Below are positions 1 through 64,000 of a stretch of 64,000 bases of DNA, in pieces; positions within the stretch are counted from its first letter, which is position 1, and every line of letters begins with the position of its first letter. The position numbers and the translations under genes were made by a program. The stretch spans positions 1,392,001 to 1,456,000 of the forward strand of contig NZ_AP018795.1 in the NCBI RefSeq assembly GCF_003966655.1, in the 5' to 3' direction. The notes under the pieces are model-generated. The model was not told where the DNA came from, searched no databases, and saw only the letters and a program-made list of their open reading frames with translations. Source of the DNA: Acidithiobacillus ferridurans (lineage in GTDB: Bacteria; Pseudomonadota; Gammaproteobacteria; Acidithiobacillales; Acidithiobacillaceae).

Positions 1-222
1 CGCTTCGGCCCAGCGCCGCAAGAGGCTGACGCCGTCCTCACCCGGCATCCAGATATCGAGGAGGACGAGGTCCGCCATCTGATCACGCAGTAGCACTTCG
101 GCGGCTTCCGCACTACCGGCGGTATGCACGCTGTAGCCTTCGTCCTCCAGAATTTCTGCCAGGGTCGCGCAGATATCGGGTTCGTCATCCACCACCAGAA
201 TATTCAATCGTGCATCTTCCAT
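1..222 (-). CDS. ntrX: NtrX-like response regulator, N-terminal part (runs off the window)
   Basis: Only the first 74 codons are present; the gene continues beyond base 1. They encode a receiver domain: an ILVVDDEPD acidic pocket near residues 8-16 and the phospho-acceptor Asp in LVLLDIWMPGEDG near residue 57. The ATG at 222 is preceded by a strong AGGAGG Shine-Dalgarno sequence. It starts 21 bp after the stop of a NtrY-type sensor kinase on the same strand, so the two form a sensor/regulator pair. NtrX proteins are sigma-54 activators, but the AAA+ and DNA-binding parts are out of view, so the subfamily rests on the partner gene. Confidence 0.85.
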   Translation of the reverse strand, partial: MEDARLNILVVDDEPDICATLAEILEDEGYSVHTAGSAEAAEVLLRDQMADLVLLDIWMPGEDGVSLLRRWAEA

Positions 223-243
223 GCCGCCTCCTGAACACCTGTC

Positions 244-2454
244 TCAACCTAACGGAAAATCAATAACGATGCGCGCACCGCCCCGCAAACCCTGATTATC
301 GGCAATAATCTGCCCGCCGTGCTCCTCAACGATACGCCGGACGATAGCGAGACCCAGCCCCGAACCCTTCACCTTGCTGGTAACATAGGGCTCGAAAACC
401 CGCGCCAGCAACTCGGCCGGGAAGCCTAGTCCGTCATCTGACACACTCAACTCTAGCATCTTTGTGGGGCTGGCGTCCGACAAGCGGGTGCGAATCAGGA
501 TATGCTTACCATCAGAAGATTCTACGCCACCCTGTAAGGCGTCAAGGGCATTGCGCAGAAGATTATTGAGGATTTGACGCAGGCGATGCACATCGGCCCG
601 CAGGGGGGGTAGGCCCGCACCCAGCTCCGCCCGAATCTCCACCCCGCTCTCTTGCCCACGATACAGGTCGAGCACGTCCAGAATCAGCATGTTGAGATCG
701 AGCGGGCGCAACTCCAGTTGCGGCTGCCGGGCATACTCCGAGAAGGCATCCACCATCACCTTGAGGGCATCCACCTGGTGGATGATGGTGCGGGTGGCAC
801 GATCCATGGTCTCCCCCTCATCGCCAAGGCGTTCCAGATATTTGCGCCGCAGCCGCTCGGCGGAGAGCTGAATGGGGGTGAGCGGGTTCTTGATCTCGTG
901 GGCCAGACGCCGCGCCACTTCACTCCAGGCGGCGCTGCGCTGGGCGGCGACCAGCGTACTGATGTCGTCAAAAACCAGGACGAAACCCCGACTACCAGCG
1001 TCATCCGCAAAATGCGCGCCATGCACGATAATGGTCTGTGGCCCGTCGGAGCGCTCAATCTGCAACTCTTTCTGCATCCCGTTACGGGGGTGTTCCACCC
1101 AATCCGCCACCAGCTTCCATAGGGGCTCCAGCGCGGTACCGTCATGCAAGTCATCCAGAGCACTGCCTCTGAACAGATCCGCCTGAAGGATATGGGTCGC
1201 CGCCGCGTTGACTTCGGCCAAATGATTTTCGCCGTCAAAGGTCAGGATGCCGCTGGAAATCTGTCCGAGCACGGTCTCCAGATACAACCGCCGCTGCTCC
1301 GCCTGCTCCTGCGCCGCCGCCGCCTGCTGCTTGGCCCGCGCCAGTTGTCGGGTCATATTGTTGAACGAATGTATCAGGACACCCAGCTCGTCGTGACTTG
1401 CCACGGTCTGCAAGGGAATAAACTCGCCACGTGCCACCGCCTGGGTTCCCGCCGCCAGGCGCGCAATGGGCGCGGTCAGTCGTCGCGCCAGCAGCAGACC
1501 CATCCACACCGCCGACAGCACAGCCAGCAGCAAGGCCACCGCCAGGCTGAGCTGGAAGGCCGTTTTCATCGGTTCGCGCATCAGCATCAACTGGTGATAC
1601 CGGGTATACGCCACCTGCACCGCCTCTGCGGCCCGGGTCAGTTGCTCGGGGATGGGTTGTTCCACATAAAGCATGCGGTTGCTTTCCCCCAGGTGTGGGC
1701 TCAGCACCGGGATCAGCACCTTTACCAGCAGGCCGCCCTTGGGTTCCGGCTCGATGGTGGCGGTCGGATGGCCCTCTTCCATGGCGAGAATTTCCCGGCG
1801 TGGCAAGCGTGGGGCCAGATTGAGGTTATCACTGCTGGTGGCGATGATCCGGTTGTCGCTGGAGAAGAGGGTTACGCTGCTGAGGCGATACTGATCGCGC
1901 AGGGCGATCACGGTGATTACGGCGCTGCTGTCCGACTCCCCCACCAGCGCCTGGGCAATGCTTTCCGCCGCCAGCAACGTGGAATTGCGGTAGCGATCAA
2001 CCCCCGCCTTGGCCACATTCAGGGCCTGATCCAGCGCACTCTGCACAGCGCTGCTGAACCACGAGTCCACGCCCCGATTCAGATACTGCCAGGAAAAACC
2101 GAAAACGACGGCTGCCGGCAAAAAACTGAGCAGAGTGATGATGACCACCAGACGGGTGGCCAGTTGACTGCCCACCTCCCCGCGCCGCAGTCGCAATAGC
2201 AGCGCCACCACCGAGATCAGCACCAGGGAGAGCAGAAAGAGGACGATCCCCGCCGAAATCACCAGCATGGGCACAAAATAATGGCTCAGCGGCCCCCCGG
2301 CGCTGGTGAAAAAGTTGATCCCCAAAAAGGCCACAATGGCGAGCAGGAGCAGAACGGCGTCCCAGCGCAGTCCCACCCGCAGTTGCTCCCCGGTGGTTCC
2401 GGCGCTCAGGGCACGCAACCAGTTTTTCAACGGGGAAGGGGTACGACGGTCCAT
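244..2454 (-). CDS. ntrY: NtrY-type membrane sensor histidine kinase
   Basis: 736 aa. Three hydrophobic segments lie in residues 33-120, followed by an extracytoplasmic region to about 295, a fourth transmembrane segment (300-323) and a HAMP linker (324-375). A PAS-like domain occupies about 390-500. The H box reads LAHEIKNPLTP with the phosphorylated His near 519; an N box (NNLLRNALDAL) and G boxes (DDGLGF, GSGLGLAIV) follow, so the kinase core looks intact. The topology and the adjacent ntrX match the NtrY family, which senses envelope, nitrogen or redox signals in various proteobacteria; the ligand is not deducible here. The start overlaps the end of the DUF4390 gene by 28 bp, implying cotranscription and translational coupling. 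Confidence 0.9.
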   Translation of the reverse strand: MDRRTPSPLKNWLRALSAGTTGEQLRVGLRWDAVLLLLAIVAFLGINFFTSAGGPLSHYFVPMLVISAGIVLFLLSLVLISVVALLLRLRRGEVGSQLATRLVVIITLLSFLPAAVVFGFSWQYLNRGVDSWFSSAVQSALDQALNVAKAGVDRYRNSTLLAAESIAQALVGESDSSAVITVIALRDQYRLSSVTLFSSDNRIIATSSDNLNLAPRLPRREILAMEEGHPTATIEPEPKGGLLVKVLIPVLSPHLGESNRMLYVEQPIPEQLTRAAEAVQVAYTRYHQLMLMREPMKTAFQLSLAVALLLAVLSAVWMGLLLARRLTAPIARLAAGTQAVARGEFIPLQTVASHDELGVLIHSFNNMTRQLARAKQQAAAAQEQAEQRRLYLETVLGQISSGILTFDGENHLAEVNAAATHILQADLFRGSALDDLHDGTALEPLWKLVADWVEHPRNGMQKELQIERSDGPQTIIVHGAHFADDAGSRGFVLVFDDISTLVAAQRSAAWSEVARRLAHEIKNPLTPIQLSAERLRRKYLERLGDEGETMDRATRTIIHQVDALKVMVDAFSEYARQPQLELRPLDLNMLILDVLDLYRGQESGVEIRAELGAGLPPLRADVHRLRQILNNLLRNALDALQGGVESSDGKHILIRTRLSDASPTKMLELSVSDDGLGFPAELLARVFEPYVTSKVKGSGLGLAIVRRIVEEHGGQIIADNQGLRGGARIVIDFPLG

Positions 2455-3026
2455 GGGGACTCCAGTTTCCAGTGGTCCAGCAAAGATCGCAAACGCAACG
2501 GCAGAGGTAAGGCCTGACTATCGACATACACTCGCATCGCCACCTGACCGCGCGCCGCACCGTGGGCCAGCGGGAGCACGAAGCTCCGCACCCGCGTCAG
2601 CGCCGTGGCGACCTCATTCCAGTGCGCATACAAGGTAAGCACGCCCTGCTGATCCTCGATGGCATATTGGTTTGTCAGAGGATAATAACGGATGTGCCAG
2701 CGCTGTTCCCGGCGTGCATGAACGCCGATACCCGGGATGAAGGAGAAGGGCTCGGGCTCCCGCCACTCCGCCTGCACAACCCAAGTCAGCGTCTGCCCCT
2801 GGTCGAGCACCTGCTGCAGGAGCGCTTCCTTGCCCAACTGCACGCTGGCGTCGATTTCAACAGCATTCGCATGGGGGATTACCTGCACACGTTCCACGTG
2901 AAACGCCGGACCAGCCGCTGCCAGCCCGGTTGCGCAAAAAATACCGCCTAGCCCGAGCAGTATGACGACCAACAGCCGCTGCCCGATTCTGCCGGTCGGT
3001 AAGCGCAACGTGCTGCTCAGGCGCAC
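2427..3026 (-). CDS. DUF4390-family exported protein
   Basis: 199 aa from the GTG at 3026, chosen because a GAAGGA ribosome-binding site lies just upstream and the gene then overlaps the rsmB stop by 10 bp; the frame stays open further upstream but that part does not look coding. A basic N-terminus and a hydrophobic stretch (about residues 18-35) form a signal peptide or membrane anchor. The rest is a small beta-rich domain, with WHIRYYPLTNQYAI-like core positions, that I match to DUF4390. Function is unknown. The family is often found between rsmB and ntrYX in proteobacteria, exactly as here. A parS-like sequence lies inside the reading frame. Confidence 0.8.
   Translation of the reverse strand: MRLSSTLRLPTGRIGQRLLVVILLGLGGIFCATGLAAAGPAFHVERVQVIPHANAVEIDASVQLGKEALLQQVLDQGQTLTWVVQAEWREPEPFSFIPGIGVHARREQRWHIRYYPLTNQYAIEDQQGVLTLYAHWNEVATALTRVRSFVLPLAHGAARGQVAMRVYVDSQALPLPLRLRSLLDHWKLESPWTVVPLPR
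2890..2905. promoter_or_regulatory. parS-like site (14/16) inside the DUF4390 gene
   Basis: CGTTCCACGTGAAACG matches the ParB-binding consensus TGTTCCACGTGAAACA at 14 of 16 positions; only the two outermost bases differ. It lies about 8.4 kb from the perfect parS at 11326 and within 40 kb of the likely origin, as expected for origin-proximal parS clusters. A chance CACGTG core is possible, but the extended match makes that less likely. Confidence 0.6.
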
Positions 3027-4321
3027 GCGTCCTTCTCCAGCAAGGCATAGTAAAAACCATCCATATCTCCCTGGCCGGGCAGGCGTTGTCCGGTCAGCGG
3101 ATGCGCCGAGCGGCGCGCATCGGAATGCCGCTGAACAAAGGCGACGATCTGTTCTTCGTTCTCCTCGGGCAATACCGAGCAGGTGGCATAGAGCAACCGA
3201 CCACCGGGGCGCAGACAAGGCCATAACCCTTCCAGCAGACGCGCCTGTTGCGCCACGGCTTCGGCCACATCTTCCGGTTGGCGGCGCAGACGAATATCGG
3301 GATGGCGGCGAATGACCCCGGTGCCGGTACAGGGTGCATCCAGGAGAATGGCGTCATAGGCCTCACCATTCCACCAGGTGGCGGTTTCCGCCGCATCGGC
3401 CGCCTGCAAATGCACCTCGCCGCCTTGTCTTTTCAGCGTTTCACGCACCCGGTTCAGGCGTTCCGCGGAGCGGTCCAGGGCATCCAGGCGCGTTGCCCCC
3501 AATGCCCACAGGTGAGCCGTCTTGCCGCCGGGCGCCGCACAGGCATCCAGAATTCGCTCCCCCTCCCGGGGCGCGAGAATGTGGGCCGCCATTTGTGCCG
3601 CGCCGTCCTGTACCGCCACCCAGCCGTCATCCCAGCCCGGCAGGGTCGCTACCGGCACACTGGCGGGCAGGCACAAGGCCGCCGCACTCCACGTCACGCC
3701 CTCGGCCTCACGGCACTGTTCTGCCAGCAACCGCCGATAGGCACCGGGGTCCACCCGCTGCGTATTCACTCGCAGCCAGAGGGGCGGCGCGCAGTTATTG
3801 GCTGCGGCAATGGCCGGCCAGTCCTGCGGATAGGCCGCGCGCAAGCGCGCCGCCAACCAGGCCGGATGCCCGAGATCGCGATCGACCAGCGCTGTATCCA
3901 AAACCTCACGCTCTCGCAGATAACGGCGCAGGACGGCATTCATCAGGCCGCGCGCCCACGGTTTTTTGACAGTCTCTGTCATCTCCACCCAGTCATTGAC
4001 CACCGCAAAGGCGGGTCGTTGACCGTGGCGCAACTCAAAAAGGGCCAGACTGAGCAGAAAGCCCAGATCGGCATCCTCCTCGCGCCACGCCTTGCGCAGC
4101 AATTTTGCGGAAAGGGTCTGTACGGACAGAAATTCGCGCAGCGTGCCCAGCACCAACCATTGCAAGGTCGCCCGATCCGCACCGATCAACGAAACCGGCA
4201 GCAGCGCGGCATCCACCGTCTGCCCGCTATCCACGCCGCGCAATACGGCAATGGCGGCCTTGCGCACGGCCCCACCCGATGTACTTTTTGCCCTTTCAAT
4301 CCCTGTTCGCACTTCCTTCAT
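3017..4321 (-). CDS. rsmB: 16S rRNA (cytosine-967-C5)-methyltransferase RsmB
   Basis: 434 aa, normal for the family. The N-terminal third is NusB-like and helical (about residues 17-140). The C-terminal part is a SAM-dependent methyltransferase: motif I DACAAPGGKT at 259-268, the DAPCTGTGVIRRHPD motif with Cys331, and YATCSVLPEENE with Cys381, the nucleophile. These two cysteines define RNA m5C methyltransferases. It methylates C967 of 16S rRNA in the small subunit. The ATG overlaps the fmt stop as ATGA, so translation of the two is coupled; fmt-rsmB linkage is widespread in proteobacteria. Confidence 0.95.
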   Translation of the reverse strand: MKEVRTGIERAKSTSGGAVRKAAIAVLRGVDSGQTVDAALLPVSLIGADRATLQWLVLGTLREFLSVQTLSAKLLRKAWREEDADLGFLLSLALFELRHGQRPAFAVVNDWVEMTETVKKPWARGLMNAVLRRYLREREVLDTALVDRDLGHPAWLAARLRAAYPQDWPAIAAANNCAPPLWLRVNTQRVDPGAYRRLLAEQCREAEGVTWSAAALCLPASVPVATLPGWDDGWVAVQDGAAQMAAHILAPREGERILDACAAPGGKTAHLWALGATRLDALDRSAERLNRVRETLKRQGGEVHLQAADAAETATWWNGEAYDAILLDAPCTGTGVIRRHPDIRLRRQPEDVAEAVAQQARLLEGLWPCLRPGGRLLYATCSVLPEENEEQIVAFVQRHSDARRSAHPLTGQRLPGQGDMDGFYYALLEKDACA

Positions 4322-5259
4322 CCCAGGACTTCACCGACCTGCGGGCGATAACCGCGGGCGAAATCACTGCCACTGAGCACTCCCTTGCCTGCAGGCTGAA
4401 CCGCCAGCAACTGCAATCGATCCTCACCACAGGTCACCACCACCCCGTCCTTTTCCACGGCGCTGATGCTGCCGGGCGCCTGACCACCTCCCGCGCCCAG
4501 CACCCGCGTCTGCCAGACCCGCAGGCCCTTGTCGCGAAAAAGCGTGTGGGCGACCGGACTGGGATTGAACGCCCGCACCAGGCGCTCCAGCGTCGTTGCG
4601 GGAAGCCGCCAGTCGAGCAGCGCCTCCTCCTTCTTCAGCTTGCGGGCATAGGTCACCAGCGCGGGGTTCTGAGGTACGGGTTTGAGCCGCTCCGCCCAGA
4701 GATCGTCCAGGACGTGACGCAAAGCCTTGCCACCCAACCGTGCCAAACGATCGTGCAGGCTGGCGGCCGTATCGTCAGCTGCGATGGGCACGCGCTCCTC
4801 CCATAGCACCGGGCCGGAGTCGAGCCCGGCCTCCATCTGCATGATGGCGACACCGCTTTCTTTATCGCCCGCCGCGATCGCCCGGGCGATAGGCGCCGCG
4901 CCGCGCCAGGCCGGCAGAAGGCTGGCATGCACGTTGATGGCACCGCGCGCCGGCAGGGCCAGTATCGCTTGGGGAAGAATCTGACCGTAGGCCACGACAA
5001 TCAGCAGATCCGGCGCCAGGCTCCTGAGCAATTCCAGGGCCTCACCGGTTTTACAGGATTCCGGCTGAAAAACAGGAATGCCCGCAGCCAGGGCCTCCTG
5101 CTTGACCGGGCTGGCTTGCAACGCCCGCCCTCGGCCCGCCGGGCGATCCGGCTGTGTAAACACCCCGACGATGGCTTCCGGTCCTTGCCGCAGTCCGGCG
5201 AGGGTGATGCGTGCGAACTCCGGTGTCCCGGCAAAAACAATGCGATGTTTTTCAGTCAC
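4318..5259 (-). CDS. fmt: Methionyl-tRNA formyltransferase
   Basis: 313 aa. The N-terminus has the Rossmann start [10 protein letters not shown]; the formyl-transfer core carries [16 protein letters not shown] (Asn, His and the SLLPxxRG loop), and the Asp of the LDSGPVL segment follows. The C-terminal OB-fold domain is full length. The enzyme formylates initiator Met-tRNA using 10-formyl-tetrahydrofolate. The gene overlaps def upstream and rsmB downstream, each by 4 bp (ATGA), giving the classical def-fmt-rsmB translation-initiation operon. Confidence 0.96.
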
Positions 5260-5756
5260 CGAGCCGCACCCTTTTTTTCCGCCTTACGGCGAATCAGATG
5301 TTGCTTGAGGCGGGACAGATGATCGACGAACAGGGTGCCATCGAGATGGTCGATCTCATGCTGCAGGCAAACCGCCAGCAGACCGTCAGCCTCCAATTCA
5401 ACGGTTTTGCCCTGTACCGTGGTGGCGCGTACCGTCACCTTTTCGGCGCGGCGCACCGTTTCCAGCACCCCCGGCACCGACAGACAACCTTCCTTCATCT
5501 CTTCCTCACCCGTGCGCGCAATGATTTCCGGATTCAGCAACGTCAACAGATCGTTGCGATTTTCCGAAACATCCACGACAATCAGCCGGTGGCCAGCGGC
5601 CACCTGTGGCGCGGCCAGACCGATGCCCGGGGCATCATACATGGTCTCCGCCATATCGTCGGCAAGCTGCTGAATCTGTTTGTCCACCCTGGCTATGGGC
5701 CGAGCCACGTCCTTGAGGCGGGCGTCAGGAAACTCCAGTATCTTCAAAAGGGGCAT
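5256..5756 (-). CDS. def: Peptide deformylase
   Basis: 166 aa from the ATG at 5756, which has a GGTGA ribosome-binding site; the frame stays open upstream, but the [11 protein letters not shown] start matches the family. All three metal-site motifs are present: GIGLAAPQV (motif 1), EGCLS with the metal Cys (motif 2), and QHEIDHLDG (motif 3, HExxH). It removes the formyl group from nascent proteins after Fmt has marked the initiator. First gene of the def-fmt-rsmB-DUF4390-ntrY-ntrX run; the 82-bp gap to the divergent LysM gene must hold its promoter. Confidence 0.95.
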
Positions 5757-5838
5757 TTCGTCACCAATGATTGCAATCCGGCAAAAATCGTATCTTGAAC
5801 TAATACTATGCCCTGCGGAAGTCCGGCGGAGATCATTC

Positions 5839-6888
5839 ATGCAGAAGAACATCTGGCGCAACACCCTATTTTGTCTCGGCCTCGGCGCCATGGCCCCGGT
5901 AATGGCGCAGGCTGCGCCGTCCGGCACACTGTTGCACAGTGCGCACAGCTACACCGTCAAACGCGGAGATACCCTCTGGGGCATTGCCGCACATTTTCTC
6001 AAAAACCCTTGGGAATGGCCGCGGCTATGGCACCGGAATACCTACATCAAAAACCCCAACCTGATTTATCCGGGCGACCGCATTGTGATCACCCGCGGGG
6101 CGGGCGGCCAGCCGGAACTCCGTGTGATCGCACTGCATCCCCGGATGACCACAGAGCCCCTGCCCACGGTCGCACGCGGCGAGGTCATGCCTTTTCTCGG
6201 CAGCCCCGGTGTCATCGCCAGCAAGAAGGCTTACGACCAACTGCCTTATCTTGCCGCCAGCACCAGTGAGCATATCGTCTATGCGGTCGGCGACAAACTC
6301 TATGCCTCCGGTCTGGCACATGCGCCCGTTGGCGCCCATTACCAGATTGTCGCCCTCGGGCCGGAGCTCTATCGTCCCGGCCGCAAAAATGCCGTCGGTT
6401 ATGCGCTCCGCGATCTGGGCAGCGCCGTCGTGCGTCGCAACGGCGCCCACGCCGCTATGGAAATCACCAACGCCCTGAAGGAAATTTCTCTGGGCGACCG
6501 CCTGATACCCACCACGAAGAGCGTTGTACCCCACTACTTCCCCAGCGCCCCCTCCCACCCGGTGAAGGCGCAGATCATCGCCAAGATGAGTGACTATCCC
6601 GAACTCATGACGGGTCAGGTGGTTATCGTGGATCAGGGCCGGGAAGACGGTCTGCGCGACGGCAATGTACTGCAGATTGAAAGGGCCGCGGAAACGACGA
6701 AAAATGCCGTGACCGGCAACGCCTTCGCCCTGCCACCCCAGAAGGTGGGCAGTGTGATGCTGTTCCGGGTCTTTCCCACCGTCTCCTACGCGGTGATTAC
6801 CACGTCGACGCGTGGCATCCGGGTAGGTGACCATCTGGCCAGTCCGAGTCCCGTAACGGCCAGCGACAGCTTCGCAGGGAACGGATGA
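5839..6888 (+). CDS. Secreted LysM-domain protein
   Basis: 349 aa from the ATG at 5839, with a GGCGGAGA ribosome-binding site 6-7 bp upstream. Residues 1-26 are a clear signal peptide ending in VMAQAA. A LysM domain follows (about 36-85): [17 protein letters not shown], then [13 protein letters not shown], which binds peptidoglycan. The remaining ~260 residues show no catalytic motif I recognise; FlgT-like or SH3-like beta content is possible. The stop overlaps the dprA start by ATGA. A LysM protein directly upstream of dprA and divergent from def is a common proteobacterial arrangement. Likely periplasmic and wall-associated. Confidence 0.85.
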
Positions 6889-7982
6889 CCGACCGGGCCT
6901 GGCTCGCCCTCGGTCGGATCCCCGGCCTCGGCCCGATCCGCCAACGTGCCCTTCTGGAGCGCTTTGGTGCGGTAGATCGCTGTTTTCAAACCGGTGCCAG
7001 TGCCCTGCAGGGCCTTGGTTTGCAGGCGGCGCAAATCGCCGCTCTGCAGAAGGCACCCGAGGACGTTCTCACGCCCGCGGACCGGCGCTGGCTGGAAAGT
7101 CCCGATACCGACCTCTGTCGCTGGACGGACAGCGACTACCCGCCTTTGCTACGCCATATCTCCGACCCGCCCCTGCTGCTCTACTTACGCGGACAGCGCG
7201 CCTGCCTGAACCAGGCCATGCTGGCGATCGTCGGCAGCCGCAGCCCCACCGCGAGCGGCGTCGCGACGGCCGAAGCCTTTGCTAGAAATCTGGGCGGGGC
7301 GGGCCTGATCATCAGCAGCGGTCTGGCCCTCGGCATCGATGCCGCCGCCCATCGCGGCGCGCTGGACAGCGGCACCGTCGCCGTGCTCGGTACCGGCGCC
7401 GATCTCATCTACCCGCGCAACCACCTGCAGCTTGCCCGCCAGATTGCCGGGCAGGGCCTCATCCTCAGCGAACAGCCCCCCGATACCGGCCCGCGCAGTG
7501 GCCTCTTCCCCCGCCGCAACCGCATCATCAGCGGCCTCAGCCTGGGTGTACTGGTGGTCGAAGCCGCTGAGGGCAGCGGCTCACTGATTACCGCCCGGCT
7601 GGCGATGGAGCAGGGCCGCGAAGTTTTTGCCATCCCCGGCTCCATCCATTCGCCGCTGTCGCGCGGCCCGCACCGCCTCATCCGCGACGGCTCCAAACTG
7701 GTCGAGAGTGCCGAGGACGTGCTCAGCGAACTCGGTCCCCTGTACGCCGTGTTGCGGGACGGTCAGGCGATCGCACCCGCCGCAGACTGGCAGCCCGAAG
7801 ATCCGGTCCAGGCCAGAGTCTGGGCTGCCATGGAGTTTGACCCCCTCGCCCCGGAACAAATCGCCAACCGCTGCGGATTGACGCTGACCGAGCTTTCGGC
7901 CATCCTCTTGGACATGGAATTACAAGGTTACCTCGCGGCCTGTCCTGGCGGCCGTTTCTGTCGCCTCCCACCTGCTTCCTAG
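6885..7982 (+). CDS. dprA: DNA-processing protein DprA
   Basis: 365 aa. The Rossmann-like DprA core is well conserved: AIVGSRSPTASG, SSGLALGIDAAAHRGAL, VLGTGADLIYPRNH, FPRRNRIISGLS and GSGSLITARLA. An N-terminal helix-hairpin-like SAM domain (LALGRIPGLGPIRQ) and a C-terminal winged-helix domain (about 305-362) complete the normal architecture. DprA loads RecA onto incoming single-stranded DNA during natural transformation. A ComEA-like protein is encoded at 44.4 kb, so part of a competence pathway is present in the window. Translationally coupled to the LysM gene. Confidence 0.94.
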   Translation: MTDRAWLALGRIPGLGPIRQRALLERFGAVDRCFQTGASALQGLGLQAAQIAALQKAPEDVLTPADRRWLESPDTDLCRWTDSDYPPLLRHISDPPLLLYLRGQRACLNQAMLAIVGSRSPTASGVATAEAFARNLGGAGLIISSGLALGIDAAAHRGALDSGTVAVLGTGADLIYPRNHLQLARQIAGQGLILSEQPPDTGPRSGLFPRRNRIISGLSLGVLVVEAAEGSGSLITARLAMEQGREVFAIPGSIHSPLSRGPHRLIRDGSKLVESAEDVLSELGPLYAVLRDGQAIAPAADWQPEDPVQARVWAAMEFDPLAPEQIANRCGLTLTELSAILLDMELQGYLAACPGGRFCRLPPAS

Positions 7983-7991
7983 GGCCAAGGT

Positions 7992-8429
7992 ATGGAAGAC
8001 GTCATAGACATCATCAGTTATTTGCTCGACCATCTCGACGACGATGACGACGACATGGTTGAAGACCATTTGCGCGCCGTAGGTTTTGCCGATGGCGATA
8101 TTCAGCGTGCCCTCGACTGGATGGAAGGCTTTGCGGTAGAGGAACAAGAGGCGACCAGCGCCCGCTCACTGCGCGCCTACCATCCCTACGAACTGCAAAA
8201 TCTTTCGGTGGCCGCCCGCGGGCAGTTACACGACTGGGAGCGGCTTGGCGTCATCAACGGCGCCATGCGTGAACGCATCATCGATCGCTTGCTCGCCCTG
8301 GAACTGGACGACACCGATCTCGAAACCCTCGACTGGGTGACCTTCATGGTGATGGCCAACGACCCCGGTCCCGAGGCCTTCTGGGTCGATGCCCTGCTGG
8401 GCGACAACGGCGCACGGATTCTCCACTAA
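7992..8429 (+). CDS. smg: Smg family protein (DUF494)
   Basis: 145 aa. The N-terminus MEDVIDIISYLLDHLDDD leads into a run of six aspartates, and the C-terminus (DLDWVTFMV-type segment, residues 110-135) is the conserved Smg end. The biochemical role is not established. The gene lies 9 bp after dprA and 3 bp before topA, the same dprA-smg-topA order seen in many gamma- and betaproteobacteria, so the family assignment is strong while function stays open. Confidence 0.9.
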   Translation: MEDVIDIISYLLDHLDDDDDDMVEDHLRAVGFADGDIQRALDWMEGFAVEEQEATSARSLRAYHPYELQNLSVAARGQLHDWERLGVINGAMRERIIDRLLALELDDTDLETLDWVTFMVMANDPGPEAFWVDALLGDNGARILH

Positions 8430-8432
8430 CCT

Positions 8433-10987
8433 ATGGCACACCAGCTCGTTATCGTAGAATCACCGGCAAAAGCCAAGACCATCCAGAAATATCTGGGGGA
8501 TGATTTTCAGGTGCTTGCGTCCTACGGCCACGTCCGTGATCTGCAGCCCAAAGAGGGCGCTGTGGACACGGAGCGTGATTTCGCCATGCGCTATACCGCC
8601 ATCGAGCGCAACGAGCGCCATGTGGATGCCATTGCCAAGGCCCTGCGCGGAGCCGATAAACTTTGGCTCGCCACCGATCCGGATCGCGAAGGCGAGGCCA
8701 TCTCCTGGCACCTGGTGGAGCTCTTGCGCGAACGCCACCTGCTCGGTGACAAGCCGACGCAACGCGTGGTCTTTCATGAAATTACCAAAAAAGCCGTGCA
8801 GGAGGCCATTGCCCATCCCCGCGAAATCGCCATGGATCTGGTCAACGCCCAGCAGGCGCGCCGTGCCCTCGATTATCTGGTAGGCTTCAACCTGTCACCG
8901 CTGCTCTGGCGCAAGGTGCGTCCGGGGCTCTCCGCGGGACGGGTACAAAGCGCCGCCCTGCGCCTGATCTGTGAGCGCGAAAACGAGATCGAGGCCTTCG
9001 TCAGCCGCGAATACTGGACCATCGCCAGCCGCCTGCAACACGCGGGCAGCACGTTCACCGCCCGCCTGACCCATTGGCAGAATAAAAAGCTCGAACAGTT
9101 CGACATCGCCGACGGTGACCAGGCCCAGGCCATTCGTAGCGGCATGGAAGACGACCTCGGTCACCAGGCACTGCGGGTCCGGGAAGTGGAGCGCAAAAGC
9201 CGGCAACGCCAGCCGGCCGCGCCCTTCACCACCTCCACCCTGCAGCAGGAAGCGTCGCGCAAGCTTGGCTTCAACGCCAGCCGGACCATGCGCGTTGCCC
9301 AACAGCTTTATGAGGGCATCAATATCGGCAACGAGACCGTGGGCCTCATCAGCTATATGCGTACCGATGCCGTCAATCTTGCCGAAGAGGCCATTGCCTC
9401 GATCCGTACTTTTATCGATGGCTACTACGGCAGCGAATTCGTCCCCGAGACGCCGCGCCGCTACAAGACCAAAACCAAGAACGCCCAGGAAGCGCACGAA
9501 GCCATCCGTCCTACGGACATCGCGCGCACCCCGGAATCCCTCCAGGGGGTGCTGGAACGCGATCTCTGGCGCCTGTACGAGCTGGTCTGGAAGCGCAGCA
9601 TCGCCTGCCAGATGGCGCCCGCGCGCCTCGACCTCGTCGCCGTGGATATGGATGCCGGGACACACTGGACCCTGCGCGCCAACGGCTCCATGGTGACCTT
9701 CCCCGGCTTCATGGCCGTCTATCAGGAAGGTAAGGACGACGGCGACGAGGATGAGAACAACCGCATCCTGCCGCCCCTCGATGTCGGCGATGAACCCCAG
9801 GTACTCGGCGTCGATCCCGAACAGCACTTTACCGAGCCCCCCCTCGTTACAGCGATGCCACCCTGGTCAAAACCCTGGAAGCCCACGGCATCGGCCGGCC
9901 ATCCACCTACGCCAGCATCATTCAGACTCTGCAGAACCGCGAATACGTCGCCGTCGAGCAGCGCCGATTCCATCCCACCGACCTCGGCCGGGTAGTCGGC
10001 CGGTTCCTGACCAACCACTTTGAACGATATGTGGACTACGGCTTCACCGCCAGCATGGAAGATGAACTGGACGCCGTCTCCCGCGGCGAAAAGCAATGGC
10101 AACCCGTCCTCAGCGCGTTCTGGAGCCCCTTCCGCGCGCTGCTCGACGAAAAAGCCAACGTCAGCCGCGCCGAAGCGACCAGCGAGGCGCTGGAGGAAGC
10201 CTGCCCGCAATGTGGCAAGCCCTTATTCCTGCGCCTCGGACGCCATGGGCGTTTCGTGGCCTGTTCCGGTTATCCCGAATGCAACTATACCCGTCCGGTA
10301 GACGGGCCGCGCGAACCAGCCGAACCCGTAGGCCGCGATTGCCCCGATTGTGGCAAGCCGTTGGTGTACAAAACCGGGCGTTATGGCCGTTTCATCTCCT
10401 GCAGCGGCTATCCGGAGTGTAAACATATCGAACCACTGACCCAGCCCAAGTCATCGGGCGTCACCTGCCCTCAGTGCGGTGAGGGCGAACTGGTCGAAAA
10501 ACGCAGCCGCTACGGCAAGGTTTTTTATTCCTGCAATACCTACCCCAAATGCACTTACGCCGTCTGGGGACCACCGGTGGCGCGGCCTTGTCCGCGTTGC
10601 GGCTGGCCCATCATGATCGAGAAAAGCGGCAAGCGCCTCGGTGAACAACTCGCCTGCCCGCAGAGCGAATGTGCTTTCCACTTCCCGGTGAACGCCAGCG
10701 ACGCGGAAATCGCCGCCATGCTGCCCGACTACACCCCGCCGCCGCCCCGCGAAAAGCGCGCACCCCCGGCCAAGAGGGCCGCGCGCGCCCGCAAAACGAC
10801 AGCGAAAACGGCCAAAAAACCGGCCACGGAAGCCACGGCGGCTGCCGCCAAAAAACCGGCGAAAGCCAAAACGACGACCGCCGCGGCAAAAAAGCCCGCA
10901 GCTTCCAAACGCAAGGCCCCGTCAGCCGGCGAAGGCAAGACGCCCCCATCCCGTAAACGCGCCGCGAAAAGTGTTAGCGATTCATGA
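8433..10987 (+). CDS. topA: DNA topoisomerase I, with an apparent -1 frameshift at 9837-9843
   Basis: Frame 1 runs from 8433 and encodes the TOPRIM domain ([31 protein letters not shown]), the catalytic Tyr in SYMRTDAVN, and most of the gate. At a run of seven C (9837-9843) the frame is lost; the first frame then stops at 9995. The -1 frame continues with [15 protein letters not shown] and [12 protein letters not shown], the expected next motifs, to 10987. One extra C restores an 852-codon gene (851 aa). The tail carries four Cys4 zinc ribbons and an Ala/Lys-rich basic end (about 760-850). topA is normally essential, so a sequencing error in the homopolymer or a very recent lesion is likely. 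The stop overlaps the ferredoxin start (ATGA). Confidence 0.93.
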
Positions 10988-11310
10988 CCTACGTCGTTAC
11001 CGAAAACTGTATCCAGTGTAAATATACCGATTGCGCGGAGGTCTGCCCGGTGGAGTGCTTCCACGAAGGGCCGAATTTCCTCGTCATTGATCCCGTGGAG
11101 TGTATAGACTGTGCTGCCTGCGTGCCCGAGTGCCCGGCCGACGCGATCTTCGCAGACGACGAGGTGCCGGCCGATCAGCGGGACTTTACCGCCATCAATG
11201 CGGAGCTTGCCCGAGACTGGCCCGTCATTCTCCGTAAAAAAGCCGCTTTGCCGGATGCGGAAACCTGGAATGGCAAGGGCGGCAAGCGCCCTTTGCTGCG
11301 ACGCTCATGA
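10984..11310 (+). CDS. fdxA: 7Fe ([3Fe-4S][4Fe-4S]) ferredoxin FdxA
   Basis: 108 aa. The first cluster region is [18 protein letters not shown] and the second [17 protein letters not shown], the FdxA pattern with one 3Fe and one 4Fe cluster. The C-terminal ~50 residues ([15 protein letters not shown], then WPVI) are the extension typical of FdxA from proteobacteria. It is a soluble low-potential electron carrier; the partner is unknown. The start codon overlaps the topA stop as ATGA, an unusual coupling of an Fe-S protein to a topoisomerase. The stop lies 15 bp before the parS site ahead of minC. Confidence 0.93.
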
Positions 11311-11325
11311 AGCGGTGCGCGGCGA

Positions 11326-11341
11326 TGTTTCACGTGAAACA
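11326..11341. promoter_or_regulatory. parS: Perfect parS site (ParB binding)
   Basis: TGTTTCACGTGAAACA is a perfect 16-bp palindrome identical to the near-universal chromosomal parS consensus. Its last A is the first base of the minC ATG, so ParB bound here would cover the minC translation start and probably the promoter region. Chromosomal parS sites cluster around oriC; the predicted origin is about 28 kb to the right. parA/parB are not in the window. Confidence 0.93.
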
Positions 11342-12072
11342 TGGCTAACCCCCGCTCCCCCGGCACAGAATCCAGCGCACCCTTACGCGTGGCCGGGGGC
11401 GTTTTCACCCTCTCCATCCTCCATCTGGAAAGCAATGATCCACAGCAGCTCGCCCAACGCATCGCCGAAGAGTATCGGCGCCACCCAGCGGCCGCCGATT
11501 TCCATCGCCATGCGCCGGTGGTCCTGGATCTGAGTGCCATCCCCGAAGAAGCGCCTTTGGCTTTGCCTGAAATCCTGGAGGTATTGCGCGCCGCCAACTG
11601 GTTCCCGGTCGGTTTGCGTAATGCCGCGCCCGGCCACCAGGCGCTGGCGCGAGCACTGCACCTTCCTGTTTTACGGGGCCAGGAGCGTAACGCCGCCCCG
11701 CAGCCGGAGACACTCCCACCAGCGCAGCCCGTCCCCGCAAGTCCGGGTAGCCTGATTATTGATCACCCGATACGCAGTGGCCAACGCAGCTATGCCCGTG
11801 GTGGCGATCTCGTCTGTCTTGCTGCCGTCAACGCCGGCGCCGAAATCATGGCCGACGGCAACATCCATGTATACGGCCCTTTACGTGGCCGCGCCCTTGC
11901 CGGGGTCAACGGGCAGGAGACGGCGCGAATTTTTTGCATGAGCCTGGAGGCGGAACTGGTTTCCGTCGCGGGTCTCTACCGGACGCTGGAACCTGGTTAT
12001 CCCCTCTGGGGCAAAGCGGCACAGATTTACAGCCGCGACGAGCAATTGCATATTACGGCTTTATACATATAA
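11341..12072 (+). CDS. minC: Septum site-determining protein MinC
   Basis: 243 aa. The N-terminal domain (about 15-110) has the FtsZ-inhibiting MinC_N fold, with LSILHLESND and VVLDLSAIPEE strands. A Pro-rich linker (about 120-140) leads to the beta-helical MinC_C domain: IRSGQRSYARGGDLVCL, VNAGAEIMADGNIHVYG and LRGRALAGVNG, which bind MinD and dimerise. It inhibits FtsZ ring assembly at the poles. First gene of minC-minD-minE; its ATG directly abuts a parS site, and no clear Shine-Dalgarno sequence is visible within that palindrome. Confidence 0.95.
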   Translation: MANPRSPGTESSAPLRVAGGVFTLSILHLESNDPQQLAQRIAEEYRRHPAAADFHRHAPVVLDLSAIPEEAPLALPEILEVLRAANWFPVGLRNAAPGHQALARALHLPVLRGQERNAAPQPETLPPAQPVPASPGSLIIDHPIRSGQRSYARGGDLVCLAAVNAGAEIMADGNIHVYGPLRGRALAGVNGQETARIFCMSLEAELVSVAGLYRTLEPGYPLWGKAAQIYSRDEQLHITALYI

Positions 12073-12090
12073 GTCTTGGAGAAAAGCACC

Positions 12091-12900
12091 GTGGCCAAAA
12101 TCATTGTCATCACTTCTGGAAAGGGTGGGGTCGGCAAAACCACTACTAGTGCCGCCTTTGCCAGCGGCCTCGCCCTACGTGGCTATCGTACCGTCGTCAT
12201 CGACTTCGACGTGGGTCTGCGCAACCTCGACCTGATCATGGGCTGCGAGCGACGGGTCGTGTACGACCTCATCAATGTCATCCAGGGTGAGGCCAAATTG
12301 CAGCAGGCGCTCATCAAGGATAAGCGCTGTGAAAACCTCTACGTGCTGCCCACTTCCCAAACCCGCGACAAAGACGCCCTGACCACCGAAGGGGTAACGG
12401 CGGTCATGGATGAACTGCGCAAAGAATTCGATTATATCGTTTGCGATTCACCGGCGGGGATCGAGTCGGGTGCGCTCATGGCGCTCTACCATGCCGACGA
12501 AGCCATTGTGGTCACCAATCCGGAAGTCTCCTCCGTCCGCGATTCCGATCGTATTCTCGGCATTCTTGCGGCCCGCTCGCGGCGGGCGGAACTGGGGGAG
12601 GAACCGGTGAAAGAGCATCTCCTCCTCACCCGTTACTCCCCCAAGCGCGTCGAGGATGGGGAAATGCTTTCCCTGGGCGACGTGAAGGAGCTGCTACGCA
12701 CCCCCCTGCTGGGCGTGATTCCCGAATCCGAAGTGATCCTCCAGGCCTCCAATCAGGGCATACCCGCCATTCACATGGAAAACAGCGACGTGGCGGAAGC
12801 CTATAAGGACGTCGTCGCCCGCTTCCTTGGCGAAGAGCGTCCTCTGCGCTTTATTCAGCCGGTCAAGGTGGGTTTCTTCAAACGACTCTTTGGAGGCTGA
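12091..12900 (+). CDS. minD: Septum site-determining ATPase MinD
   Basis: 269 aa from the GTG at 12091, chosen because a TTGGAGAA ribosome-binding site sits about 8 bp upstream and the product then begins VAKIIVITSGKGG like other MinD proteins. The deviant Walker A KGGVGKTT is at residues 11-18; a Walker B-like DFDVGLRNLDLIMG segment and DSPAGIE follow. The C-terminal amphipathic helix (VGFFKRLFGG) is the membrane-targeting sequence. MinD recruits MinC to the membrane and is oscillated by MinE. One base separates it from minE. Confidence 0.96.
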   Translation: MAKIIVITSGKGGVGKTTTSAAFASGLALRGYRTVVIDFDVGLRNLDLIMGCERRVVYDLINVIQGEAKLQQALIKDKRCENLYVLPTSQTRDKDALTTEGVTAVMDELRKEFDYIVCDSPAGIESGALMALYHADEAIVVTNPEVSSVRDSDRILGILAARSRRAELGEEPVKEHLLLTRYSPKRVEDGEMLSLGDVKELLRTPLLGVIPESEVILQASNQGIPAIHMENSDVAEAYKDVVARFLGEERPLRFIQPVKVGFFKRLFGG

Positions 12901-12901
12901 C

Positions 12902-13153
12902 ATGTCCTTTCTCGATTACTTCCTCGGCTCCCGCAAGAAAACTGCCCATGTCGCGAAGGATCGCCTGAAACTGATCCTCGCCCACGAGCGGGATGCCGAC
13001 GGCCCCGACTTTCTGCCGGCATTGCAGGAAGAACTCCTGGCGGTGATCGCCAAATATATCCCGGTGGACAAGGAAAATATCAAGGTGAGCATGGAGCGGC
13101 GGGGGGATTTTGAAGTGCTGGAATTGAACGTTCTTTTCCCGGATCAGCACTGA
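12902..13153 (+). CDS. minE: Cell division topological specificity factor MinE
   Basis: 83 aa. The N-terminal anti-MinCD helix (AKDRLKLILAHER) and the C-terminal topological-specificity domain (ILPV-like VIAKYIPVDKENIKV and LELNVLFPD) are both visible. It stimulates MinD ATPase activity and drives pole-to-pole oscillation. The ATG follows the minD stop (TGACATG) with GGAGG in the end of minD as ribosome-binding site. The next gene is convergent, and the 133-bp gap (13154-13286) contains only short imperfect hairpins that I would not call a terminator. Confidence 0.96.
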   Translation: MSFLDYFLGSRKKTAHVAKDRLKLILAHERDADGPDFLPALQEELLAVIAKYIPVDKENIKVSMERRGDFEVLELNVLFPDQH

Positions 13154-13286
13154 GCACTGAAGAAGCCCGAGAAAGCGGCGGACGCGGGCACTAAAACAAC
13201 CGTTCCATGACAAAACCGTGTAGACACATGGAGCACAAACCAAAAACCCGTTGTGACCGCGTGGGTGGCGCTTAACATTAGACGGA

Positions 13287-14264
13287 TCAATGCAAAGTAT
13301 CTAACAGCGTGCGCAGATAGCCAGCCAGGGGGCTGGTGGGTTGGGTGCTTGCCAGCGCCTCTTCCAGATAGGGGCGCGCGGCGTTGTTCCCTGCCAGTGC
13401 CAGAGTGATGCCCATGCCGGTTTTCCAGCGCAGGCTGTCTGGCGCGAGGGTCAGCGCGCGGGCATAGGCGTTCTCGGCAAGGGGTAAGTCGCCCTGTTGC
13501 TGGGCCAGGGTTCCCAGCATGCCAAAATAATCCGCATTATCGGTGGGCGCCGGCTGTAGGTCGCGTAATAAAGACAGAGCTTGCGCCGGTTGTTGTTGGG
13601 CCGCCAGCAAACGGGCTTCCAGCAGGGTTAAAGACACATTATTAGGTGATCTACGGAGGCTCTGGCGCAACAATTCCAGGGCTTCCGCCGTTTCTCCGCG
13701 TTGCCAGAGACGTTCCGCCAATCGCAATTTTTCGTCTTCCCAGACGATACTGTCAGAAATGGCGTCAGACCGGGCAACTTGGTGCTGGGGCCGGGTAAGC
13801 GGAACTCGATTACCGGAAAGCACCTTGGCAGCCCGGGTATACCGCTTCGGAATGGCAAATTCCGGCGTGCGATCTAACGCTGGAGACAATGCCTCGCGCT
13901 GGATGGGGTGGTGATACTCCGTGCGGGATGGGGCATGCAATAGAGCGCCCGCCGGCAGAGCGCTGCTCCGGGTTGGCGCCATTGTCTGGTCGCGGGGAGC
14001 GGCGGCCGTCGGCACCACCGCCACAGGCGCGGGCATGGTCCTGACCGGAGCTTTCCGCACCACGGTTTCCGAGGAGGCGGGTAAATAAAACCACCAGAAA
14101 ACCGCGCTGACCGCCAGAAAACCGCCCCCCAACAAGAGGAGCACTCCCAGGCGTGGCCGGATTCCGGAGCGGCGAGGCAGGAGGGCCACCGGCATCTCGG
14201 GTCCGGCGCTTTTTCGGGTTTGCCGACGGTCGAGATCGCTTAGCACATCGTGAATCAAGCTCAT
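13287..14264 (-). CDS. mshN: MshN-like TPR protein of the MSHA pilus locus
   Basis: 325 aa from the ATG at 14264, which overlaps the mshM stop as ATGA. A short cytoplasmic N-terminus (MSLIHDVLSDLDRRQ) precedes one transmembrane segment (about 40-63), a Pro/Ala-rich spacer, and TPR repeats from about residue 175 to the end (ERLWQRGETAEALELL, NADYFGMLGTLAQQQG, ENAYARALTLAPD). This layout matches MshN/PilW-type proteins, which scaffold or tether pilus parts in the periplasm. Last gene of the pilus locus. Confidence 0.8.
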   Translation of the reverse strand: MSLIHDVLSDLDRRQTRKSAGPEMPVALLPRRSGIRPRLGVLLLLGGGFLAVSAVFWWFYLPASSETVVRKAPVRTMPAPVAVVPTAAAPRDQTMAPTRSSALPAGALLHAPSRTEYHHPIQREALSPALDRTPEFAIPKRYTRAAKVLSGNRVPLTRPQHQVARSDAISDSIVWEDEKLRLAERLWQRGETAEALELLRQSLRRSPNNVSLTLLEARLLAAQQQPAQALSLLRDLQPAPTDNADYFGMLGTLAQQQGDLPLAENAYARALTLAPDSLRWKTGMGITLALAGNNAARPYLEEALASTQPTSPLAGYLRTLLDTLH

Positions 14265-15085
14265 ATAGGCCACCATGCGCGTCGCGCCTGTGGCGTATCT
14301 GCGATGGCCCGCAGCATCTCTCGCCGCCCTACACGATGGCGACCGGACCCGTAGGTCGCCAGCAATGCTTTATGGGCCAGCAGGTTAAGCAGGCGCGGAG
14401 TGCCACCACTGCTGCGCTGGAGCAGGCGCAAGGCGTTACTCTGAAACAACGGTCCGCCGGTATAGCCCGCGTGGCGCAGCCGATGCTCCAGATAGGCCCT
14501 GGTTTCTTCACTGCTGAGGGGAAGGAGCTGATGATGAAAGCCAATCCGCTGACGCAACTGCCGCATTTGTGGCTGTTGCAGACGAATATCCAGCTCTGGC
14601 TGGCCAAACAAAATGATTTGTATCAATTTGCGTTTTTCGGTTTCGAGGTTGGAGAGCAAGCGAATACTTTCCAATGCAGCGTACGACAAGGTCTGCGCCT
14701 CGTCCACCAGCAGCACCACCCGATGCCCTTCGTCCGCCGCCTGCAATAAGCTGCGATGAATGGCCTCCAGCGGCTCCTGGGTGACGTCCAGTTCCTGACC
14801 ACCGAGATCAGCGGCAATGGCACGAAGCAGTATCGTCGGTGGTTGTTGGGGATTGAGCACGTAAGCGGTACGGAAACGCGCATCCATGCGATGGAGAAGG
14901 GTGCGGCACAAGGTGGTTTTACCCGTTCCGACCTCGCCCGTGATTTTGACAAAACCTTCGCCGTTGTCCAGAGCAAAGTGCAGCAAGGAAAGAGCCGCTC
15001 GACGATTTTCATCGGCGAAAAAGAACTCCGTGTCCGGTGTCAGACTGAACGGATATTCGCGCAAGCCGAAGAATGCCAGATACAT
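14261..15085 (-). CDS. mshM: MshM/ExeA-family AAA ATPase
   Basis: 274 aa. The start MYLAFFGLREYPFSLTPD is the signature of the ExeA/GspA/MshM group. Walker A GEVGTGKTT is near residues 50-58 and Walker B VVLLVDEAQ near 125-133; an arginine-finger region QLRQRIGFHHQL follows. Relatives use ATP to help assemble or localise a secretin through the peptidoglycan. No C-terminal peptidoglycan-binding domain is present, as in MshM. It starts within the mshL stop (TGATG) and ends within the mshN start. Confidence 0.88.
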   Translation of the reverse strand: MYLAFFGLREYPFSLTPDTEFFFADENRRAALSLLHFALDNGEGFVKITGEVGTGKTTLCRTLLHRMDARFRTAYVLNPQQPPTILLRAIAADLGGQELDVTQEPLEAIHRSLLQAADEGHRVVLLVDEAQTLSYAALESIRLLSNLETEKRKLIQIILFGQPELDIRLQQPQMRQLRQRIGFHHQLLPLSSEETRAYLEHRLRHAGYTGGPLFQSNALRLLQRSSGGTPRLLNLLAHKALLATYGSGRHRVGRREMLRAIADTPQARRAWWPI

Positions 15086-16364
15086 CAGCGATTTGAACCT
15101 TTTGATCGGTCAGGCAACACCGCCGTGTTGAAATTCAGATCGTTTTTCGACAGATCGGTACGGGCTTGGTGGATTTGTTGCTGCCAAACACCACGCTTAT
15201 TCACCACGATCGGCTTGATGAGCACCACCAGTTCGCTCTTGATGGAAGTTTGTTGCGTGCTCTTGAAGAGATAGCCCAAATAAGGAATATCCTCCAACAG
15301 CGGAATGCCCGAATGTGTATCGTGTTCGTCGGTTTTCATCAGACCGCCGATGACGATGACCTGTCCGCTTGTGGCGCGTACCACGGTATCGACTTCACGC
15401 ACCGAGGAACTGGCCAGAGGCAGATTGTAACTTTGACTTCCGACTGTAAACGCCTGAGCCTGAGTAGTCACACTGGTCACCGAAGGGTGCACATAAAGCG
15501 TCACCATACCGTCCCCGCTAATGGACGGAGTGACATCGAGGGCGACACCGGAAAACAGTGGAGAAAGCACAGGGGTTGCCTGATTGATGATGGTGCTGCC
15601 GATGGCCCCGGAGCTCGTTCCGGAATTGGTCTGAACATTGGTTACATAAATATTGTCCGTGCCCACCTTGATAACCGCCGTCTGGTTGTTGAGTGTGGCT
15701 ACCCGCGGACTGGACAGCACCTTGACCTTGCCCTGGGTGCCGAGGGCCTCCAGGATGGTGTTGAAGCCTTTGCCGCCGCTAATGACGGCATTGAAAACAC
15801 CACCGAAGGGTTGCACCGTATTCATGATGGGCAACAGACCCGGCGCCAATTGGCCAATGTTGGCCGCTGTCCCGCTACTGGTAACCGTACCCTGGGTGGG
15901 AGCATAACCATTGGGATTGAAATTGCCGTTAGAGCTGCTGGGCGCGAGCTGGTTGATCTGGGCATTGCCGGTCACGGCACTCCAGTTGATTCCCGCCTGA
16001 AAGCCCTTGGAGAGCTGTACCTCCAGGATCTTTGCCTCCAGGATCACCTGCCGTTCCAGACCGTTGGTGAGGCGATGCAAAAATGCGCGCACCTCTCGTT
16101 GGCGGTCAGGCATGGCGCGCACCGCAATCACCCCGGATAAGGGATTGACGATGATCCGGCCGTTCTTGCCGATGATCATCTCCAGAGAGGGTCCCAGAGT
16201 TTTCCAGAAGTCGGAACTGCTATCGGTTTTTACCTCGGCCGAAGGTTTGGTCTGGCCGAAGGCCTGGCCTTGCCCGATCATGCCACCATTGCTGCTATTC
16301 CCGCTCAGTTCCGTACCCGCAACCGTCAGTTGCGATTTGGCACTGCGGGCGATATCCAGATAAT
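15085..16364 (-). pseudogene. mshL: mshL secretin, 3' fragment (downstream of the IS insertion)
   Basis: This part encodes the secretin C-terminal domain. It begins in the TSD ATTAT at the IS border (DYLDIARSAKS), and the core reads VILEAKILEVQLSKGFQAG, then RVATLNNQTAVIKVG and VIVIGGLMKTDEHD, closing with IPYLGYLFKSTQ, the conserved outer-membrane gate segment. Removing the IS and one TSD copy joins it in frame to the 5' fragment, giving 575 codons (574 aa), normal for MshL. An internal ATG at 16281 leaves an open 398-codon frame, but it lacks the signal peptide and N-domains, so it is unlikely to make a working pore. Confidence 0.93.
16360..16364. repeat. Target-site duplication, left copy (ATAAT on plus)
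   Basis: ATAAT at 16360-16364 and again at 17986-17990 brackets the IS. The pair on the mshL coding strand reads ATTAT. A 5-bp duplication is what ISEcp1-like IS1380 members make, and it confirms that the IS entered an intact mshL. Confidence 0.88.
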
Positions 16365-17985
16365 CCTAAAAAAAGCAGTTAAGGTCCGGCAAGTGCCGGA
16401 AAAGTCCCCGGCGGTGACCATGGTGATCGCGTAATTTGCGCAACGATGTAGCTCACGAGGAGGTCCCAGGGCTGGTGTTCCAGGAACTGCTCCGCAGTCT
16501 CCCGAACTATCCGCAACCCTCTACGGATATTCTCAATTCCGCGCTCCACCTTTTTCTGCGCGGCATGCATGGGTGTCAGAAAAAGATGAATCTGTCCAGC
16601 GTGTTTGGTGCTGCGACCTATAGCGGAGAGCAGCAATGGACGACTGGTGATGGCTTCTCTCCGTGACCCCGGAAAAGCCAGTCGGGAATACCAGCTCCAC
16701 CAGTTGTAGACCAGCCCCACGGCACGCGCGGAGAGCCGACAACGGGCCAGATCACGAGTGGTGTACCCGCCCCATCCCCACTGGTTCTTGAGTTCGTCAA
16801 AACCGTTCTCCGCATCGGCCCGGTCGCGGTACAACTGCGCGATACTCAGAATGCCTTCTTGGATATCCGTCACCAGTACGGCGTATTCGTAGACCTTGGT
16901 CTGGCGACGGTCCACGAAAGCAAATTCCAGCTGGCCTTGATGTTCCTGGGTGGCGATTAGATGGTCTTTGAGTAGGCGACGGAGAATGACTACCCGGCGG
17001 CTCTGCTGCCACCCGGCCAGTTGAATCGTGTCTTCGCGGCCTTCCCAGCCTTGTCCTGCATCCGCCCAGTCACGGCGGGTAAATTCCCGCTGTAACAGGC
17101 GCTTGACCCGGGGCGATTGACGCAATTTGAAGAGATAGGACTGCTGCCGCGCTTCCATCTCGCGGATAACCGCATCATTGCCAAAGCCACAGTCGCCACG
17201 GACCAGATAAGGACGCTGTTCGGCACTCAGGGTGTCCAGTACGCGGTTCAGCCCCGGTTGGGCATGGTTGGAGGCCGTGGTGTTGCCGGCTGTCACTTCT
17301 ACATCCAGCAATAGCCGCAGATTACCGACCCAGTACGCATGATAGGCATGGGATGGACGCCCCGGTTTGTGCGGATTGTAGCCTACTTCAGCCCCTTGCT
17401 GATGCCCGAATAACGTTTTGATGGTGGTGTCGATATCAAGAATCCAAGGCGTGTCACAGGCTGCCTTTGCGCTTTTGAACAAGTGCTTGCGCATCCATTC
17501 GGTGCCTTCGCCTTCGGGGATTTTACCCAGCGCCCGGCGCAGGGCGTCTTCGCTGACGATCTTGCTCATCCCCAGAATCTGCGGACTGACACCATCACTG
17601 CGTAATCCAGTGACATGTGCATAGCGTCGGTGACCCGCCAGTATGGAGAGATCCCAAGTGCCCAATACATCGCGCTTCTTGGGTGCGTTGGGGCTGTTAT
17701 AGATCAAGGGACATTCTTCTACCCAAGCATCAAACAAACCACTGACTTTCTGAAACTCGGCAAAGAACACCAACTGGCCAAAGGGAGTGGCTGCCGATTC
17801 CTTATCCCAGGATACCTGAACACGACCGCCCATCGTATCCACAATCATGCTCTGTATAGCCTCAGGAATGGGCTTTTGGGGCCGCTTAGTGCGTTCACCC
17901 ATTGGGTGAGCCTCCAACACAGGGGAAAAATCAATCCTATCAGAGGAATCCTGCCAAATCAGCAGGGGTAACTGCCGAATTTAGG
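16365..17985 (-). mobile_element. IS1380-like insertion sequence (1621 bp) inside mshL
   Basis: The ends are imperfect inverted repeats: CCTAAAAAAAGCAGTTAAGG at the left and, read inwards, CCTAAATTCGGCAGTTACCC at the right (13 matches in the first 17 positions). A 5-bp direct repeat ATAAT flanks it. The element contains one long transposase gene on the minus strand, co-oriented with mshL. The TSD is still perfect, which points to recent transposition. The IS1380 family assignment comes from transposase motifs and the CCT ends; the exact element would need a database match. Confidence 0.92.
16379..17920 (-). CDS. IS1380-family DDE transposase
   Basis: 513 aa (alternative start at residue 7, MGERTKRPQ). 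The DDE triad is recognisable: first Asp in WILDIDTT (about residue 165), second in RGDCGFGND (about 245), and Glu in YRDRADAENGFDELKNQWGW (about 370). The YxxRxxxE..K spacing in that last motif is typical of IS1380-type enzymes. It catalyses cut-and-paste or copying transposition of the element. The stop codon lies within the left inverted repeat, 14 bp from the end, so the element is compact. No frameshift is seen, so it may be active. Confidence 0.92.
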   Translation of the reverse strand: MLEAHPMGERTKRPQKPIPEAIQSMIVDTMGGRVQVSWDKESAATPFGQLVFFAEFQKVSGLFDAWVEECPLIYNSPNAPKKRDVLGTWDLSILAGHRRYAHVTGLRSDGVSPQILGMSKIVSEDALRRALGKIPEGEGTEWMRKHLFKSAKAACDTPWILDIDTTIKTLFGHQQGAEVGYNPHKPGRPSHAYHAYWVGNLRLLLDVEVTAGNTTASNHAQPGLNRVLDTLSAEQRPYLVRGDCGFGNDAVIREMEARQQSYLFKLRQSPRVKRLLQREFTRRDWADAGQGWEGREDTIQLAGWQQSRRVVILRRLLKDHLIATQEHQGQLEFAFVDRRQTKVYEYAVLVTDIQEGILSIAQLYRDRADAENGFDELKNQWGWGGYTTRDLARCRLSARAVGLVYNWWSWYSRLAFPGSRREAITSRPLLLSAIGRSTKHAGQIHLFLTPMHAAQKKVERGIENIRRGLRIVRETAEQFLEHQPWDLLVSYIVAQITRSPWSPPGTFPALAGP

Positions 17986-17990
17986 ATAAT
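17986..17990. repeat. Target-site duplication, right copy
   Basis: ATAAT, identical to 16360-16364. It borders the right IS end (TTTAGG on the plus strand) and the surviving 5' part of mshL. Confidence 0.88.
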
Positions 17991-18435
17991 TGACCTGATA
18001 GATGCGGGTTTCCGGTTCGGGAGGAAAAATCACGATCTGTCGGCCTTGCACCTCGTACTGATAGCCGTATGCCGCGCGAATCGCCCGCAGGGCATTTCCC
18101 AGGGTAACATGATGCAGGTTAAGGGTGAGACTACCAGCGACCTTAGGGGAAAGAATGACATTCTGGCCCGAGCTCATCCCCAGCCCCATGAATACCTCCC
18201 GGGCAGGCGCATTCTGAACCACCAGATCGAAGCGTTTCTGCAGGGGCGGGGATCGACGCGGGATCAGGCTGCCCACCGGTGGCAATAGCGCCTGTTGCAC
18301 GGCGGCGGGCGGCGGACGTAACGCCGCCTTGGTCGGTTTTGGTAGCAGGGCGCTCGCGGGATTATCGGGTACCGTTTGGCAACCTGCCAGCCAGATGCAA
18401 CCCATCAGTATTGCCCACTGTTTGCGCATAATCAT
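17986..18435 (-). pseudogene. mshL: mshL secretin, 5' fragment (lipoprotein N-terminus)
   Basis: The fragment encodes a signal peptide with lipobox LAGC (Cys about residue 19), a Pro-rich linker, and the secretin N-domain (VLSPKVAGSLTLNLHHVTL, then ALRAIRAAYGYQYEV). Coding sense ends at IYQVNY; the IS then adds a short tail and a stop at 17959. An intact gene would continue with LDIARS, found at the other IS border. The ATG at 18435 overlaps the mshK stop; an ATG at 18429 is an alternative. The truncated lipoprotein would lack the whole pore domain. Confidence 0.92.
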
Positions 18436-18734
18436 TTCTCTTCACTCGGGTTGGTAGAACCGCCGATGACCAGCCGCAGCCTTTTGGATCCCTCTCCCAA
18501 AATCACCCAACCGGCGCCCACAGCGATAAGGCGATAGGGTCCGATCTGACTTCCCAAGGGGTACAGGCGGCCGTTGAGAATAGCTACGGGCACCTGCCCG
18601 CCGGTCAGCGTGCTATCCAGGACCAGGGAGGCGAGGGGCACGCCACTAGCCCCGGCCCGATAGTCATCGGGACGGGTCGGATTGGGCGTTATCTGTATCT
18701 GGGCGGCCAACAGCAGTCCAAAGAGCGCGCTCAT
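18432..18734 (-). CDS. mshK: MshK-like pilus assembly protein
   Basis: 100 aa from the ATG at 18734, overlapping the mshJ stop (ATGA). It begins with a hydrophobic signal segment (MSALFGLLLAAQ) and then a small domain containing NGRLYPLGSQIGPYRLIAVGAGWVIL, which resembles the PilP/GspC-type beta domain that docks on the secretin. MshK is assigned from size, position between mshJ and mshL, and this motif. Low-complexity sequence makes similarity alone weak. Confidence 0.7.
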   Translation of the reverse strand: MSALFGLLLAAQIQITPNPTRPDDYRAGASGVPLASLVLDSTLTGGQVPVAILNGRLYPLGSQIGPYRLIAVGAGWVILGEGSKRLRLVIGGSTNPSEEK

Positions 18735-19465
18735 GAACCGCCTCCCGCCGCCTTGGGCAGGCCACGCAGCGTCCCGAGGGCGCTCCGGATTTGACCCGCC
18801 GTCAACACCGCCCCTGGTCGGGGCGCGTCCCGGCCGCTCCAAGCGATAGCGTAGGTACGTACATCAATCCGCAGCTCGGCCTTTGGATACTGTATCACGG
18901 TGTAAGTCCACCGACCCCATTGTAAACGCCAGGGCCCTCGCTGCACACTTTGCAGATAGGCAAGCAGGCTGTGAAAATCACCCTGCAGGGTAAGGGAAAC
19001 CCCGCTTTGATACAGACGCGGACCTGTTTTGGCGCTTTTATCCGACGGTAAAGGATATACCTGGGAAGGCGCCAGGGTGTGGAAGCGTACACACTGTACC
19101 CCCGGACGCTCCGTTAACAACGTGCGCAACCAACCATCCAGTTCATCCTGCCGGGGGTAGCGCTGACCGGCCTGGCGCAACTGCTCATCCAGGGTGGCGA
19201 TGATCCGCTGCTGGGCATCCAGGCGCGACTGCGTCTGCAGGGGCGCATTGTGTAACAAGGCCTGGATTTCGCTTTCCACGGCGGTCGCATGACTTTGCTT
19301 CGTCTGCCATTGCTGTTTTTTGGCCTGCAGACGATTTTCCAGGGGTGCCAGCCACAACTGGTAAAACCCGATCAGCAGCACCACGAGCGCGGCGGCCAGT
19401 ACCAGCACGCGTTCGCGCAGGCTGAGCGCGTCGAAGCGGGTGAACCAGTGCCGGAGGGCGTTCAT
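18731..19465 (-). CDS. mshJ: MshJ-like (PilO/GspM-type) pilus protein
   Basis: 244 aa from the ATG at 19465 (ATGA overlap with the upstream gene; the open frame extends further upstream but is not coding). One transmembrane helix (about 22-42, VLVLAAALVVLLIGFYQLW) is followed by a coiled-coil rich in Gln/Leu (about 45-110) and a PilO-like periplasmic domain (VSLTLQGDFHSLLAYLQSVQ). This is the usual plan of alignment-subcomplex proteins that link the inner-membrane platform to the secretin. Named from position and topology. Confidence 0.8.
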   Translation of the reverse strand: MNALRHWFTRFDALSLRERVLVLAAALVVLLIGFYQLWLAPLENRLQAKKQQWQTKQSHATAVESEIQALLHNAPLQTQSRLDAQQRIIATLDEQLRQAGQRYPRQDELDGWLRTLLTERPGVQCVRFHTLAPSQVYPLPSDKSAKTGPRLYQSGVSLTLQGDFHSLLAYLQSVQRGPWRLQWGRWTYTVIQYPKAELRIDVRTYAIAWSGRDAPRPGAVLTAGQIRSALGTLRGLPKAAGGGS

Positions 19466-20106
19466 GGCCACTCCGGCGAACGGGCGGTAGCGCTGATGCG
19501 AAAATCCAGCAGCGCAGCGGATGGGGCGCTGCTGTCGGGGGCCGTGATGCCACTGCTGGCGGTGATCCCGGCCAATGTCAGGCCAGCCAGTGCCGGCTGG
19601 GCATGAAGCCGTTCCACGTAGCGCGGTATGGTCGCCGCCCGCAGAGTGCGTCCTTCCAACACCAACCCGCTGGTGTCGCCACTCATGCGCGTCAGCCAGA
19701 TGCCGGGAACGATGCCACGACCAAGGGCATTGAGCACCTCCGAGGGATTCTGGCTGGCTACATGCAGAGAAAGCAGTTGCAGGAGAAAACGCCGCTCGTC
19801 GATTTCCGCCTGCAGCGCCTGGTGCCGGGTTTCCCACGCAGACTGGGCGCCCGGACCATAGCGCGCGATAAGTTGATCCCGTTGGCTTTGCAGCGCGCTC
19901 AGCCGTTGCTCCTGAGTCGCCAGCAGTTGGGCCTGTTCCTGATTGGCCTGCTGCCAGTACAGGGCCAGTCCGCTGAGGGCCAGAAGCAGGACGCCGAGGA
20001 AAATCAGGCTGAAGCGCGCGGAGAAGGGTACTTGCCGCGATACGAAGCGATCACTGTAGAGATTGACGCGGGCCGGATCGGCCGCTGGCGGCAGTCGCAG
20101 GCTCAT
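19462..20106 (-). CDS. PilN-like MSHA biogenesis protein (MshI2)
   Basis: 214 aa. The short N-terminus contains VNLYSDRF, matching the INLLP-type motif PilN uses to bind PilM. A transmembrane helix (about 32-52) and a heptad coiled-coil (about 55-110, LLATQEQRLSALQSQ) follow, then a PilN ferredoxin-like domain (GIVPGIWLTRMS, LEGRTLRAATIPRYVERL). It would pair with the PilM-like MshI encoded upstream and the PilO-like MshJ downstream to form the alignment complex. ATGA overlaps on both sides. Confidence 0.8.
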   Translation of the reverse strand: MSLRLPPAADPARVNLYSDRFVSRQVPFSARFSLIFLGVLLLALSGLALYWQQANQEQAQLLATQEQRLSALQSQRDQLIARYGPGAQSAWETRHQALQAEIDERRFLLQLLSLHVASQNPSEVLNALGRGIVPGIWLTRMSGDTSGLVLEGRTLRAATIPRYVERLHAQPALAGLTLAGITASSGITAPDSSAPSAALLDFRISATARSPEWP

Positions 20107-21014
20107 GGGGCAGGCAACTCCGCGGCAAAGGCCTGGGCCAGAAGGCAGCGGCTGTCCGCCGGAGAAAGTAATTCCTCGACATGCGCGCAGCGCCGCCCCA
20201 GCAACTCACCCAGCGTCTCCGGCAGCAACTTCGGCGCGCCGCAGAGATAGAGGACGGCGGGCGGCGGGCGGCGGAAACGATTTTCGTAAAAATCCATGGT
20301 GCGCTGCATCTCCAGAGCCAGATCCTCGCTGGCGGCGCGGAAACCTGCGGGATCATCATCGCCGGGAAAGTGCTCAGAACCCAGCGCCAGTGGCCGCCCA
20401 AAACGATAGCTGCCGCCCTGCACCATGGTCAGATGACAACTGCGGGTTTCCACCAACAACAGTCCGACGCCCCCCGCTGCTTCGGGCAGAAGCCAGCATA
20501 AGTCGCGCAATGCGAGATCGATAATGCCCACATAAAAGGGCTGCAGGCCGGCGCCGCGCAAGAGGTCTACCCGCTCCTGGACCACGCTTTCGCGCGCGGC
20601 GACAGCGAAAATCTGTTGGCCTTCGGTGTCGGGTACGGGTATGGCGGCGAGCACCGCCTCCGACACGGGGAAATCCAGCAAATCCGCGAGCTGCCAGCGC
20701 AGGGCGGCCAGCATCTCCCCCGCCGGCACCTTGGGCGCATCCACGACCTGCAGGTTATAGTCCTCCCGGAACAAGTACGTAGCCGCCGGACTGCCAGCCA
20801 GCCCCTGGCTCTGCACGCTGTGGCGTAAGGACTCCAGCAGCAGTTCCCGGTAGCGGCTCGATAACGGATCGATGTCCTGAGCCGTGATCAACTCCGCCTC
20901 GCCATTATGCACACGGACCAGGCAATAACCGTCCCGGCGCAACTCCAGCACCACCGGAGGGCGTTCCCGCCAGCGCCGCAGAACGTCCCGCAGGTCGGCA
21001 TCCCAGAGTTTCAT
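20103..21014 (-). CDS. mshI: MshI, PilM-like cytoplasmic pilus protein
   Basis: 303 aa. No transmembrane segment. It carries PilM/actin-fold features: ALRWQLADLLDFPVSEAVL, AVAARESVVQERVDLLRGAGLQPFYVGI and LCGAPKLLPETLGELLG near the C-terminus. MshI proteins occupy the PilM position, binding the PilN tail on the cytoplasmic face. It follows mshP after 55 bp and overlaps the PilN-like gene by 4 bp, opening a run of seven translationally coupled genes. Confidence 0.85.
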   Translation of the reverse strand: MKLWDADLRDVLRRWRERPPVVLELRRDGYCLVRVHNGEAELITAQDIDPLSSRYRELLLESLRHSVQSQGLAGSPAATYLFREDYNLQVVDAPKVPAGEMLAALRWQLADLLDFPVSEAVLAAIPVPDTEGQQIFAVAARESVVQERVDLLRGAGLQPFYVGIIDLALRDLCWLLPEAAGGVGLLLVETRSCHLTMVQGGSYRFGRPLALGSEHFPGDDDPAGFRAASEDLALEMQRTMDFYENRFRRPPPAVLYLCGAPKLLPETLGELLGRRCAHVEELLSPADSRCLLAQAFAAELPAP

Positions 21015-21069
21015 GTCGTTACGCCCATGGCGGGAGTATTAGCCGAAAACGGCAGAAATTGCCAGATGG

Positions 21070-21795
21070 TCATGGGTTTTCAAGCCAGTAGTTGAGAGTG
21101 GTGGATCCTCCACCCCCGCTGCCGGCGCAGGAATTCGCGAGGCACGTCGTCAGGCCGTTTTTGTCGCAGATTAGAAGCCCAAAAAAGTGGAAACATGAAT
21201 TATCTATACAGTTATTTACGACATTGGGCGCTATGGAGCAAGTTGTTGCGCATTTTTTCAAGCTGTTATCACAGCTACCCAAAAATCCGCCGCAATGGTT
21301 AACGACGCAACTCGTCGCGCAGGCAGCGCAAGCATTTCCTTGTGTCGTAACACCGACGATGACATTTCTCATGGCGGATACCGGTAAATTACCGGGGCCA
21401 AGATCGCCCGCCGGGCAAATTCCCTGGCTGGTGATCTGGTAAGAGGTGGTGGAAGCCGTGCTGGCCGACGAACAAGCCACCGTTGCCGAACAGCCCCCCA
21501 GCCCCGGAATGCTGCCAATGCCCGGACGCGCCGGATTGGGGCTGAAACATTGGCTGGCGGCGCTGCCGGTGGCGGGCGCGATTTGGTATGTCCCCCATTC
21601 CGCCCCGCTTTGGGCCGCCCAGTAGGCGCGGGTGGAGGCGATCTGATAGGCCGTGTTCTGATTGCTCTGAGCGGTGATATAGGCCAAGGCCGCCAGCAGC
21701 AGGGCCAGCACCACCATGATGAATATCACCAGCACCAGGGCCGAGCCCTTTTCTGCGGGCGGTATGGTGGGGCGATTACCCCGTTTGGCCATCAT
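21070..21795 (-). CDS. mshP: MshP-like minor pilin component, cysteine-rich
   Basis: 241 aa. The N-terminus KGSALVLVIFIMVVLALLLAALAYITAQSNQN is a PilX/MshP-type prepilin-like helix with polar residues after it (given here only by its first part, SALVLVIFIMVV). Sixteen cysteines follow, twelve of them in about 65 residues (roughly 157-227), with motifs NACAAC, KKCATTC and NNCIDNSC. An even count in a periplasmic protein suggests disulfides. This density is unusual for MshP. The ATG overlaps the mshO stop (ATGATGG). The family name comes from position after mshO and the N-terminal segment. Confidence 0.75.
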   Translation of the reverse strand: MMAKRGNRPTIPPAEKGSALVLVIFIMVVLALLLAALAYITAQSNQNTAYQIASTRAYWAAQSGAEWGTYQIAPATGSAASQCFSPNPARPGIGSIPGLGGCSATVACSSASTASTTSYQITSQGICPAGDLGPGNLPVSAMRNVIVGVTTQGNACAACATSCVVNHCGGFLGSCDNSLKKCATTCSIAPNVVNNCIDNSCFHFFGLLICDKNGLTTCLANSCAGSGGGGSTTLNYWLENP

Positions 21796-22376
21796 TGGTT
21801 ATTGACCACGGAATAGGCGGAACTGAGGACGGCGATGGCCCGGCTCAGACTGAGGTGGACATCCGCTGCGGGATCGCGGAGGGTCAGCGTCACCGACACG
21901 CCGCTGGCGGTGCTCGCGCTCGATCCTCCCGGAAGTGCGCTGAAAACGCCGCTGGCATTGACCGCCAGCACCTGCGCCGACGGCCAGTTCGGTGTGCTCT
22001 GGGTCAATTGCCCGTTGCTAAAGGCAAAGCCATAGCTACCGGAACAGGCGCTCGCAACGGCGGCACTGGCTGGCGCAACGCAGCGTGTGAAAGAGAGGCT
22101 CGCCCCGCCATTAGGGATGTTTAATGTCCCCGGCTGGGCATTATGCAACTCTCGCGTCATGACCGTCAGTGCCATCCCCCCCTGACTGGCCAGTTCGCCA
22201 GCGGCACGATTGGTCTGGTAGGTTTGCACCGAGCGCACGATGAGCGCCGTCGCGCCCACGGACAAAATGCCGAGGATGACGATGGCCACAATCAGCTCGA
22301 TGAGGGTGAGGCCGCCCTGGGCAAACGCTGCGGCAATAACGGGGCCTGCGGATTGCGGCATTTTATCATTACCCAT
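21792..22376 (-). CDS. mshO: MshO-like minor pilin
   Basis: 194 aa. A prepilin leader ends at QGG and is followed by LTLIELIVAIVILGIL, the class III-like cleavage site and N-terminal helix of a type IV pilin. The Glu at +5 needed for assembly is present. A GGGAGG ribosome-binding site, lying in the last codons of mshD, supports the ATG at 22376. The C-terminal beta domain is Ser/Ala rich with two cysteines. Likely part of the pilus priming complex with MshC, MshD and MshP. Confidence 0.85.
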   Translation of the reverse strand: MGNDKMPQSAGPVIAAAFAQGGLTLIELIVAIVILGILSVGATALIVRSVQTYQTNRAAGELASQGGMALTVMTRELHNAQPGTLNIPNGGASLSFTRCVAPASAAVASACSGSYGFAFSNGQLTQSTPNWPSAQVLAVNASGVFSALPGGSSASTASGVSVTLTLRDPAADVHLSLSRAIAVLSSAYSVVNNQ

Positions 22377-22379
22377 GGG

Positions 22380-22847
22380 CTAACCTCCCGCCTGCGTACC
22401 GTTACCGTTGCCGTTGCCGTTGCCGTTGCCAGGGATCGTGGCACTACCAAAATTATATTTCGTGCGCCACGCCCCCAGGGTGATATCCGCACCGCTGGGG
22501 CCGGTCACCCGAACGGTCAGGTATTCTGCCGTGGCCCCGCTTAATGTAGAAGCACTGCAGGCGACGACGACATCATCATCATTTTGGCTATATGCGGTAT
22601 TGCACGAGTTAGTGCAATTGCAGTTAGAGAAAGGCTGTGCGTACGAGGCCGTCATGGCGGTTTCCAGTGTACCTTGGGCGATGGCCGTGGCCTGCGCCGT
22701 CGGCACCGGATTGGTGCCGAAGCGGCCGTACCAGACCACGGGGATGAGGAGTGCAGCCAAAAAGCCCAGCAGGACCATGGCGATCACCAGTTCGATGAGG
22801 GTAACGCCCTGATCTTCCGCCTTCGCCCCCAACGCCGCAGTACTCAT
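22380..22847 (-). CDS. mshD: MshD-like minor pilin
   Basis: 155 aa from the ATG at 22847. A 14-residue leader ends in Gly before VTLIELVIAMVLLGFLAALL, the pilin helix with Glu5 (shown only in part). Four cysteines lie in a short region (SNCNCTNSC, then VACS), suggesting disulfides. The C-terminus is a Gly-Asn repeat (GNGNGNGNGNG) encoded by a hexanucleotide tandem repeat at 22401-22430. MshD prepilins help initiate pilus assembly. The start overlaps the mshC end by 4 bp. Confidence 0.83.
   Translation of the reverse strand: MSTAALGAKAEDQGVTLIELVIAMVLLGFLAALLIPVVWYGRFGTNPVPTAQATAIAQGTLETAMTASYAQPFSNCNCTNSCNTAYSQNDDDVVVACSASTLSGATAEYLTVRVTGPSGADITLGAWRTKYNFGSATIPGNGNGNGNGNGTQAGG
22401..22430. 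repeat. Hexanucleotide tandem repeat in mshD (5 x GTTGCC, first copy GTTACC)
   Basis: On plus the sequence reads GTTACC followed by four GTTGCC copies; on the coding strand it encodes alternating Gly-Asn near the mshD C-terminus. Unit length is a multiple of three, so slipped-strand changes would add or remove Gly-Asn pairs without a frameshift. Confidence 0.85.
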
Positions 22848-23287
22848 GCGCACGATCCGGCATAGGCCAATCCGGTGGGAGAGATGCACACCACGCGGCT
22901 TTCACCGCCACCGTCGATGAGAGTGATGGGGCTGGTTTGGGTGGCACTGGCCACGCTGCCGGTAGCACTGGTAAAGATAAGGGTAGCGCTGCCCTGGGCG
23001 CTGGCCGGGATGGTGATGGGGTAGCCCTTGCCGCCAGGGGCCGGGAGGTTTTGCCCGGCACTGTTTTGCACCGTCACACTACTCCCCTGAACACTCAGGA
23101 TAATGTTGCCACTGCCCAGCAAGGCTGACTGCCGCGCATATTGTGCCGCGGCAATGACATCTCCCTGCGCAGCATTGGCACTGTAGCCGCCTATCCCCAT
23201 GAAGCGCGGCAAAATCAGCACCGCCAGGATACCGGCTATGATCAGGACGGCAATGACTTCAATGAGGGTGAAGCCGCGCTCGCTCAT
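22844..23287 (-). CDS. mshC: MshC-like minor pilin
   Basis: 147 aa from the ATG at 23287, where AAGGA lies about 7 bp upstream; the frame extends to 23305, but MSERG followed by FTLIEVIAVLIIAGIL gives the classical five-residue prepilin leader. Glu5 is present. The rest (SANAAQGDVIAAAQYARQ, VVCISPTGLAYAGSCA) has two Cys near the end able to form a disulfide loop. MshC sits at position two of the pilin set. Overlaps mshD by 4 bp; 84 bp after mshA. Confidence 0.86.
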   Translation of the reverse strand: MSERGFTLIEVIAVLIIAGILAVLILPRFMGIGGYSANAAQGDVIAAAQYARQSALLGSGNIILSVQGSSVTVQNSAGQNLPAPGGKGYPITIPASAQGSATLIFTSATGSVASATQTSPITLIDGGGESRVVCISPTGLAYAGSCA

Positions 23288-23371
23288 TTGCCTGTCCTTG
23301 TCCATATAACGGACAAGCCAGGGAACGGAGGCTCCCTGGCTTGCTACCCTCCTGTTGCCGGTGAACGGATA

Positions 23372-23851
23372 TTAGGAGCAGTCGGAGGAGTTCGTCGCTA
23401 CAGTAGGCGCCGATCCGGCCCCCACAGAACTGGTGGCCGCCGTATACACCACGTTGCAGCTAGCGGAGTTGCCGGCCGAGGTGGGCCAGAACGTCGCTGC
23501 CGCCGTGGTGGCACTCACACCGAAATTGGTGGTGTCCTGGAGCATGGTGGAGATGCTGGCACCTGTGGGATAGCCAAATGCCAAGGCCACCGTGCCATTA
23601 GTGCCAGCCCCAGGAACGGAAATGGTGCCGCTGGACCCCGTCTGGACAGGCGTGCTGACCAACGCCTTGCTGTAGGCAAGCGCCGCCGCGGCTTGCAGAG
23701 AACCGGAAACGCCCTGCAGCACGCTGCGCCGTGCATCGTTCTGCAGATTGACAAAACGCGGAATGGCAAAAGCGGCGAGAATGCCGAGAATGACGATAAC
23801 CACGATGAGTTCGATCAGGGTGAAACCCTGTTCACTGGAATGCTTTTGCAT
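23372..23851 (-). CDS. mshA: MshA-like major prepilin
   Basis: 159 aa from the ATG at 23851 with AAGGGGG upstream. The leader MQKHSSEQG is nine residues and cleavage gives FTLIELIVVIVILGILAAF, a textbook type IVa pilin helix (shown in part). The globular part is Ala/Ser/Thr rich with a C-terminal disulfide pair (ASCNVV and SSDCS). As first pilin gene with the best leader and its own upstream gap (129 bp, 23852-23980), it is the likely major subunit. No sigma-54 promoter was recognised in that gap. Confidence 0.85.
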   Translation of the reverse strand: MQKHSSEQGFTLIELIVVIVILGILAAFAIPRFVNLQNDARRSVLQGVSGSLQAAAALAYSKALVSTPVQTGSSGTISVPGAGTNGTVALAFGYPTGASISTMLQDTTNFGVSATTAAATFWPTSAGNSASCNVVYTAATSSVGAGSAPTVATNSSDCS

Positions 23852-23980
23852 GACGCCCCCTTGGAGTCTGCGACGTAACATTTTTGTTTACACCCTATAA
23901 CAGAGTCTCATGGTATCACCCTCCGAAAATAGAGTCCATATGCCATGACCAGTTTTATTTGGGTGTTTTTAACGATCCGG

Positions 23981-25204
23981 CTACTGCTTGACCATTTTCA
24001 CCATGTCCCACATCGGCAGGTAAATACCGGCGGCGAGAATGAACACCAGGCCGCCCATGATCACCACCATGATCGGTTCGATACGTGCAGCAAGGCTGTC
24101 CACCTTTTTTTCCACCTCACGCTCATAATAGTCCGCCACCTCGCCCATCATCTCGTCCAGCCCGCCCGTTTCCTCGCCGACCTTGAGCATTTGCAGGACC
24201 AGGGGCGGGAAAAGCCCGGTGGCGGTGGCGCTGCTGTGCAGACTTTCGCCACGTAGAATGGCTCTGGGGAGCGCATCCAGGCGACTCTCTATGAAGCGGT
24301 TGTGAACGGCGCCGACGACTAGTTCCATGCCCTTCAGGATCGGCACGCCGGCGCCGGAAACAAGCTGCAGGGTTCGGCCGAAGCGGGCCATGGCGTCTTC
24401 GAGGATCAGCGGGCCGAAAATAGGGGTGCGCAAAAGGAAACGATCCCAGAGCCAGCGACCGTGTGGTTGGCGGAGGAAGAAGCGAAAACCATAAGTGGCG
24501 GCGACGGCGACCATGAGGATCAGCCACCACCAGGCGACCGTGAAGTTGCTGAAGGCGATGAGCATACGGGTAAAAATGGGCAGAGTGATATGGGCATTGG
24601 CGAACAGCTTGGCAAAAGCGGGAATGACCATGATGTTGAGGATGACCATGGCGACACTCAAAGCGATGGCCACAAAAAGCGGGTAACGAAAAGCCTGGCG
24701 AACACGGGCGAGGGTAATGTCCTCCCGTTCAAGATAACCGGACAGTTGCAGCAATACCTTGTCGAGATTACCGGTGGTCTCACCGACTTCTACCAAGCGA
24801 AGATACAGGGGCTGGAAGACTTTGGGGTAAGCGGCCAAGGCGACGGAGAGCGGCTGACCGTCGCCGAGGGTACGCCGTACCTGGAGAAGTATTTCGCCGA
24901 GGCGGGTCTGTGGACCATGGCTGCTGATCAGGCCTTCTATAGCATTGAGTACCGGAATGCCCGCGTGCAATAGGGCGTAAAGCTGGCGGGAAAAAAGGGC
25001 GAGATCGGCGCGACTGATGGGACGTCTGTTGAGTCGACTCCACAACTGTTCGATACGCACACCTTCGCGCAACTCTTCCACGGTGATGGGGATGAGCTGG
25101 TTACTGCGCAAGGTCTGTGCGACCATCGCACCTTCTCCAGCATCCATGATGCCCTCGCGGAGCTGTCCGTGGTCATCGCGGGCACGATAGCGGAAACGCG
25201 CCAT
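23981..25204 (-). CDS. mshG: MshG/PilC-type inner-membrane platform protein
   Basis: 407 aa from the ATG at 25204, which overlaps the mshE stop (TGATG). Two T2SSF domains are visible: ALFSRQLYALLHAGIPVLNAI followed by YPLFVAIALSVAMVIL, and FGRTLQLVSGAGVPILKGM followed by a C-terminal transmembrane helix ending MWDMVKMVKQ. At least three membrane spans. PilC proteins anchor the assembly ATPase and pilin in the inner membrane. In mshE-mshG-mshA order, as in Vibrio-like loci. Confidence 0.93.
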   Translation of the reverse strand: MARFRYRARDDHGQLREGIMDAGEGAMVAQTLRSNQLIPITVEELREGVRIEQLWSRLNRRPISRADLALFSRQLYALLHAGIPVLNAIEGLISSHGPQTRLGEILLQVRRTLGDGQPLSVALAAYPKVFQPLYLRLVEVGETTGNLDKVLLQLSGYLEREDITLARVRQAFRYPLFVAIALSVAMVILNIMVIPAFAKLFANAHITLPIFTRMLIAFSNFTVAWWWLILMVAVAATYGFRFFLRQPHGRWLWDRFLLRTPIFGPLILEDAMARFGRTLQLVSGAGVPILKGMELVVGAVHNRFIESRLDALPRAILRGESLHSSATATGLFPPLVLQMLKVGEETGGLDEMMGEVADYYEREVEKKVDSLAARIEPIMVVIMGGLVFILAAGIYLPMWDMVKMVKQ

Positions 25205-26907
25205 CAGTCCTCCTCCGCGTCGCTGGTCACCCGCACCATTTCTGCCAGGGTGGTAATGCCCTCCCAAACCAGGCGCATGGCCTCTTCACGCAATAAAGTA
25301 AACTGTTGTTGCTGGTTGGCGGCATCAAGAAGCGCTGCGCGACTATTGCCGAGAATGGCGGCGCGGAGTAATGGATCCATGCGGATCAGCTCGAAAACCG
25401 GTTGCCGACCGCGATATCCGGTGAAGTTGCAGGTATTGCAGCCCTTGCCGCAAAAGAAGGTGACAAAGTCGGGAGGCACGCCGAGCCGGGCGGCAAAAAC
25501 CGCACGTTCTGCGGGGCTGACATCCTTGTCCTCGGTCTTGCAGGACGGGCAGATACGACGCACCAGGCGTTGCGCCATGACCCCGAGCACCGCCGACCCG
25601 ATCAGAAAGGGTTCCACCTCGAGTTCCTGTAGTCGTGGAAAGGCGCCCACGGCGTCATTGGTATGGAGTGTAGCCAGTACCAGATGGCCGGTCAGGGCGG
25701 CGCGCGCGGCGATTTCTGCGGTTTCGTGGTCTCGGATCTCGCCCACCATGATGACATCCGGGTCCTGGCGCAGGATAGTGCGCAGCACCCGCGCAAAATC
25801 AAGCCCGATACGGGGATGCACCTGTACCTGGCTGATGCCCTGAAGACGATATTCCACGGGATCTTCCACGGTGAAAATCTTGCGCTCTACGGTATTGATC
25901 TCATTCAGTGCCGCGTATAGCGTCGTCGACTTACCCGATCCGGTGGGTCCGGTTACCAAAAACAACCCATGGGGACGGTGCATGATGTTCTGCAGGCTGA
26001 CCTCGACGTTGCCGGGCATCCCGAGCTCATTAAAATGCAGCAGTGCCGTTTGCTGATCCAGCAGGCGCAAAACCACACTTTCCCCGTCCTGGACGGGCAT
26101 GGTGGCCATGCGTACGTCATAGGCCTTGCCTTCCAGCGCGAGATGCATGCGTCCATCCTGAGGAAGGCGACGTTCAGCGATATCCAGATTCGTCATAACC
26201 TTGAGTTTGGAAACAATCAACGGCGTCAAGCGGCTGTCCAGACGCAGGTGCTCACGCAGGACCCCGTCCACGCGCAGGCGCACCCGCAAGCCTGATTCTT
26301 CCGGCTCAAAATGGATATCAGAGGCTTGCAGACGGGCGGCATCCGTAAAGACGGCATTGAGCAGGCGTACCACGGGCGCATCTTCGGCGCTGCTTTCCAG
26401 CAAGGGCGGTGGGGCTGAAGTATTTACCGTGTCACCCAGCGCGTCCCGCAGTTCAGCGCTTTTGCTGACCGCGCCGTACAACTGAGGTAGAACGCGCAGC
26501 AACTCCGTTTCGGAAATCAGCGCCAGCTTCACGGGTTTGCCCATGGCACGGGAAATGGCGTCCAAAGCCGGTAAATCGGTGGGGTCGGCCATACCCACCA
26601 CGTAGCGCTCACCCTGGTCCCGCAGTGGTATGGCCCGATAGCGCCGCGCCAAAGATTCGGGAAGTCGCGACACCAACTGCGGATCCAATGCCTGCCGGGA
26701 TAAATCGATGCGCTCCAGATGCAGTTGTCTGGCGAGAAAGTTCAACAGGTCTTCTTCGGTCACCAAGTGTTGGGCGATGAGTTCCTGCCCGAGCTTGCGT
26801 CCGCTTCCCCGCTGCTGGGTGAGCGCCATATCCAGTTGCGCGGCGGTGATGATGCCGTTCTGAACCAGAAGATCACCCAAACGAATTTTTTGTAAACGAG
26901 ATGCCAT
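25204..26907 (-). CDS. mshE: MshE pilus extension ATPase with c-di-GMP-binding N-domain
   Basis: 567 aa from the ATG at 26907, preceded by TTTGGAGGACC about 9 bp upstream. The N-terminus carries two tandem MshEN motifs, RLGDLLVQNGIITAAQLDMAL and KLGQELIAQHLVTEEDLLNFL (each shown in short form: RLGDLL..G..L, KLGQEL..L), which in this family bind c-di-GMP. The GspE core has Walker A GPTGSGKST (about 325), Asp box VEDPVEY, Walker B GEIRDHETAEIA and a Cys4 zinc site (CPSC...CGKGCNTC). It powers pilus extension. The nearby GGDEF-EAL gene is a plausible c-di-GMP source. Confidence 0.93.
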   Translation of the reverse strand: MASRLQKIRLGDLLVQNGIITAAQLDMALTQQRGSGRKLGQELIAQHLVTEEDLLNFLARQLHLERIDLSRQALDPQLVSRLPESLARRYRAIPLRDQGERYVVGMADPTDLPALDAISRAMGKPVKLALISETELLRVLPQLYGAVSKSAELRDALGDTVNTSAPPPLLESSAEDAPVVRLLNAVFTDAARLQASDIHFEPEESGLRVRLRVDGVLREHLRLDSRLTPLIVSKLKVMTNLDIAERRLPQDGRMHLALEGKAYDVRMATMPVQDGESVVLRLLDQQTALLHFNELGMPGNVEVSLQNIMHRPHGLFLVTGPTGSGKSTTLYAALNEINTVERKIFTVEDPVEYRLQGISQVQVHPRIGLDFARVLRTILRQDPDVIMVGEIRDHETAEIAARAALTGHLVLATLHTNDAVGAFPRLQELEVEPFLIGSAVLGVMAQRLVRRICPSCKTEDKDVSPAERAVFAARLGVPPDFVTFFCGKGCNTCNFTGYRGRQPVFELIRMDPLLRAAILGNSRAALLDAANQQQQFTLLREEAMRLVWEGITTLAEMVRVTSDAEED

Positions 26908-27017
26908 AGTCGGATGGTCCTCCAAACACTATATTTGGCCAACATGATGGATCGGCCTTCGTCAAAACGGACGTCGTCGTTGCCATTTGCGCAACACCCG
27001 TGTCCGTCGGACGCATT

Positions 27018-30000
27018 CTATGAACCTTCGTTTCCCCCGCTCATGACATGATCCAGCCACTGGCTGGAAATCCTTTCCAGCAGGCGATTCTGACTCTGGC
27101 GGGCGGTGAGGTTGTCCAGATCCACCCAGGCCAGGGGCTGATCCTGCTGGGCGCAGGAAAATACCGCCTTGGTGCGCTGTCCCGTTTCCGGATCGATCTG
27201 CCATTGCAGACACTGGGCGCAGACGCCTTTGAGCATGCACTGCATGGGACTGCCCACCGTCGCCGTAGCCTCCAGATCGGCCCGGAAATAGGGCTGTAGC
27301 TCCCCCTGGAGGGCCTGCTGAAAGGCCTTGAGCAGGCCGGTGGAGCCCATGACCATCAGGCGATCCACGCTGTTCAGGGCGATCTCCGTCGCATAGGCCT
27401 TTTGCCCCGGCAACTCCCCGGCCCCATAGGCGCGCAGCAAGGCCACCATGTCACTGGCCTCGACACTGAGGTCCTGCTGGCGGTGGGCTTCGATCAACGG
27501 GCCGCTGCCCGTACACCAGATGATCTGATCTGCGGCTTCTTCCAGCTCCGCCTGGTTATCCAGTTCGCTGGCTTTGCCCAACGCCGCCACATAGAGCACG
27601 CGGTTGCCCGCCGCCCGCAAGGCCGGGCCGATATCCAGCATCACCGCCGCACCCCAGCGTCCGGCGACCACCAGAATCGTTTTACCCGTGGGGATGTCGG
27701 TGGGTGCGCCGGTCGGTCCCATGAGAATCAGGGGATCACCCGGCTGTAAACGTCCCACCAGACGCGGTCCGGTGCCCCACTGCAGGATCAGGAGGCGCAC
27801 CGCGTCGCCTTCCACCCCCGCGCCGCTGACCGTCAGCACCGGTATCTGTAAGCGGGTGCCGTCCACGATCGGGCTGTGACTCTCATAGGTCTGCAAGCGG
27901 AAAAACTGTCCCGGCCGGAAATTGCGAGCCGCCAGCGGGGCTTCCACCCACATCTCGGTGACGGCGGGGTTGCTGCGATCCATGCGCAGTACCCGCATGC
28001 TCAACAGATGCTGCAACCGTTGCTGAAAGCCTTGCACATCCGGATCGACGGTGGTATCCAGTGTCCCCAGGCTCTGCATGACCTGAGGGTAGGTCGCCTT
28101 GGCCGAGGCGATGGCCTTGACCACGCTGCCATGAAACACCGGATGGGTGTCCCCGATAAAGCTGATCCGATGTCCTTGCGCATCACCGTAGGAAGTAAAG
28201 GGACCGGCCTCGGGGGCCTTGCAGTGCTCGGCCACCTGCACCGCTTGCAACGGCCCGTTGTCGTGGGCCACATGGGTCAGGAAGTGATCCCCATCCAGTT
28301 GGAAAGTCCCCGGATATTCCCTTTCATAGATGGTGTTGGGGACGGTGCCGGCGGCAATGAAGACGGCTCGCGCGGGAAGCCGCACCTCCTGATCGCTGGC
28401 CAGCCAGCGCCCTTCCACCTCGCGCATCCGGCGGAAGACCATGTGCGCGATATGTCCATAGCTATCCAGTTCTGCCCGGAGAGGATCGAGACCCTCACCA
28501 TAATAGATCCCTTCTTCCATGGCCTTGATAAGTTCTTCATGGTTGCGGGTATAGGCGGGTGCCTGCTGCATCCCCTTCCGGTATGCCAGGGTGACGCCGC
28601 CCCAGGACTGGATCAGCGGCACGAAATTGGGCGATTCGTTCTCTGCTGCGGCGCGCTCGCGCTCGGCACGCACGGCGCGCCCGTGGGTCAGGAACTCGTC
28701 GAGAATCCCGGCATCCTCGGCGGAGAGTCCGGCGCGAAGTTTTTCTTCTCCGGAATGCGTCACCATCGCTTCGTAGCGCGCCAGCACCTTCTCTACCTGC
28801 CGCACATAATAGGCCTGTACCTCGGTGGCGGTATCCACCGCCGTGAGGCCACCGCCAATCACCACCGCCGGCAGGCGCACCTGCAGATTGGCGAGACTGG
28901 ACCGCTTGCCCGCTCCGGTGAGCTGCAGGGCCATGAGGAAGTCGCTGGCCTGCCGCATACCCCGCGCCAGACTCTCGCCCATGGGCACCACCCGCGGCAG
29001 CCCCGCGCCGGTAGCGATGCAGACATGATCAAAACCCAGTTCCCAGGCGTTTTCGAGGGTGATGGTACCGCCCAGCCGCACGCCGCCGAAAATCTGGAAA
29101 TTCGAGCGCCGTGCCAGGGTCAGGTAGATCAGCTTGAGAAAATTCTTGTCCCAGCGCACGGTAATGCCATATTCGGCCACGCCGCCAAACCCGAGCAGAA
29201 TGCGTTCGTCGAGGTCCTCCTGGAGACGGCTCCAGTCGCGGATGGGCTGCTCCAACCACTGCCGGGGCAGGGGTTCGACTTTCAGACCATCGATACCGAC
29301 CACCGCACAGCCTTCCTGCAGGAGATGATGGGCCATGGTGAAGCCTGCCGGGCCCATGCCCGCCACCAGTACCTTGCGCCCGTTGTAGGGCTGCGCCAGA
29401 TATTGCACGGCGCGCAATGGGTTCCAGCGGGTCAGCAGATCGTAGAGCTCCACTCCCCAGGGAAGATTCAGCACATCCGTGAGGATCCGCGTTTCAATCT
29501 GCGGGATGTTCACCGGATCCTGCTTCTGGTAGACGCAGGCCTTCATACAGTCATTGCAGATGCGGTGTCCCGTGGCGGGAACCATGGGATTGTCCACCAT
29601 CGCCATGGCCAGGGCGGCGATATGGAATCCGTCCCGCTTCAGCACCTGCATCTCGGAGATTTTTTCTTCCAGGGGACAGCCCGTCAGGGTGACGCCCAAG
29701 GGGTCCACCTTGAGACCTAGTTCGGGCACGCCCTTTTTCTCCGGAAAGCCCTTGGAACAAAAATCACCTTCGTGATCATGGCAGTATAAACAATAATGGA
29801 CTTCATTTTGGACGCTGCGGGCGTCCATGCGCAGGTCGGTCAGATGAAAGCTGTCGCGGCGCCGCAGGGTGCCGTCCGGGGCCACGAAGGGCGCACCGGG
29901 AAGATCCTCCCGGCGTTTCAAGGGTACCAGTGCCTCGTGGTCCACTCGTTGGGGCAGGCGGAAACTGGACCAGCCCCGCACCGCCAGGGCGGCCTGCGGA

Positions 30001-30515
30001 TCACTCAGGATGCGGGCACACCACCGGGTCAGACGGTCGATGGCCGCGGCATGAGCCGCTTCATCCCCGAGCCATGCTTCACCCAGGCGGGCGATGGCCC
30101 ATTCGCGATCTTCCAGCGGCCAGCCGCGCTGCTGGATTTCGCTGTCCAGCCACTGATCCAGATCGGCAAAGGATTCCGGGAATTCACCCCGGTAACGGCG
30201 CGCGCGGCGCAACACGAAATGCTTTTTGAACTCCATGACGACATCATGGCTGCGGGTCCGGGCCTGCAACACCGCCACTTCCGGCTCCAGGTGGAAGAGT
30301 TGCGCGACAAATAATTCCAGGTGCGGCGCAAGCCGCAGCAAAAACTCGCTCTGGGCTTTATCCGCAGGCTGCGCTCCGGCGGCACGATATACCCGCAGGC
30401 CTTCCACCAGGGTCTGGTCTTTTTCCGCCAGGACACGAAGAAATTTCCCATCCAGCCGCGCGAGCCCTTCAGAAGTAAAAAGTTCTTTATATTCGAAGTT
30501 TAGTAAATTAAGCAC
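27018..30515 (-). CDS. Fused GltD-like/PyrK-like FAD, Fe-S oxidoreductase (about 1165 aa)
   Basis: 1165 aa from a GTG at 30515 with GGGAG six bases upstream; an ATG at 30533 (1171 aa) has no good ribosome-binding site. Residues 1-240 are helical and unassigned. Cysteines at about 248-258 (YCLYCHDHEGDFC), then GCPLEEKISEM and CNDCMKAC at about 326-333, match the Fe-S binding start of glutamate-synthase beta subunits. A dinucleotide site (KVLVAGMGPAGF, ~387) and a second Rossmann site (VVIGGGLTAVDTA, ~557) complete a GltD-like oxidoreductase. From about 860 an FNR/PyrK domain follows (FRPGQFF) ending in a PyrK-like CxxxxCxxC cluster (~1112). Likely an NAD(P)H-linked electron splitter or carrier; substrate unknown. 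Confidence 0.85.
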   Translation of the reverse strand: MLNLLNFEYKELFTSEGLARLDGKFLRVLAEKDQTLVEGLRVYRAAGAQPADKAQSEFLLRLAPHLELFVAQLFHLEPEVAVLQARTRSHDVVMEFKKHFVLRRARRYRGEFPESFADLDQWLDSEIQQRGWPLEDREWAIARLGEAWLGDEAAHAAAIDRLTRWCARILSDPQAALAVRGWSSFRLPQRVDHEALVPLKRREDLPGAPFVAPDGTLRRRDSFHLTDLRMDARSVQNEVHYCLYCHDHEGDFCSKGFPEKKGVPELGLKVDPLGVTLTGCPLEEKISEMQVLKRDGFHIAALAMAMVDNPMVPATGHRICNDCMKACVYQKQDPVNIPQIETRILTDVLNLPWGVELYDLLTRWNPLRAVQYLAQPYNGRKVLVAGMGPAGFTMAHHLLQEGCAVVGIDGLKVEPLPRQWLEQPIRDWSRLQEDLDERILLGFGGVAEYGITVRWDKNFLKLIYLTLARRSNFQIFGGVRLGGTITLENAWELGFDHVCIATGAGLPRVVPMGESLARGMRQASDFLMALQLTGAGKRSSLANLQVRLPAVVIGGGLTAVDTATEVQAYYVRQVEKVLARYEAMVTHSGEEKLRAGLSAEDAGILDEFLTHGRAVRAERERAAAENESPNFVPLIQSWGGVTLAYRKGMQQAPAYTRNHEELIKAMEEGIYYGEGLDPLRAELDSYGHIAHMVFRRMREVEGRWLASDQEVRLPARAVFIAAGTVPNTIYEREYPGTFQLDGDHFLTHVAHDNGPLQAVQVAEHCKAPEAGPFTSYGDAQGHRISFIGDTHPVFHGSVVKAIASAKATYPQVMQSLGTLDTTVDPDVQGFQQRLQHLLSMRVLRMDRSNPAVTEMWVEAPLAARNFRPGQFFRLQTYESHSPIVDGTRLQIPVLTVSGAGVEGDAVRLLILQWGTGPRLVGRLQPGDPLILMGPTGAPTDIPTGKTILVVAGRWGAAVMLDIGPALRAAGNRVLYVAALGKASELDNQAELEEAADQIIWCTGSGPLIEAHRQQDLSVEASDMVALLRAYGAGELPGQKAYATEIALNSVDRLMVMGSTGLLKAFQQALQGELQPYFRADLEATATVGSPMQCMLKGVCAQCLQWQIDPETGQRTKAVFSCAQQDQPLAWVDLDNLTARQSQNRLLERISSQWLDHVMSGGNEGS

Positions 30516-30659
30516 TATAATCTCCCGAGTCATACCAGCGACTGCGCTGCGACAGTATTCATGAAACGGTCATATTCTGCTGGCAATATGGGATTCTGTC
30601 ATCTTTTCAGGATGGCCGCATGGAAATATCATCCGCTGGCCCATATCCCTGCGCTTTGG

Positions 30660-33371
30660 TCAGGAGGCCGCCACGTTATCCCGCATGGCCCTCACCGCCC
30701 GCCCCAGATCCTCCTGAAATCGGTGGCTATACTCATGCAGTTGCCCGAGTAGCCGATGCAGTTCCTCGCGCGTTCCGCTTTGCCGTACCCGAAGGATTTC
30801 CTGCCCCAGGGCATGCACCGCTTCGTGCTCGGCCAGCAAGGCCTCTACTCCGGGCAGTTCCGGCGCGTGGGCGTGCAGCCAGGCGGTGATCGGACAGGCA
30901 GCCAGATCCGTATGCTCGTAACCCCCATGATTCATCGCGGACTCTTCTGCCATATGCACCCATCCCAGATGATGGTACAGAGCCAGCAGCGGCGTGTCCG
31001 CATCCCCCGTACCGAGGACAAACGTGTGCACAAAATTAGCAACGGCCTCCGCTTCCAGCGGCCTGGCGATGGCGTATCCCTGGAGATAGTCGACCTCCAT
31101 CTCGCGCAGCAGGGCGATGTGTTCTTCGGTTTCCACCCCTTCCACCGTGATGATGACATTCATGCCCATCCCCAGGTTGATGAGACTCTCGACAAAGATC
31201 AGGTCCTGGGGCTTGTTCAACAGCTCGCGGACGAAACCCTGATCGATTTTGATCTCGTCAATGGGCAGGTTTTTGAGCCGAAGGAGCGAGGCATACGCGC
31301 TCCCCACGTCATCCAGCGCAATCTTCACGCCCGCACTGCGCAGGCGTTGCAGATGTCCCAGTGCGACCTCCTGTTCGAGGATTTCCCCGATCTCCAGCAC
31401 CTCCAGTACCAGGGATTCCGGGAATATATACGGCTGGGCGGCCAGGATGTCGAAGACCGTATCGGCAAATCCGGTACTGTCGAGCTCTTCCGGGGTGACG
31501 TTGACGCTGAGAAAGATGTCCAGTCCGATTCTCCGCCATTGCGCGAGTTGCCGCAGTCCCGTCTGCAATACGAAATGCCCCAGCGCCTGACGCTCCCGCA
31601 CACCCAGGGACGGGAGGAATTGATCGGGGGAAACCTCCCGGTCATTCCGGCGCCAGCGGGCCAGGGCCTCGAGGCCCGCCACGCGGCCTGTCGTCAGGGC
31701 CACCAGAGGCTGGTAACGTAGCGTCACCTCTCCGGCGACCAAAGCCTGCAGAAAATCCTGGCGCAACATTTCATCGCCCATGGTGATGGTGCCGAGATCC
31801 TGGTGATAGAGCTGCACCCACCCTTCGCGCCCCCGCTCAGGGCGCGCCTTGGCTGCATACATGGCCTGATCGGCGTGCCGCAGGAGGAGATCGGCGTCCG
31901 CCGCCCCGTCAAAAGGATAGATAGTCAGTCCCAGACTCGCCTGGAGGCTGATCTCTTTCCCCTGGATCAGGAAAGGTTGCGCCATCGCAGTCTGCAGACG
32001 GGCCAGGACCTGATCCAGTTGATCCACACCGCGCAGGCCTTCCAGTAATAGCACAAACTCATCGCCGCCCAGGCGCGCCACGGTATCCGTCCGCCGCACC
32101 GCACCTTGCAGGCGGCGGGCCATTTCTTTCAGCAGGTCATCTCCGGCGGCATGGCCATTCCGGTCGTTGACCAGCTTGAAGGCATCCAGGTCGAGAAAAC
32201 CCACCGCCAAGAGCTGCTCCTGGCGGTCGGCACGGGCTAAAGCCTGGTCAAATACCAGCCGCAGGGCTTCGCGATTGGGCAGACCGGTCAGAATATCGTG
32301 GGTAGCCTGGGTGGCCAGGGTTTGCGCGAACGCCTCACGTTGCTCGCTCCATCGGCGATCCAGGAAAACGATTTGTCTATAAGCGGCCAGGCCTGACCCC
32401 AACATGATGATCAGAAAGAGCAGTGGAAATTCGACCTGCCGCCGCCACCAGGCGGCCAGCCACCAACTCCTGGGGATAGAAATGAAAGCAGTCAAAGGAT
32501 AATGATTTAGACGTGTAAAGGCCCCAACCCGATAGGTCTGTCCCACCGTAACGAAGCCTGCATAATGTCCCTGCCGTGCCTGGGGGTTACTCTCCAGGGC
32601 GTGCCGCAGAGCTCCCGTGGGAGGCAGGTGGGATAGCATCCCGGCGAGATTACCCAAGGTTAGGGGCCAGCGCCCCTCGATATAAAAGTCATTCCGTATC
32701 AGGCCGACGGCGGTCCCGGGTCGCAGAGGCGACAGGCGCAGGAAGTCTTCGATGTCGCGAAAGCGCAATGGGGTAGCCACGACAAACAAGGGTTTTCCAG
32801 CCGGGGAAAATACCGTATGACTCAGACGAATGAACCAGTGACCTCGCAATGGCCCCTGGAGCGGGTGGTAGATCCGCATGCCATGTGTCTGTAAGGCTTT
32901 CTGAAAACCAGGCCAGATGGCCGGATCGTTACGAAAGTCCGGTAGCGGTTCCCCCGCCGGTACGGCTGTGGAGGCGATGACTTGTCCACTCAGCGCTATA
33001 AGATTCGCGCTGGCGACCCCCGAAGTGGCCTTCTGGTAATCCAGCAGGAGTGTCCGGGCGCGGCGGGGGTGATGCAGCGCATCCGCCCGCTGTAATTGCA
33101 TCCCCAAAAACCGGAGCCCCGAAGCATGACCGTCCAGCAGCCGCTGTGTGGTTTGCGCGACCATGTCGGATTCCATCATCAACTGACTCAGGCTGTCCCG
33201 TTGATAACTATGCCAGGAAAACCAGGCGTACGTGCTGGAAAAGGCCAATATCCCCAGAAGCGCCCCCAAAAAAACCAGACGCATGGCCCACCGATGGGGA
33301 GGGACGGTGATGGGACGGGTGAGAAATGCAGGAATTTTTAGGGTGACTTTCAAAATCGATTGTCCCTGCAA
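30660..33371 (-). CDS. Membrane GGDEF-EAL protein with C-terminal CZB-like zinc domain
   Basis: 903 aa if translated from the TTG at 33371; no strong ribosome-binding site marks the start, and ATG 33287 is an alternative. One transmembrane helix (about 30-52), a ~250-residue sensory region, then a second helix (313-332). The GGDEF domain has LGGDEF at 434-439. The EAL domain keeps E568 (EALAR), N624, E672-like, D687-D688, K708, E744 and the QGY, but the loop reads DDVGSAYASL instead of DDFGTGYSSL. The end (800-855) has H801, C826, W831, H849 and H853, the 3His/1Cys pattern of CZB zinc-binding domains. Either c-di-GMP synthesis, degradation or both. Confidence 0.9.
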   Translation of the reverse strand: MQGQSILKVTLKIPAFLTRPITVPPHRWAMRLVFLGALLGILAFSSTYAWFSWHSYQRDSLSQLMMESDMVAQTTQRLLDGHASGLRFLGMQLQRADALHHPRRARTLLLDYQKATSGVASANLIALSGQVIASTAVPAGEPLPDFRNDPAIWPGFQKALQTHGMRIYHPLQGPLRGHWFIRLSHTVFSPAGKPLFVVATPLRFRDIEDFLRLSPLRPGTAVGLIRNDFYIEGRWPLTLGNLAGMLSHLPPTGALRHALESNPQARQGHYAGFVTVGQTYRVGAFTRLNHYPLTAFISIPRSWWLAAWWRRQVEFPLLFLIIMLGSGLAAYRQIVFLDRRWSEQREAFAQTLATQATHDILTGLPNREALRLVFDQALARADRQEQLLAVGFLDLDAFKLVNDRNGHAAGDDLLKEMARRLQGAVRRTDTVARLGGDEFVLLLEGLRGVDQLDQVLARLQTAMAQPFLIQGKEISLQASLGLTIYPFDGAADADLLLRHADQAMYAAKARPERGREGWVQLYHQDLGTITMGDEMLRQDFLQALVAGEVTLRYQPLVALTTGRVAGLEALARWRRNDREVSPDQFLPSLGVRERQALGHFVLQTGLRQLAQWRRIGLDIFLSVNVTPEELDSTGFADTVFDILAAQPYIFPESLVLEVLEIGEILEQEVALGHLQRLRSAGVKIALDDVGSAYASLLRLKNLPIDEIKIDQGFVRELLNKPQDLIFVESLINLGMGMNVIITVEGVETEEHIALLREMEVDYLQGYAIARPLEAEAVANFVHTFVLGTGDADTPLLALYHHLGWVHMAEESAMNHGGYEHTDLAACPITAWLHAHAPELPGVEALLAEHEAVHALGQEILRVRQSGTREELHRLLGQLHEYSHRFQEDLGRAVRAMRDNVAAS

Positions 33372-33388
33372 TTCAGCCCATCATCTCA

Positions 33389-36849
<3,461 letters not shown>

Positions 36850-36850
36850 C

Positions 36851-37948
36851 TCAAAGACGGACGGGCATGATGATATACAGGGGATTATTGCCGTCTACCG
36901 GGGTAAAAACGGCGCTGCTGTCGCTGTCCTTGACCCGCATCCGCAAACTTTCCTGGGGGAATATCTGGGTCGTATCCGTCAGATAGCGGCTGTTGAAAGC
37001 GATGTCCAGGGCGTCGCCCTGATACTCGACGGGAATCTGGATTTCGCCTTCCTCCTGCTCCTCATTGCGGCTGCGCAGGGTCATCTGGTCGTTTTCCAGA
37101 TGTAGATGGGTGGTCGGATTACGGTCGCTGACCAGGACGTCGCTCTGCTGCAAGGCACTTTTGAAGGCCTGGCGGTCCAGTATGGCGAAGCGGGGGTGTC
37201 CCTGGGGGATGACCCGGCGGTAATCGGGATATTTGGCGTCGATGAGCTTGCAGGCGAACTGTTGTGTACCATCATTGAGCAGAAAGCTGGCATCCGACAT
37301 TTCCAGGACGATGTCGCCGTCATCGAGAATCCGCAGCAGTTCGAGGACGGCTTTGCGCGGCAGAATGGCCTGGTAGCTTCCGCTTTCCAGGCTGCTGGCA
37401 AAAGGCAGGGTCATCATGGCCAGACGATGGCCATCGGTGGCTACGAGACGCAGTTCCTGACCTTCCACCTCGACGAGGACGCCGTTCAGAAAAAGCCTTG
37501 CGTCGTTCTGTGCCATGGTGTTGGCGACGACGGCGAGCGCTTCGCGAAAGGTTTTGGCATTGCCGTTGCCCTTACAGAGACTGCTGTGGGTACTGAGGTA
37601 CGGAAATTGATCGGATGGCAATATGTGCAGGGTAAAGCGGCTCTTGGCGGCCTTCAAGAGCAGCTTTTCGCCGTCTTTATGAAATTCTATGGGGGTGTGT
37701 TCGGGTAATGCCCGGCAGATGTCATAGAGTTTGCGAGCGGGGACGGCGCAGGTGCCCGGCGCCTCTACCGGGTGATCCAGGTCGGCAGAAAGCTGGACTT
37801 CGAGATCGGTAGCGACGAAGCGGCAGTGTTGGCCTGCGGCTTCGATAAGGACATGGGCCAGGATCGGTTGTACCGGGCGTCGGTCGGCAATATTGGCCAT
37901 GTTGGCCAGGATGGGGAGAAGATCTTCGCGATCTATGGTGATTTTCAT
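36851..37948 (-). CDS. dnaN: DNA polymerase III beta subunit (sliding clamp)
   Basis: 365 aa. The three repeated clamp domains are present: MKITIDREDLLPILANMANI at the start, FLNGVLVEVEGQELRLVATDGHRLA in the middle and a C-terminal DGNNPLYIIMPVRL (the MPVRL/MPMRL end that binds partners). It forms the ring clamp on DNA. The 283-bp gap to dnaA (37949-38231) contains DnaA boxes and an AT-rich tract. Confidence 0.97.
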   Translation of the reverse strand: MKITIDREDLLPILANMANIADRRPVQPILAHVLIEAAGQHCRFVATDLEVQLSADLDHPVEAPGTCAVPARKLYDICRALPEHTPIEFHKDGEKLLLKAAKSRFTLHILPSDQFPYLSTHSSLCKGNGNAKTFREALAVVANTMAQNDARLFLNGVLVEVEGQELRLVATDGHRLAMMTLPFASSLESGSYQAILPRKAVLELLRILDDGDIVLEMSDASFLLNDGTQQFACKLIDAKYPDYRRVIPQGHPRFAILDRQAFKSALQQSDVLVSDRNPTTHLHLENDQMTLRSRNEEQEEGEIQIPVEYQGDALDIAFNSRYLTDTTQIFPQESLRMRVKDSDSSAVFTPVDGNNPLYIIMPVRL

Positions 37949-38231
37949 CGGGGGGTGCTCCTACAATGCCAGGGCTGAGAAGGGATCGATGGCGTCTTTT
38001 TATAAAAATAATTTATATTTTTTCTTTTAACTACTAATACTATTAATGGGCACATGGCCTGTGGAAAGGTGTGGTAACGCATCGTCCGGTATGAAGTTTC
38101 CGGTTTTGGCTGGCGGTCGACAAGCTGTGGGTAAGTGGGTATATCCAGGGATAAAAAATTGTGCCATTTTTCATACAGGGATAGCACAGGTGTTATGCAG
38201 CGGCTTATCCACAGCTTATGCGGGTATCGGA
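37949..38231. other. dnaA-dnaN intergenic region with DnaA boxes and AT-rich tract (origin candidate)
   Basis: Contains one perfect DnaA box TTATCCACA (38205-38213), one 8/9 box TGTGGGTAA on the other strand (38126-38134) and a weak TGTGGAAAG (38060-38068). A 52-base AT-rich tract (37997-38048) could serve as unwinding element. This layout resembles the dnaA-dnaN part of a bipartite origin, but it also could just be autoregulation of dnaN by DnaA. Confidence 0.55.
38205..38213 (+). promoter_or_regulatory. DnaA box (perfect TTATCCACA)
   Basis: Matches the E. coli consensus TTATNCACA exactly. Sits 18 bp from the dnaA stop codon, within the intergenic region before dnaN. Confidence 0.75.
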
Positions 38232-39590
38232 TCATGCGCCAAGAATCCGCAACAGGTTTCGGTAATCTTCGTCCATCTGAGCATCTTCCAGACGGAGTTT
38301 GTCGATCTGGCGGCAGGCATGGAGGACGGTGGTGTGGTCGCGTCCACCAAAGGCCTCGCCGATTTCCGGCAGACTGTGGTTGGTGAGTTCCTTGGTGAGG
38401 CACATGGCTACCTGCCGGGGACGGGCAATGTTGCGGCTGCGCCGCTTGGACTGCATATCGGAGCCGCGAATGTGAAAATACTCGGCTACGACTTTCTGGA
38501 TGTTGTCGAGGCTGACCATGCGTTTCTGTACGTCGATCAGGTCGCGCAGGGCCTCGCGGGCGGTATCCAGGTTGTAAGGCTTGTGGGTGAAGTTGACATG
38601 GGCGACGACCCTGCGCAGCGCGCCTTCCAGTTCGCGGACATGGGAGCGGATTTTCTCGGCGATGAAGAAGGCCACTTCCTCCGGTAAATCGACACCGCTT
38701 TCTTCCGCCTTGCAAAGAACGATGGCCATGCGGGTTTCCAGATCGTGGGGCTGGATGGCGACCGTCAGTCCCCAGCCGAAGCGCGATTGCAGGCGCTCTT
38801 CCAGCCGGTCCACCTCTTTGGGATAGCGGTCGCAGGTGATGATGATCTGCCGGCCGCCGTCAAAGAGGGCGTTGAAGGTGTGGAAAAACTCTTCCTGGGT
38901 GCGATCCTTGCCCGCAAAAAACTGGATGTCGTCGATGAGCAGCGCGTCCAGCTTGCGGTAGCGCTGCTTGAAGTCGTTGATGGTGTTATGTTGCAGGGAG
39001 CGCACCATGTCCATGATGAAGCCTTCTGAACTCACGTAGAGCACCTTGGCGTCGGTATTGCGCTGGAGGATGGCGTTGCCCACCGCTTGCATGAGATGGG
39101 TTTTGCCCAGTCCGACGCCGCCATAGATATACAGGGGGTTGTAGGATTTTCCCGGATTTTCTACGACTTGTCGGGCAGCCGCTACAGCGAGTTGATTGGA
39201 TTTGCCCTCGACGTAGGACTGAAAGGAAAATCCGGGGTTGAGCCGGTTGCCGTTGCGCGGCTCGGTGGTGGAAGGGGCGGACGGCGTCGCCGGTCCCGCC
39301 GGGACCGGCGACAGCCCCTGGTCGGGGCTGAGTTCCAGGCGCAGCAGCATCCCTGGCGCAAGCTCGGCAAGCACCGCTTCCAGCAGGTCCATCAGCCTTT
39401 CCCGCACCCACTCCATGACGAAGGTATTGGGTGCGAACAGGCGCAATTCGTTACCATGCAGCTCGCCACGAAGAGGGCGCAGCCAGGTGTTGAACTGCTG
39501 GGCGGTGGTCTGTTCTTGCAACTGCACGCACAGCGCTGCCCATAGGGCATCTCCATTGTGCAGCGCGGATGGCGCTGGATGACTGCTCAT
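38232..39590 (-). CDS. dnaA: Chromosomal replication initiator DnaA
   Basis: 452 aa. Domain I (about 12-90), a Pro/Thr-rich linker (95-118) and the AAA+ domain follow: Walker [14 protein letters not shown] (about 159-171), Walker [14 protein letters not shown], and sensor motifs. The C-terminal DNA-binding signature is [15 protein letters not shown]. It binds TTATCCACA boxes, which flank the gene on both sides. Strand switching of genes around it suggests an origin nearby. Confidence 0.97.
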
Positions 39591-40077
39591 GCGTAACCTG
39601 GTCAGAGGGTCTGAAGGTGAACGGTGCTTTGCCCCGGCGCTGCCAAGTGCAGTGGCACGCGGCAGCAGAGGGGACTCGCTTCCCGCAACGGGAAGGGCGT
39701 TTCACCATAATTCTCCGTCCGTGGAGTATATCCAGTTGCAGCGGTACATGCCAGCACGTCGCTATGGCCGACGGATTTTCGGCGGCGCGGCGGTTTCCTG
39801 GTAAATTAGAGACAGAATGCTCCTGAAAAATAATACGTACATTTATTTTTTGTATTGTAAAACATCTACATTAACATTTGTTTTATATTGACTTTTATTT
39901 ATTAAAACGCGATTTATATCTGCAGTATGACAGTTATCATGTCCCTTGTGTTTTCAGGTGGGTATGACTTTTATGACATAGACAAATTACTGTTAAATAG
40001 AATATAGTGCTTTAATGAAAGGCGGTTGCGGGTGAACTGGTGTCCGATGCGGGCGGGGTGAGAGGCGGGCGTCGACG
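39591..40077. other. AT-rich intergenic region upstream of dnaA
   Basis: 487 bp between the divergent dnaA and an SDR gene. Bases 39827-40020 are far more AT-rich than the surroundings, with T-rich runs around 39842-39905 and a TTGACT hexamer at 39888 that could be a -35. I saw no consensus DnaA box here. It may contain the dnaA promoter and a DNA unwinding element. The left part (39591-39800) is GC-rich with nothing recognised. Confidence 0.5.
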
Positions 40078-40863
40078 ATGATGGGCGCGGTAGTGATCAC
40101 CGGGGCGGGTAGCGGCATTGGCCGGGCGCTGGCGCTGGCCTATGCGGAGCCGGGGCGAGTGGTCCTGCTCCTCGGGCGTCGCCGGACGGCTTTGCAGGAA
40201 ACGGCCGTTCAGGTGTGCGCGCGGGGTGCGCGGGCGGAGTTGCAAACGGTCGATGTCTGCGACGGCGCCGCCCTCGACCGGATTGCAGCGGATTTTGCCA
40301 GAGACTTCGGACCCGTCGCCGTGCTGATCGCCAACGCGGGCATCAGTCACGGCACGCTGACGGCGGAACCGGCGGATCGCACCGTTTTCGCTGAAATCGT
40401 GGCCACCAATCTGATCGGAGTAGAGACGACCTGCGGCGCCTTCCTGCCCTATCTGGCGCCACAGGCGCGGATTGTGGGCATCGCCAGCGTCGCCGGTTTT
40501 CGCGGACTGCCGGGTGCGGCGGCGTATTCAGCGTCCAAGGCGGGAGCGATAGCCTACCTGGAGAGCCTGCGCCTGGAACTGCGAGATCGCGGCATCCGCG
40601 TGTGCAGCATCGCCCCCGGCTATGTGGCCACGCCCATGACCGCGGAAAATCACTACCCGATGCCCTGGTTGATGCCGGTGGACCAGGCTGCGGCGAAAAT
40701 GCGGCGAGCCATCGACCGGGGTCGGCCATGGTGCGTTCTGCCTTGGCAGATGGCGGTGCTGGGCACCCTCCTGCGGCATCTGCCCATAGCCATCTATGAC
40801 CCGATTTTTGCCAGGGTAGCGGGAAAACAGCGGAGGACGGGCGATGACGCGGCGGAATCCTGA
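40078..40863 (+). CDS. Short-chain dehydrogenase/reductase
   Basis: 261 aa. Classical SDR features: TGAGSGIG NAD(P)-binding motif at residues 8-15, LIANAGISHG (the NAG motif), catalytic Ser in IASVAGF, and YSASK with Tyr and Lys (about 153-157). The C-terminal region contains hydrophobic stretches (AVLGTLLRHLP) and no known substrate tag. Substrate unknown. Its start is at the edge of the AT-rich region upstream of dnaA; a ribosome-binding site is GTGAGAGG near 40058-40066. Confidence 0.88.
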   Translation: MMGAVVITGAGSGIGRALALAYAEPGRVVLLLGRRRTALQETAVQVCARGARAELQTVDVCDGAALDRIAADFARDFGPVAVLIANAGISHGTLTAEPADRTVFAEIVATNLIGVETTCGAFLPYLAPQARIVGIASVAGFRGLPGAAAYSASKAGAIAYLESLRLELRDRGIRVCSIAPGYVATPMTAENHYPMPWLMPVDQAAAKMRRAIDRGRPWCVLPWQMAVLGTLLRHLPIAIYDPIFARVAGKQRRTGDDAAES

Positions 40864-41113
40864 CCCACGTGGCGGTTGGAGCCGCCTTCTGGATGAAGAA
40901 AGTTTTCCACAAAGACGTTAAAACAGCAGTTAAGGGGATTTGTTGGGAATCATGTTTCATTAGTTTTTATATATTACTGTTATGCATGCAAATTATTTTT
41001 TGAATGGCCATTTTTCCCGGCGTGGGGATATCCTTGTCATGACGGAATCACTGCTACGGGCAAAGTATCCACAAAGTTATCCACAGGTTTTTGTACCAGA
41101 CTAGAGCCCCGTA
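40864..41113. other. oriC: Likely oriC segment: three DnaA boxes and an AT-rich tract
   Basis: Holds TTTTCCACA (40903-40911, 8/9), GTATCCACA (41065-41073, 8/9) and TTATCCACA (41077-41085, perfect), the last two separated by 3 bp. An AT-rich tract (about 40944-41012) lies between the boxes and contains TTTTTATATATT. Leftwards, dnaA-dnaN-recF-gyrB run on minus; rightwards genes run on plus, as expected at an origin. The exact start site is uncertain. Confidence 0.6.
41077..41085 (+). promoter_or_regulatory. DnaA box (perfect TTATCCACA)
   Basis: Exact consensus match, 3 bp after an 8/9 match (GTATCCACA) at 41065-41073, both on the same strand. Confidence 0.75.
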
Positions 41114-41158
41114 ATGGTTGTTGGTGCATGCCCCTTTGATTTGGAGGATTCAACCCTG

Positions 41159-42001
41159 ATGGAATCCCGTCATCCGGAAGCGGTGGGTCCTTTGCCCGTC
41201 GTTCTAACTATTGCCGGCTCCGATCCCAGTGCGGGTGCGGGCTTGCAGGCCGACCTGCTGACCCTGGCCAGCCTGGGGGTGCATGGCTGCACGGCGGTCA
41301 CCGCGCTGACCGTTCAGGATTCGGTGAATGTCCGCGGCTACACGCCGGTCGATCCGCGGGATACCATAGCCCAGGCCCGTGCCGTGCTGGAGGACATGTC
41401 CGTACAGGTCATCAAGATTGGGATGCTGGGCAGCGCGGCTATGGTGGCGGCGGTGAGCGCGCTGTTGGCGGACCATTCGCAGATTCCCGTGGTACTGGAC
41501 CCAGTGCTGGCGGCCGGAGGCGGCGCCGCCCTGGCCGGGGCCGGATTGCGCGAAGCCCTGGTGGCACAATTGCTGCCCCGAGTGACCGCCATGACGCCCA
41601 ATGGCCCGGAAGCGCTGGCCTTGTCGGGCGCCGACGATTTGCGGGCGGCGGGTGTTTGGCTCAACCGCTATGGAGCGGAGTGGGCGCTGATCAGCGGCGG
41701 GCACGGCGAGGAGCCGGAACTGGAGAACCTGCTGTTTCGGGGCGAGGTCTTGCGACGCACTTTCCGGCAGGCGCGCCTGCCCCACAGTTACCACGGTTCG
41801 GGATGTACCCTGGCGGCCGCGCTGGCGGCGGGTCTGGCACATGGTTTGACCATGGAGGACGCCGTGGCGCGGGCACTGGATTTTACCCATGCCTGTCTGG
41901 TCCATGCTTACCCGCTGGGGAAAGGGCAGTATTTTCCGGACCGGTTCTTTTGGGCGCGCAGGCATCGGGAGGGGGCCGGGTGGCCGGAGATAACCATTTG
42001 A
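41159..42001 (+). CDS. thiD: Hydroxymethylpyrimidine/phosphomethylpyrimidine kinase
   Basis: 280 aa from the ATG at 41159, chosen for TTTGGAGG 11-12 bp upstream. Conserved ThiD motifs: LTIAGSDPSAGAGLQADL, SVQVIKIGMLG, VVLDPVLAAGGG, MTPNGPEALALSG, and the C-terminal HSYHGSGCTLAAALAAGLAHG anion-hole segment. It phosphorylates HMP and HMP-P for thiamine synthesis. The neighbour thiE uses its product. No thiamine riboswitch (THI box) was recognised before it. Confidence 0.94.
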   Translation: MESRHPEAVGPLPVVLTIAGSDPSAGAGLQADLLTLASLGVHGCTAVTALTVQDSVNVRGYTPVDPRDTIAQARAVLEDMSVQVIKIGMLGSAAMVAAVSALLADHSQIPVVLDPVLAAGGGAALAGAGLREALVAQLLPRVTAMTPNGPEALALSGADDLRAAGVWLNRYGAEWALISGGHGEEPELENLLFRGEVLRRTFRQARLPHSYHGSGCTLAAALAAGLAHGLTMEDAVARALDFTHACLVHAYPLGKGQYFPDRFFWARRHREGAGWPEITI

Positions 42002-42633
42002 TTTCTGGGCTATATGCCATCACCGACGCGCATCTGATGCCGGAGCCGGTTTTCCTGGCGCGCGCCGAGGCGGCGCTGCGCGGGGGGGCGCGCATCCTGC
42101 AATACCGGGATAAGGGCGATGCCGTGACCGACGCGCGGCGACGGCGCATGCAGGCGGGCGCCTTGCGAGAACTATGTGCGCAGTACGACGCCCTGTTCGT
42201 CGTCAATGATGATCCCCGGCTGGCACAGGCTGTCGGCGCTCCCGCCCTGCATGTGGGGGCAGAAGATGCGCCCCCGGCGGCATTGCGTGCGCAATTCGGC
42301 CGCGCCATACTCATCGGGGTTTCCTGCTATGGATCGGTGCCGCAGGCGCAGGAGGCGGCGACGCGGGGGGCGGACTACGTGGCCTTCGGGTCCTTTTTCG
42401 CCTCTCCCAGCAAACCGCAGGCGCCGATGGTCAGTGTGGATGTCCTGACGGTGGCGCGCGCGATGATCGACCTGCCCATTGTCGCCATCGGCGGCATCAC
42501 GGAGGCCAATGGGTCTGCCTTGATTGCGGCTGGTGCGGATGCCCTGGCGGTAATTTCCGGCGTTTTCGCCGCAGAGGATGTGGAAGGGGCGGCACGACGC
42601 CTTACCGCCCTGTTCAGTAACCGTAAGGAGTGA
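41980..42633 (+). CDS. thiE: Thiamine-phosphate synthase
   Basis: 217 aa from a GTG at 41980, which overlaps the thiD 3' end; a TTG at 41998 with GGAGA upstream is an alternative. TIM-barrel motifs: [51 protein letters not shown] and IGGITEAN. It joins HMP-PP and thiazole phosphate to give thiamine phosphate. With thiD it forms a partial pathway here. The stop overlaps the hemL ribosome-binding region (TGATGATG). Confidence 0.93.
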
Positions 42634-42635
42634 TG

Positions 42636-43928
42636 ATGACGCAGACTTCACACGCGCTGTTCCAGATGGCGCAACAGTGCATTCCGGGCGGGGTGAATTC
42701 ACCGGTCCGGGCCTTTCGCGGTGTGGGCGGTGACCCGATTTTCATCGACCACGCCGAAGGACCCTTCGTCTGGGATGTGGAAGGCAAGCGCTATCTCGAT
42801 TATGTGGGCTCCTGGGGACCGATGATTCACGGCCACGGCCATCCGGAGGTGCTGGCGGCGGTGCATGCGCAGGTGAACAAGGGGTTGAGCTTTGGTGCGC
42901 CCACCGCCATCGAGGTGGAGATGGCGGAACTGGTCTGCGCTCTGGTGCCGAGTATCGAATCGGTGCGCATGACGTCCAGTGGCACCGAGGCGGTGATGAC
43001 CGCCATTCGTCTGGCGCGCGGTTACACCGGGCGCGACAGGATCATCAAATTCGAGGGCAATTATCACGGTCACAGCGACAGTCTGCTGGTAAAGGCCGGG
43101 TCCGGGGCGCTGACCCTGGGGCAGCCTTCCAGCGCCGGGGTTCCGCGCGAGGTCAGTCAGAATACCCTGGTGCTGCCGTATAACGACCTCCCGGCGGTGG
43201 AGGAAATGATGTCACAGTTCGGCTTCGATGTGGCCACCATCATTGTCGAGCCGGTGGCTGGCAATATGGGCTGCGTGCCGCCGGAGCCGGGCTTTCTGGA
43301 AGGGCTGCGCGCCGTTTGTGATCAATACGGGTGTATGCTGATCTTCGACGAGGTGATGACCGGATTCCGGGTGGCCGTGGGAGGCGCACAGGCGCTCTAC
43401 GGGGTACGGCCCGACCTGACCACGCTGGGCAAGATCATCGGCGGCGGTCTGCCGGTGGGTGCCGTCGGCGGTCCACGGGAAGTGATGGAATATCTGGCAC
43501 CCATCGGACCGGTATATCAGGCAGGGACACTATCTGGCAATCCGGTGGCCATGGCCGCCGGACTGGCGACCCTGCGGCTGCTGACGGTGCCGGGTTTCCA
43601 TGAGCGCCTGGCGGCGCAGACGGCGGTGCTCTGCGACGGCCTGGCCGAGCGGGCGGAAGCCGCGGGCGTGCCGATGCAGATCAATTATGTGCCGGGCATG
43701 TTCGGCTGGTTCTTTGCGGAACAGCCGGTGCGCGGTTTTGATGCGGTGATGGCGGCCGACAGCCAACGCTACGCCCGCTTTTTCCACGGCCTGCTGGCGC
43801 GCGGGGTGTATCTCGCCCCCAGCGCCTATGAGGCGGGTTTCCTCTCGGCAGCCCATGGTGATACCGAGATCGCCGCCACCCTGGATGCCGCCGAGGCCGT
43901 TCTGGCCACTCTCAAGGAGGACGTATGA
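42636..43928 (+). CDS. hemL: Glutamate-1-semialdehyde 2,1-aminomutase
   Basis: 430 aa from the ATG at 42636 with AAGGAG five bases upstream; ATG 42633 and GTG 42630 are also in frame. Class III aminotransferase: [53 protein letters not shown] and the PLP Lys in [14 protein letters not shown]. It makes 5-aminolevulinate in the C5 pathway. hemC, hemD and hemB follow, so this is a haem cluster. It overlaps the HIT gene by 4 bp. Confidence 0.96.
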
Positions 43929-44320
43929 GCACCCTGTTCAGCCGCATCATCAACGGTGAAATCCCGGCGCAGAAAGTGCTGGAAGACGATCGTTATCTGG
44001 CCTTTCTCGATATCCGCCCGGTACGGCCGGGGCATACCCTGGTCATTCCCAAGGTGGAGCACGATTATATTTTTACGCTGGACGACGCAACCCTGGCGGG
44101 GCTTCTGCCCTTTGCCAAACGCGTCGTGCCGGCGCTGGAGCAGGTCACCGGCTGCAAGCGGGTCGGGATCATGGTGGCGGGGCTGGAAGTGCCCCATGCC
44201 CATGTGCATCTGATCCCGATGAACGCCATCCCGGACCTGAGTTTCGCTAACGCCAGAGATACCCCGGCGGCGGAGCTGGCGGCGATGGGGGATAGGATAC
44301 GTGCGGCGTTGCGGGGTTAA
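43925..44320 (+). CDS. HIT family nucleotide-binding hydrolase
   Basis: 131 aa. Starts [15 protein letters not shown] and contains [11 protein letters not shown] and the histidine triad HAHVHL (about 93-98). HIT proteins of this HinT-like size hydrolyse AMP-linked phosphoramidates; the cellular substrate is not known. It overlaps hemL (ATGA), a coupling that suggests shared expression rather than a direct role in haem synthesis. Confidence 0.92.
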
Positions 44321-44356
44321 GCGCGCAACGCATTTACACAGAGGGAGGGGGTACCG

Positions 44357-44662
44357 TTGCGACGGGGGAAAACGGCCCGGCAAGGGTTGTGGCTGGGCTT
44401 GGTGTCCTTGTGCATGATGGCCGCGGGCGCGTGGGCGCAGGCCGCCGGGACAGGCTGCCCGGTTGCCGTCGACATCAATCACGCCGATGCGGCCCGGCTG
44501 CGCTGCCTGCCGGGCATTGGCGAAAAACGGTCCGCCGCGATCATCGCTTTTCGGGAGGCGCATGGCCCCTTTCCCGGCCCCGCCTCCCTCGCTGCGGTGC
44601 TTGGTCCCAAGATGGCGCAGACGCTGCGCGCGAGGGTGGTGGTGACCCCGGTTTCGCGGTGA
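44357..44662 (+). CDS. ComEA-like secreted helix-hairpin-helix protein
   Basis: 101 aa from a TTG at 44357, preceded by GGAGGGGG. Residues 1-30 form a signal peptide (LGLVSLCMMAAGAWAQA). Then comes one helix-hairpin-helix: DINHADAARLRCLPGIGEKRSAAIIAFRE (short form DINHAD..LPGIG). This resembles ComEA, a periplasmic DNA receptor for transformation, though single-HhH secreted proteins also occur without competence. A DprA gene is in the same window. Its coding start is the main uncertainty. Confidence 0.75.
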   Translation: MRRGKTARQGLWLGLVSLCMMAAGAWAQAAGTGCPVAVDINHADAARLRCLPGIGEKRSAAIIAFREAHGPFPGPASLAAVLGPKMAQTLRARVVVTPVSR

Positions 44663-44679
44663 GCGCCGCCGTGCCGCCC

Positions 44680-44708
44680 TTGACAGAAAAAACCGCGCTG
44701 TTAAGGTG
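44680..44708 (+). promoter_or_regulatory. Candidate promoter for hemC
   Basis: A perfect -35 TTGACA (44680-44685) is followed after 16 bp by TAAGGT (44702-44707), a poor -10. It lies about 50 bp before the hemC start in the 92-bp gap after the ComEA-like gene. Only the -35 is convincing. Confidence 0.4.
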
Positions 44709-44754
44709 AATAACCCTTTCTTCTCCTGATCATCATCAGAGCCGCCGAGCCGAT

Positions 44755-45675
44755 ATGCCGCACTCCCTTCGCATTGGTACCCGTGCCAGCCCGCTGGCCG
44801 TCTGGCAGGCAGAGCACGTTCGCGCTGCCCTGTTGCGGCTTCACCCGGGGATGGCGGTCGAGATCATCACCATGACCACCAGCGGCGACGTTCTTCTGGA
44901 GGCACCCCTGCATGCGCTGGGCGGCAAGGGCCTCTTTGTCAAGGAAATCGAGGATGCCCTGCAGCAGCGGCGGGTGGATGTTGCCGTGCACTCCATGAAG
45001 GATGTGCCGGCGCTACAGCCGGATGGTCTGGAAATCGTCGCCATCATGGCCCGGGAGGATGTCCGGGATGCTTTCGTCAGCAATACCTTTCTGCATCCCG
45101 ACGCCCTGCCGGTGGGTGCACGGGTGGGAAGCTCCAGCCTGCGGCGGCGGGCGCAATTACTGGAGCGCTACCCCCATTTGCGGGTCGATGACCTGCGCGG
45201 CAATGTCGCTACGCGCTTGCGTAGGCTGGACGAGGGGCATTATGACGCGATCATTCTCGCCGCTGCGGGCCTCAAGCGCCTTGGTTTGCCAGATCGCATC
45301 ACCCATCTGCTGGACATCGACTGCTCTCTGCCGGCGGTGGGGCAAGGGGCCATAGGCATCGAGGCGCGCCGCGACGACGGGCGGACCCGGGAACTGCTGG
45401 CACCCCTGGCCGATGCCGATACCCAGAACTGCGTGCTGGCGGAACGCAGCATGAATCGGGTGCTGGGCGGGGATTGCCAGCTCCCGGTGGCGGCGCTCGC
45501 CCGATGGCAGGGCCCGCAGATGCTCCTGCGCGGGCTGGTCGCCACCCCCGACGGGCGCCGGGTACTGCATGCCGAGGCGAGGGGCAGCGACCCCGTCGCC
45601 CTCGGCATGGCCGTCGCTGCGGCCTTGGTCGCGCAAGGGGCGGCAGAGATTATCGAGGATGTCCGGAACCCATGA
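44755..45675 (+). CDS. hemC: Porphobilinogen deaminase
   Basis: 306 aa. Conserved motifs: IGTRASPLAVWQAE, HSMKDVPA (near residue 81), GSSSLRRRAQLL, RGNVATRL and the dipyrromethane cofactor Cys in LGGDCQLPV (about 242). It builds hydroxymethylbilane from four porphobilinogens. The stop overlaps the hemD ATG (ATGA). Confidence 0.96.
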   Translation: MPHSLRIGTRASPLAVWQAEHVRAALLRLHPGMAVEIITMTTSGDVLLEAPLHALGGKGLFVKEIEDALQQRRVDVAVHSMKDVPALQPDGLEIVAIMAREDVRDAFVSNTFLHPDALPVGARVGSSSLRRRAQLLERYPHLRVDDLRGNVATRLRRLDEGHYDAIILAAAGLKRLGLPDRITHLLDIDCSLPAVGQGAIGIEARRDDGRTRELLAPLADADTQNCVLAERSMNRVLGGDCQLPVAALARWQGPQMLLRGLVATPDGRRVLHAEARGSDPVALGMAVAAALVAQGAAEIIEDVRNP

Positions 45676-46460
45676 ACAGCACCATCCTGCGAGGCAAGGG
45701 CATCGTGGTTACCCGGCCGCGCGCGCAGGCCGGCGAGATGCTGACCTTGTTGGAGGCGCAAGGCGCGCGCGCCATACTGTTTCCCGCCGTAGAGATCGAG
45801 GCGCCGGAGAACTGGCAGTCCCTGGATGACGCCTTGCATCGGCTTGTGGCCTATGACTGGGTGATTTTTTCCAGCCGTAATGCCGTCGCCTTCGCCCTCA
45901 GTCGCCTGCAGAGCCGCAACCTGTCCTGGCCGGTGGGGCCGCGCATTGCGGCGGTGGGACGGGAGACCGCCAAGGCGTTGCGTGAGTTTGGTCTGCAGGT
46001 CGACCTGGTCCCCCGGCGTTTCAGCTCCGAGGGTTTGCTGGAAAGTCCAGAACTGCTGGACGTGCGTGGGCAGCGCATCGCGCTGTTTGCCGGTGATCAG
46101 GGCCGGGAGTTGCTGGAGAAGACCCTGGATGAGCGGGGAGCCATCACCGACCAGGTGCTCTGCTACCGGCGCCGGTTGCCCGGCACCAACCCGACGCCGT
46201 TGCTGCATGCCTGGGCGCGTGGCGAGCTGGATGCAGTCACCGTGACCAGCCCGGAGATCTTCAATAATTTCTATCAGATGGTGGGGGGGCTGGGGCAACG
46301 CTGGTTGAAAAACACGCCCATCATCGCCATCAGCCCCCTCACCGCTGAGGCCGTCACCACGGTCGGTCTGCCCGCCCCATGGATCGCCCCGGAGGCCAGT
46401 ACGGCTGGCATGCTGGCGGCGCTGACGGTGTGGGCGCAAGGCCTGGCGCCTGCCCCATGA
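45672..46460 (+). CDS. hemD: Uroporphyrinogen-III synthase
   Basis: 262 aa from the ATG at 45672, coupled to hemC. HemD is poorly conserved; the family match rests on VVTRPRAQAGEM, AYDWVIFSSRNAVAF, VGRETAKALREFGLQVDLVP and VTSPEIFNNF segments of the two-lobed fold. It closes and inverts ring D. Position between hemC and hemB makes the assignment firm. Confidence 0.93.
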   Translation: MNSTILRGKGIVVTRPRAQAGEMLTLLEAQGARAILFPAVEIEAPENWQSLDDALHRLVAYDWVIFSSRNAVAFALSRLQSRNLSWPVGPRIAAVGRETAKALREFGLQVDLVPRRFSSEGLLESPELLDVRGQRIALFAGDQGRELLEKTLDERGAITDQVLCYRRRLPGTNPTPLLHAWARGELDAVTVTSPEIFNNFYQMVGGLGQRWLKNTPIIAISPLTAEAVTTVGLPAPWIAPEASTAGMLAALTVWAQGLAPAP

Positions 46461-46527
46461 ACCCGCTCGATCCGCCGTCTCGCCGCGATTTGTGTTCGTA
46501 TTCCAACTGCTCAAGGACTGTTCTCAC

Positions 46528-47520
46528 ATGAACCTGTTCAATCCGTCGTCCGGTCACCAGCCTCGCCGCCTGCGCCGCCATCCGGCCATGCGCCGGATGT
46601 TGCGTGAACACCATCTGCGCGCCGCCGATTTCATTCTGCCGGTTTTTCTGGTGGAAGGCGAAGGCGTTCGCACGGAAATCTCTTCCATGCCCGGCGTCTT
46701 TCGCCATAGCATCGACTCCGCGCTGCAACTCTGTGCGGAGGCGGTGGCGCGGGGGGTCTCCGGGGTGCTGCTGTTTGGCGTCCTGGAAGAGCACTGCAAG
46801 GATGCCACCGGCTCCGCCTCCTGGGACGCGGAGGGGTTGGTGCAACGGGCGATTCGCGCCATCCGCAGCGGATATCCGCAATTGCTGATCATTGCCGACG
46901 CCTGCTTTTGCGAATACACCGCCCATGGCCATTGCGGTGTGCTGGATGCGGGCGGTGACCGGGACGATTACGCCACCCTGGAAAACCTGCAGCGGCAGGC
47001 CATTTCTTATGCGGAAGCGGGGGTGGATGTCGTCGCCCCTTCGGGCATGGTGGACGGCATGGTGATGGCGATCCGCGAGGCGTTGGACGCAGCGCGGCAT
47101 CCGCAGGTCAGCATTCTGTCCTATGCGGTCAAATACGCCAGCGCTTTTTATGGACCTTTCCGCGATGCAGCCGACAGCGCGCCCCAGTTCGGGGACCGCA
47201 AAGGCTATCAGATGGACCCCGCCAACCGGCGTGAGGCCTTTCGCGAAATGGCGCTGGACATCCAGGAGGGCTGCGACATGGTGATGGTGAAGCCTGCCAT
47301 GGCGTATCTGGATATCATCCGTGACCTCCGCGAGCGCTGCGACCTGCCGGTGCTGGCGTATCAGGTGTCCGGTGAATACAGCATGCTGCAGGCCGCCGCA
47401 CGGGCCGGCTGGCTGGATCTGCAGAGCAGTGTCCTGGAGTCCCTGCTCGGCATCAAAAGGGCCGGGAGCGACGCCATCATCACCTATTATGCCCTCGCTG
47501 CAGCCGATTGGTTGGGATGA
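46528..47520 (+). CDS. hemB: Delta-aminolevulinic acid dehydratase (porphobilinogen synthase)
   Basis: 330 aa from the ATG at 46528 with AAGGA about 10 bp upstream. The metal-binding cysteines DACFCEYTAHGHCG (near residues 129-142) indicate a zinc-type enzyme; the Schiff-base lysines lie in YAVKYASAFYGPF and MVMVKPAMAYLD. It condenses two 5-aminolevulinates to porphobilinogen, between HemL and HemC in the pathway. Last haem gene in the cluster; 67 bp separate it from hemD. Confidence 0.96.
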   Translation: MNLFNPSSGHQPRRLRRHPAMRRMLREHHLRAADFILPVFLVEGEGVRTEISSMPGVFRHSIDSALQLCAEAVARGVSGVLLFGVLEEHCKDATGSASWDAEGLVQRAIRAIRSGYPQLLIIADACFCEYTAHGHCGVLDAGGDRDDYATLENLQRQAISYAEAGVDVVAPSGMVDGMVMAIREALDAARHPQVSILSYAVKYASAFYGPFRDAADSAPQFGDRKGYQMDPANRREAFREMALDIQEGCDMVMVKPAMAYLDIIRDLRERCDLPVLAYQVSGEYSMLQAAARAGWLDLQSSVLESLLGIKRAGSDAIITYYALAAADWLG

Positions 47521-47596
47521 AGCCATAGGATTCTTCGCGCCGCTATCGGACGTTCTGTTCCGGATACGTTGGTTTGGCGCCGCCGCACCTGGCGGT

Positions 47597-48181
47597 ATGA
47601 TGCGCGTCCTGCGTTTGCGGCCGGAAGACCTCGATACCCTGTTCCCCTGGGTCTTGCTCTCCGTGGCCATCAATATGCTGGTCTGGCTGTTGCTGCTGGG
47701 CGGGCTGGATGGGTTGCCGCCGCAAAAAACGCCCGTCAGTTCGCTGGTGGAAATTTCCCTGATGCCGAGCCTGCTCCATCCCCGAATGACCTCCCCCGCG
47801 AGGCCCGCGCCGCGCGGTCCGGACGGCGATCTTCCCGTCAGCCGGGAGCGTGCGCCGGCAACGGTACCAGCGGCAGCGCGGGCAATCGCACTGAATGCCT
47901 ATCTGAAGGACTGGGAAGGCCGGATCATGGCGTTGGCCCAGAAACGTCTCCTCGGAGGAAGTCATCCCGACGTACCTCAGGGGCGTGTCGTCGTCGCCGT
48001 CACCATCGCCCCCGACGGGCGGCTGCTGGCGATCGAGATGCAGCAGGGATCGCGGAATGCCGCGCTGGTACATGCCGTCGATACGATCATCCGCCAGGCG
48101 GCCCCCTTTCCACCCCTGCCCGCCATCTGGCAATCCCCACCCACGCCGCTGCGTATCGTGCGCACCTGGAGCTTCGAATAG
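47597..48181 (+). CDS. TonB-like C-terminal domain protein
   Basis: 194 aa from the ATG at 47597 (GGCGG upstream). A single N-terminal transmembrane helix (WVLLSVAINMLVWLLLLGG, about 15-34) anchors it, followed by a Pro/Arg-rich periplasmic linker (about 50-95). The C-terminal domain (DWEGRIMALAQKRLL, then RVVVAVTIAPDGRLLAIEMQQ) has the TonB fold. No exbB/exbD is adjacent. It may energise an outer-membrane transporter, or act in envelope work as a TonB-related protein. The frame is open far upstream, but the ATG region fits the helix. Confidence 0.82.
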   Translation: MMRVLRLRPEDLDTLFPWVLLSVAINMLVWLLLLGGLDGLPPQKTPVSSLVEISLMPSLLHPRMTSPARPAPRGPDGDLPVSRERAPATVPAAARAIALNAYLKDWEGRIMALAQKRLLGGSHPDVPQGRVVVAVTIAPDGRLLAIEMQQGSRNAALVHAVDTIIRQAAPFPPLPAIWQSPPTPLRIVRTWSFE

Positions 48182-48194
48182 GCAACCCGCGTGC

Positions 48195-49571
48195 TCAGGG
48201 CGTTGCCACCGGCGCATCCACGCGTTCCAAATCTTCCAGGCTTTTCTGCCGCGATTCCACCCCATAGATGAGGGTGGTGAACATGCCGAGCAGGGACACC
48301 AGGGCCATGACCAGCAGCACCAGCGGTATGCCCCAGCTTTTCTCCAAAATCGGAAACAACAGCGCCGAAACGAAGGCCCCCAGGCGGGAAAGTCCCGTTG
48401 CCAGCCCCGCCGCGCTGGCACGCAATTCCGTCGGAAAAATTTCTACGGCCAGCGCGAAAACCGTCACTCCCGGACCGATGCCCACCCCCAAGGAATAGAC
48501 CGCGGCACCCCCATAAATCCCGGCAACCCAGCCATTCCAGGAGCACAGCGCGAACAGCGCCAGGCCGAGAGACATCATGCCGAACCCGGCGCTTTGCAGG
48601 GGGATCCGGCCCCAGCGGTCGAGGCGGGAGAGAATATAGAGAATGCCCAGGGCGGAGATCACCAGAAAGACGGCGTTGATGGCGGCGGCCATTCCGTTAC
48701 TGCTGGCGAGGCCGTTGCTGCGCAACACCAGGGGAAAATACAGGCCAATGCCCAGGCCCACCACATCCAGACAGAACCAGGGGAAGATGCTGAGCAGCAG
48801 CCGACGCAACCAGACTTTACGCAGCAGCACCCGCCACGACTGGCGATGCCCCTGAAAAGTCGCCAACTGTGCGCCGAGTTCGGCGGGTGTGCTCTCGGGG
48901 GACAGCCGGGCCAGGGCCGCGCGGGCCGCGTCGGTATGCCCGTTTCGCGCCAGCCAGCGCGGTGACTCCGGCAGGCCGCGCCGCAACCAGAGCAGGGCAA
49001 GTGCGGGGACCACTGCACTCCCCAGCATCCAGCGCCAGGAGTCATCGCCAGTAAACAACAGGACCCAGCCGACGCCGGTGGAGAGCAGGGCGCCGACATA
49101 CCAGGCCAGATTTACCCGGGCGAAACGATTTCCCCGATTGGCGGACTGGCTGTATTCCGCAACGATGGTGGCCACCAGCGGATAGTCGAGGCCGATGGCC
49201 AGCCCGGTCAGAAAGCGGCCCAGAAAAAGCACGGGGACATCCGGGCTGAGGGCGCTGACCAGGGCCCCGATGACGTAGAGGAATATGTTTGGGAACAGCA
49301 GCTTGCGGCGGCCGAACCGGTCGGTGAAGACGCCGCCCGCCAAGCCTCCCAGCAAAGACCCGAGTAACGCCATGGCCATGAGCGGCCCGGTCTCGGTCGC
49401 GTGCAGATGCCAGGCGCTGTGCAGGGGAAGGAGCACCACCGCCATGATGCTGAGGTCGTAGCCGTCGAGCAGCATTCCCAACATGGCGGCGCCCAAGGCG
49501 TGGCCGCGTTGCCTGTCGGCAACAGGCACGGAGGGAACGTTTGCGGTGGGCAGGCCACGTTGTCTGTTCAT
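48195..49571 (-). CDS. MFS transporter (sugar/aromatic-acid porter type)
   Basis: 458 aa with about 12 hydrophobic segments. Motifs include LDGYDLSIMAVVLLP near the start, DRFGRRKLLFPN (motif A, about 86-97), a first-half ...GRFLTGLAIGLDYPLV and PESPRWLARNGHTD between helices 6 and 7, typical of sugar-porter/MHS-like members. Substrate is not deducible. It is convergent with the TonB-like gene and divergent from rmlA. Confidence 0.9.
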   Translation of the reverse strand: MNRQRGLPTANVPSVPVADRQRGHALGAAMLGMLLDGYDLSIMAVVLLPLHSAWHLHATETGPLMAMALLGSLLGGLAGGVFTDRFGRRKLLFPNIFLYVIGALVSALSPDVPVLFLGRFLTGLAIGLDYPLVATIVAEYSQSANRGNRFARVNLAWYVGALLSTGVGWVLLFTGDDSWRWMLGSAVVPALALLWLRRGLPESPRWLARNGHTDAARAALARLSPESTPAELGAQLATFQGHRQSWRVLLRKVWLRRLLLSIFPWFCLDVVGLGIGLYFPLVLRSNGLASSNGMAAAINAVFLVISALGILYILSRLDRWGRIPLQSAGFGMMSLGLALFALCSWNGWVAGIYGGAAVYSLGVGIGPGVTVFALAVEIFPTELRASAAGLATGLSRLGAFVSALLFPILEKSWGIPLVLLVMALVSLLGMFTTLIYGVESRQKSLEDLERVDAPVATP

Positions 49572-49768
49572 GAAAATCCCCTGCCAGGCCGGTCGAACGG
49601 AGGGACTAGCTTATGCCGTCGGGGTGCCATCGCTCAAGCCATTATCGCACGGCACCCCTGGATATCTTGCCCCGGCGCCCCAGGATACATACAATCACTG
49701 CGGTATCGACAGAGTAACGACCATAAAATTTCCGCCCGTGGACCATTTCAACCAACCTGAGGCCCGCA

Positions 49769-50652
49769 ATGCATCGTAAAGGGATCATCCTCGCCGGCGG
49801 TTCCGGTACCCGACTCTATCCGCTGACCCAGACCGTCAGCAAGCAGCTCATGCCGGTCTATGACAAGCCCCTCATCTACTATCCCCTGGCAACCCTCATG
49901 CTGGCGGGCATCCGGGAGATGCTCGTCATCTCCACTCCCGATGATTTGCCGCGTTTCCGGCAGTTGCTGGGAGATGGAAGCCAATGGGGCCTGTCCTTCG
50001 CGTATGCGGAGCAGGCACGCCCGGAAGGGCTGGCCCAGGCTTTGCTGATTGCCGAGGACTTCCTCGCGGGGGCCCCTCTGCGCTGGTGCTCGGCGACAAT
50101 GTCTTCTACGGTCACGAACTCAGCGAAACGCTACAGGCCGCCAACGCCCGCAATACTGGCGCCACCATCTTCGCCTACCATGTCGCCAATCCGCGTGCCT
50201 ATGGCGTCGTCGAGTTCGATGCCGACCACCAGGCCGTCGGTCTCGAAGAAAAACCGGACGTTCCGCGCTCGTGCTACGCGGTAACCGGGCTGTATTTTTA
50301 TGACGGAAGTGGCAGTCGGATGGCCCGGGAAATCCAGCCCTCGGCGCGCGGCGAACTGGAGATCACCGACCTCAACCGCCTCTACCTGCAGGAAAAACGT
50401 CTACAGGTGGAGGTGCTTGGTCGCGGTACGGCCTGGCTCGACACGGGCACCCACGCGGATCTGCTCAACGCCGGCCAATTCATCCGCACCTTGGAAGAAC
50501 GCCAGGGACTCAAAGTCGCCTGCCCCGAAGAAATCGCCTACCGCATGGGCTACATCGACGGCGAAGCCCTCAGCCGCCTCGCCGCTCCGTTGCAGAAAAG
50601 CGGCTACGGCGACTATCTTTTGCGGGTTCTCAGCGAAGGGTGTCGGCCATGA
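49769..50652 (+). CDS. rmlA: Glucose-1-phosphate thymidylyltransferase, with an apparent -1 frameshift near 50068-50076
   Basis: The N-terminal frame gives [20 protein letters not shown] and [17 protein letters not shown] (nucleotide-binding), ends coherently at LAGAP, and stops at 50284 out of frame. At G5C4 (50068-50076) the -1 frame picks up [15 protein letters not shown], the expected next segment, and runs to 50652 with [17 protein letters not shown] and [10 protein letters not shown]. One extra base would give 295 codons (294 aa), normal for RmlA. It makes dTDP-glucose, step one of dTDP-L-rhamnose. The stop overlaps rmlC (ATGA). Cause unknown: homopolymer error or real mutation. Confidence 0.92.
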
Positions 50653-51197
50653 AAGTCGAAGCCCTCACCATCCCCGGGGTTCTCCTCATCACCCCCAAGG
50701 TTTTCGGTGACGTCCGGGGATTTTTCATGGAAAGCTGGAACCGGCGCGCCTTCGCTGCGGCCGGGCTGGACCTCGACTTCGTGCAGGACAACCACAGCCG
50801 TTCCCAGCAGGGCGTCCTGCGCGGGCTGCATTATCAGATTCATCAGCCCCAGGGCAAACTGGTGCGTGTCGTGAGCGGTGCGGTTTTCGACGTGGCGGTG
50901 GATCTACGCCGTTCCTCGCCGCATTTCGGACGATGGGCTGGCGCCACACTCTCTGCCGAAAATCAGCAGATGCTCTGGGTACCTCCTGGTTTCGCCCACG
51001 GCTTTTACGTGCTTAGCGAGTCGGCGGACTTTCTCTACAAAACCACGGAGTTTTATGCCCCGGAAGCGGAGCGCTGCGTGATCTGGAACGACCCGGATAT
51101 CGCCATCGACTGGCCCCTGGTGGATGGGAAGCCACCCCTGCTGGCCACCAAGGATGCCGCCGCGCTGCCTTTATCGGAGAGCGAGACTTTTCCGTGA
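50649..51197 (+). CDS. rmlC: dTDP-4-dehydrorhamnose 3,5-epimerase
   Basis: 182 aa from the ATG at 50649 (overlap with rmlA). Cupin enzyme motifs: GDVRGFFMESWN, VQDNHSRSQQGVLRGLHYQ with the catalytic His, and FLYKTTEFYAPE with the catalytic Tyr. Third enzyme of dTDP-L-rhamnose synthesis. rmlB and rmlD are not in this window. The stop faces the manC stop, 31 bp away. Confidence 0.95.
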   Translation: MKVEALTIPGVLLITPKVFGDVRGFFMESWNRRAFAAAGLDLDFVQDNHSRSQQGVLRGLHYQIHQPQGKLVRVVSGAVFDVAVDLRRSSPHFGRWAGATLSAENQQMLWVPPGFAHGFYVLSESADFLYKTTEFYAPEAERCVIWNDPDIAIDWPLVDGKPPLLATKDAAALPLSESETFP

Positions 51198-51228
51198 CGC
51201 CCCTGACGTGCGCCGGGCAGTCACCAAC

Positions 51229-54577
<3,349 letters not shown>

Positions 54578-54766
54578 GCGTCCATCATTCCTTATACATT
54601 CGGAGGTAGACCGGCTGATCAGCATGATACCTGGCGTTTGCGGGGCAGCGCGTGATACAGCAGACCACCAGAATAATGCCCGAATTCCCGGGAAAGATCG
54701 ACTGCTTGCACCCGGTTGCGAGATCGCATCCTCTTTACCGGTGGATTCTCATGGAGCCAACGTCCT

Positions 54767-55879
54767 TTAATCCCGATGGCGACCATAGGTGTAGTGGGCG
54801 GCGCAGGCACCCTCTGAGGAGACCATGCAGGAACCCACCGGGCTTTCGGGCGTGCAGGCGGTGCCGAAGAGTCGGCAGTTCCGGGGCTCCTTGGCGCCGC
54901 GCAGAATGGCGCCACACTCGCAGCCCTTGTGGTCGGGCACCGCCCGGTAAGGGATGGGGAAACGGCGCTCGGTGTCAAAGTCGCCGTAGGCGGCGTTGAT
55001 GCGCAGTGCGCTGCGGGGGATGCTGCCGAGGCCACGCCACTCGAAGGCGGGCCGGGGTTCCAGTACCTCGGCTATCAGCGCCTGGGCCTTGGGGTTGCCG
55101 TCGCGACTCACGGCGCGGGTGAATTCGTTCTCCACTTCCGCTTGTCCGGCATTGATCTGGCGGATCAGCATGAGGATGGACTGCATCACATCCAGGGGCT
55201 CGAAGCCCGCGATCACCACCGGCCGATGATACTCCTCCGCGACAAACTCATAGGGTCGGCTGCCGATCACGGTGCTGACATGGGACGGCCCGATGATGCC
55301 GTCCAGCCGCGCCCCCTCCGGCGCGGTCGAATCCAGGATGCCGCGGATGGCGGCAGGGGTCAGCACGTGGTTGCAGAATGCCGTGAAGTTTTTGACCCCC
55401 GTGGCCTTGGCCTGGCGGAGGACCGCGGCGGTGGGCGGGGTGGTCGTCTCGAACCCGATGGCGAAGAAGACCACCTCCCGATCCGGGTTCTCCCGCGCAA
55501 TGCGCAGGGCATCTAGGCTGGAATAGACCATGCGGACATCGGCTCCGGCGGCGCGGGCCTGGAGCAGGCTCCGGCGTTCCGATGCTGGGACGCGCAGCAC
55601 GTCGCCATAGGTGCAGAGGATGACGCCATGATCCAGCGCCAGGGCGATGGCGCTGTCGATGCGGCCGATGGGCAGGACGCAGACCGGGCATCCGGGTCCG
55701 TGGATCAGGTGGACATTGGCCGGCAGGAGGTCTGGGATGCCATGGCGGGCTATGGCATGGGTGTGGCCCCCGCAAAACTCCATCAGATGATAGTTTCGGC
55801 GGGAAGAAACCTCGGCGGCGATGGCGCGCGCCAGACTGCGGCCCAGGGTGGCGTCACGGAACTCGTCGACATATTTCAC
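54767..55879 (-). CDS. hypD: Hydrogenase maturation factor HypD
   Basis: 370 aa. The iron/thiol motifs are complete: FCGGHTHAI, HGPGCPVCVLP, GFETTTPPTA, the PDHKGCECG motif and a Cys-rich C-terminus (NCRLFGTACTPESPVGSCMVSSEGAC). HypD, with HypC, holds the Fe(CN)2CO precursor for the NiFe centre and carries a [4Fe-4S] cluster. Last gene of the hydrogenase operon. It starts within the hypC stop (ATGA). Confidence 0.96.
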   Translation of the reverse strand: MKYVDEFRDATLGRSLARAIAAEVSSRRNYHLMEFCGGHTHAIARHGIPDLLPANVHLIHGPGCPVCVLPIGRIDSAIALALDHGVILCTYGDVLRVPASERRSLLQARAAGADVRMVYSSLDALRIARENPDREVVFFAIGFETTTPPTAAVLRQAKATGVKNFTAFCNHVLTPAAIRGILDSTAPEGARLDGIIGPSHVSTVIGSRPYEFVAEEYHRPVVIAGFEPLDVMQSILMLIRQINAGQAEVENEFTRAVSRDGNPKAQALIAEVLEPRPAFEWRGLGSIPRSALRINAAYGDFDTERRFPIPYRAVPDHKGCECGAILRGAKEPRNCRLFGTACTPESPVGSCMVSSEGACAAHYTYGRHRD

Positions 55880-56121
55880 CGCTCGGTTCCTTCCCTGGCG
55901 TCCAGCCGGGTGGCCAGTTCCGCGAAAAGGGCCAGGGTCCGTTCGGCCTCCTCCGGGTCCAGCCGGGTCAAAGCATAGCCCACGTGGAGGATGACGTAAT
56001 CGCCCTCCCGGACGCCGTCCACCAGGGCCAGGGAGATCTCCTTGCGCAGGCCGCCTATCCCGACCACCGCCATCTCGTTGTCCAGCAATCGTTCAACCCG
56101 CACGGGGACCGCCAGGCACAT
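55876..56121 (-). CDS. hypC: Hydrogenase maturation chaperone HypC
   Basis: 81 aa from the ATG at 56121. It begins MCLAVPVRV, with the essential Cys2, and continues LRKEISLALVDGVREGDYVILHVGYAL. HypC shuttles the iron complex with HypD to the large subunit. The frame upstream is open, but the MCLA start and family length settle it. Close neighbours hypB and hypD confirm it. Confidence 0.95.
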   Translation of the reverse strand: MCLAVPVRVERLLDNEMAVVGIGGLRKEISLALVDGVREGDYVILHVGYALTRLDPEEAERTLALFAELATRLDAREGTER

Positions 56122-56135
56122 GATCTTGCTCCTTA

Positions 56136-56939
56136 TTACCGTATGGCGGCCGACGCGAGCCCGGCGCCCCTTTCGATCCAGTCCAGCCACGCGGTCATGC
56201 CGTCGCCGCGGAGGGCGGAAACCTGCAGGATTGAGAGTTTGGGATTGATCCGTCGGGCATAGTCGATGCAGACGTCCACATCAAATTCCAGATAGGGGAG
56301 CAGGTCGACCTTGTTGAGGAGCATGAGGTCGGCGGCATGGAACATGTCCGGATATTTGAGGGGCTTGTCCTCCCCTTCGGTTACCGACAGCACCACCACC
56401 TTGTGGCTCTCCCCCAGATCAAACGCCGCCGGGCAGACCAGGTTCCCGACGTTTTCGATGAAAAGCACCCCGCCGGCGGCGGGCTGTAACTGTTCCAGTG
56501 CATGTCCCACCATGTGGGCGTCCAGGTGGCAGCCCTTGCCGGTGTTGATCTGCAGTGCGGTTACTCCGGTGGCACGGATGCGCTCAGCATCCCGGCCTGT
56601 TTGCTGATCTCCTTCGATCACCGCCACCGGCAGCCGGTGCTGCAGGGCCTCGACGGTGCGCACCAGCAGCGTGGTCTTGCCCGAGCCGGGGCTGGAGACC
56701 AGGTTCAGCGCAAAGATACCCCGCTCGGCCAGATAGCGGCGGTTGGCGTCAGCGTGGCGCTGATTCTTGGCCAGAATGTCCTGTTCGATCCGCACCATGC
56801 GCCGTCCGTCCATGCCAGGGGCATGAACGTGGGCCGGCTGGGACTCGTCTCCATGCCTATGCCGCCGGTTACCCTCGTAGTGATCGTGCCCCTCGGTCTT
56901 CACCTCGCTACCGCCGCAACCACATGTGGTACACATCAT
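56136..56939 (-). CDS. hypB: Hydrogenase nickel incorporation GTPase HypB
   Basis: 267 aa (start 56939 overlapping the hypA stop; MCTTC from 56936 equally good). N-terminal Cys motif CTTCGCGG and a His-rich region (about 20-40; [14 protein letters not shown]) are nickel-storage features. G motifs: [13 protein letters not shown] (P-loop), ENVGNLVCP and NKVDLL. It delivers Ni to the hydrogenase large subunit with HypA. Confidence 0.95.
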
Positions 56940-57277
56940 TCCACCTCCAATTGCTGGATACGCAATTCCTCTCCCGCGATGACCTGCAGCTGACGACTGC
57001 CGCATTGGGGGCAGGCATCGAAATATTGCCCGATGGCGACCTTTTCGCCACAGGGAAGACACCACGCCTGGGCAGGCACCGTCACGATTTCGAGATGGGA
57101 TCCCTCGGCCAGGGTGCCACGCGTGACGACATCGAAATGGAAGCGCAACGCCTCCGGTTCCACGCTGGCCAGGGTGCCGATCTCCAGGCAAACCCGATGT
57201 ACCCGGATAAAGCCCTGGATCCGGGATTGTTCCTCCAGGATCTGGAGAACACCTTCGCACAAGGAGAGTTCATGCAT
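56936..57277 (-). CDS. hypA: Hydrogenase nickel chaperone HypA
   Basis: 113 aa. Starts MHELS, where Met1-His2-Glu3 bind nickel. A zinc ribbon follows (CLPC...CPQC, residues about 73-92). It hands nickel to HypB. It follows hynL after 68 bp and overlaps hypB by about 4 bp. Confidence 0.95.
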
Positions 57278-57345
57278 ACCGGCACGGGCCTTCGGGGGCG
57301 GGAGGCCTCACCGGAGACATCAGATGTTCCCGTTCCGTCTGTTCT

Positions 57346-59103
<1,758 letters not shown>

Positions 59104-59106
59104 GAA

Positions 59107-60468
59107 TCACTCCTGCTCCGTGACGAGGTGATCGGCCACCAGTTCCAGCAGACTCTGCGCCGTCTTGTCCCAATGGAAATGGGCCTGGCCGTCGTCGAAG
59201 GTCTGGCGGCAGTTGGAACAGGTCGATACCAGCATCTCCGCCCCCGTGTCCTCCACCTGCTGCATCTTGATCTGGTAGGTCTTGTAACGCAGGGGGTCGG
59301 CCCGGTGGATGGTCACCACCCCACCGCCGCCCCCGCAGCACCAGTTGTAGGCGCCGTGCGCGTCCATCTCCCGCAACTCCATCCCCAAGGCGCGCAGCAC
59401 CTCCCGCGGCGCCTCGGTGACGCCGCCGCGGCGCACGATCTGGCAGGGATCGTGGAAGGTCGCCGAATTCTGCACCGGTTGCAGTTGCAGCTTGCCCTGG
59501 CGGATGCCTTCCGCCAGATACTCGGCGATCTGCAGCACCCGGAAGGGCAGAGGCTTGCCGTAGAGGTTGGCGCCCTGCCAGCGCAGGGCCTGATAGGCAT
59601 GGCCGCATTCCGGCAGGATGAGGGTCCTGGCGCCCACCGCGATGGCGGCCTCGATGAGCTTGAGGCTCGCCTCCCGCTGACCCTGCCGGTCGCCGGCGAA
59701 CATGCTGAAATTGGTGGCCTCGTAACCATCGCTGCGAAAAGTCCAGGATGCGCCCATCCGCTTCATGATCCTGGCCAGGGCGACGATGGACTGGGGATAC
59801 TTCATGACCTCGATGGAGGAGATGGTCATGAGGACGTCCGCCCGTTCCCGATCCAGGGGAATCTCGACGCCGTGCTCGTCCTCCAGCCAGGCGATGCGGT
59901 CCTTGAGGACCGCCGGGGTGGCACCCAGGGGGCTACCTTCCCGTTTCGCGCGCTCCACGGTCGCCCAGAGTTCATGGGGCACCAGCCCGGCGGCGGCCAT
60001 GCCATGCCGGGCCAGGCCTACGAGGCTGGCGATATCGATGCCCATGGGGCAGACCATGGTGCAGCGCCCGCATTGGGTGCAACTGTCGTAAATCAGATCC
60101 TGCCAGTCTTCCAGTTCCTGCACGGTGACGCGGCGCTTGAGGTTGAAGAGGCGGAAAAAGGGCGCAAAAGGCCCTGTCTCGCGCTTGTAGGCCTGTTTGA
60201 AGGGCTCCAGCTTCCAGATGGGAGTGTACCGGGGGTCGCCGGTCTGCACATAGTACTGGCAAACCTCGGCGCACTGGCCGCAATGTACGCAGGACTCCAT
60301 GTAGAGGGCGGCGGTGGCGCCGAAATCCTTGACGAAGCCGCGCATGGCCCGGTCGAGCCGCTCGGCGTCGGCCATCTCCCCTTGTTTGTCGTAACGCTGC
60401 TCGGGTTTCTGGACGCTCAGACGAGGCTGGTTCAACTCCAGAGGGAACTGCGTATCCGTGTCGGTCAT
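59107..60468 (-). CDS. isp2: Isp2, HdrD/GlpC-like Fe-S protein
   Basis: 453 aa from the ATG at 60468 (overlap with isp1). Two [4Fe-4S] cluster motifs: CVHCGQCAEVC (about 60-70) and CTQCGRCTMVCP (about 130-141). Two CCG-type domains follow: ILPECGHAY, FHDPCQI, then YNWCCGGGGG and STCSNCRQ, the pattern that binds noncubane clusters in heterodisulfide reductases. It would take electrons from the hydrogenase and pass them, with Isp1, to quinone or a disulfide/sulfur carrier. Confidence 0.93.
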   Translation of the reverse strand: MTDTDTQFPLELNQPRLSVQKPEQRYDKQGEMADAERLDRAMRGFVKDFGATAALYMESCVHCGQCAEVCQYYVQTGDPRYTPIWKLEPFKQAYKRETGPFAPFFRLFNLKRRVTVQELEDWQDLIYDSCTQCGRCTMVCPMGIDIASLVGLARHGMAAAGLVPHELWATVERAKREGSPLGATPAVLKDRIAWLEDEHGVEIPLDRERADVLMTISSIEVMKYPQSIVALARIMKRMGASWTFRSDGYEATNFSMFAGDRQGQREASLKLIEAAIAVGARTLILPECGHAYQALRWQGANLYGKPLPFRVLQIAEYLAEGIRQGKLQLQPVQNSATFHDPCQIVRRGGVTEAPREVLRALGMELREMDAHGAYNWCCGGGGGVVTIHRADPLRYKTYQIKMQQVEDTGAEMLVSTCSNCRQTFDDGQAHFHWDKTAQSLLELVADHLVTEQE

Positions 60469-61130
60469 ATCCGTGCCCCCCGGCGGCTGTAGATCGTCCC
60501 GGTGACGCCGCGGGAGAAGACAAAGAGCACGGTATGGGCGAGCTTGCTGAAGGGCAGCCACGCCAGCAGGAGTTCCGCGCTCAGCATGTGCAGGGCCAGC
60601 AGGTCCTCGTAACGACCACCCAGATGGTAATAGGCCATGAGCCCCGTGAGCAGCGGCGTAAAGACCAGCAGCCAACTGAAGTAGTCGTCGAAATTGGAGA
60701 TCTGGCGCAGCACCGGGTGGGTGGCGCGATGGGCGAGGAGGGCGAGGAGGCTGATCAGGGCGACACCGGCGGCGAAGGTAATCACCCCCGTCGGCAAACC
60801 CGGCCAGGACAGGCCCGTGATGTCACGGATGAGGAGGATGTGGGGCACCAGCCCCAGGATCACCACCGCCAAGCCGATGTGGAAGACATAGCTCACCGCC
60901 TCCCAGTGCAGGATGCGGGGCCGGAACTCCCGGCGCGGCCACATGCGGGTGAAAATCGTCTTGACGCCCCCCAGCCAGGCGTGGCGCATCCGCGGTTCCG
61001 AAAGATCGCGGTTCCGGCGCAGGGCGAGTACCCCGACGAGCCGCCAGAAGATGCCGAAAACCAGGATGATCAGCGCCGCCTCCAGGGCGGGGCCTCGGGC
61101 GAAATCCAGCAGGTCTGTCTCAGTGCTCAT
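60465..61130 (-). CDS. isp1: Isp1, NarI/DsrM-like membrane cytochrome b
   Basis: 221 aa with five hydrophobic segments (about 18-38, 80-102, 112-131, 152-172, 185-203). Histidines fit haem b ligands: VSYVFHIGLAV, ILLIRD, LLALHMLSAELLLAW and KLAHTVLFVFSRG. It anchors the enzyme in the inner membrane and moves electrons from H2 to the quinone pool. It follows hynS after 102 bp (61131-61232; a GGGAATCCTCCCTTG stretch lies there). Positional and topological assignment. Confidence 0.92.
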   Translation of the reverse strand: MSTETDLLDFARGPALEAALIILVFGIFWRLVGVLALRRNRDLSEPRMRHAWLGGVKTIFTRMWPRREFRPRILHWEAVSYVFHIGLAVVILGLVPHILLIRDITGLSWPGLPTGVITFAAGVALISLLALLAHRATHPVLRQISNFDDYFSWLLVFTPLLTGLMAYYHLGGRYEDLLALHMLSAELLLAWLPFSKLAHTVLFVFSRGVTGTIYSRRGARI

Positions 61131-61232
61131 GGGAATCCTCCCTTGGGGGCGGGCTGCTCCCCTCTTTGGCGCTTTTCGCGGCGACCGCGTGCTGACGGGA
61201 GCGGGCGAGCGCCGCCGCTCCCGCCCCGACCA

Positions 61233-62222
61233 CTACCCCCCTAGCGCCGCACCACCCAAAACCTCTCCGCGCGGCCAGTGGCCGGTGGCTGCGGGCAGAG
61301 GCCGGTAAAATCCGCCCTTGTCCCAGAAGTCCGGCTCGGAGCAGCCCAGGCAGCCGTGGCCGGACTGGATGGGGAAGCTGGTCCCCTGGTTCCATTTCAG
61401 GGTGGCGCAGGCGTTGTAGGTCACCGGCCCTTTGCAGCCCAGTTCGTAGAGACACCAGCCGTTGCGTGCCCCTTGGTCGTCGAAGGTGTGCGCGAAACGG
61501 CCCTCGTCATAGAAAGGCCGACGGTAGCAGCGGTCGTGGATGGTATTGCCGTAGAACGTCAGCGGCCGCCCCTGGCGGTCCAGGGCGGGCATCCCGAAGC
61601 TCAGGTAATAGACGACGACCCCGGTCATGACCTCGGGAATGGGCGGACAGCCCGAGACGTTGATGATGGGGCGGTTGCGGATGACCTCGGAAACCGGTAC
61701 CGCGCCGGTGGGATTGGGCGCCGCGTAGGGCACGCCGCCGAAGGCGGCGCAGGTCCCCACGGCGATGATGGCCGCCGCCCCCTGGGCGGCATGGCGCAGG
61801 TCGTCGACGGCGCTCTGCCCCGCGGCCACGCAGTAGGCGCCGCCCGCTCCCATGGGTACGGCCCCGTCCACGATGAGGATGTACTTGCCCCAGGCCTTGC
61901 GCATGGCCTCCTTCCGGGCCGCCTCGGCCGCCTCCCCGGCGGCTGCCTGAAGGGTATCGTTGAAGGCCAGGGAGATGTTGTTGAACATGAGGTGTTCGAT
62001 GGTGGGCGAGAAGGAGCGCGTCATGGATTCCAGGCAGCCGGTGCATTCCTGATAGGAAAGGTAGATCACCGTGGGGCGGGGGGTGATCGCCAGTTTTTCC
62101 GCCATGGCCGCGGCGGCGGCAGGGGGCAGCGCCAGCAGGGAGGCGGTGGCGGCGCAGAACTTCAGGAAGGCGCGGCGGCTCAGGCCGTTTTGCCGGAATG
62201 CGTCGAGGATGGTCTCGTCCAT
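61233..62222 (-). CDS. hynS: [NiFe] hydrogenase small subunit
   Basis: 329 aa from the ATG at 62222. A twin-arginine signal (SRRAFLKFCAATASLLALP) is present. Fe-S cysteines: ECTGCLESM (proximal), GTCAAFGG, NVSGCPPIPE, HDRCYRRP, GWCLYELGCKGP, NACATLKWNQG and GHGCLGCSEPDFWD. This is the standard set for the proximal, medial and distal clusters. The Tat signal means export with the large subunit to the periplasmic face. Starts in the hupH stop (TGATG). Confidence 0.95.
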   Translation of the reverse strand: MDETILDAFRQNGLSRRAFLKFCAATASLLALPPAAAAAMAEKLAITPRPTVIYLSYQECTGCLESMTRSFSPTIEHLMFNNISLAFNDTLQAAAGEAAEAARKEAMRKAWGKYILIVDGAVPMGAGGAYCVAAGQSAVDDLRHAAQGAAAIIAVGTCAAFGGVPYAAPNPTGAVPVSEVIRNRPIINVSGCPPIPEVMTGVVVYYLSFGMPALDRQGRPLTFYGNTIHDRCYRRPFYDEGRFAHTFDDQGARNGWCLYELGCKGPVTYNACATLKWNQGTSFPIQSGHGCLGCSEPDFWDKGGFYRPLPAATGHWPRGEVLGGAALGG

Positions 62223-62638
62223 CAACGTCCTCCCGATTCGGGAACCGCGATGCGTTGCCGCAAGCGCTGCAGCCCAATGGCGATGTCTGTGGTATCGGCC
62301 GGAACGATCTCCGGCACGTGGCATACCTCCAGCGACTCCGTCAGCAGGATCCCGTCCTCGCTGGAATGGCGCACCCACCACACTCCCGGCACCCCGGTCT
62401 CCTCGATGCGGGAGCTTCCCAAGGCCAGCAGTTCCATGCGGACCTCTCCTGTCCCCAGGGTCTCCCGGAGCAGATCCCGGTCGGCCGGGGAGAGGGGCAG
62501 GGAGCCGAGGTCGATGCAGTGCCGCCGCCCCGAGAGAAGCAAGGCGTCCAGGGCCGTCGCGACCTCCTGCAGCAAGGCCGGCGCGTTGGCGGCGGGGCTG
62601 GGGGCAGGACGGATGGGAATGGTATCAAGAATCTTCAC
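62222..62638 (-). CDS. hupH: HupH/HyaF-like hydrogenase expression protein
   Basis: 138 aa. It shows the HupH C-terminal signature LGTGEVRMELLALGSSRIEETGVPGVWWVRH (short form: LGTGEV, ETGVPGVWWVRH) near residues 60-95. The usual N-terminal half of HupH is missing or diverged; the protein is about half as long as HyaF. These proteins are accessory factors for small-subunit/Fe-S handling. It overlaps hupD by 14 bp and hynS by 1 bp. Confidence 0.8.
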   Translation of the reverse strand: MKILDTIPIRPAPSPAANAPALLQEVATALDALLLSGRRHCIDLGSLPLSPADRDLLRETLGTGEVRMELLALGSSRIEETGVPGVWWVRHSSEDGILLTESLEVCHVPEIVPADTTDIAIGLQRLRQRIAVPESGGR

Positions 62639-63101
62639 GTCCCCATTCCTCTAAGAGCGCTCGGGCGCGACGCCCCGCTTCGGGCAGGGACCGGGCCAGC
62701 GGCGGACTCAGGGCGTCGCCCCAGGCGATCGTCCGGGGCTGAACGCCGAGCAAGGCCCGTCGGGCCGGAAGACAACCAAGCAGACGCGCCATGTCCAGCA
62801 ATTCGGCCAGGCCGGCTTCATGCACGCTGCCGGCCTGGGGACGGGTCAGGAGCCGGTCCATCTCTGCTCCCTGGAAGAGGGTTACCTGCCCGGCTTCCTG
62901 TCCCGATTCCACGGCATCCGCCACCAGCAAAGCATCCACCCCCTCCAGTTCAACCAGCAGCGACGCGCCGATCGTGCCCCCATCCAGAACGGTGACGCCG
63001 GTCATGGGCGCCTGCCCGGCGAGGTAGCGGACGATGTGCACACCCACGCCATCGTCCCCTTGCAGGACATTTCCCAGCCCCAGAACCAGTATGCTTCCCA
63101 T
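62625..63101 (-). CDS. hupD: Hydrogenase maturation endopeptidase
   Basis: 158 aa from the ATG at 63101. Motifs: LGLGNVLQGDDGVGVHI at residues 5-21 (the first conserved metal-binding Glu position is replaced by Gln/Asp in this loop), VLDGGTIGASLL with Asp, and VHEAGLAELL with His. It cuts the large-subunit C-terminal tail after the last L2 His. Upstream a PEBP gene ends 31 bp away, so hupD may start its own transcript or be cotranscribed. Confidence 0.92.
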   Translation of the reverse strand: MGSILVLGLGNVLQGDDGVGVHIVRYLAGQAPMTGVTVLDGGTIGASLLVELEGVDALLVADAVESGQEAGQVTLFQGAEMDRLLTRPQAGSVHEAGLAELLDMARLLGCLPARRALLGVQPRTIAWGDALSPPLARSLPEAGRRARALLEEWGREDS

Positions 63102-63132
63102 CGTTTCCCCGTAGTGGACGGAGCAAAATCGT

Positions 63133-63684
63133 TCAAACGTGCTTGTCCGTATCCAGCGCGAAATGGCCCGAAAACTCCGCGTAGTCAAGGATGTGACCGA
63201 GCGGATGGAATTCACGGGCGCGGGGGTCCGCGGCGGGGGGTGGTCCGAGTTGGTCGCTGTCCTGACCTCCCTTGCGCAGCCTTCCCTTCACCGATTCCCA
63301 GTTGGCGCCTTCGGCGAGCCCGAGGGTGGGCAGGTCGGTCGCTATCAGGATAAAGTCGTAGTGTCGGAGCTGGTGGTCGGCACCTGCCTCCGGCGGGCGG
63401 TAGGCCATGGTTCCGAAGTCATTGCGCCCCAGCCTGGCGCCATCGGGCAACGGGCCATCTTCGTGGATGCCTTCAGCGGCAGGCGGCAGGTCGTAGATCA
63501 GCCATTGGACCTTGCGCCCCGGTTCCGCCTCACGATGTTCCATGAGCAGGATCAGGCTCTTGGTGTCGGCTGGCAGATGCTGCCAGAAAATGGGCGGGGT
63601 GCGCCCGTCGCCGGTTTGGGTGAAACGTCTGGCGATCCAGTCGTCGGGATCGATGCCGGTGCTGAATACCTTCATCTCTGCCAT
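63133..63684 (-). CDS. PEBP (YbhB/YbcL) family protein
   Basis: 183 aa. The fold signature includes PPIFWQHLPADTKSLILLMEH, WLIYDLPP, and the HYDFILIATD strand, with the family's DPD-like IDPDDW near the start. No signal peptide. Function unknown; PEBP proteins bind phosphate-like ligands and inhibit some proteases or kinases. It heads the hydrogenase operon and is likely cotranscribed with it, but a functional link is not shown. 83 bp separate it from lysA. Confidence 0.86.
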   Translation of the reverse strand: MAEMKVFSTGIDPDDWIARRFTQTGDGRTPPIFWQHLPADTKSLILLMEHREAEPGRKVQWLIYDLPPAAEGIHEDGPLPDGARLGRNDFGTMAYRPPEAGADHQLRHYDFILIATDLPTLGLAEGANWESVKGRLRKGGQDSDQLGPPPAADPRAREFHPLGHILDYAEFSGHFALDTDKHV

Positions 63685-63767
63685 GGTGGCCTCCTCAGAA
63701 ATATCCCATTACCACCTAAGAGTAGCAGATAGTCGGCGGTGACGACGGAGCCGTTGCCTGGTGACCC

Positions 63768-64000
63768 TTATAAGGGAGACTTTTGGGAGGTCGGGTTTTC
63801 TTCCAGCGACAACTGATCGGCCAGGGTCTCGCGGCGGCGAATGAGACGGTGCTGGTGGCCGCTGATGAGCACTTCAGGAGGCCGGGGGCGGCTATTGTAG
63901 TTGCTGCTCATGGCGAAACCGTAAGCCCCGGCGCTCATGACGGCGAGCAGGTCACCGGCTTTGGCCGCTAGCGGACGATCCTTGGCGAGGAAGTCGCCAC
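63768..64000 (-). CDS. lysA: Diaminopimelate decarboxylase, 3' end (runs off the window)
   Basis: 77 C-terminal codons. The segment [21 protein letters not shown] is the conserved LysA end that forms part of the PLP/dimer site (short form [20 protein letters not shown]). It converts meso-DAP to lysine. The stop at 63768 sits in a palindrome CCCTTATAAGGG (63765-63776). The 83 bp before the PEBP gene must hold any promoter for the downstream cluster. Confidence 0.9.

Follow-up and report, generated by a model that had tools for sequence, protein, structure and literature searches.

The gene described here lies in a 64,000-nucleotide stretch of the genome of the sulfur-oxidising bacterium Acidithiobacillus ferridurans, which we refer to as the window. 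A single, uninterrupted open reading frame with an ATG start (27018..30533 (-)) encodes a protein of 1171 aa plus stop, in line with the roughly 1170-residue polypeptide of the first-pass annotation. The domains proposed there (a helical N-domain, a Cys-rich Fe-S segment, a GltD-like core, and a PyrK module) were recovered by Pfam and NCBIfam, by profile comparison, and in the predicted structure, and together make up a single-chain GltD(NfnL)-PyrK(NfnS)-like oxidoreductase. In the predicted model, an N-terminal helical domain (residues 1-240; 29814..30533 (-)) precedes an Fe-S segment (residues 241-350; 29484..29813 (-)), which was delimited by a 48-row alignment, residue spacing, and a profile alignment to 5jca_L. 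These are followed by a GltD/NfnL-like FAD and NADP core (residues 384-830; 28044..29384 (-)), in which both alignment and model place a helical insertion (residues 577-644; 28602..28805 (-)) within the NADP-binding Rossmann fold, and by a PyrK/NfnS-like FNR module (residues 840-1166; 27036..28016 (-)). The window also contains a gene for an FdxA-family ferredoxin (10984..11307 (+)), 15.7 kb from the fused gene, which scores 157.7 bits against NF045490 (cut-off 135), and which we propose as the electron partner.

Matches to individual profile models were mostly weak. Pfam detected Pyr_redox_2 at residues 387-590 and Fer4_20 at residues 284-350, the latter at 21.5 bits, under its cut-off of 25.8. 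GltD-type NCBIfam models fell on the middle of the protein, and PyrK-type models (NF004862 and versions of PRK00054) on residues ~845-1013, all under cut-off. The nearest NCBIfam model, NF005128/PRK06567 (model length 1031), also covers the N-domain, and scored 643.2 bits against a cut-off of 1072. For 8 further family members, it was likewise the sole model below E 1e-60, and all 9 proteins fell short of its cut-off (573-820 bits). The first-pass annotation had regarded homologues with a known ordinary function as evidence against its reading; this nearest model bears only a putative name (bifunctional GltD / 2-polyprenylphenol hydroxylase), with no function given. Among the matches listed for open-licence PMC literature on PRK06567, the model name, and wider topics, none was plainly about the fused family.

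Both halves were compared with the chains of Nfn, an electron-bifurcating enzyme. A profile built from 48 relatives matched NfnL and NfnS of both Pyrococcus furiosus and Thermotoga. The structure prediction for which the first-pass annotation had called, an AlphaFold2 model with a pLDDT of 89.2 and a pTM of 0.90, supports an NfnL and an NfnS fold: model residues 193-824 adopt the GltD/NfnL fold (5jfc_L, Z 25.4, 442 aligned, 2.4 A), and residues 840-1163 the PyrK/NfnS fold (4yry_C, Z 14.0, 260 aligned, 2.5 A; 5jca_S, TM-score 0.88 on target). For both halves, Nfn chains were the best or among the best structural matches. Nfn sequence matches cover neither the N-domain nor the insertion. Modelled separately, residues 9-242 of the N-domain reached a pLDDT of 88.6 and a pTM of 0.73; Foldseek found no PDB match for this domain (best E 4.1), and a comparison with 45 chains (VIA) gave a best Z of just 2.8, which does not in itself imply a new fold. 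The insertion measures 64-77 aa across the 48 rows, and its region contains model helices 563-594 and 605-630.

Ten of the 11 cysteines of the two Fe-S regions are present in all 48 alignment rows, and the eleventh, C259, in 47. By alignment with NfnL, we infer that C248, C251, C259, C286, C326, C329, C333, and E347, all but C259 found in 48/48 rows, are the ligands of two [4Fe-4S] clusters. R460 (29154..29156 (-)) is likewise invariant and aligns with the arginine of GIPEFRLPK in P. furiosus NfnL; we take it as the candidate flavin-N5 arginine, the counterpart of Arg187 in T. maritima NfnB, which occupies that position according to PMC6405883. The NADP-type motif YR[KR] is kept at residues 651-653. 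In the C-terminal module, C1099, C1105, C1108, and C1127 occur in 48/48 rows in the motif C-x5-C-x2-C-x17/18-C (C1099-x5-C1105-x2-C1108-x18-C1127; 27153..27239 (-)), so that the loss of PyrK cluster residues among relatives, which the first-pass annotation had named as a possible refutation, was not seen. The corresponding Nfn motif is given as DGTGMCGxCRx10CV, with one Asp ligand (PMC6405883); in all 48 rows, this Asp is replaced by Cys. The NfnS fold, with a putative NAD(H) site, is present in this module, and its NAD loop varies: 17/48 rows carry a GGGLGN-type loop, 19/48 the xGxxGAA type of the fused protein itself (AGRWGAA; 27645..27665 (-)), and 12/48 neither. The homologue in genome G396 is without much of the NAD-loop lobe.

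Homologues were detected in 37 of 57 genomes of a close sample (one by a weak partial match) and in 17 of 398 genomes of a phylum sample, counting the source genome in both. Records carrying the labels Acidobacteriota, Myxococcota, Nitrospirota, and Planctomycetota held homologues too, and Methylococcus capsulatus Texas has one. As collinear homologues are this widespread, the fusion is not a product of chance. Most genomes in the samples searched carry one fused gene. A phage origin was set aside, no PHROGs family being matched, as was a plasmid origin: a single record at ≥80% coverage was found among 72,556 plasmid records, and the window copy adjoins dnaN-recF-gyrB on one contig of 2.92 Mb.

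The fused protein thus resembles Nfn in both subunit folds, in the two [4Fe-4S] ligand sets, in the N5 arginine, and in the NADP-type Rossmann motif. It differs from Nfn in being one chain, in the order L-S, with an additional helical N-domain of ~240 aa and an insertion of ~68 aa in the NADP fold; in having C-x2-C-x3-C where the second motif of Nfn is longer; and in a Cys4 rather than Asp-Cys3 [2Fe-2S] site and an altered NAD loop. The first-pass annotation stated that such parts are usually separate subunits; this has to be corrected, as fused Nfn homologues have been published. Those of pattern C, among them a Mobiluncus curtisii protein, are described in Liang 2019 (PMC6405883) as uncharacterised single chains with a C-terminal PyrK-type part, hosted by Actinobacteria and Alpha- and Gammaproteobacteria, and ~200 aa longer than a fused clostridial type with a 2,274-bp gene. 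Our protein shares this architecture of one chain that ends in the PyrK-type part; its 1171 aa compare with ~950 aa obtained by summing the published lengths. Another fused homologue, AadN of Rhodopseudomonas palustris (pattern B), has a genetic role, is proposed to feed benzoyl-CoA reductase, and is reported to share at least 51% identity with each part of P. furiosus NfnI (PMC9973337); the fused protein is far more distant from NfnI.

The genes surrounding the fused gene offered few leads. When mechanically called ORFs from 81 rows were clustered by BLAST, the most widely shared neighbour cluster reached 9 rows, and this one looks like a set of loosely joined short-chain dehydrogenases; outside the operon described below, gene context alone says little on function. 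A scripted, hand-trimmed list of 134 neighbours gave NadA 4 times, FdxA 4 times, Grx4 twice, and GatB twice in NCBIfam. These counts are biased, because genes of three loci (L145, L146, and L147) were added after fdxA- and nadA-like genes had been noticed there, and account for half of the NadA and half of the FdxA hits. The NadA and Grx4 neighbours hint at a link to Fe-S metabolism, on which nothing is built here.

FdxA lies within 4 kb of the fused gene, outside the operon, in G004, G018, G034, G056, G396, and L106, of which G034, G056, and L106 form one clade. By family, this proximity holds for 5 of 15 (G029 counted) among 25 gene-bearing genomes, for which a rough, post hoc chance estimate that assumes genome size and FdxA number is 4e-8. 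Most loci have no FdxA close by: it was found within ~10 kb in 5/81 rows, although called genes extended to 4 kb on either side in only 40 of the 81. Co-occurrence is not enriched: FdxA exceeded the cut-off in 18/25 genomes with the fused gene and in 29/35 without it, and six gene-bearing genomes of one family (f64) have only weak FdxA relatives. We used proximity alone as evidence for FdxA. That the fused gene sometimes lies near a ferredoxin gene suggests electron transfer from the fused protein to that ferredoxin.

In Acidithiobacillaceae, a second fused copy is found within an operon that encodes FdxA, a flavoprotein, and sulfonate-type transport proteins. The operon flavoprotein was detected in 8/57 genomes (E ≤ 1e-100), and the neighbours were read in seven of these (all except G006) and on a plasmid, giving 8 operons. 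Every operon read has the order GntR-flavoprotein-HEAT, and 6/8 encode a small 4Fe-4S protein. In 6/8 genomes, the same contig carries the fused gene downstream, whole or as a piece cut off by the contig end; the match on the G006 contig is short (42 residues, E 2e-5), and the contigs of G002 and G008 stop before the fused gene. Wherever the contig reaches it, fdxA lies inside the operon (pTcM1, L059, which is the G007 contig, G002, G012, G013, G017, and G029). In three genomes (G012, G013, and G017), the cores of both copies seem to be almost identical.

Taking the predicted fold, the conserved residues, and the gene context together, we infer the substrates, direction, bound cofactors, and partner of the protein, and favour, with moderate confidence, a single-chain Nfn relative that works as an NADPH:ferredoxin (FdxA) oxidoreductase. 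NADPH would bind the second Rossmann fold of the GltD-like core and reduce the FAD there, from which electrons would pass through the cluster of C286/C326/C329/E347 and then that of C248/C251/C259/C333 to FdxA. A second route may lead over the all-cysteine [2Fe-2S] cluster and the FAD of the PyrK-like module to an acceptor, perhaps NAD(H) in some lineages and another in others. The enzyme would serve as a general electron supply, and Acidithiobacillaceae would employ this core a second time, in the FdxA/flavoprotein operon with its sulfonate-type transport genes. The role proposed for AadN is in line with this reading.

The conserved cofactor-ligand positions and N5 arginine, and the structural fit of both halves to Nfn, could also point to a further fused form of Nfn that truly bifurcates electrons, as a flavin-based transhydrogenase acting on NADH, NADPH, and ferredoxin. 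We consider this unlikely, given the invariant Asp-to-Cys replacement and an NAD loop of GGGLGN type in just 17/48 rows, with much of that lobe missing in one homologue. Moreover, most named hosts of the fused family are presumably aerobes. Apart from Fix, hardly any bifurcating enzymes are reported for aerobic cells (Poudel 2018, PMC6085437). It is quite improbable that the protein is instead an NAD(P)H:acceptor reductase for a partner other than ferredoxin, comparable to DsrL with DsrAB, or with the operon flavoprotein as its direct partner, and that the N-domain is a docking part. The flavoprotein, HEAT, and small 4Fe-4S proteins that accompany the operon copy would fit such a role, as would an N-domain and insertion that the Nfn sequence matches do not cover, and DsrL is reported as an NAD(P)H:acceptor oxidoreductase (PMC7596348); however, the window copy has no flavoprotein- or HEAT-type partner adjoining it, neighbours are poorly conserved across the family, and in three genomes the two loci seem to be served by cores that are almost the same. 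The NCBIfam model names point to a fused form of either a small subunit of the glutamate synthase type or a unit for dihydroorotate electron transfer. Such a role is very unlikely, given scores far under cut-off (TIGR01317, 44.8 bits against 447.7; PRK00054 versions, 16-21.5 against 219-314; NF004862, 61.8 against 220), a separate and better GltD homologue in the same genome (352 bits, under cut-off, with one TAG in the stretch), and neither gltB nor pyrD among the 25 commonest of 632 neighbour families.

According to PMC6405883, fused nfn is never duplicated in sequenced genomes. G029 and the Acidithiobacillaceae with the operon depart from this rule, provided that the family is regarded as fused Nfn. 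A wider and rather doubtful idea is that these proteins form a family of single-chain, oxygen-tolerant bifurcating enzymes in aerobes (sulfur oxidisers, methanotrophs, myxobacteria, and Acidobacteriota), in which an all-Cys [2Fe-2S] cluster and a remodelled PyrK module would take the place of the exergonic branch of Nfn, and low-potential electrons would be driven into FdxA to supply reactions that depend on Fe-S, among them the reductive metabolism of organosulfonates. To our knowledge, it is not well established how aerobes make low-potential reduced ferredoxin. With mostly one gene per genome, conserved cofactor ligands, and a ferredoxin neighbour in some lineages, the fused family makes this question approachable with one purified protein.

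The fused oxidoreductase lies on the minus strand at 27018-30533 of the window and is predicted to start at an ATG and comprise 1171 aa. The 2.92 Mb genome is a single contig, in which dnaN, recF, gyrB and a GGDEF/EAL gene lie upstream and pilB/gspE- and gspF-like genes downstream, all on the same strand. Pfam recognized Pyr_redox_2 in the protein, with Fer4_20 sub-threshold, while the top NCBIfam model, NF005128/PRK06567, scored 643 bits, below its cut-off of 1072. GltD-type models matched the middle and PyrK-type models residues ~845-1013, none reaching its cut-off. As NF005128 matched all 8 other family members tested and none above the cut-off (573-820 bits), it seems, on these scores, to have been built for a narrower branch. 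In the PDB, a profile built from 48 relatives matched NfnL, NfnS, PyrK, and a small chain of glutamate synthase. A GltD homolog elsewhere in the genome (G000:C1:1889088-1890473, outside the window) scored 352 bits against a cut-off of 447.7, with one TAG in the match.

The full-length protein was modeled with AlphaFold2 (pLDDT 89.2, pTM 0.90). For residues 193-824, the top VIA match was Pyrococcus furiosus NfnL (Z 25.4, 442 aligned, 2.4 Å), followed by glutamate synthase chains (Z 24.3-23.5), and residues 840-1163 matched Thermotoga maritima NfnA (Z 14.0, 260 aligned, 2.5 Å). Foldseek returned 5jca_S (TM-score on the target, 0.88). The NADP fold carries an insertion of 64-77 aa. The N-terminal domain, modeled alone (residues 9-242), is helical (pLDDT 88.6, pTM 0.73), and had no convincing PDB match: Foldseek reached E 4.1 at best, and the highest score among the 45 chains compared with VIA was Z 2.8.

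Conserved residues were counted in a 48-row alignment of the window copy and 47 of 80 loci, from which partial and near-duplicate rows had been removed by hand. C248, C251, C286, C326, C329, C333, and E347 are kept in all rows and C259 in 47; by alignment to NfnL, these are read as two predicted [4Fe-4S] sites. Which residue would ligate which cluster was inferred by analogy with the Nfn/DPD pattern. YR[KR] at 651-653, the position that binds the 2'-phosphate in Nfn-type enzymes, is invariant. R460, likewise present in 48/48 rows, aligns with the arginine of the NfnL motif GIPEFRLPK, and is taken to be the flavin-N5 arginine named in PMC6405883. All rows also share a [2Fe-2S] motif, C-x5-C-x2-C-x17/18-C, with four cysteines, whereas that paper gives an Asp and three Cys for Nfn. 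In the PyrK module, the NAD loop is of GGGLGN type in 17/48 rows, xGxxGAA in 19 (including the window), and neither in 12; one homolog (G396) lacks a large part of this lobe and still has the four [2Fe-2S] cysteines.

Given the conserved NADP motif, the FAD fold, the two [4Fe-4S] sites, and a link to ferredoxin, we lean towards reading the protein as an NADPH:FdxA oxidoreductase of Nfn ancestry. That it is a true electron-bifurcating enzyme seems less likely: the N5 arginine is retained, but the Asp ligand of Nfn is not and the NAD loop has been remodeled. None of the papers listed by our literature searches deals plainly with the fused GltD-PyrK family. As fused Nfn proteins are already known from Liang 2019 (PMC6405883) and PMC9973337 (AadN), the present protein is a variant rather than a wholly new kind.

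The ferredoxin link of the NADPH:FdxA reading was assessed in 25 gene-bearing genomes from 15 families. FdxA over the cut-off was encoded within 4 kb of the fused gene in 5 of these families (G004, 2.2 kb; G018, 1.9 kb; second copy of G029, 3.4 kb; G034, 1.0 kb; G056, 1.4 kb; G396, ~3 kb), for which a rough, post hoc estimate with assumed numbers gave a chance probability of 4e-8. G034, G056, and locus L106 form one clade, leaving about four independent cases. Co-occurrence was not enriched, as FdxA exceeded the cut-off in 18/25 genomes with the fused gene versus 29/35 without. It lay within ~10 kb in just 5/81 locus rows, and at 15.7 kb in the window. Among other neighbors, nadA (quinolinate synthase) adjoins or lies near the fused gene in L063, L072, L146, and L147, and a Grx4 gene is found shortly upstream in L146 and L106.

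In the close sample, the fused gene was matched (E ≤ 0.001) in 37/57 genomes, including its own, a weak and partial match in G049, and contig-end fragments only in G002 and G006; in the phylum sample, it was matched (E ≤ 1e-30) in 17/398, own genome counted. The closest tree rows to the window copy are Acidithiobacillus records. Among the matches listed (80 of 559 confirmed stretches) were Acidithiobacillus, Ectothiorhodospiraceae, Methylococcales, Myxococcus, Corallococcus, Pyrinomonas, and MAGs labeled Nitrospirota and Planctomycetota; the named hosts are mostly aerobes. Two homologs, L014 (G003) and L035 (G043), contain one in-frame stop each (TAG and TAA, respectively), reflecting either sequencing error or decay.

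A second genomic context was found in Acidithiobacillaceae. On Acidithiobacillus caldus plasmid pTcM1, the fused gene is preceded by those for a GntR regulator, a flavoprotein (PRK08275, 1045 bits against a cut-off of 587), 4Fe-4S and HEAT proteins, and FdxA, and the operon adjoins OprD and ABC-transporter genes. Two operons on such plasmids are predicted to serve organosulfonate uptake and assimilation in a 2025 paper (PMC12375680), which depicts a sulfonate transporter together with a module of ferredoxin, APS reductase, and GntR; we equate these with the pTcM1 genes. The flavoprotein (E ≤ 1e-100) occurs in 8/57 close-sample genomes, with the fused gene, whole or as a contig-end stretch, downstream on the same contig in 6 (just 42 residues, E 2e-5, in G006); in G002 and G008, the contig stops before it would be reached. 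Its neighbors were read in the 7 genomes other than G006. The operon, with the 4Fe-4S gene variably present, was located at L034:6361-16844, L141:2331-14903, L142, L143, L144, L179, and L183, in Acidithiobacillaceae and G029. These loci also hold genes for a substrate-binding protein, ABC permease and ATPase, and OprD, in varying positions. In G029, the run spans GntR to OprD, the transporter genes separate fdxA from the fused gene, and no gene was called for the 4Fe-4S protein; a second fused-gene copy lies on a different contig.

In three genomes, the middle of the fused gene makes up an entire contig: residues ~60-1152 in G012 (3284 bp), ~62-1152 in G013 (3279 bp), and ~41-1162 in G017 (3363 bp). 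At each end, these contigs (L007, L013, and L019, with flanks L148-L159) share exactly 198, 124, and 88 bases, respectively, with each of two distinct contigs. Upstream, one leads to gyrB, as for the chromosomal copy, and the other to FdxA-HEAT-flavoprotein, as for the operon copy; downstream, one leads to pilB in G012 and, in G013 and G017, to genes that the window carries near the origin, and the other to the substrate-binding protein and ABC genes. From these overlaps, it looks as if two copies with nearly identical cores were collapsed by assembly, the likely cause of their near-identity being gene conversion or recent copying. On this reading, the same enzyme would serve both loci in these genomes, with its ends or its expression differing.
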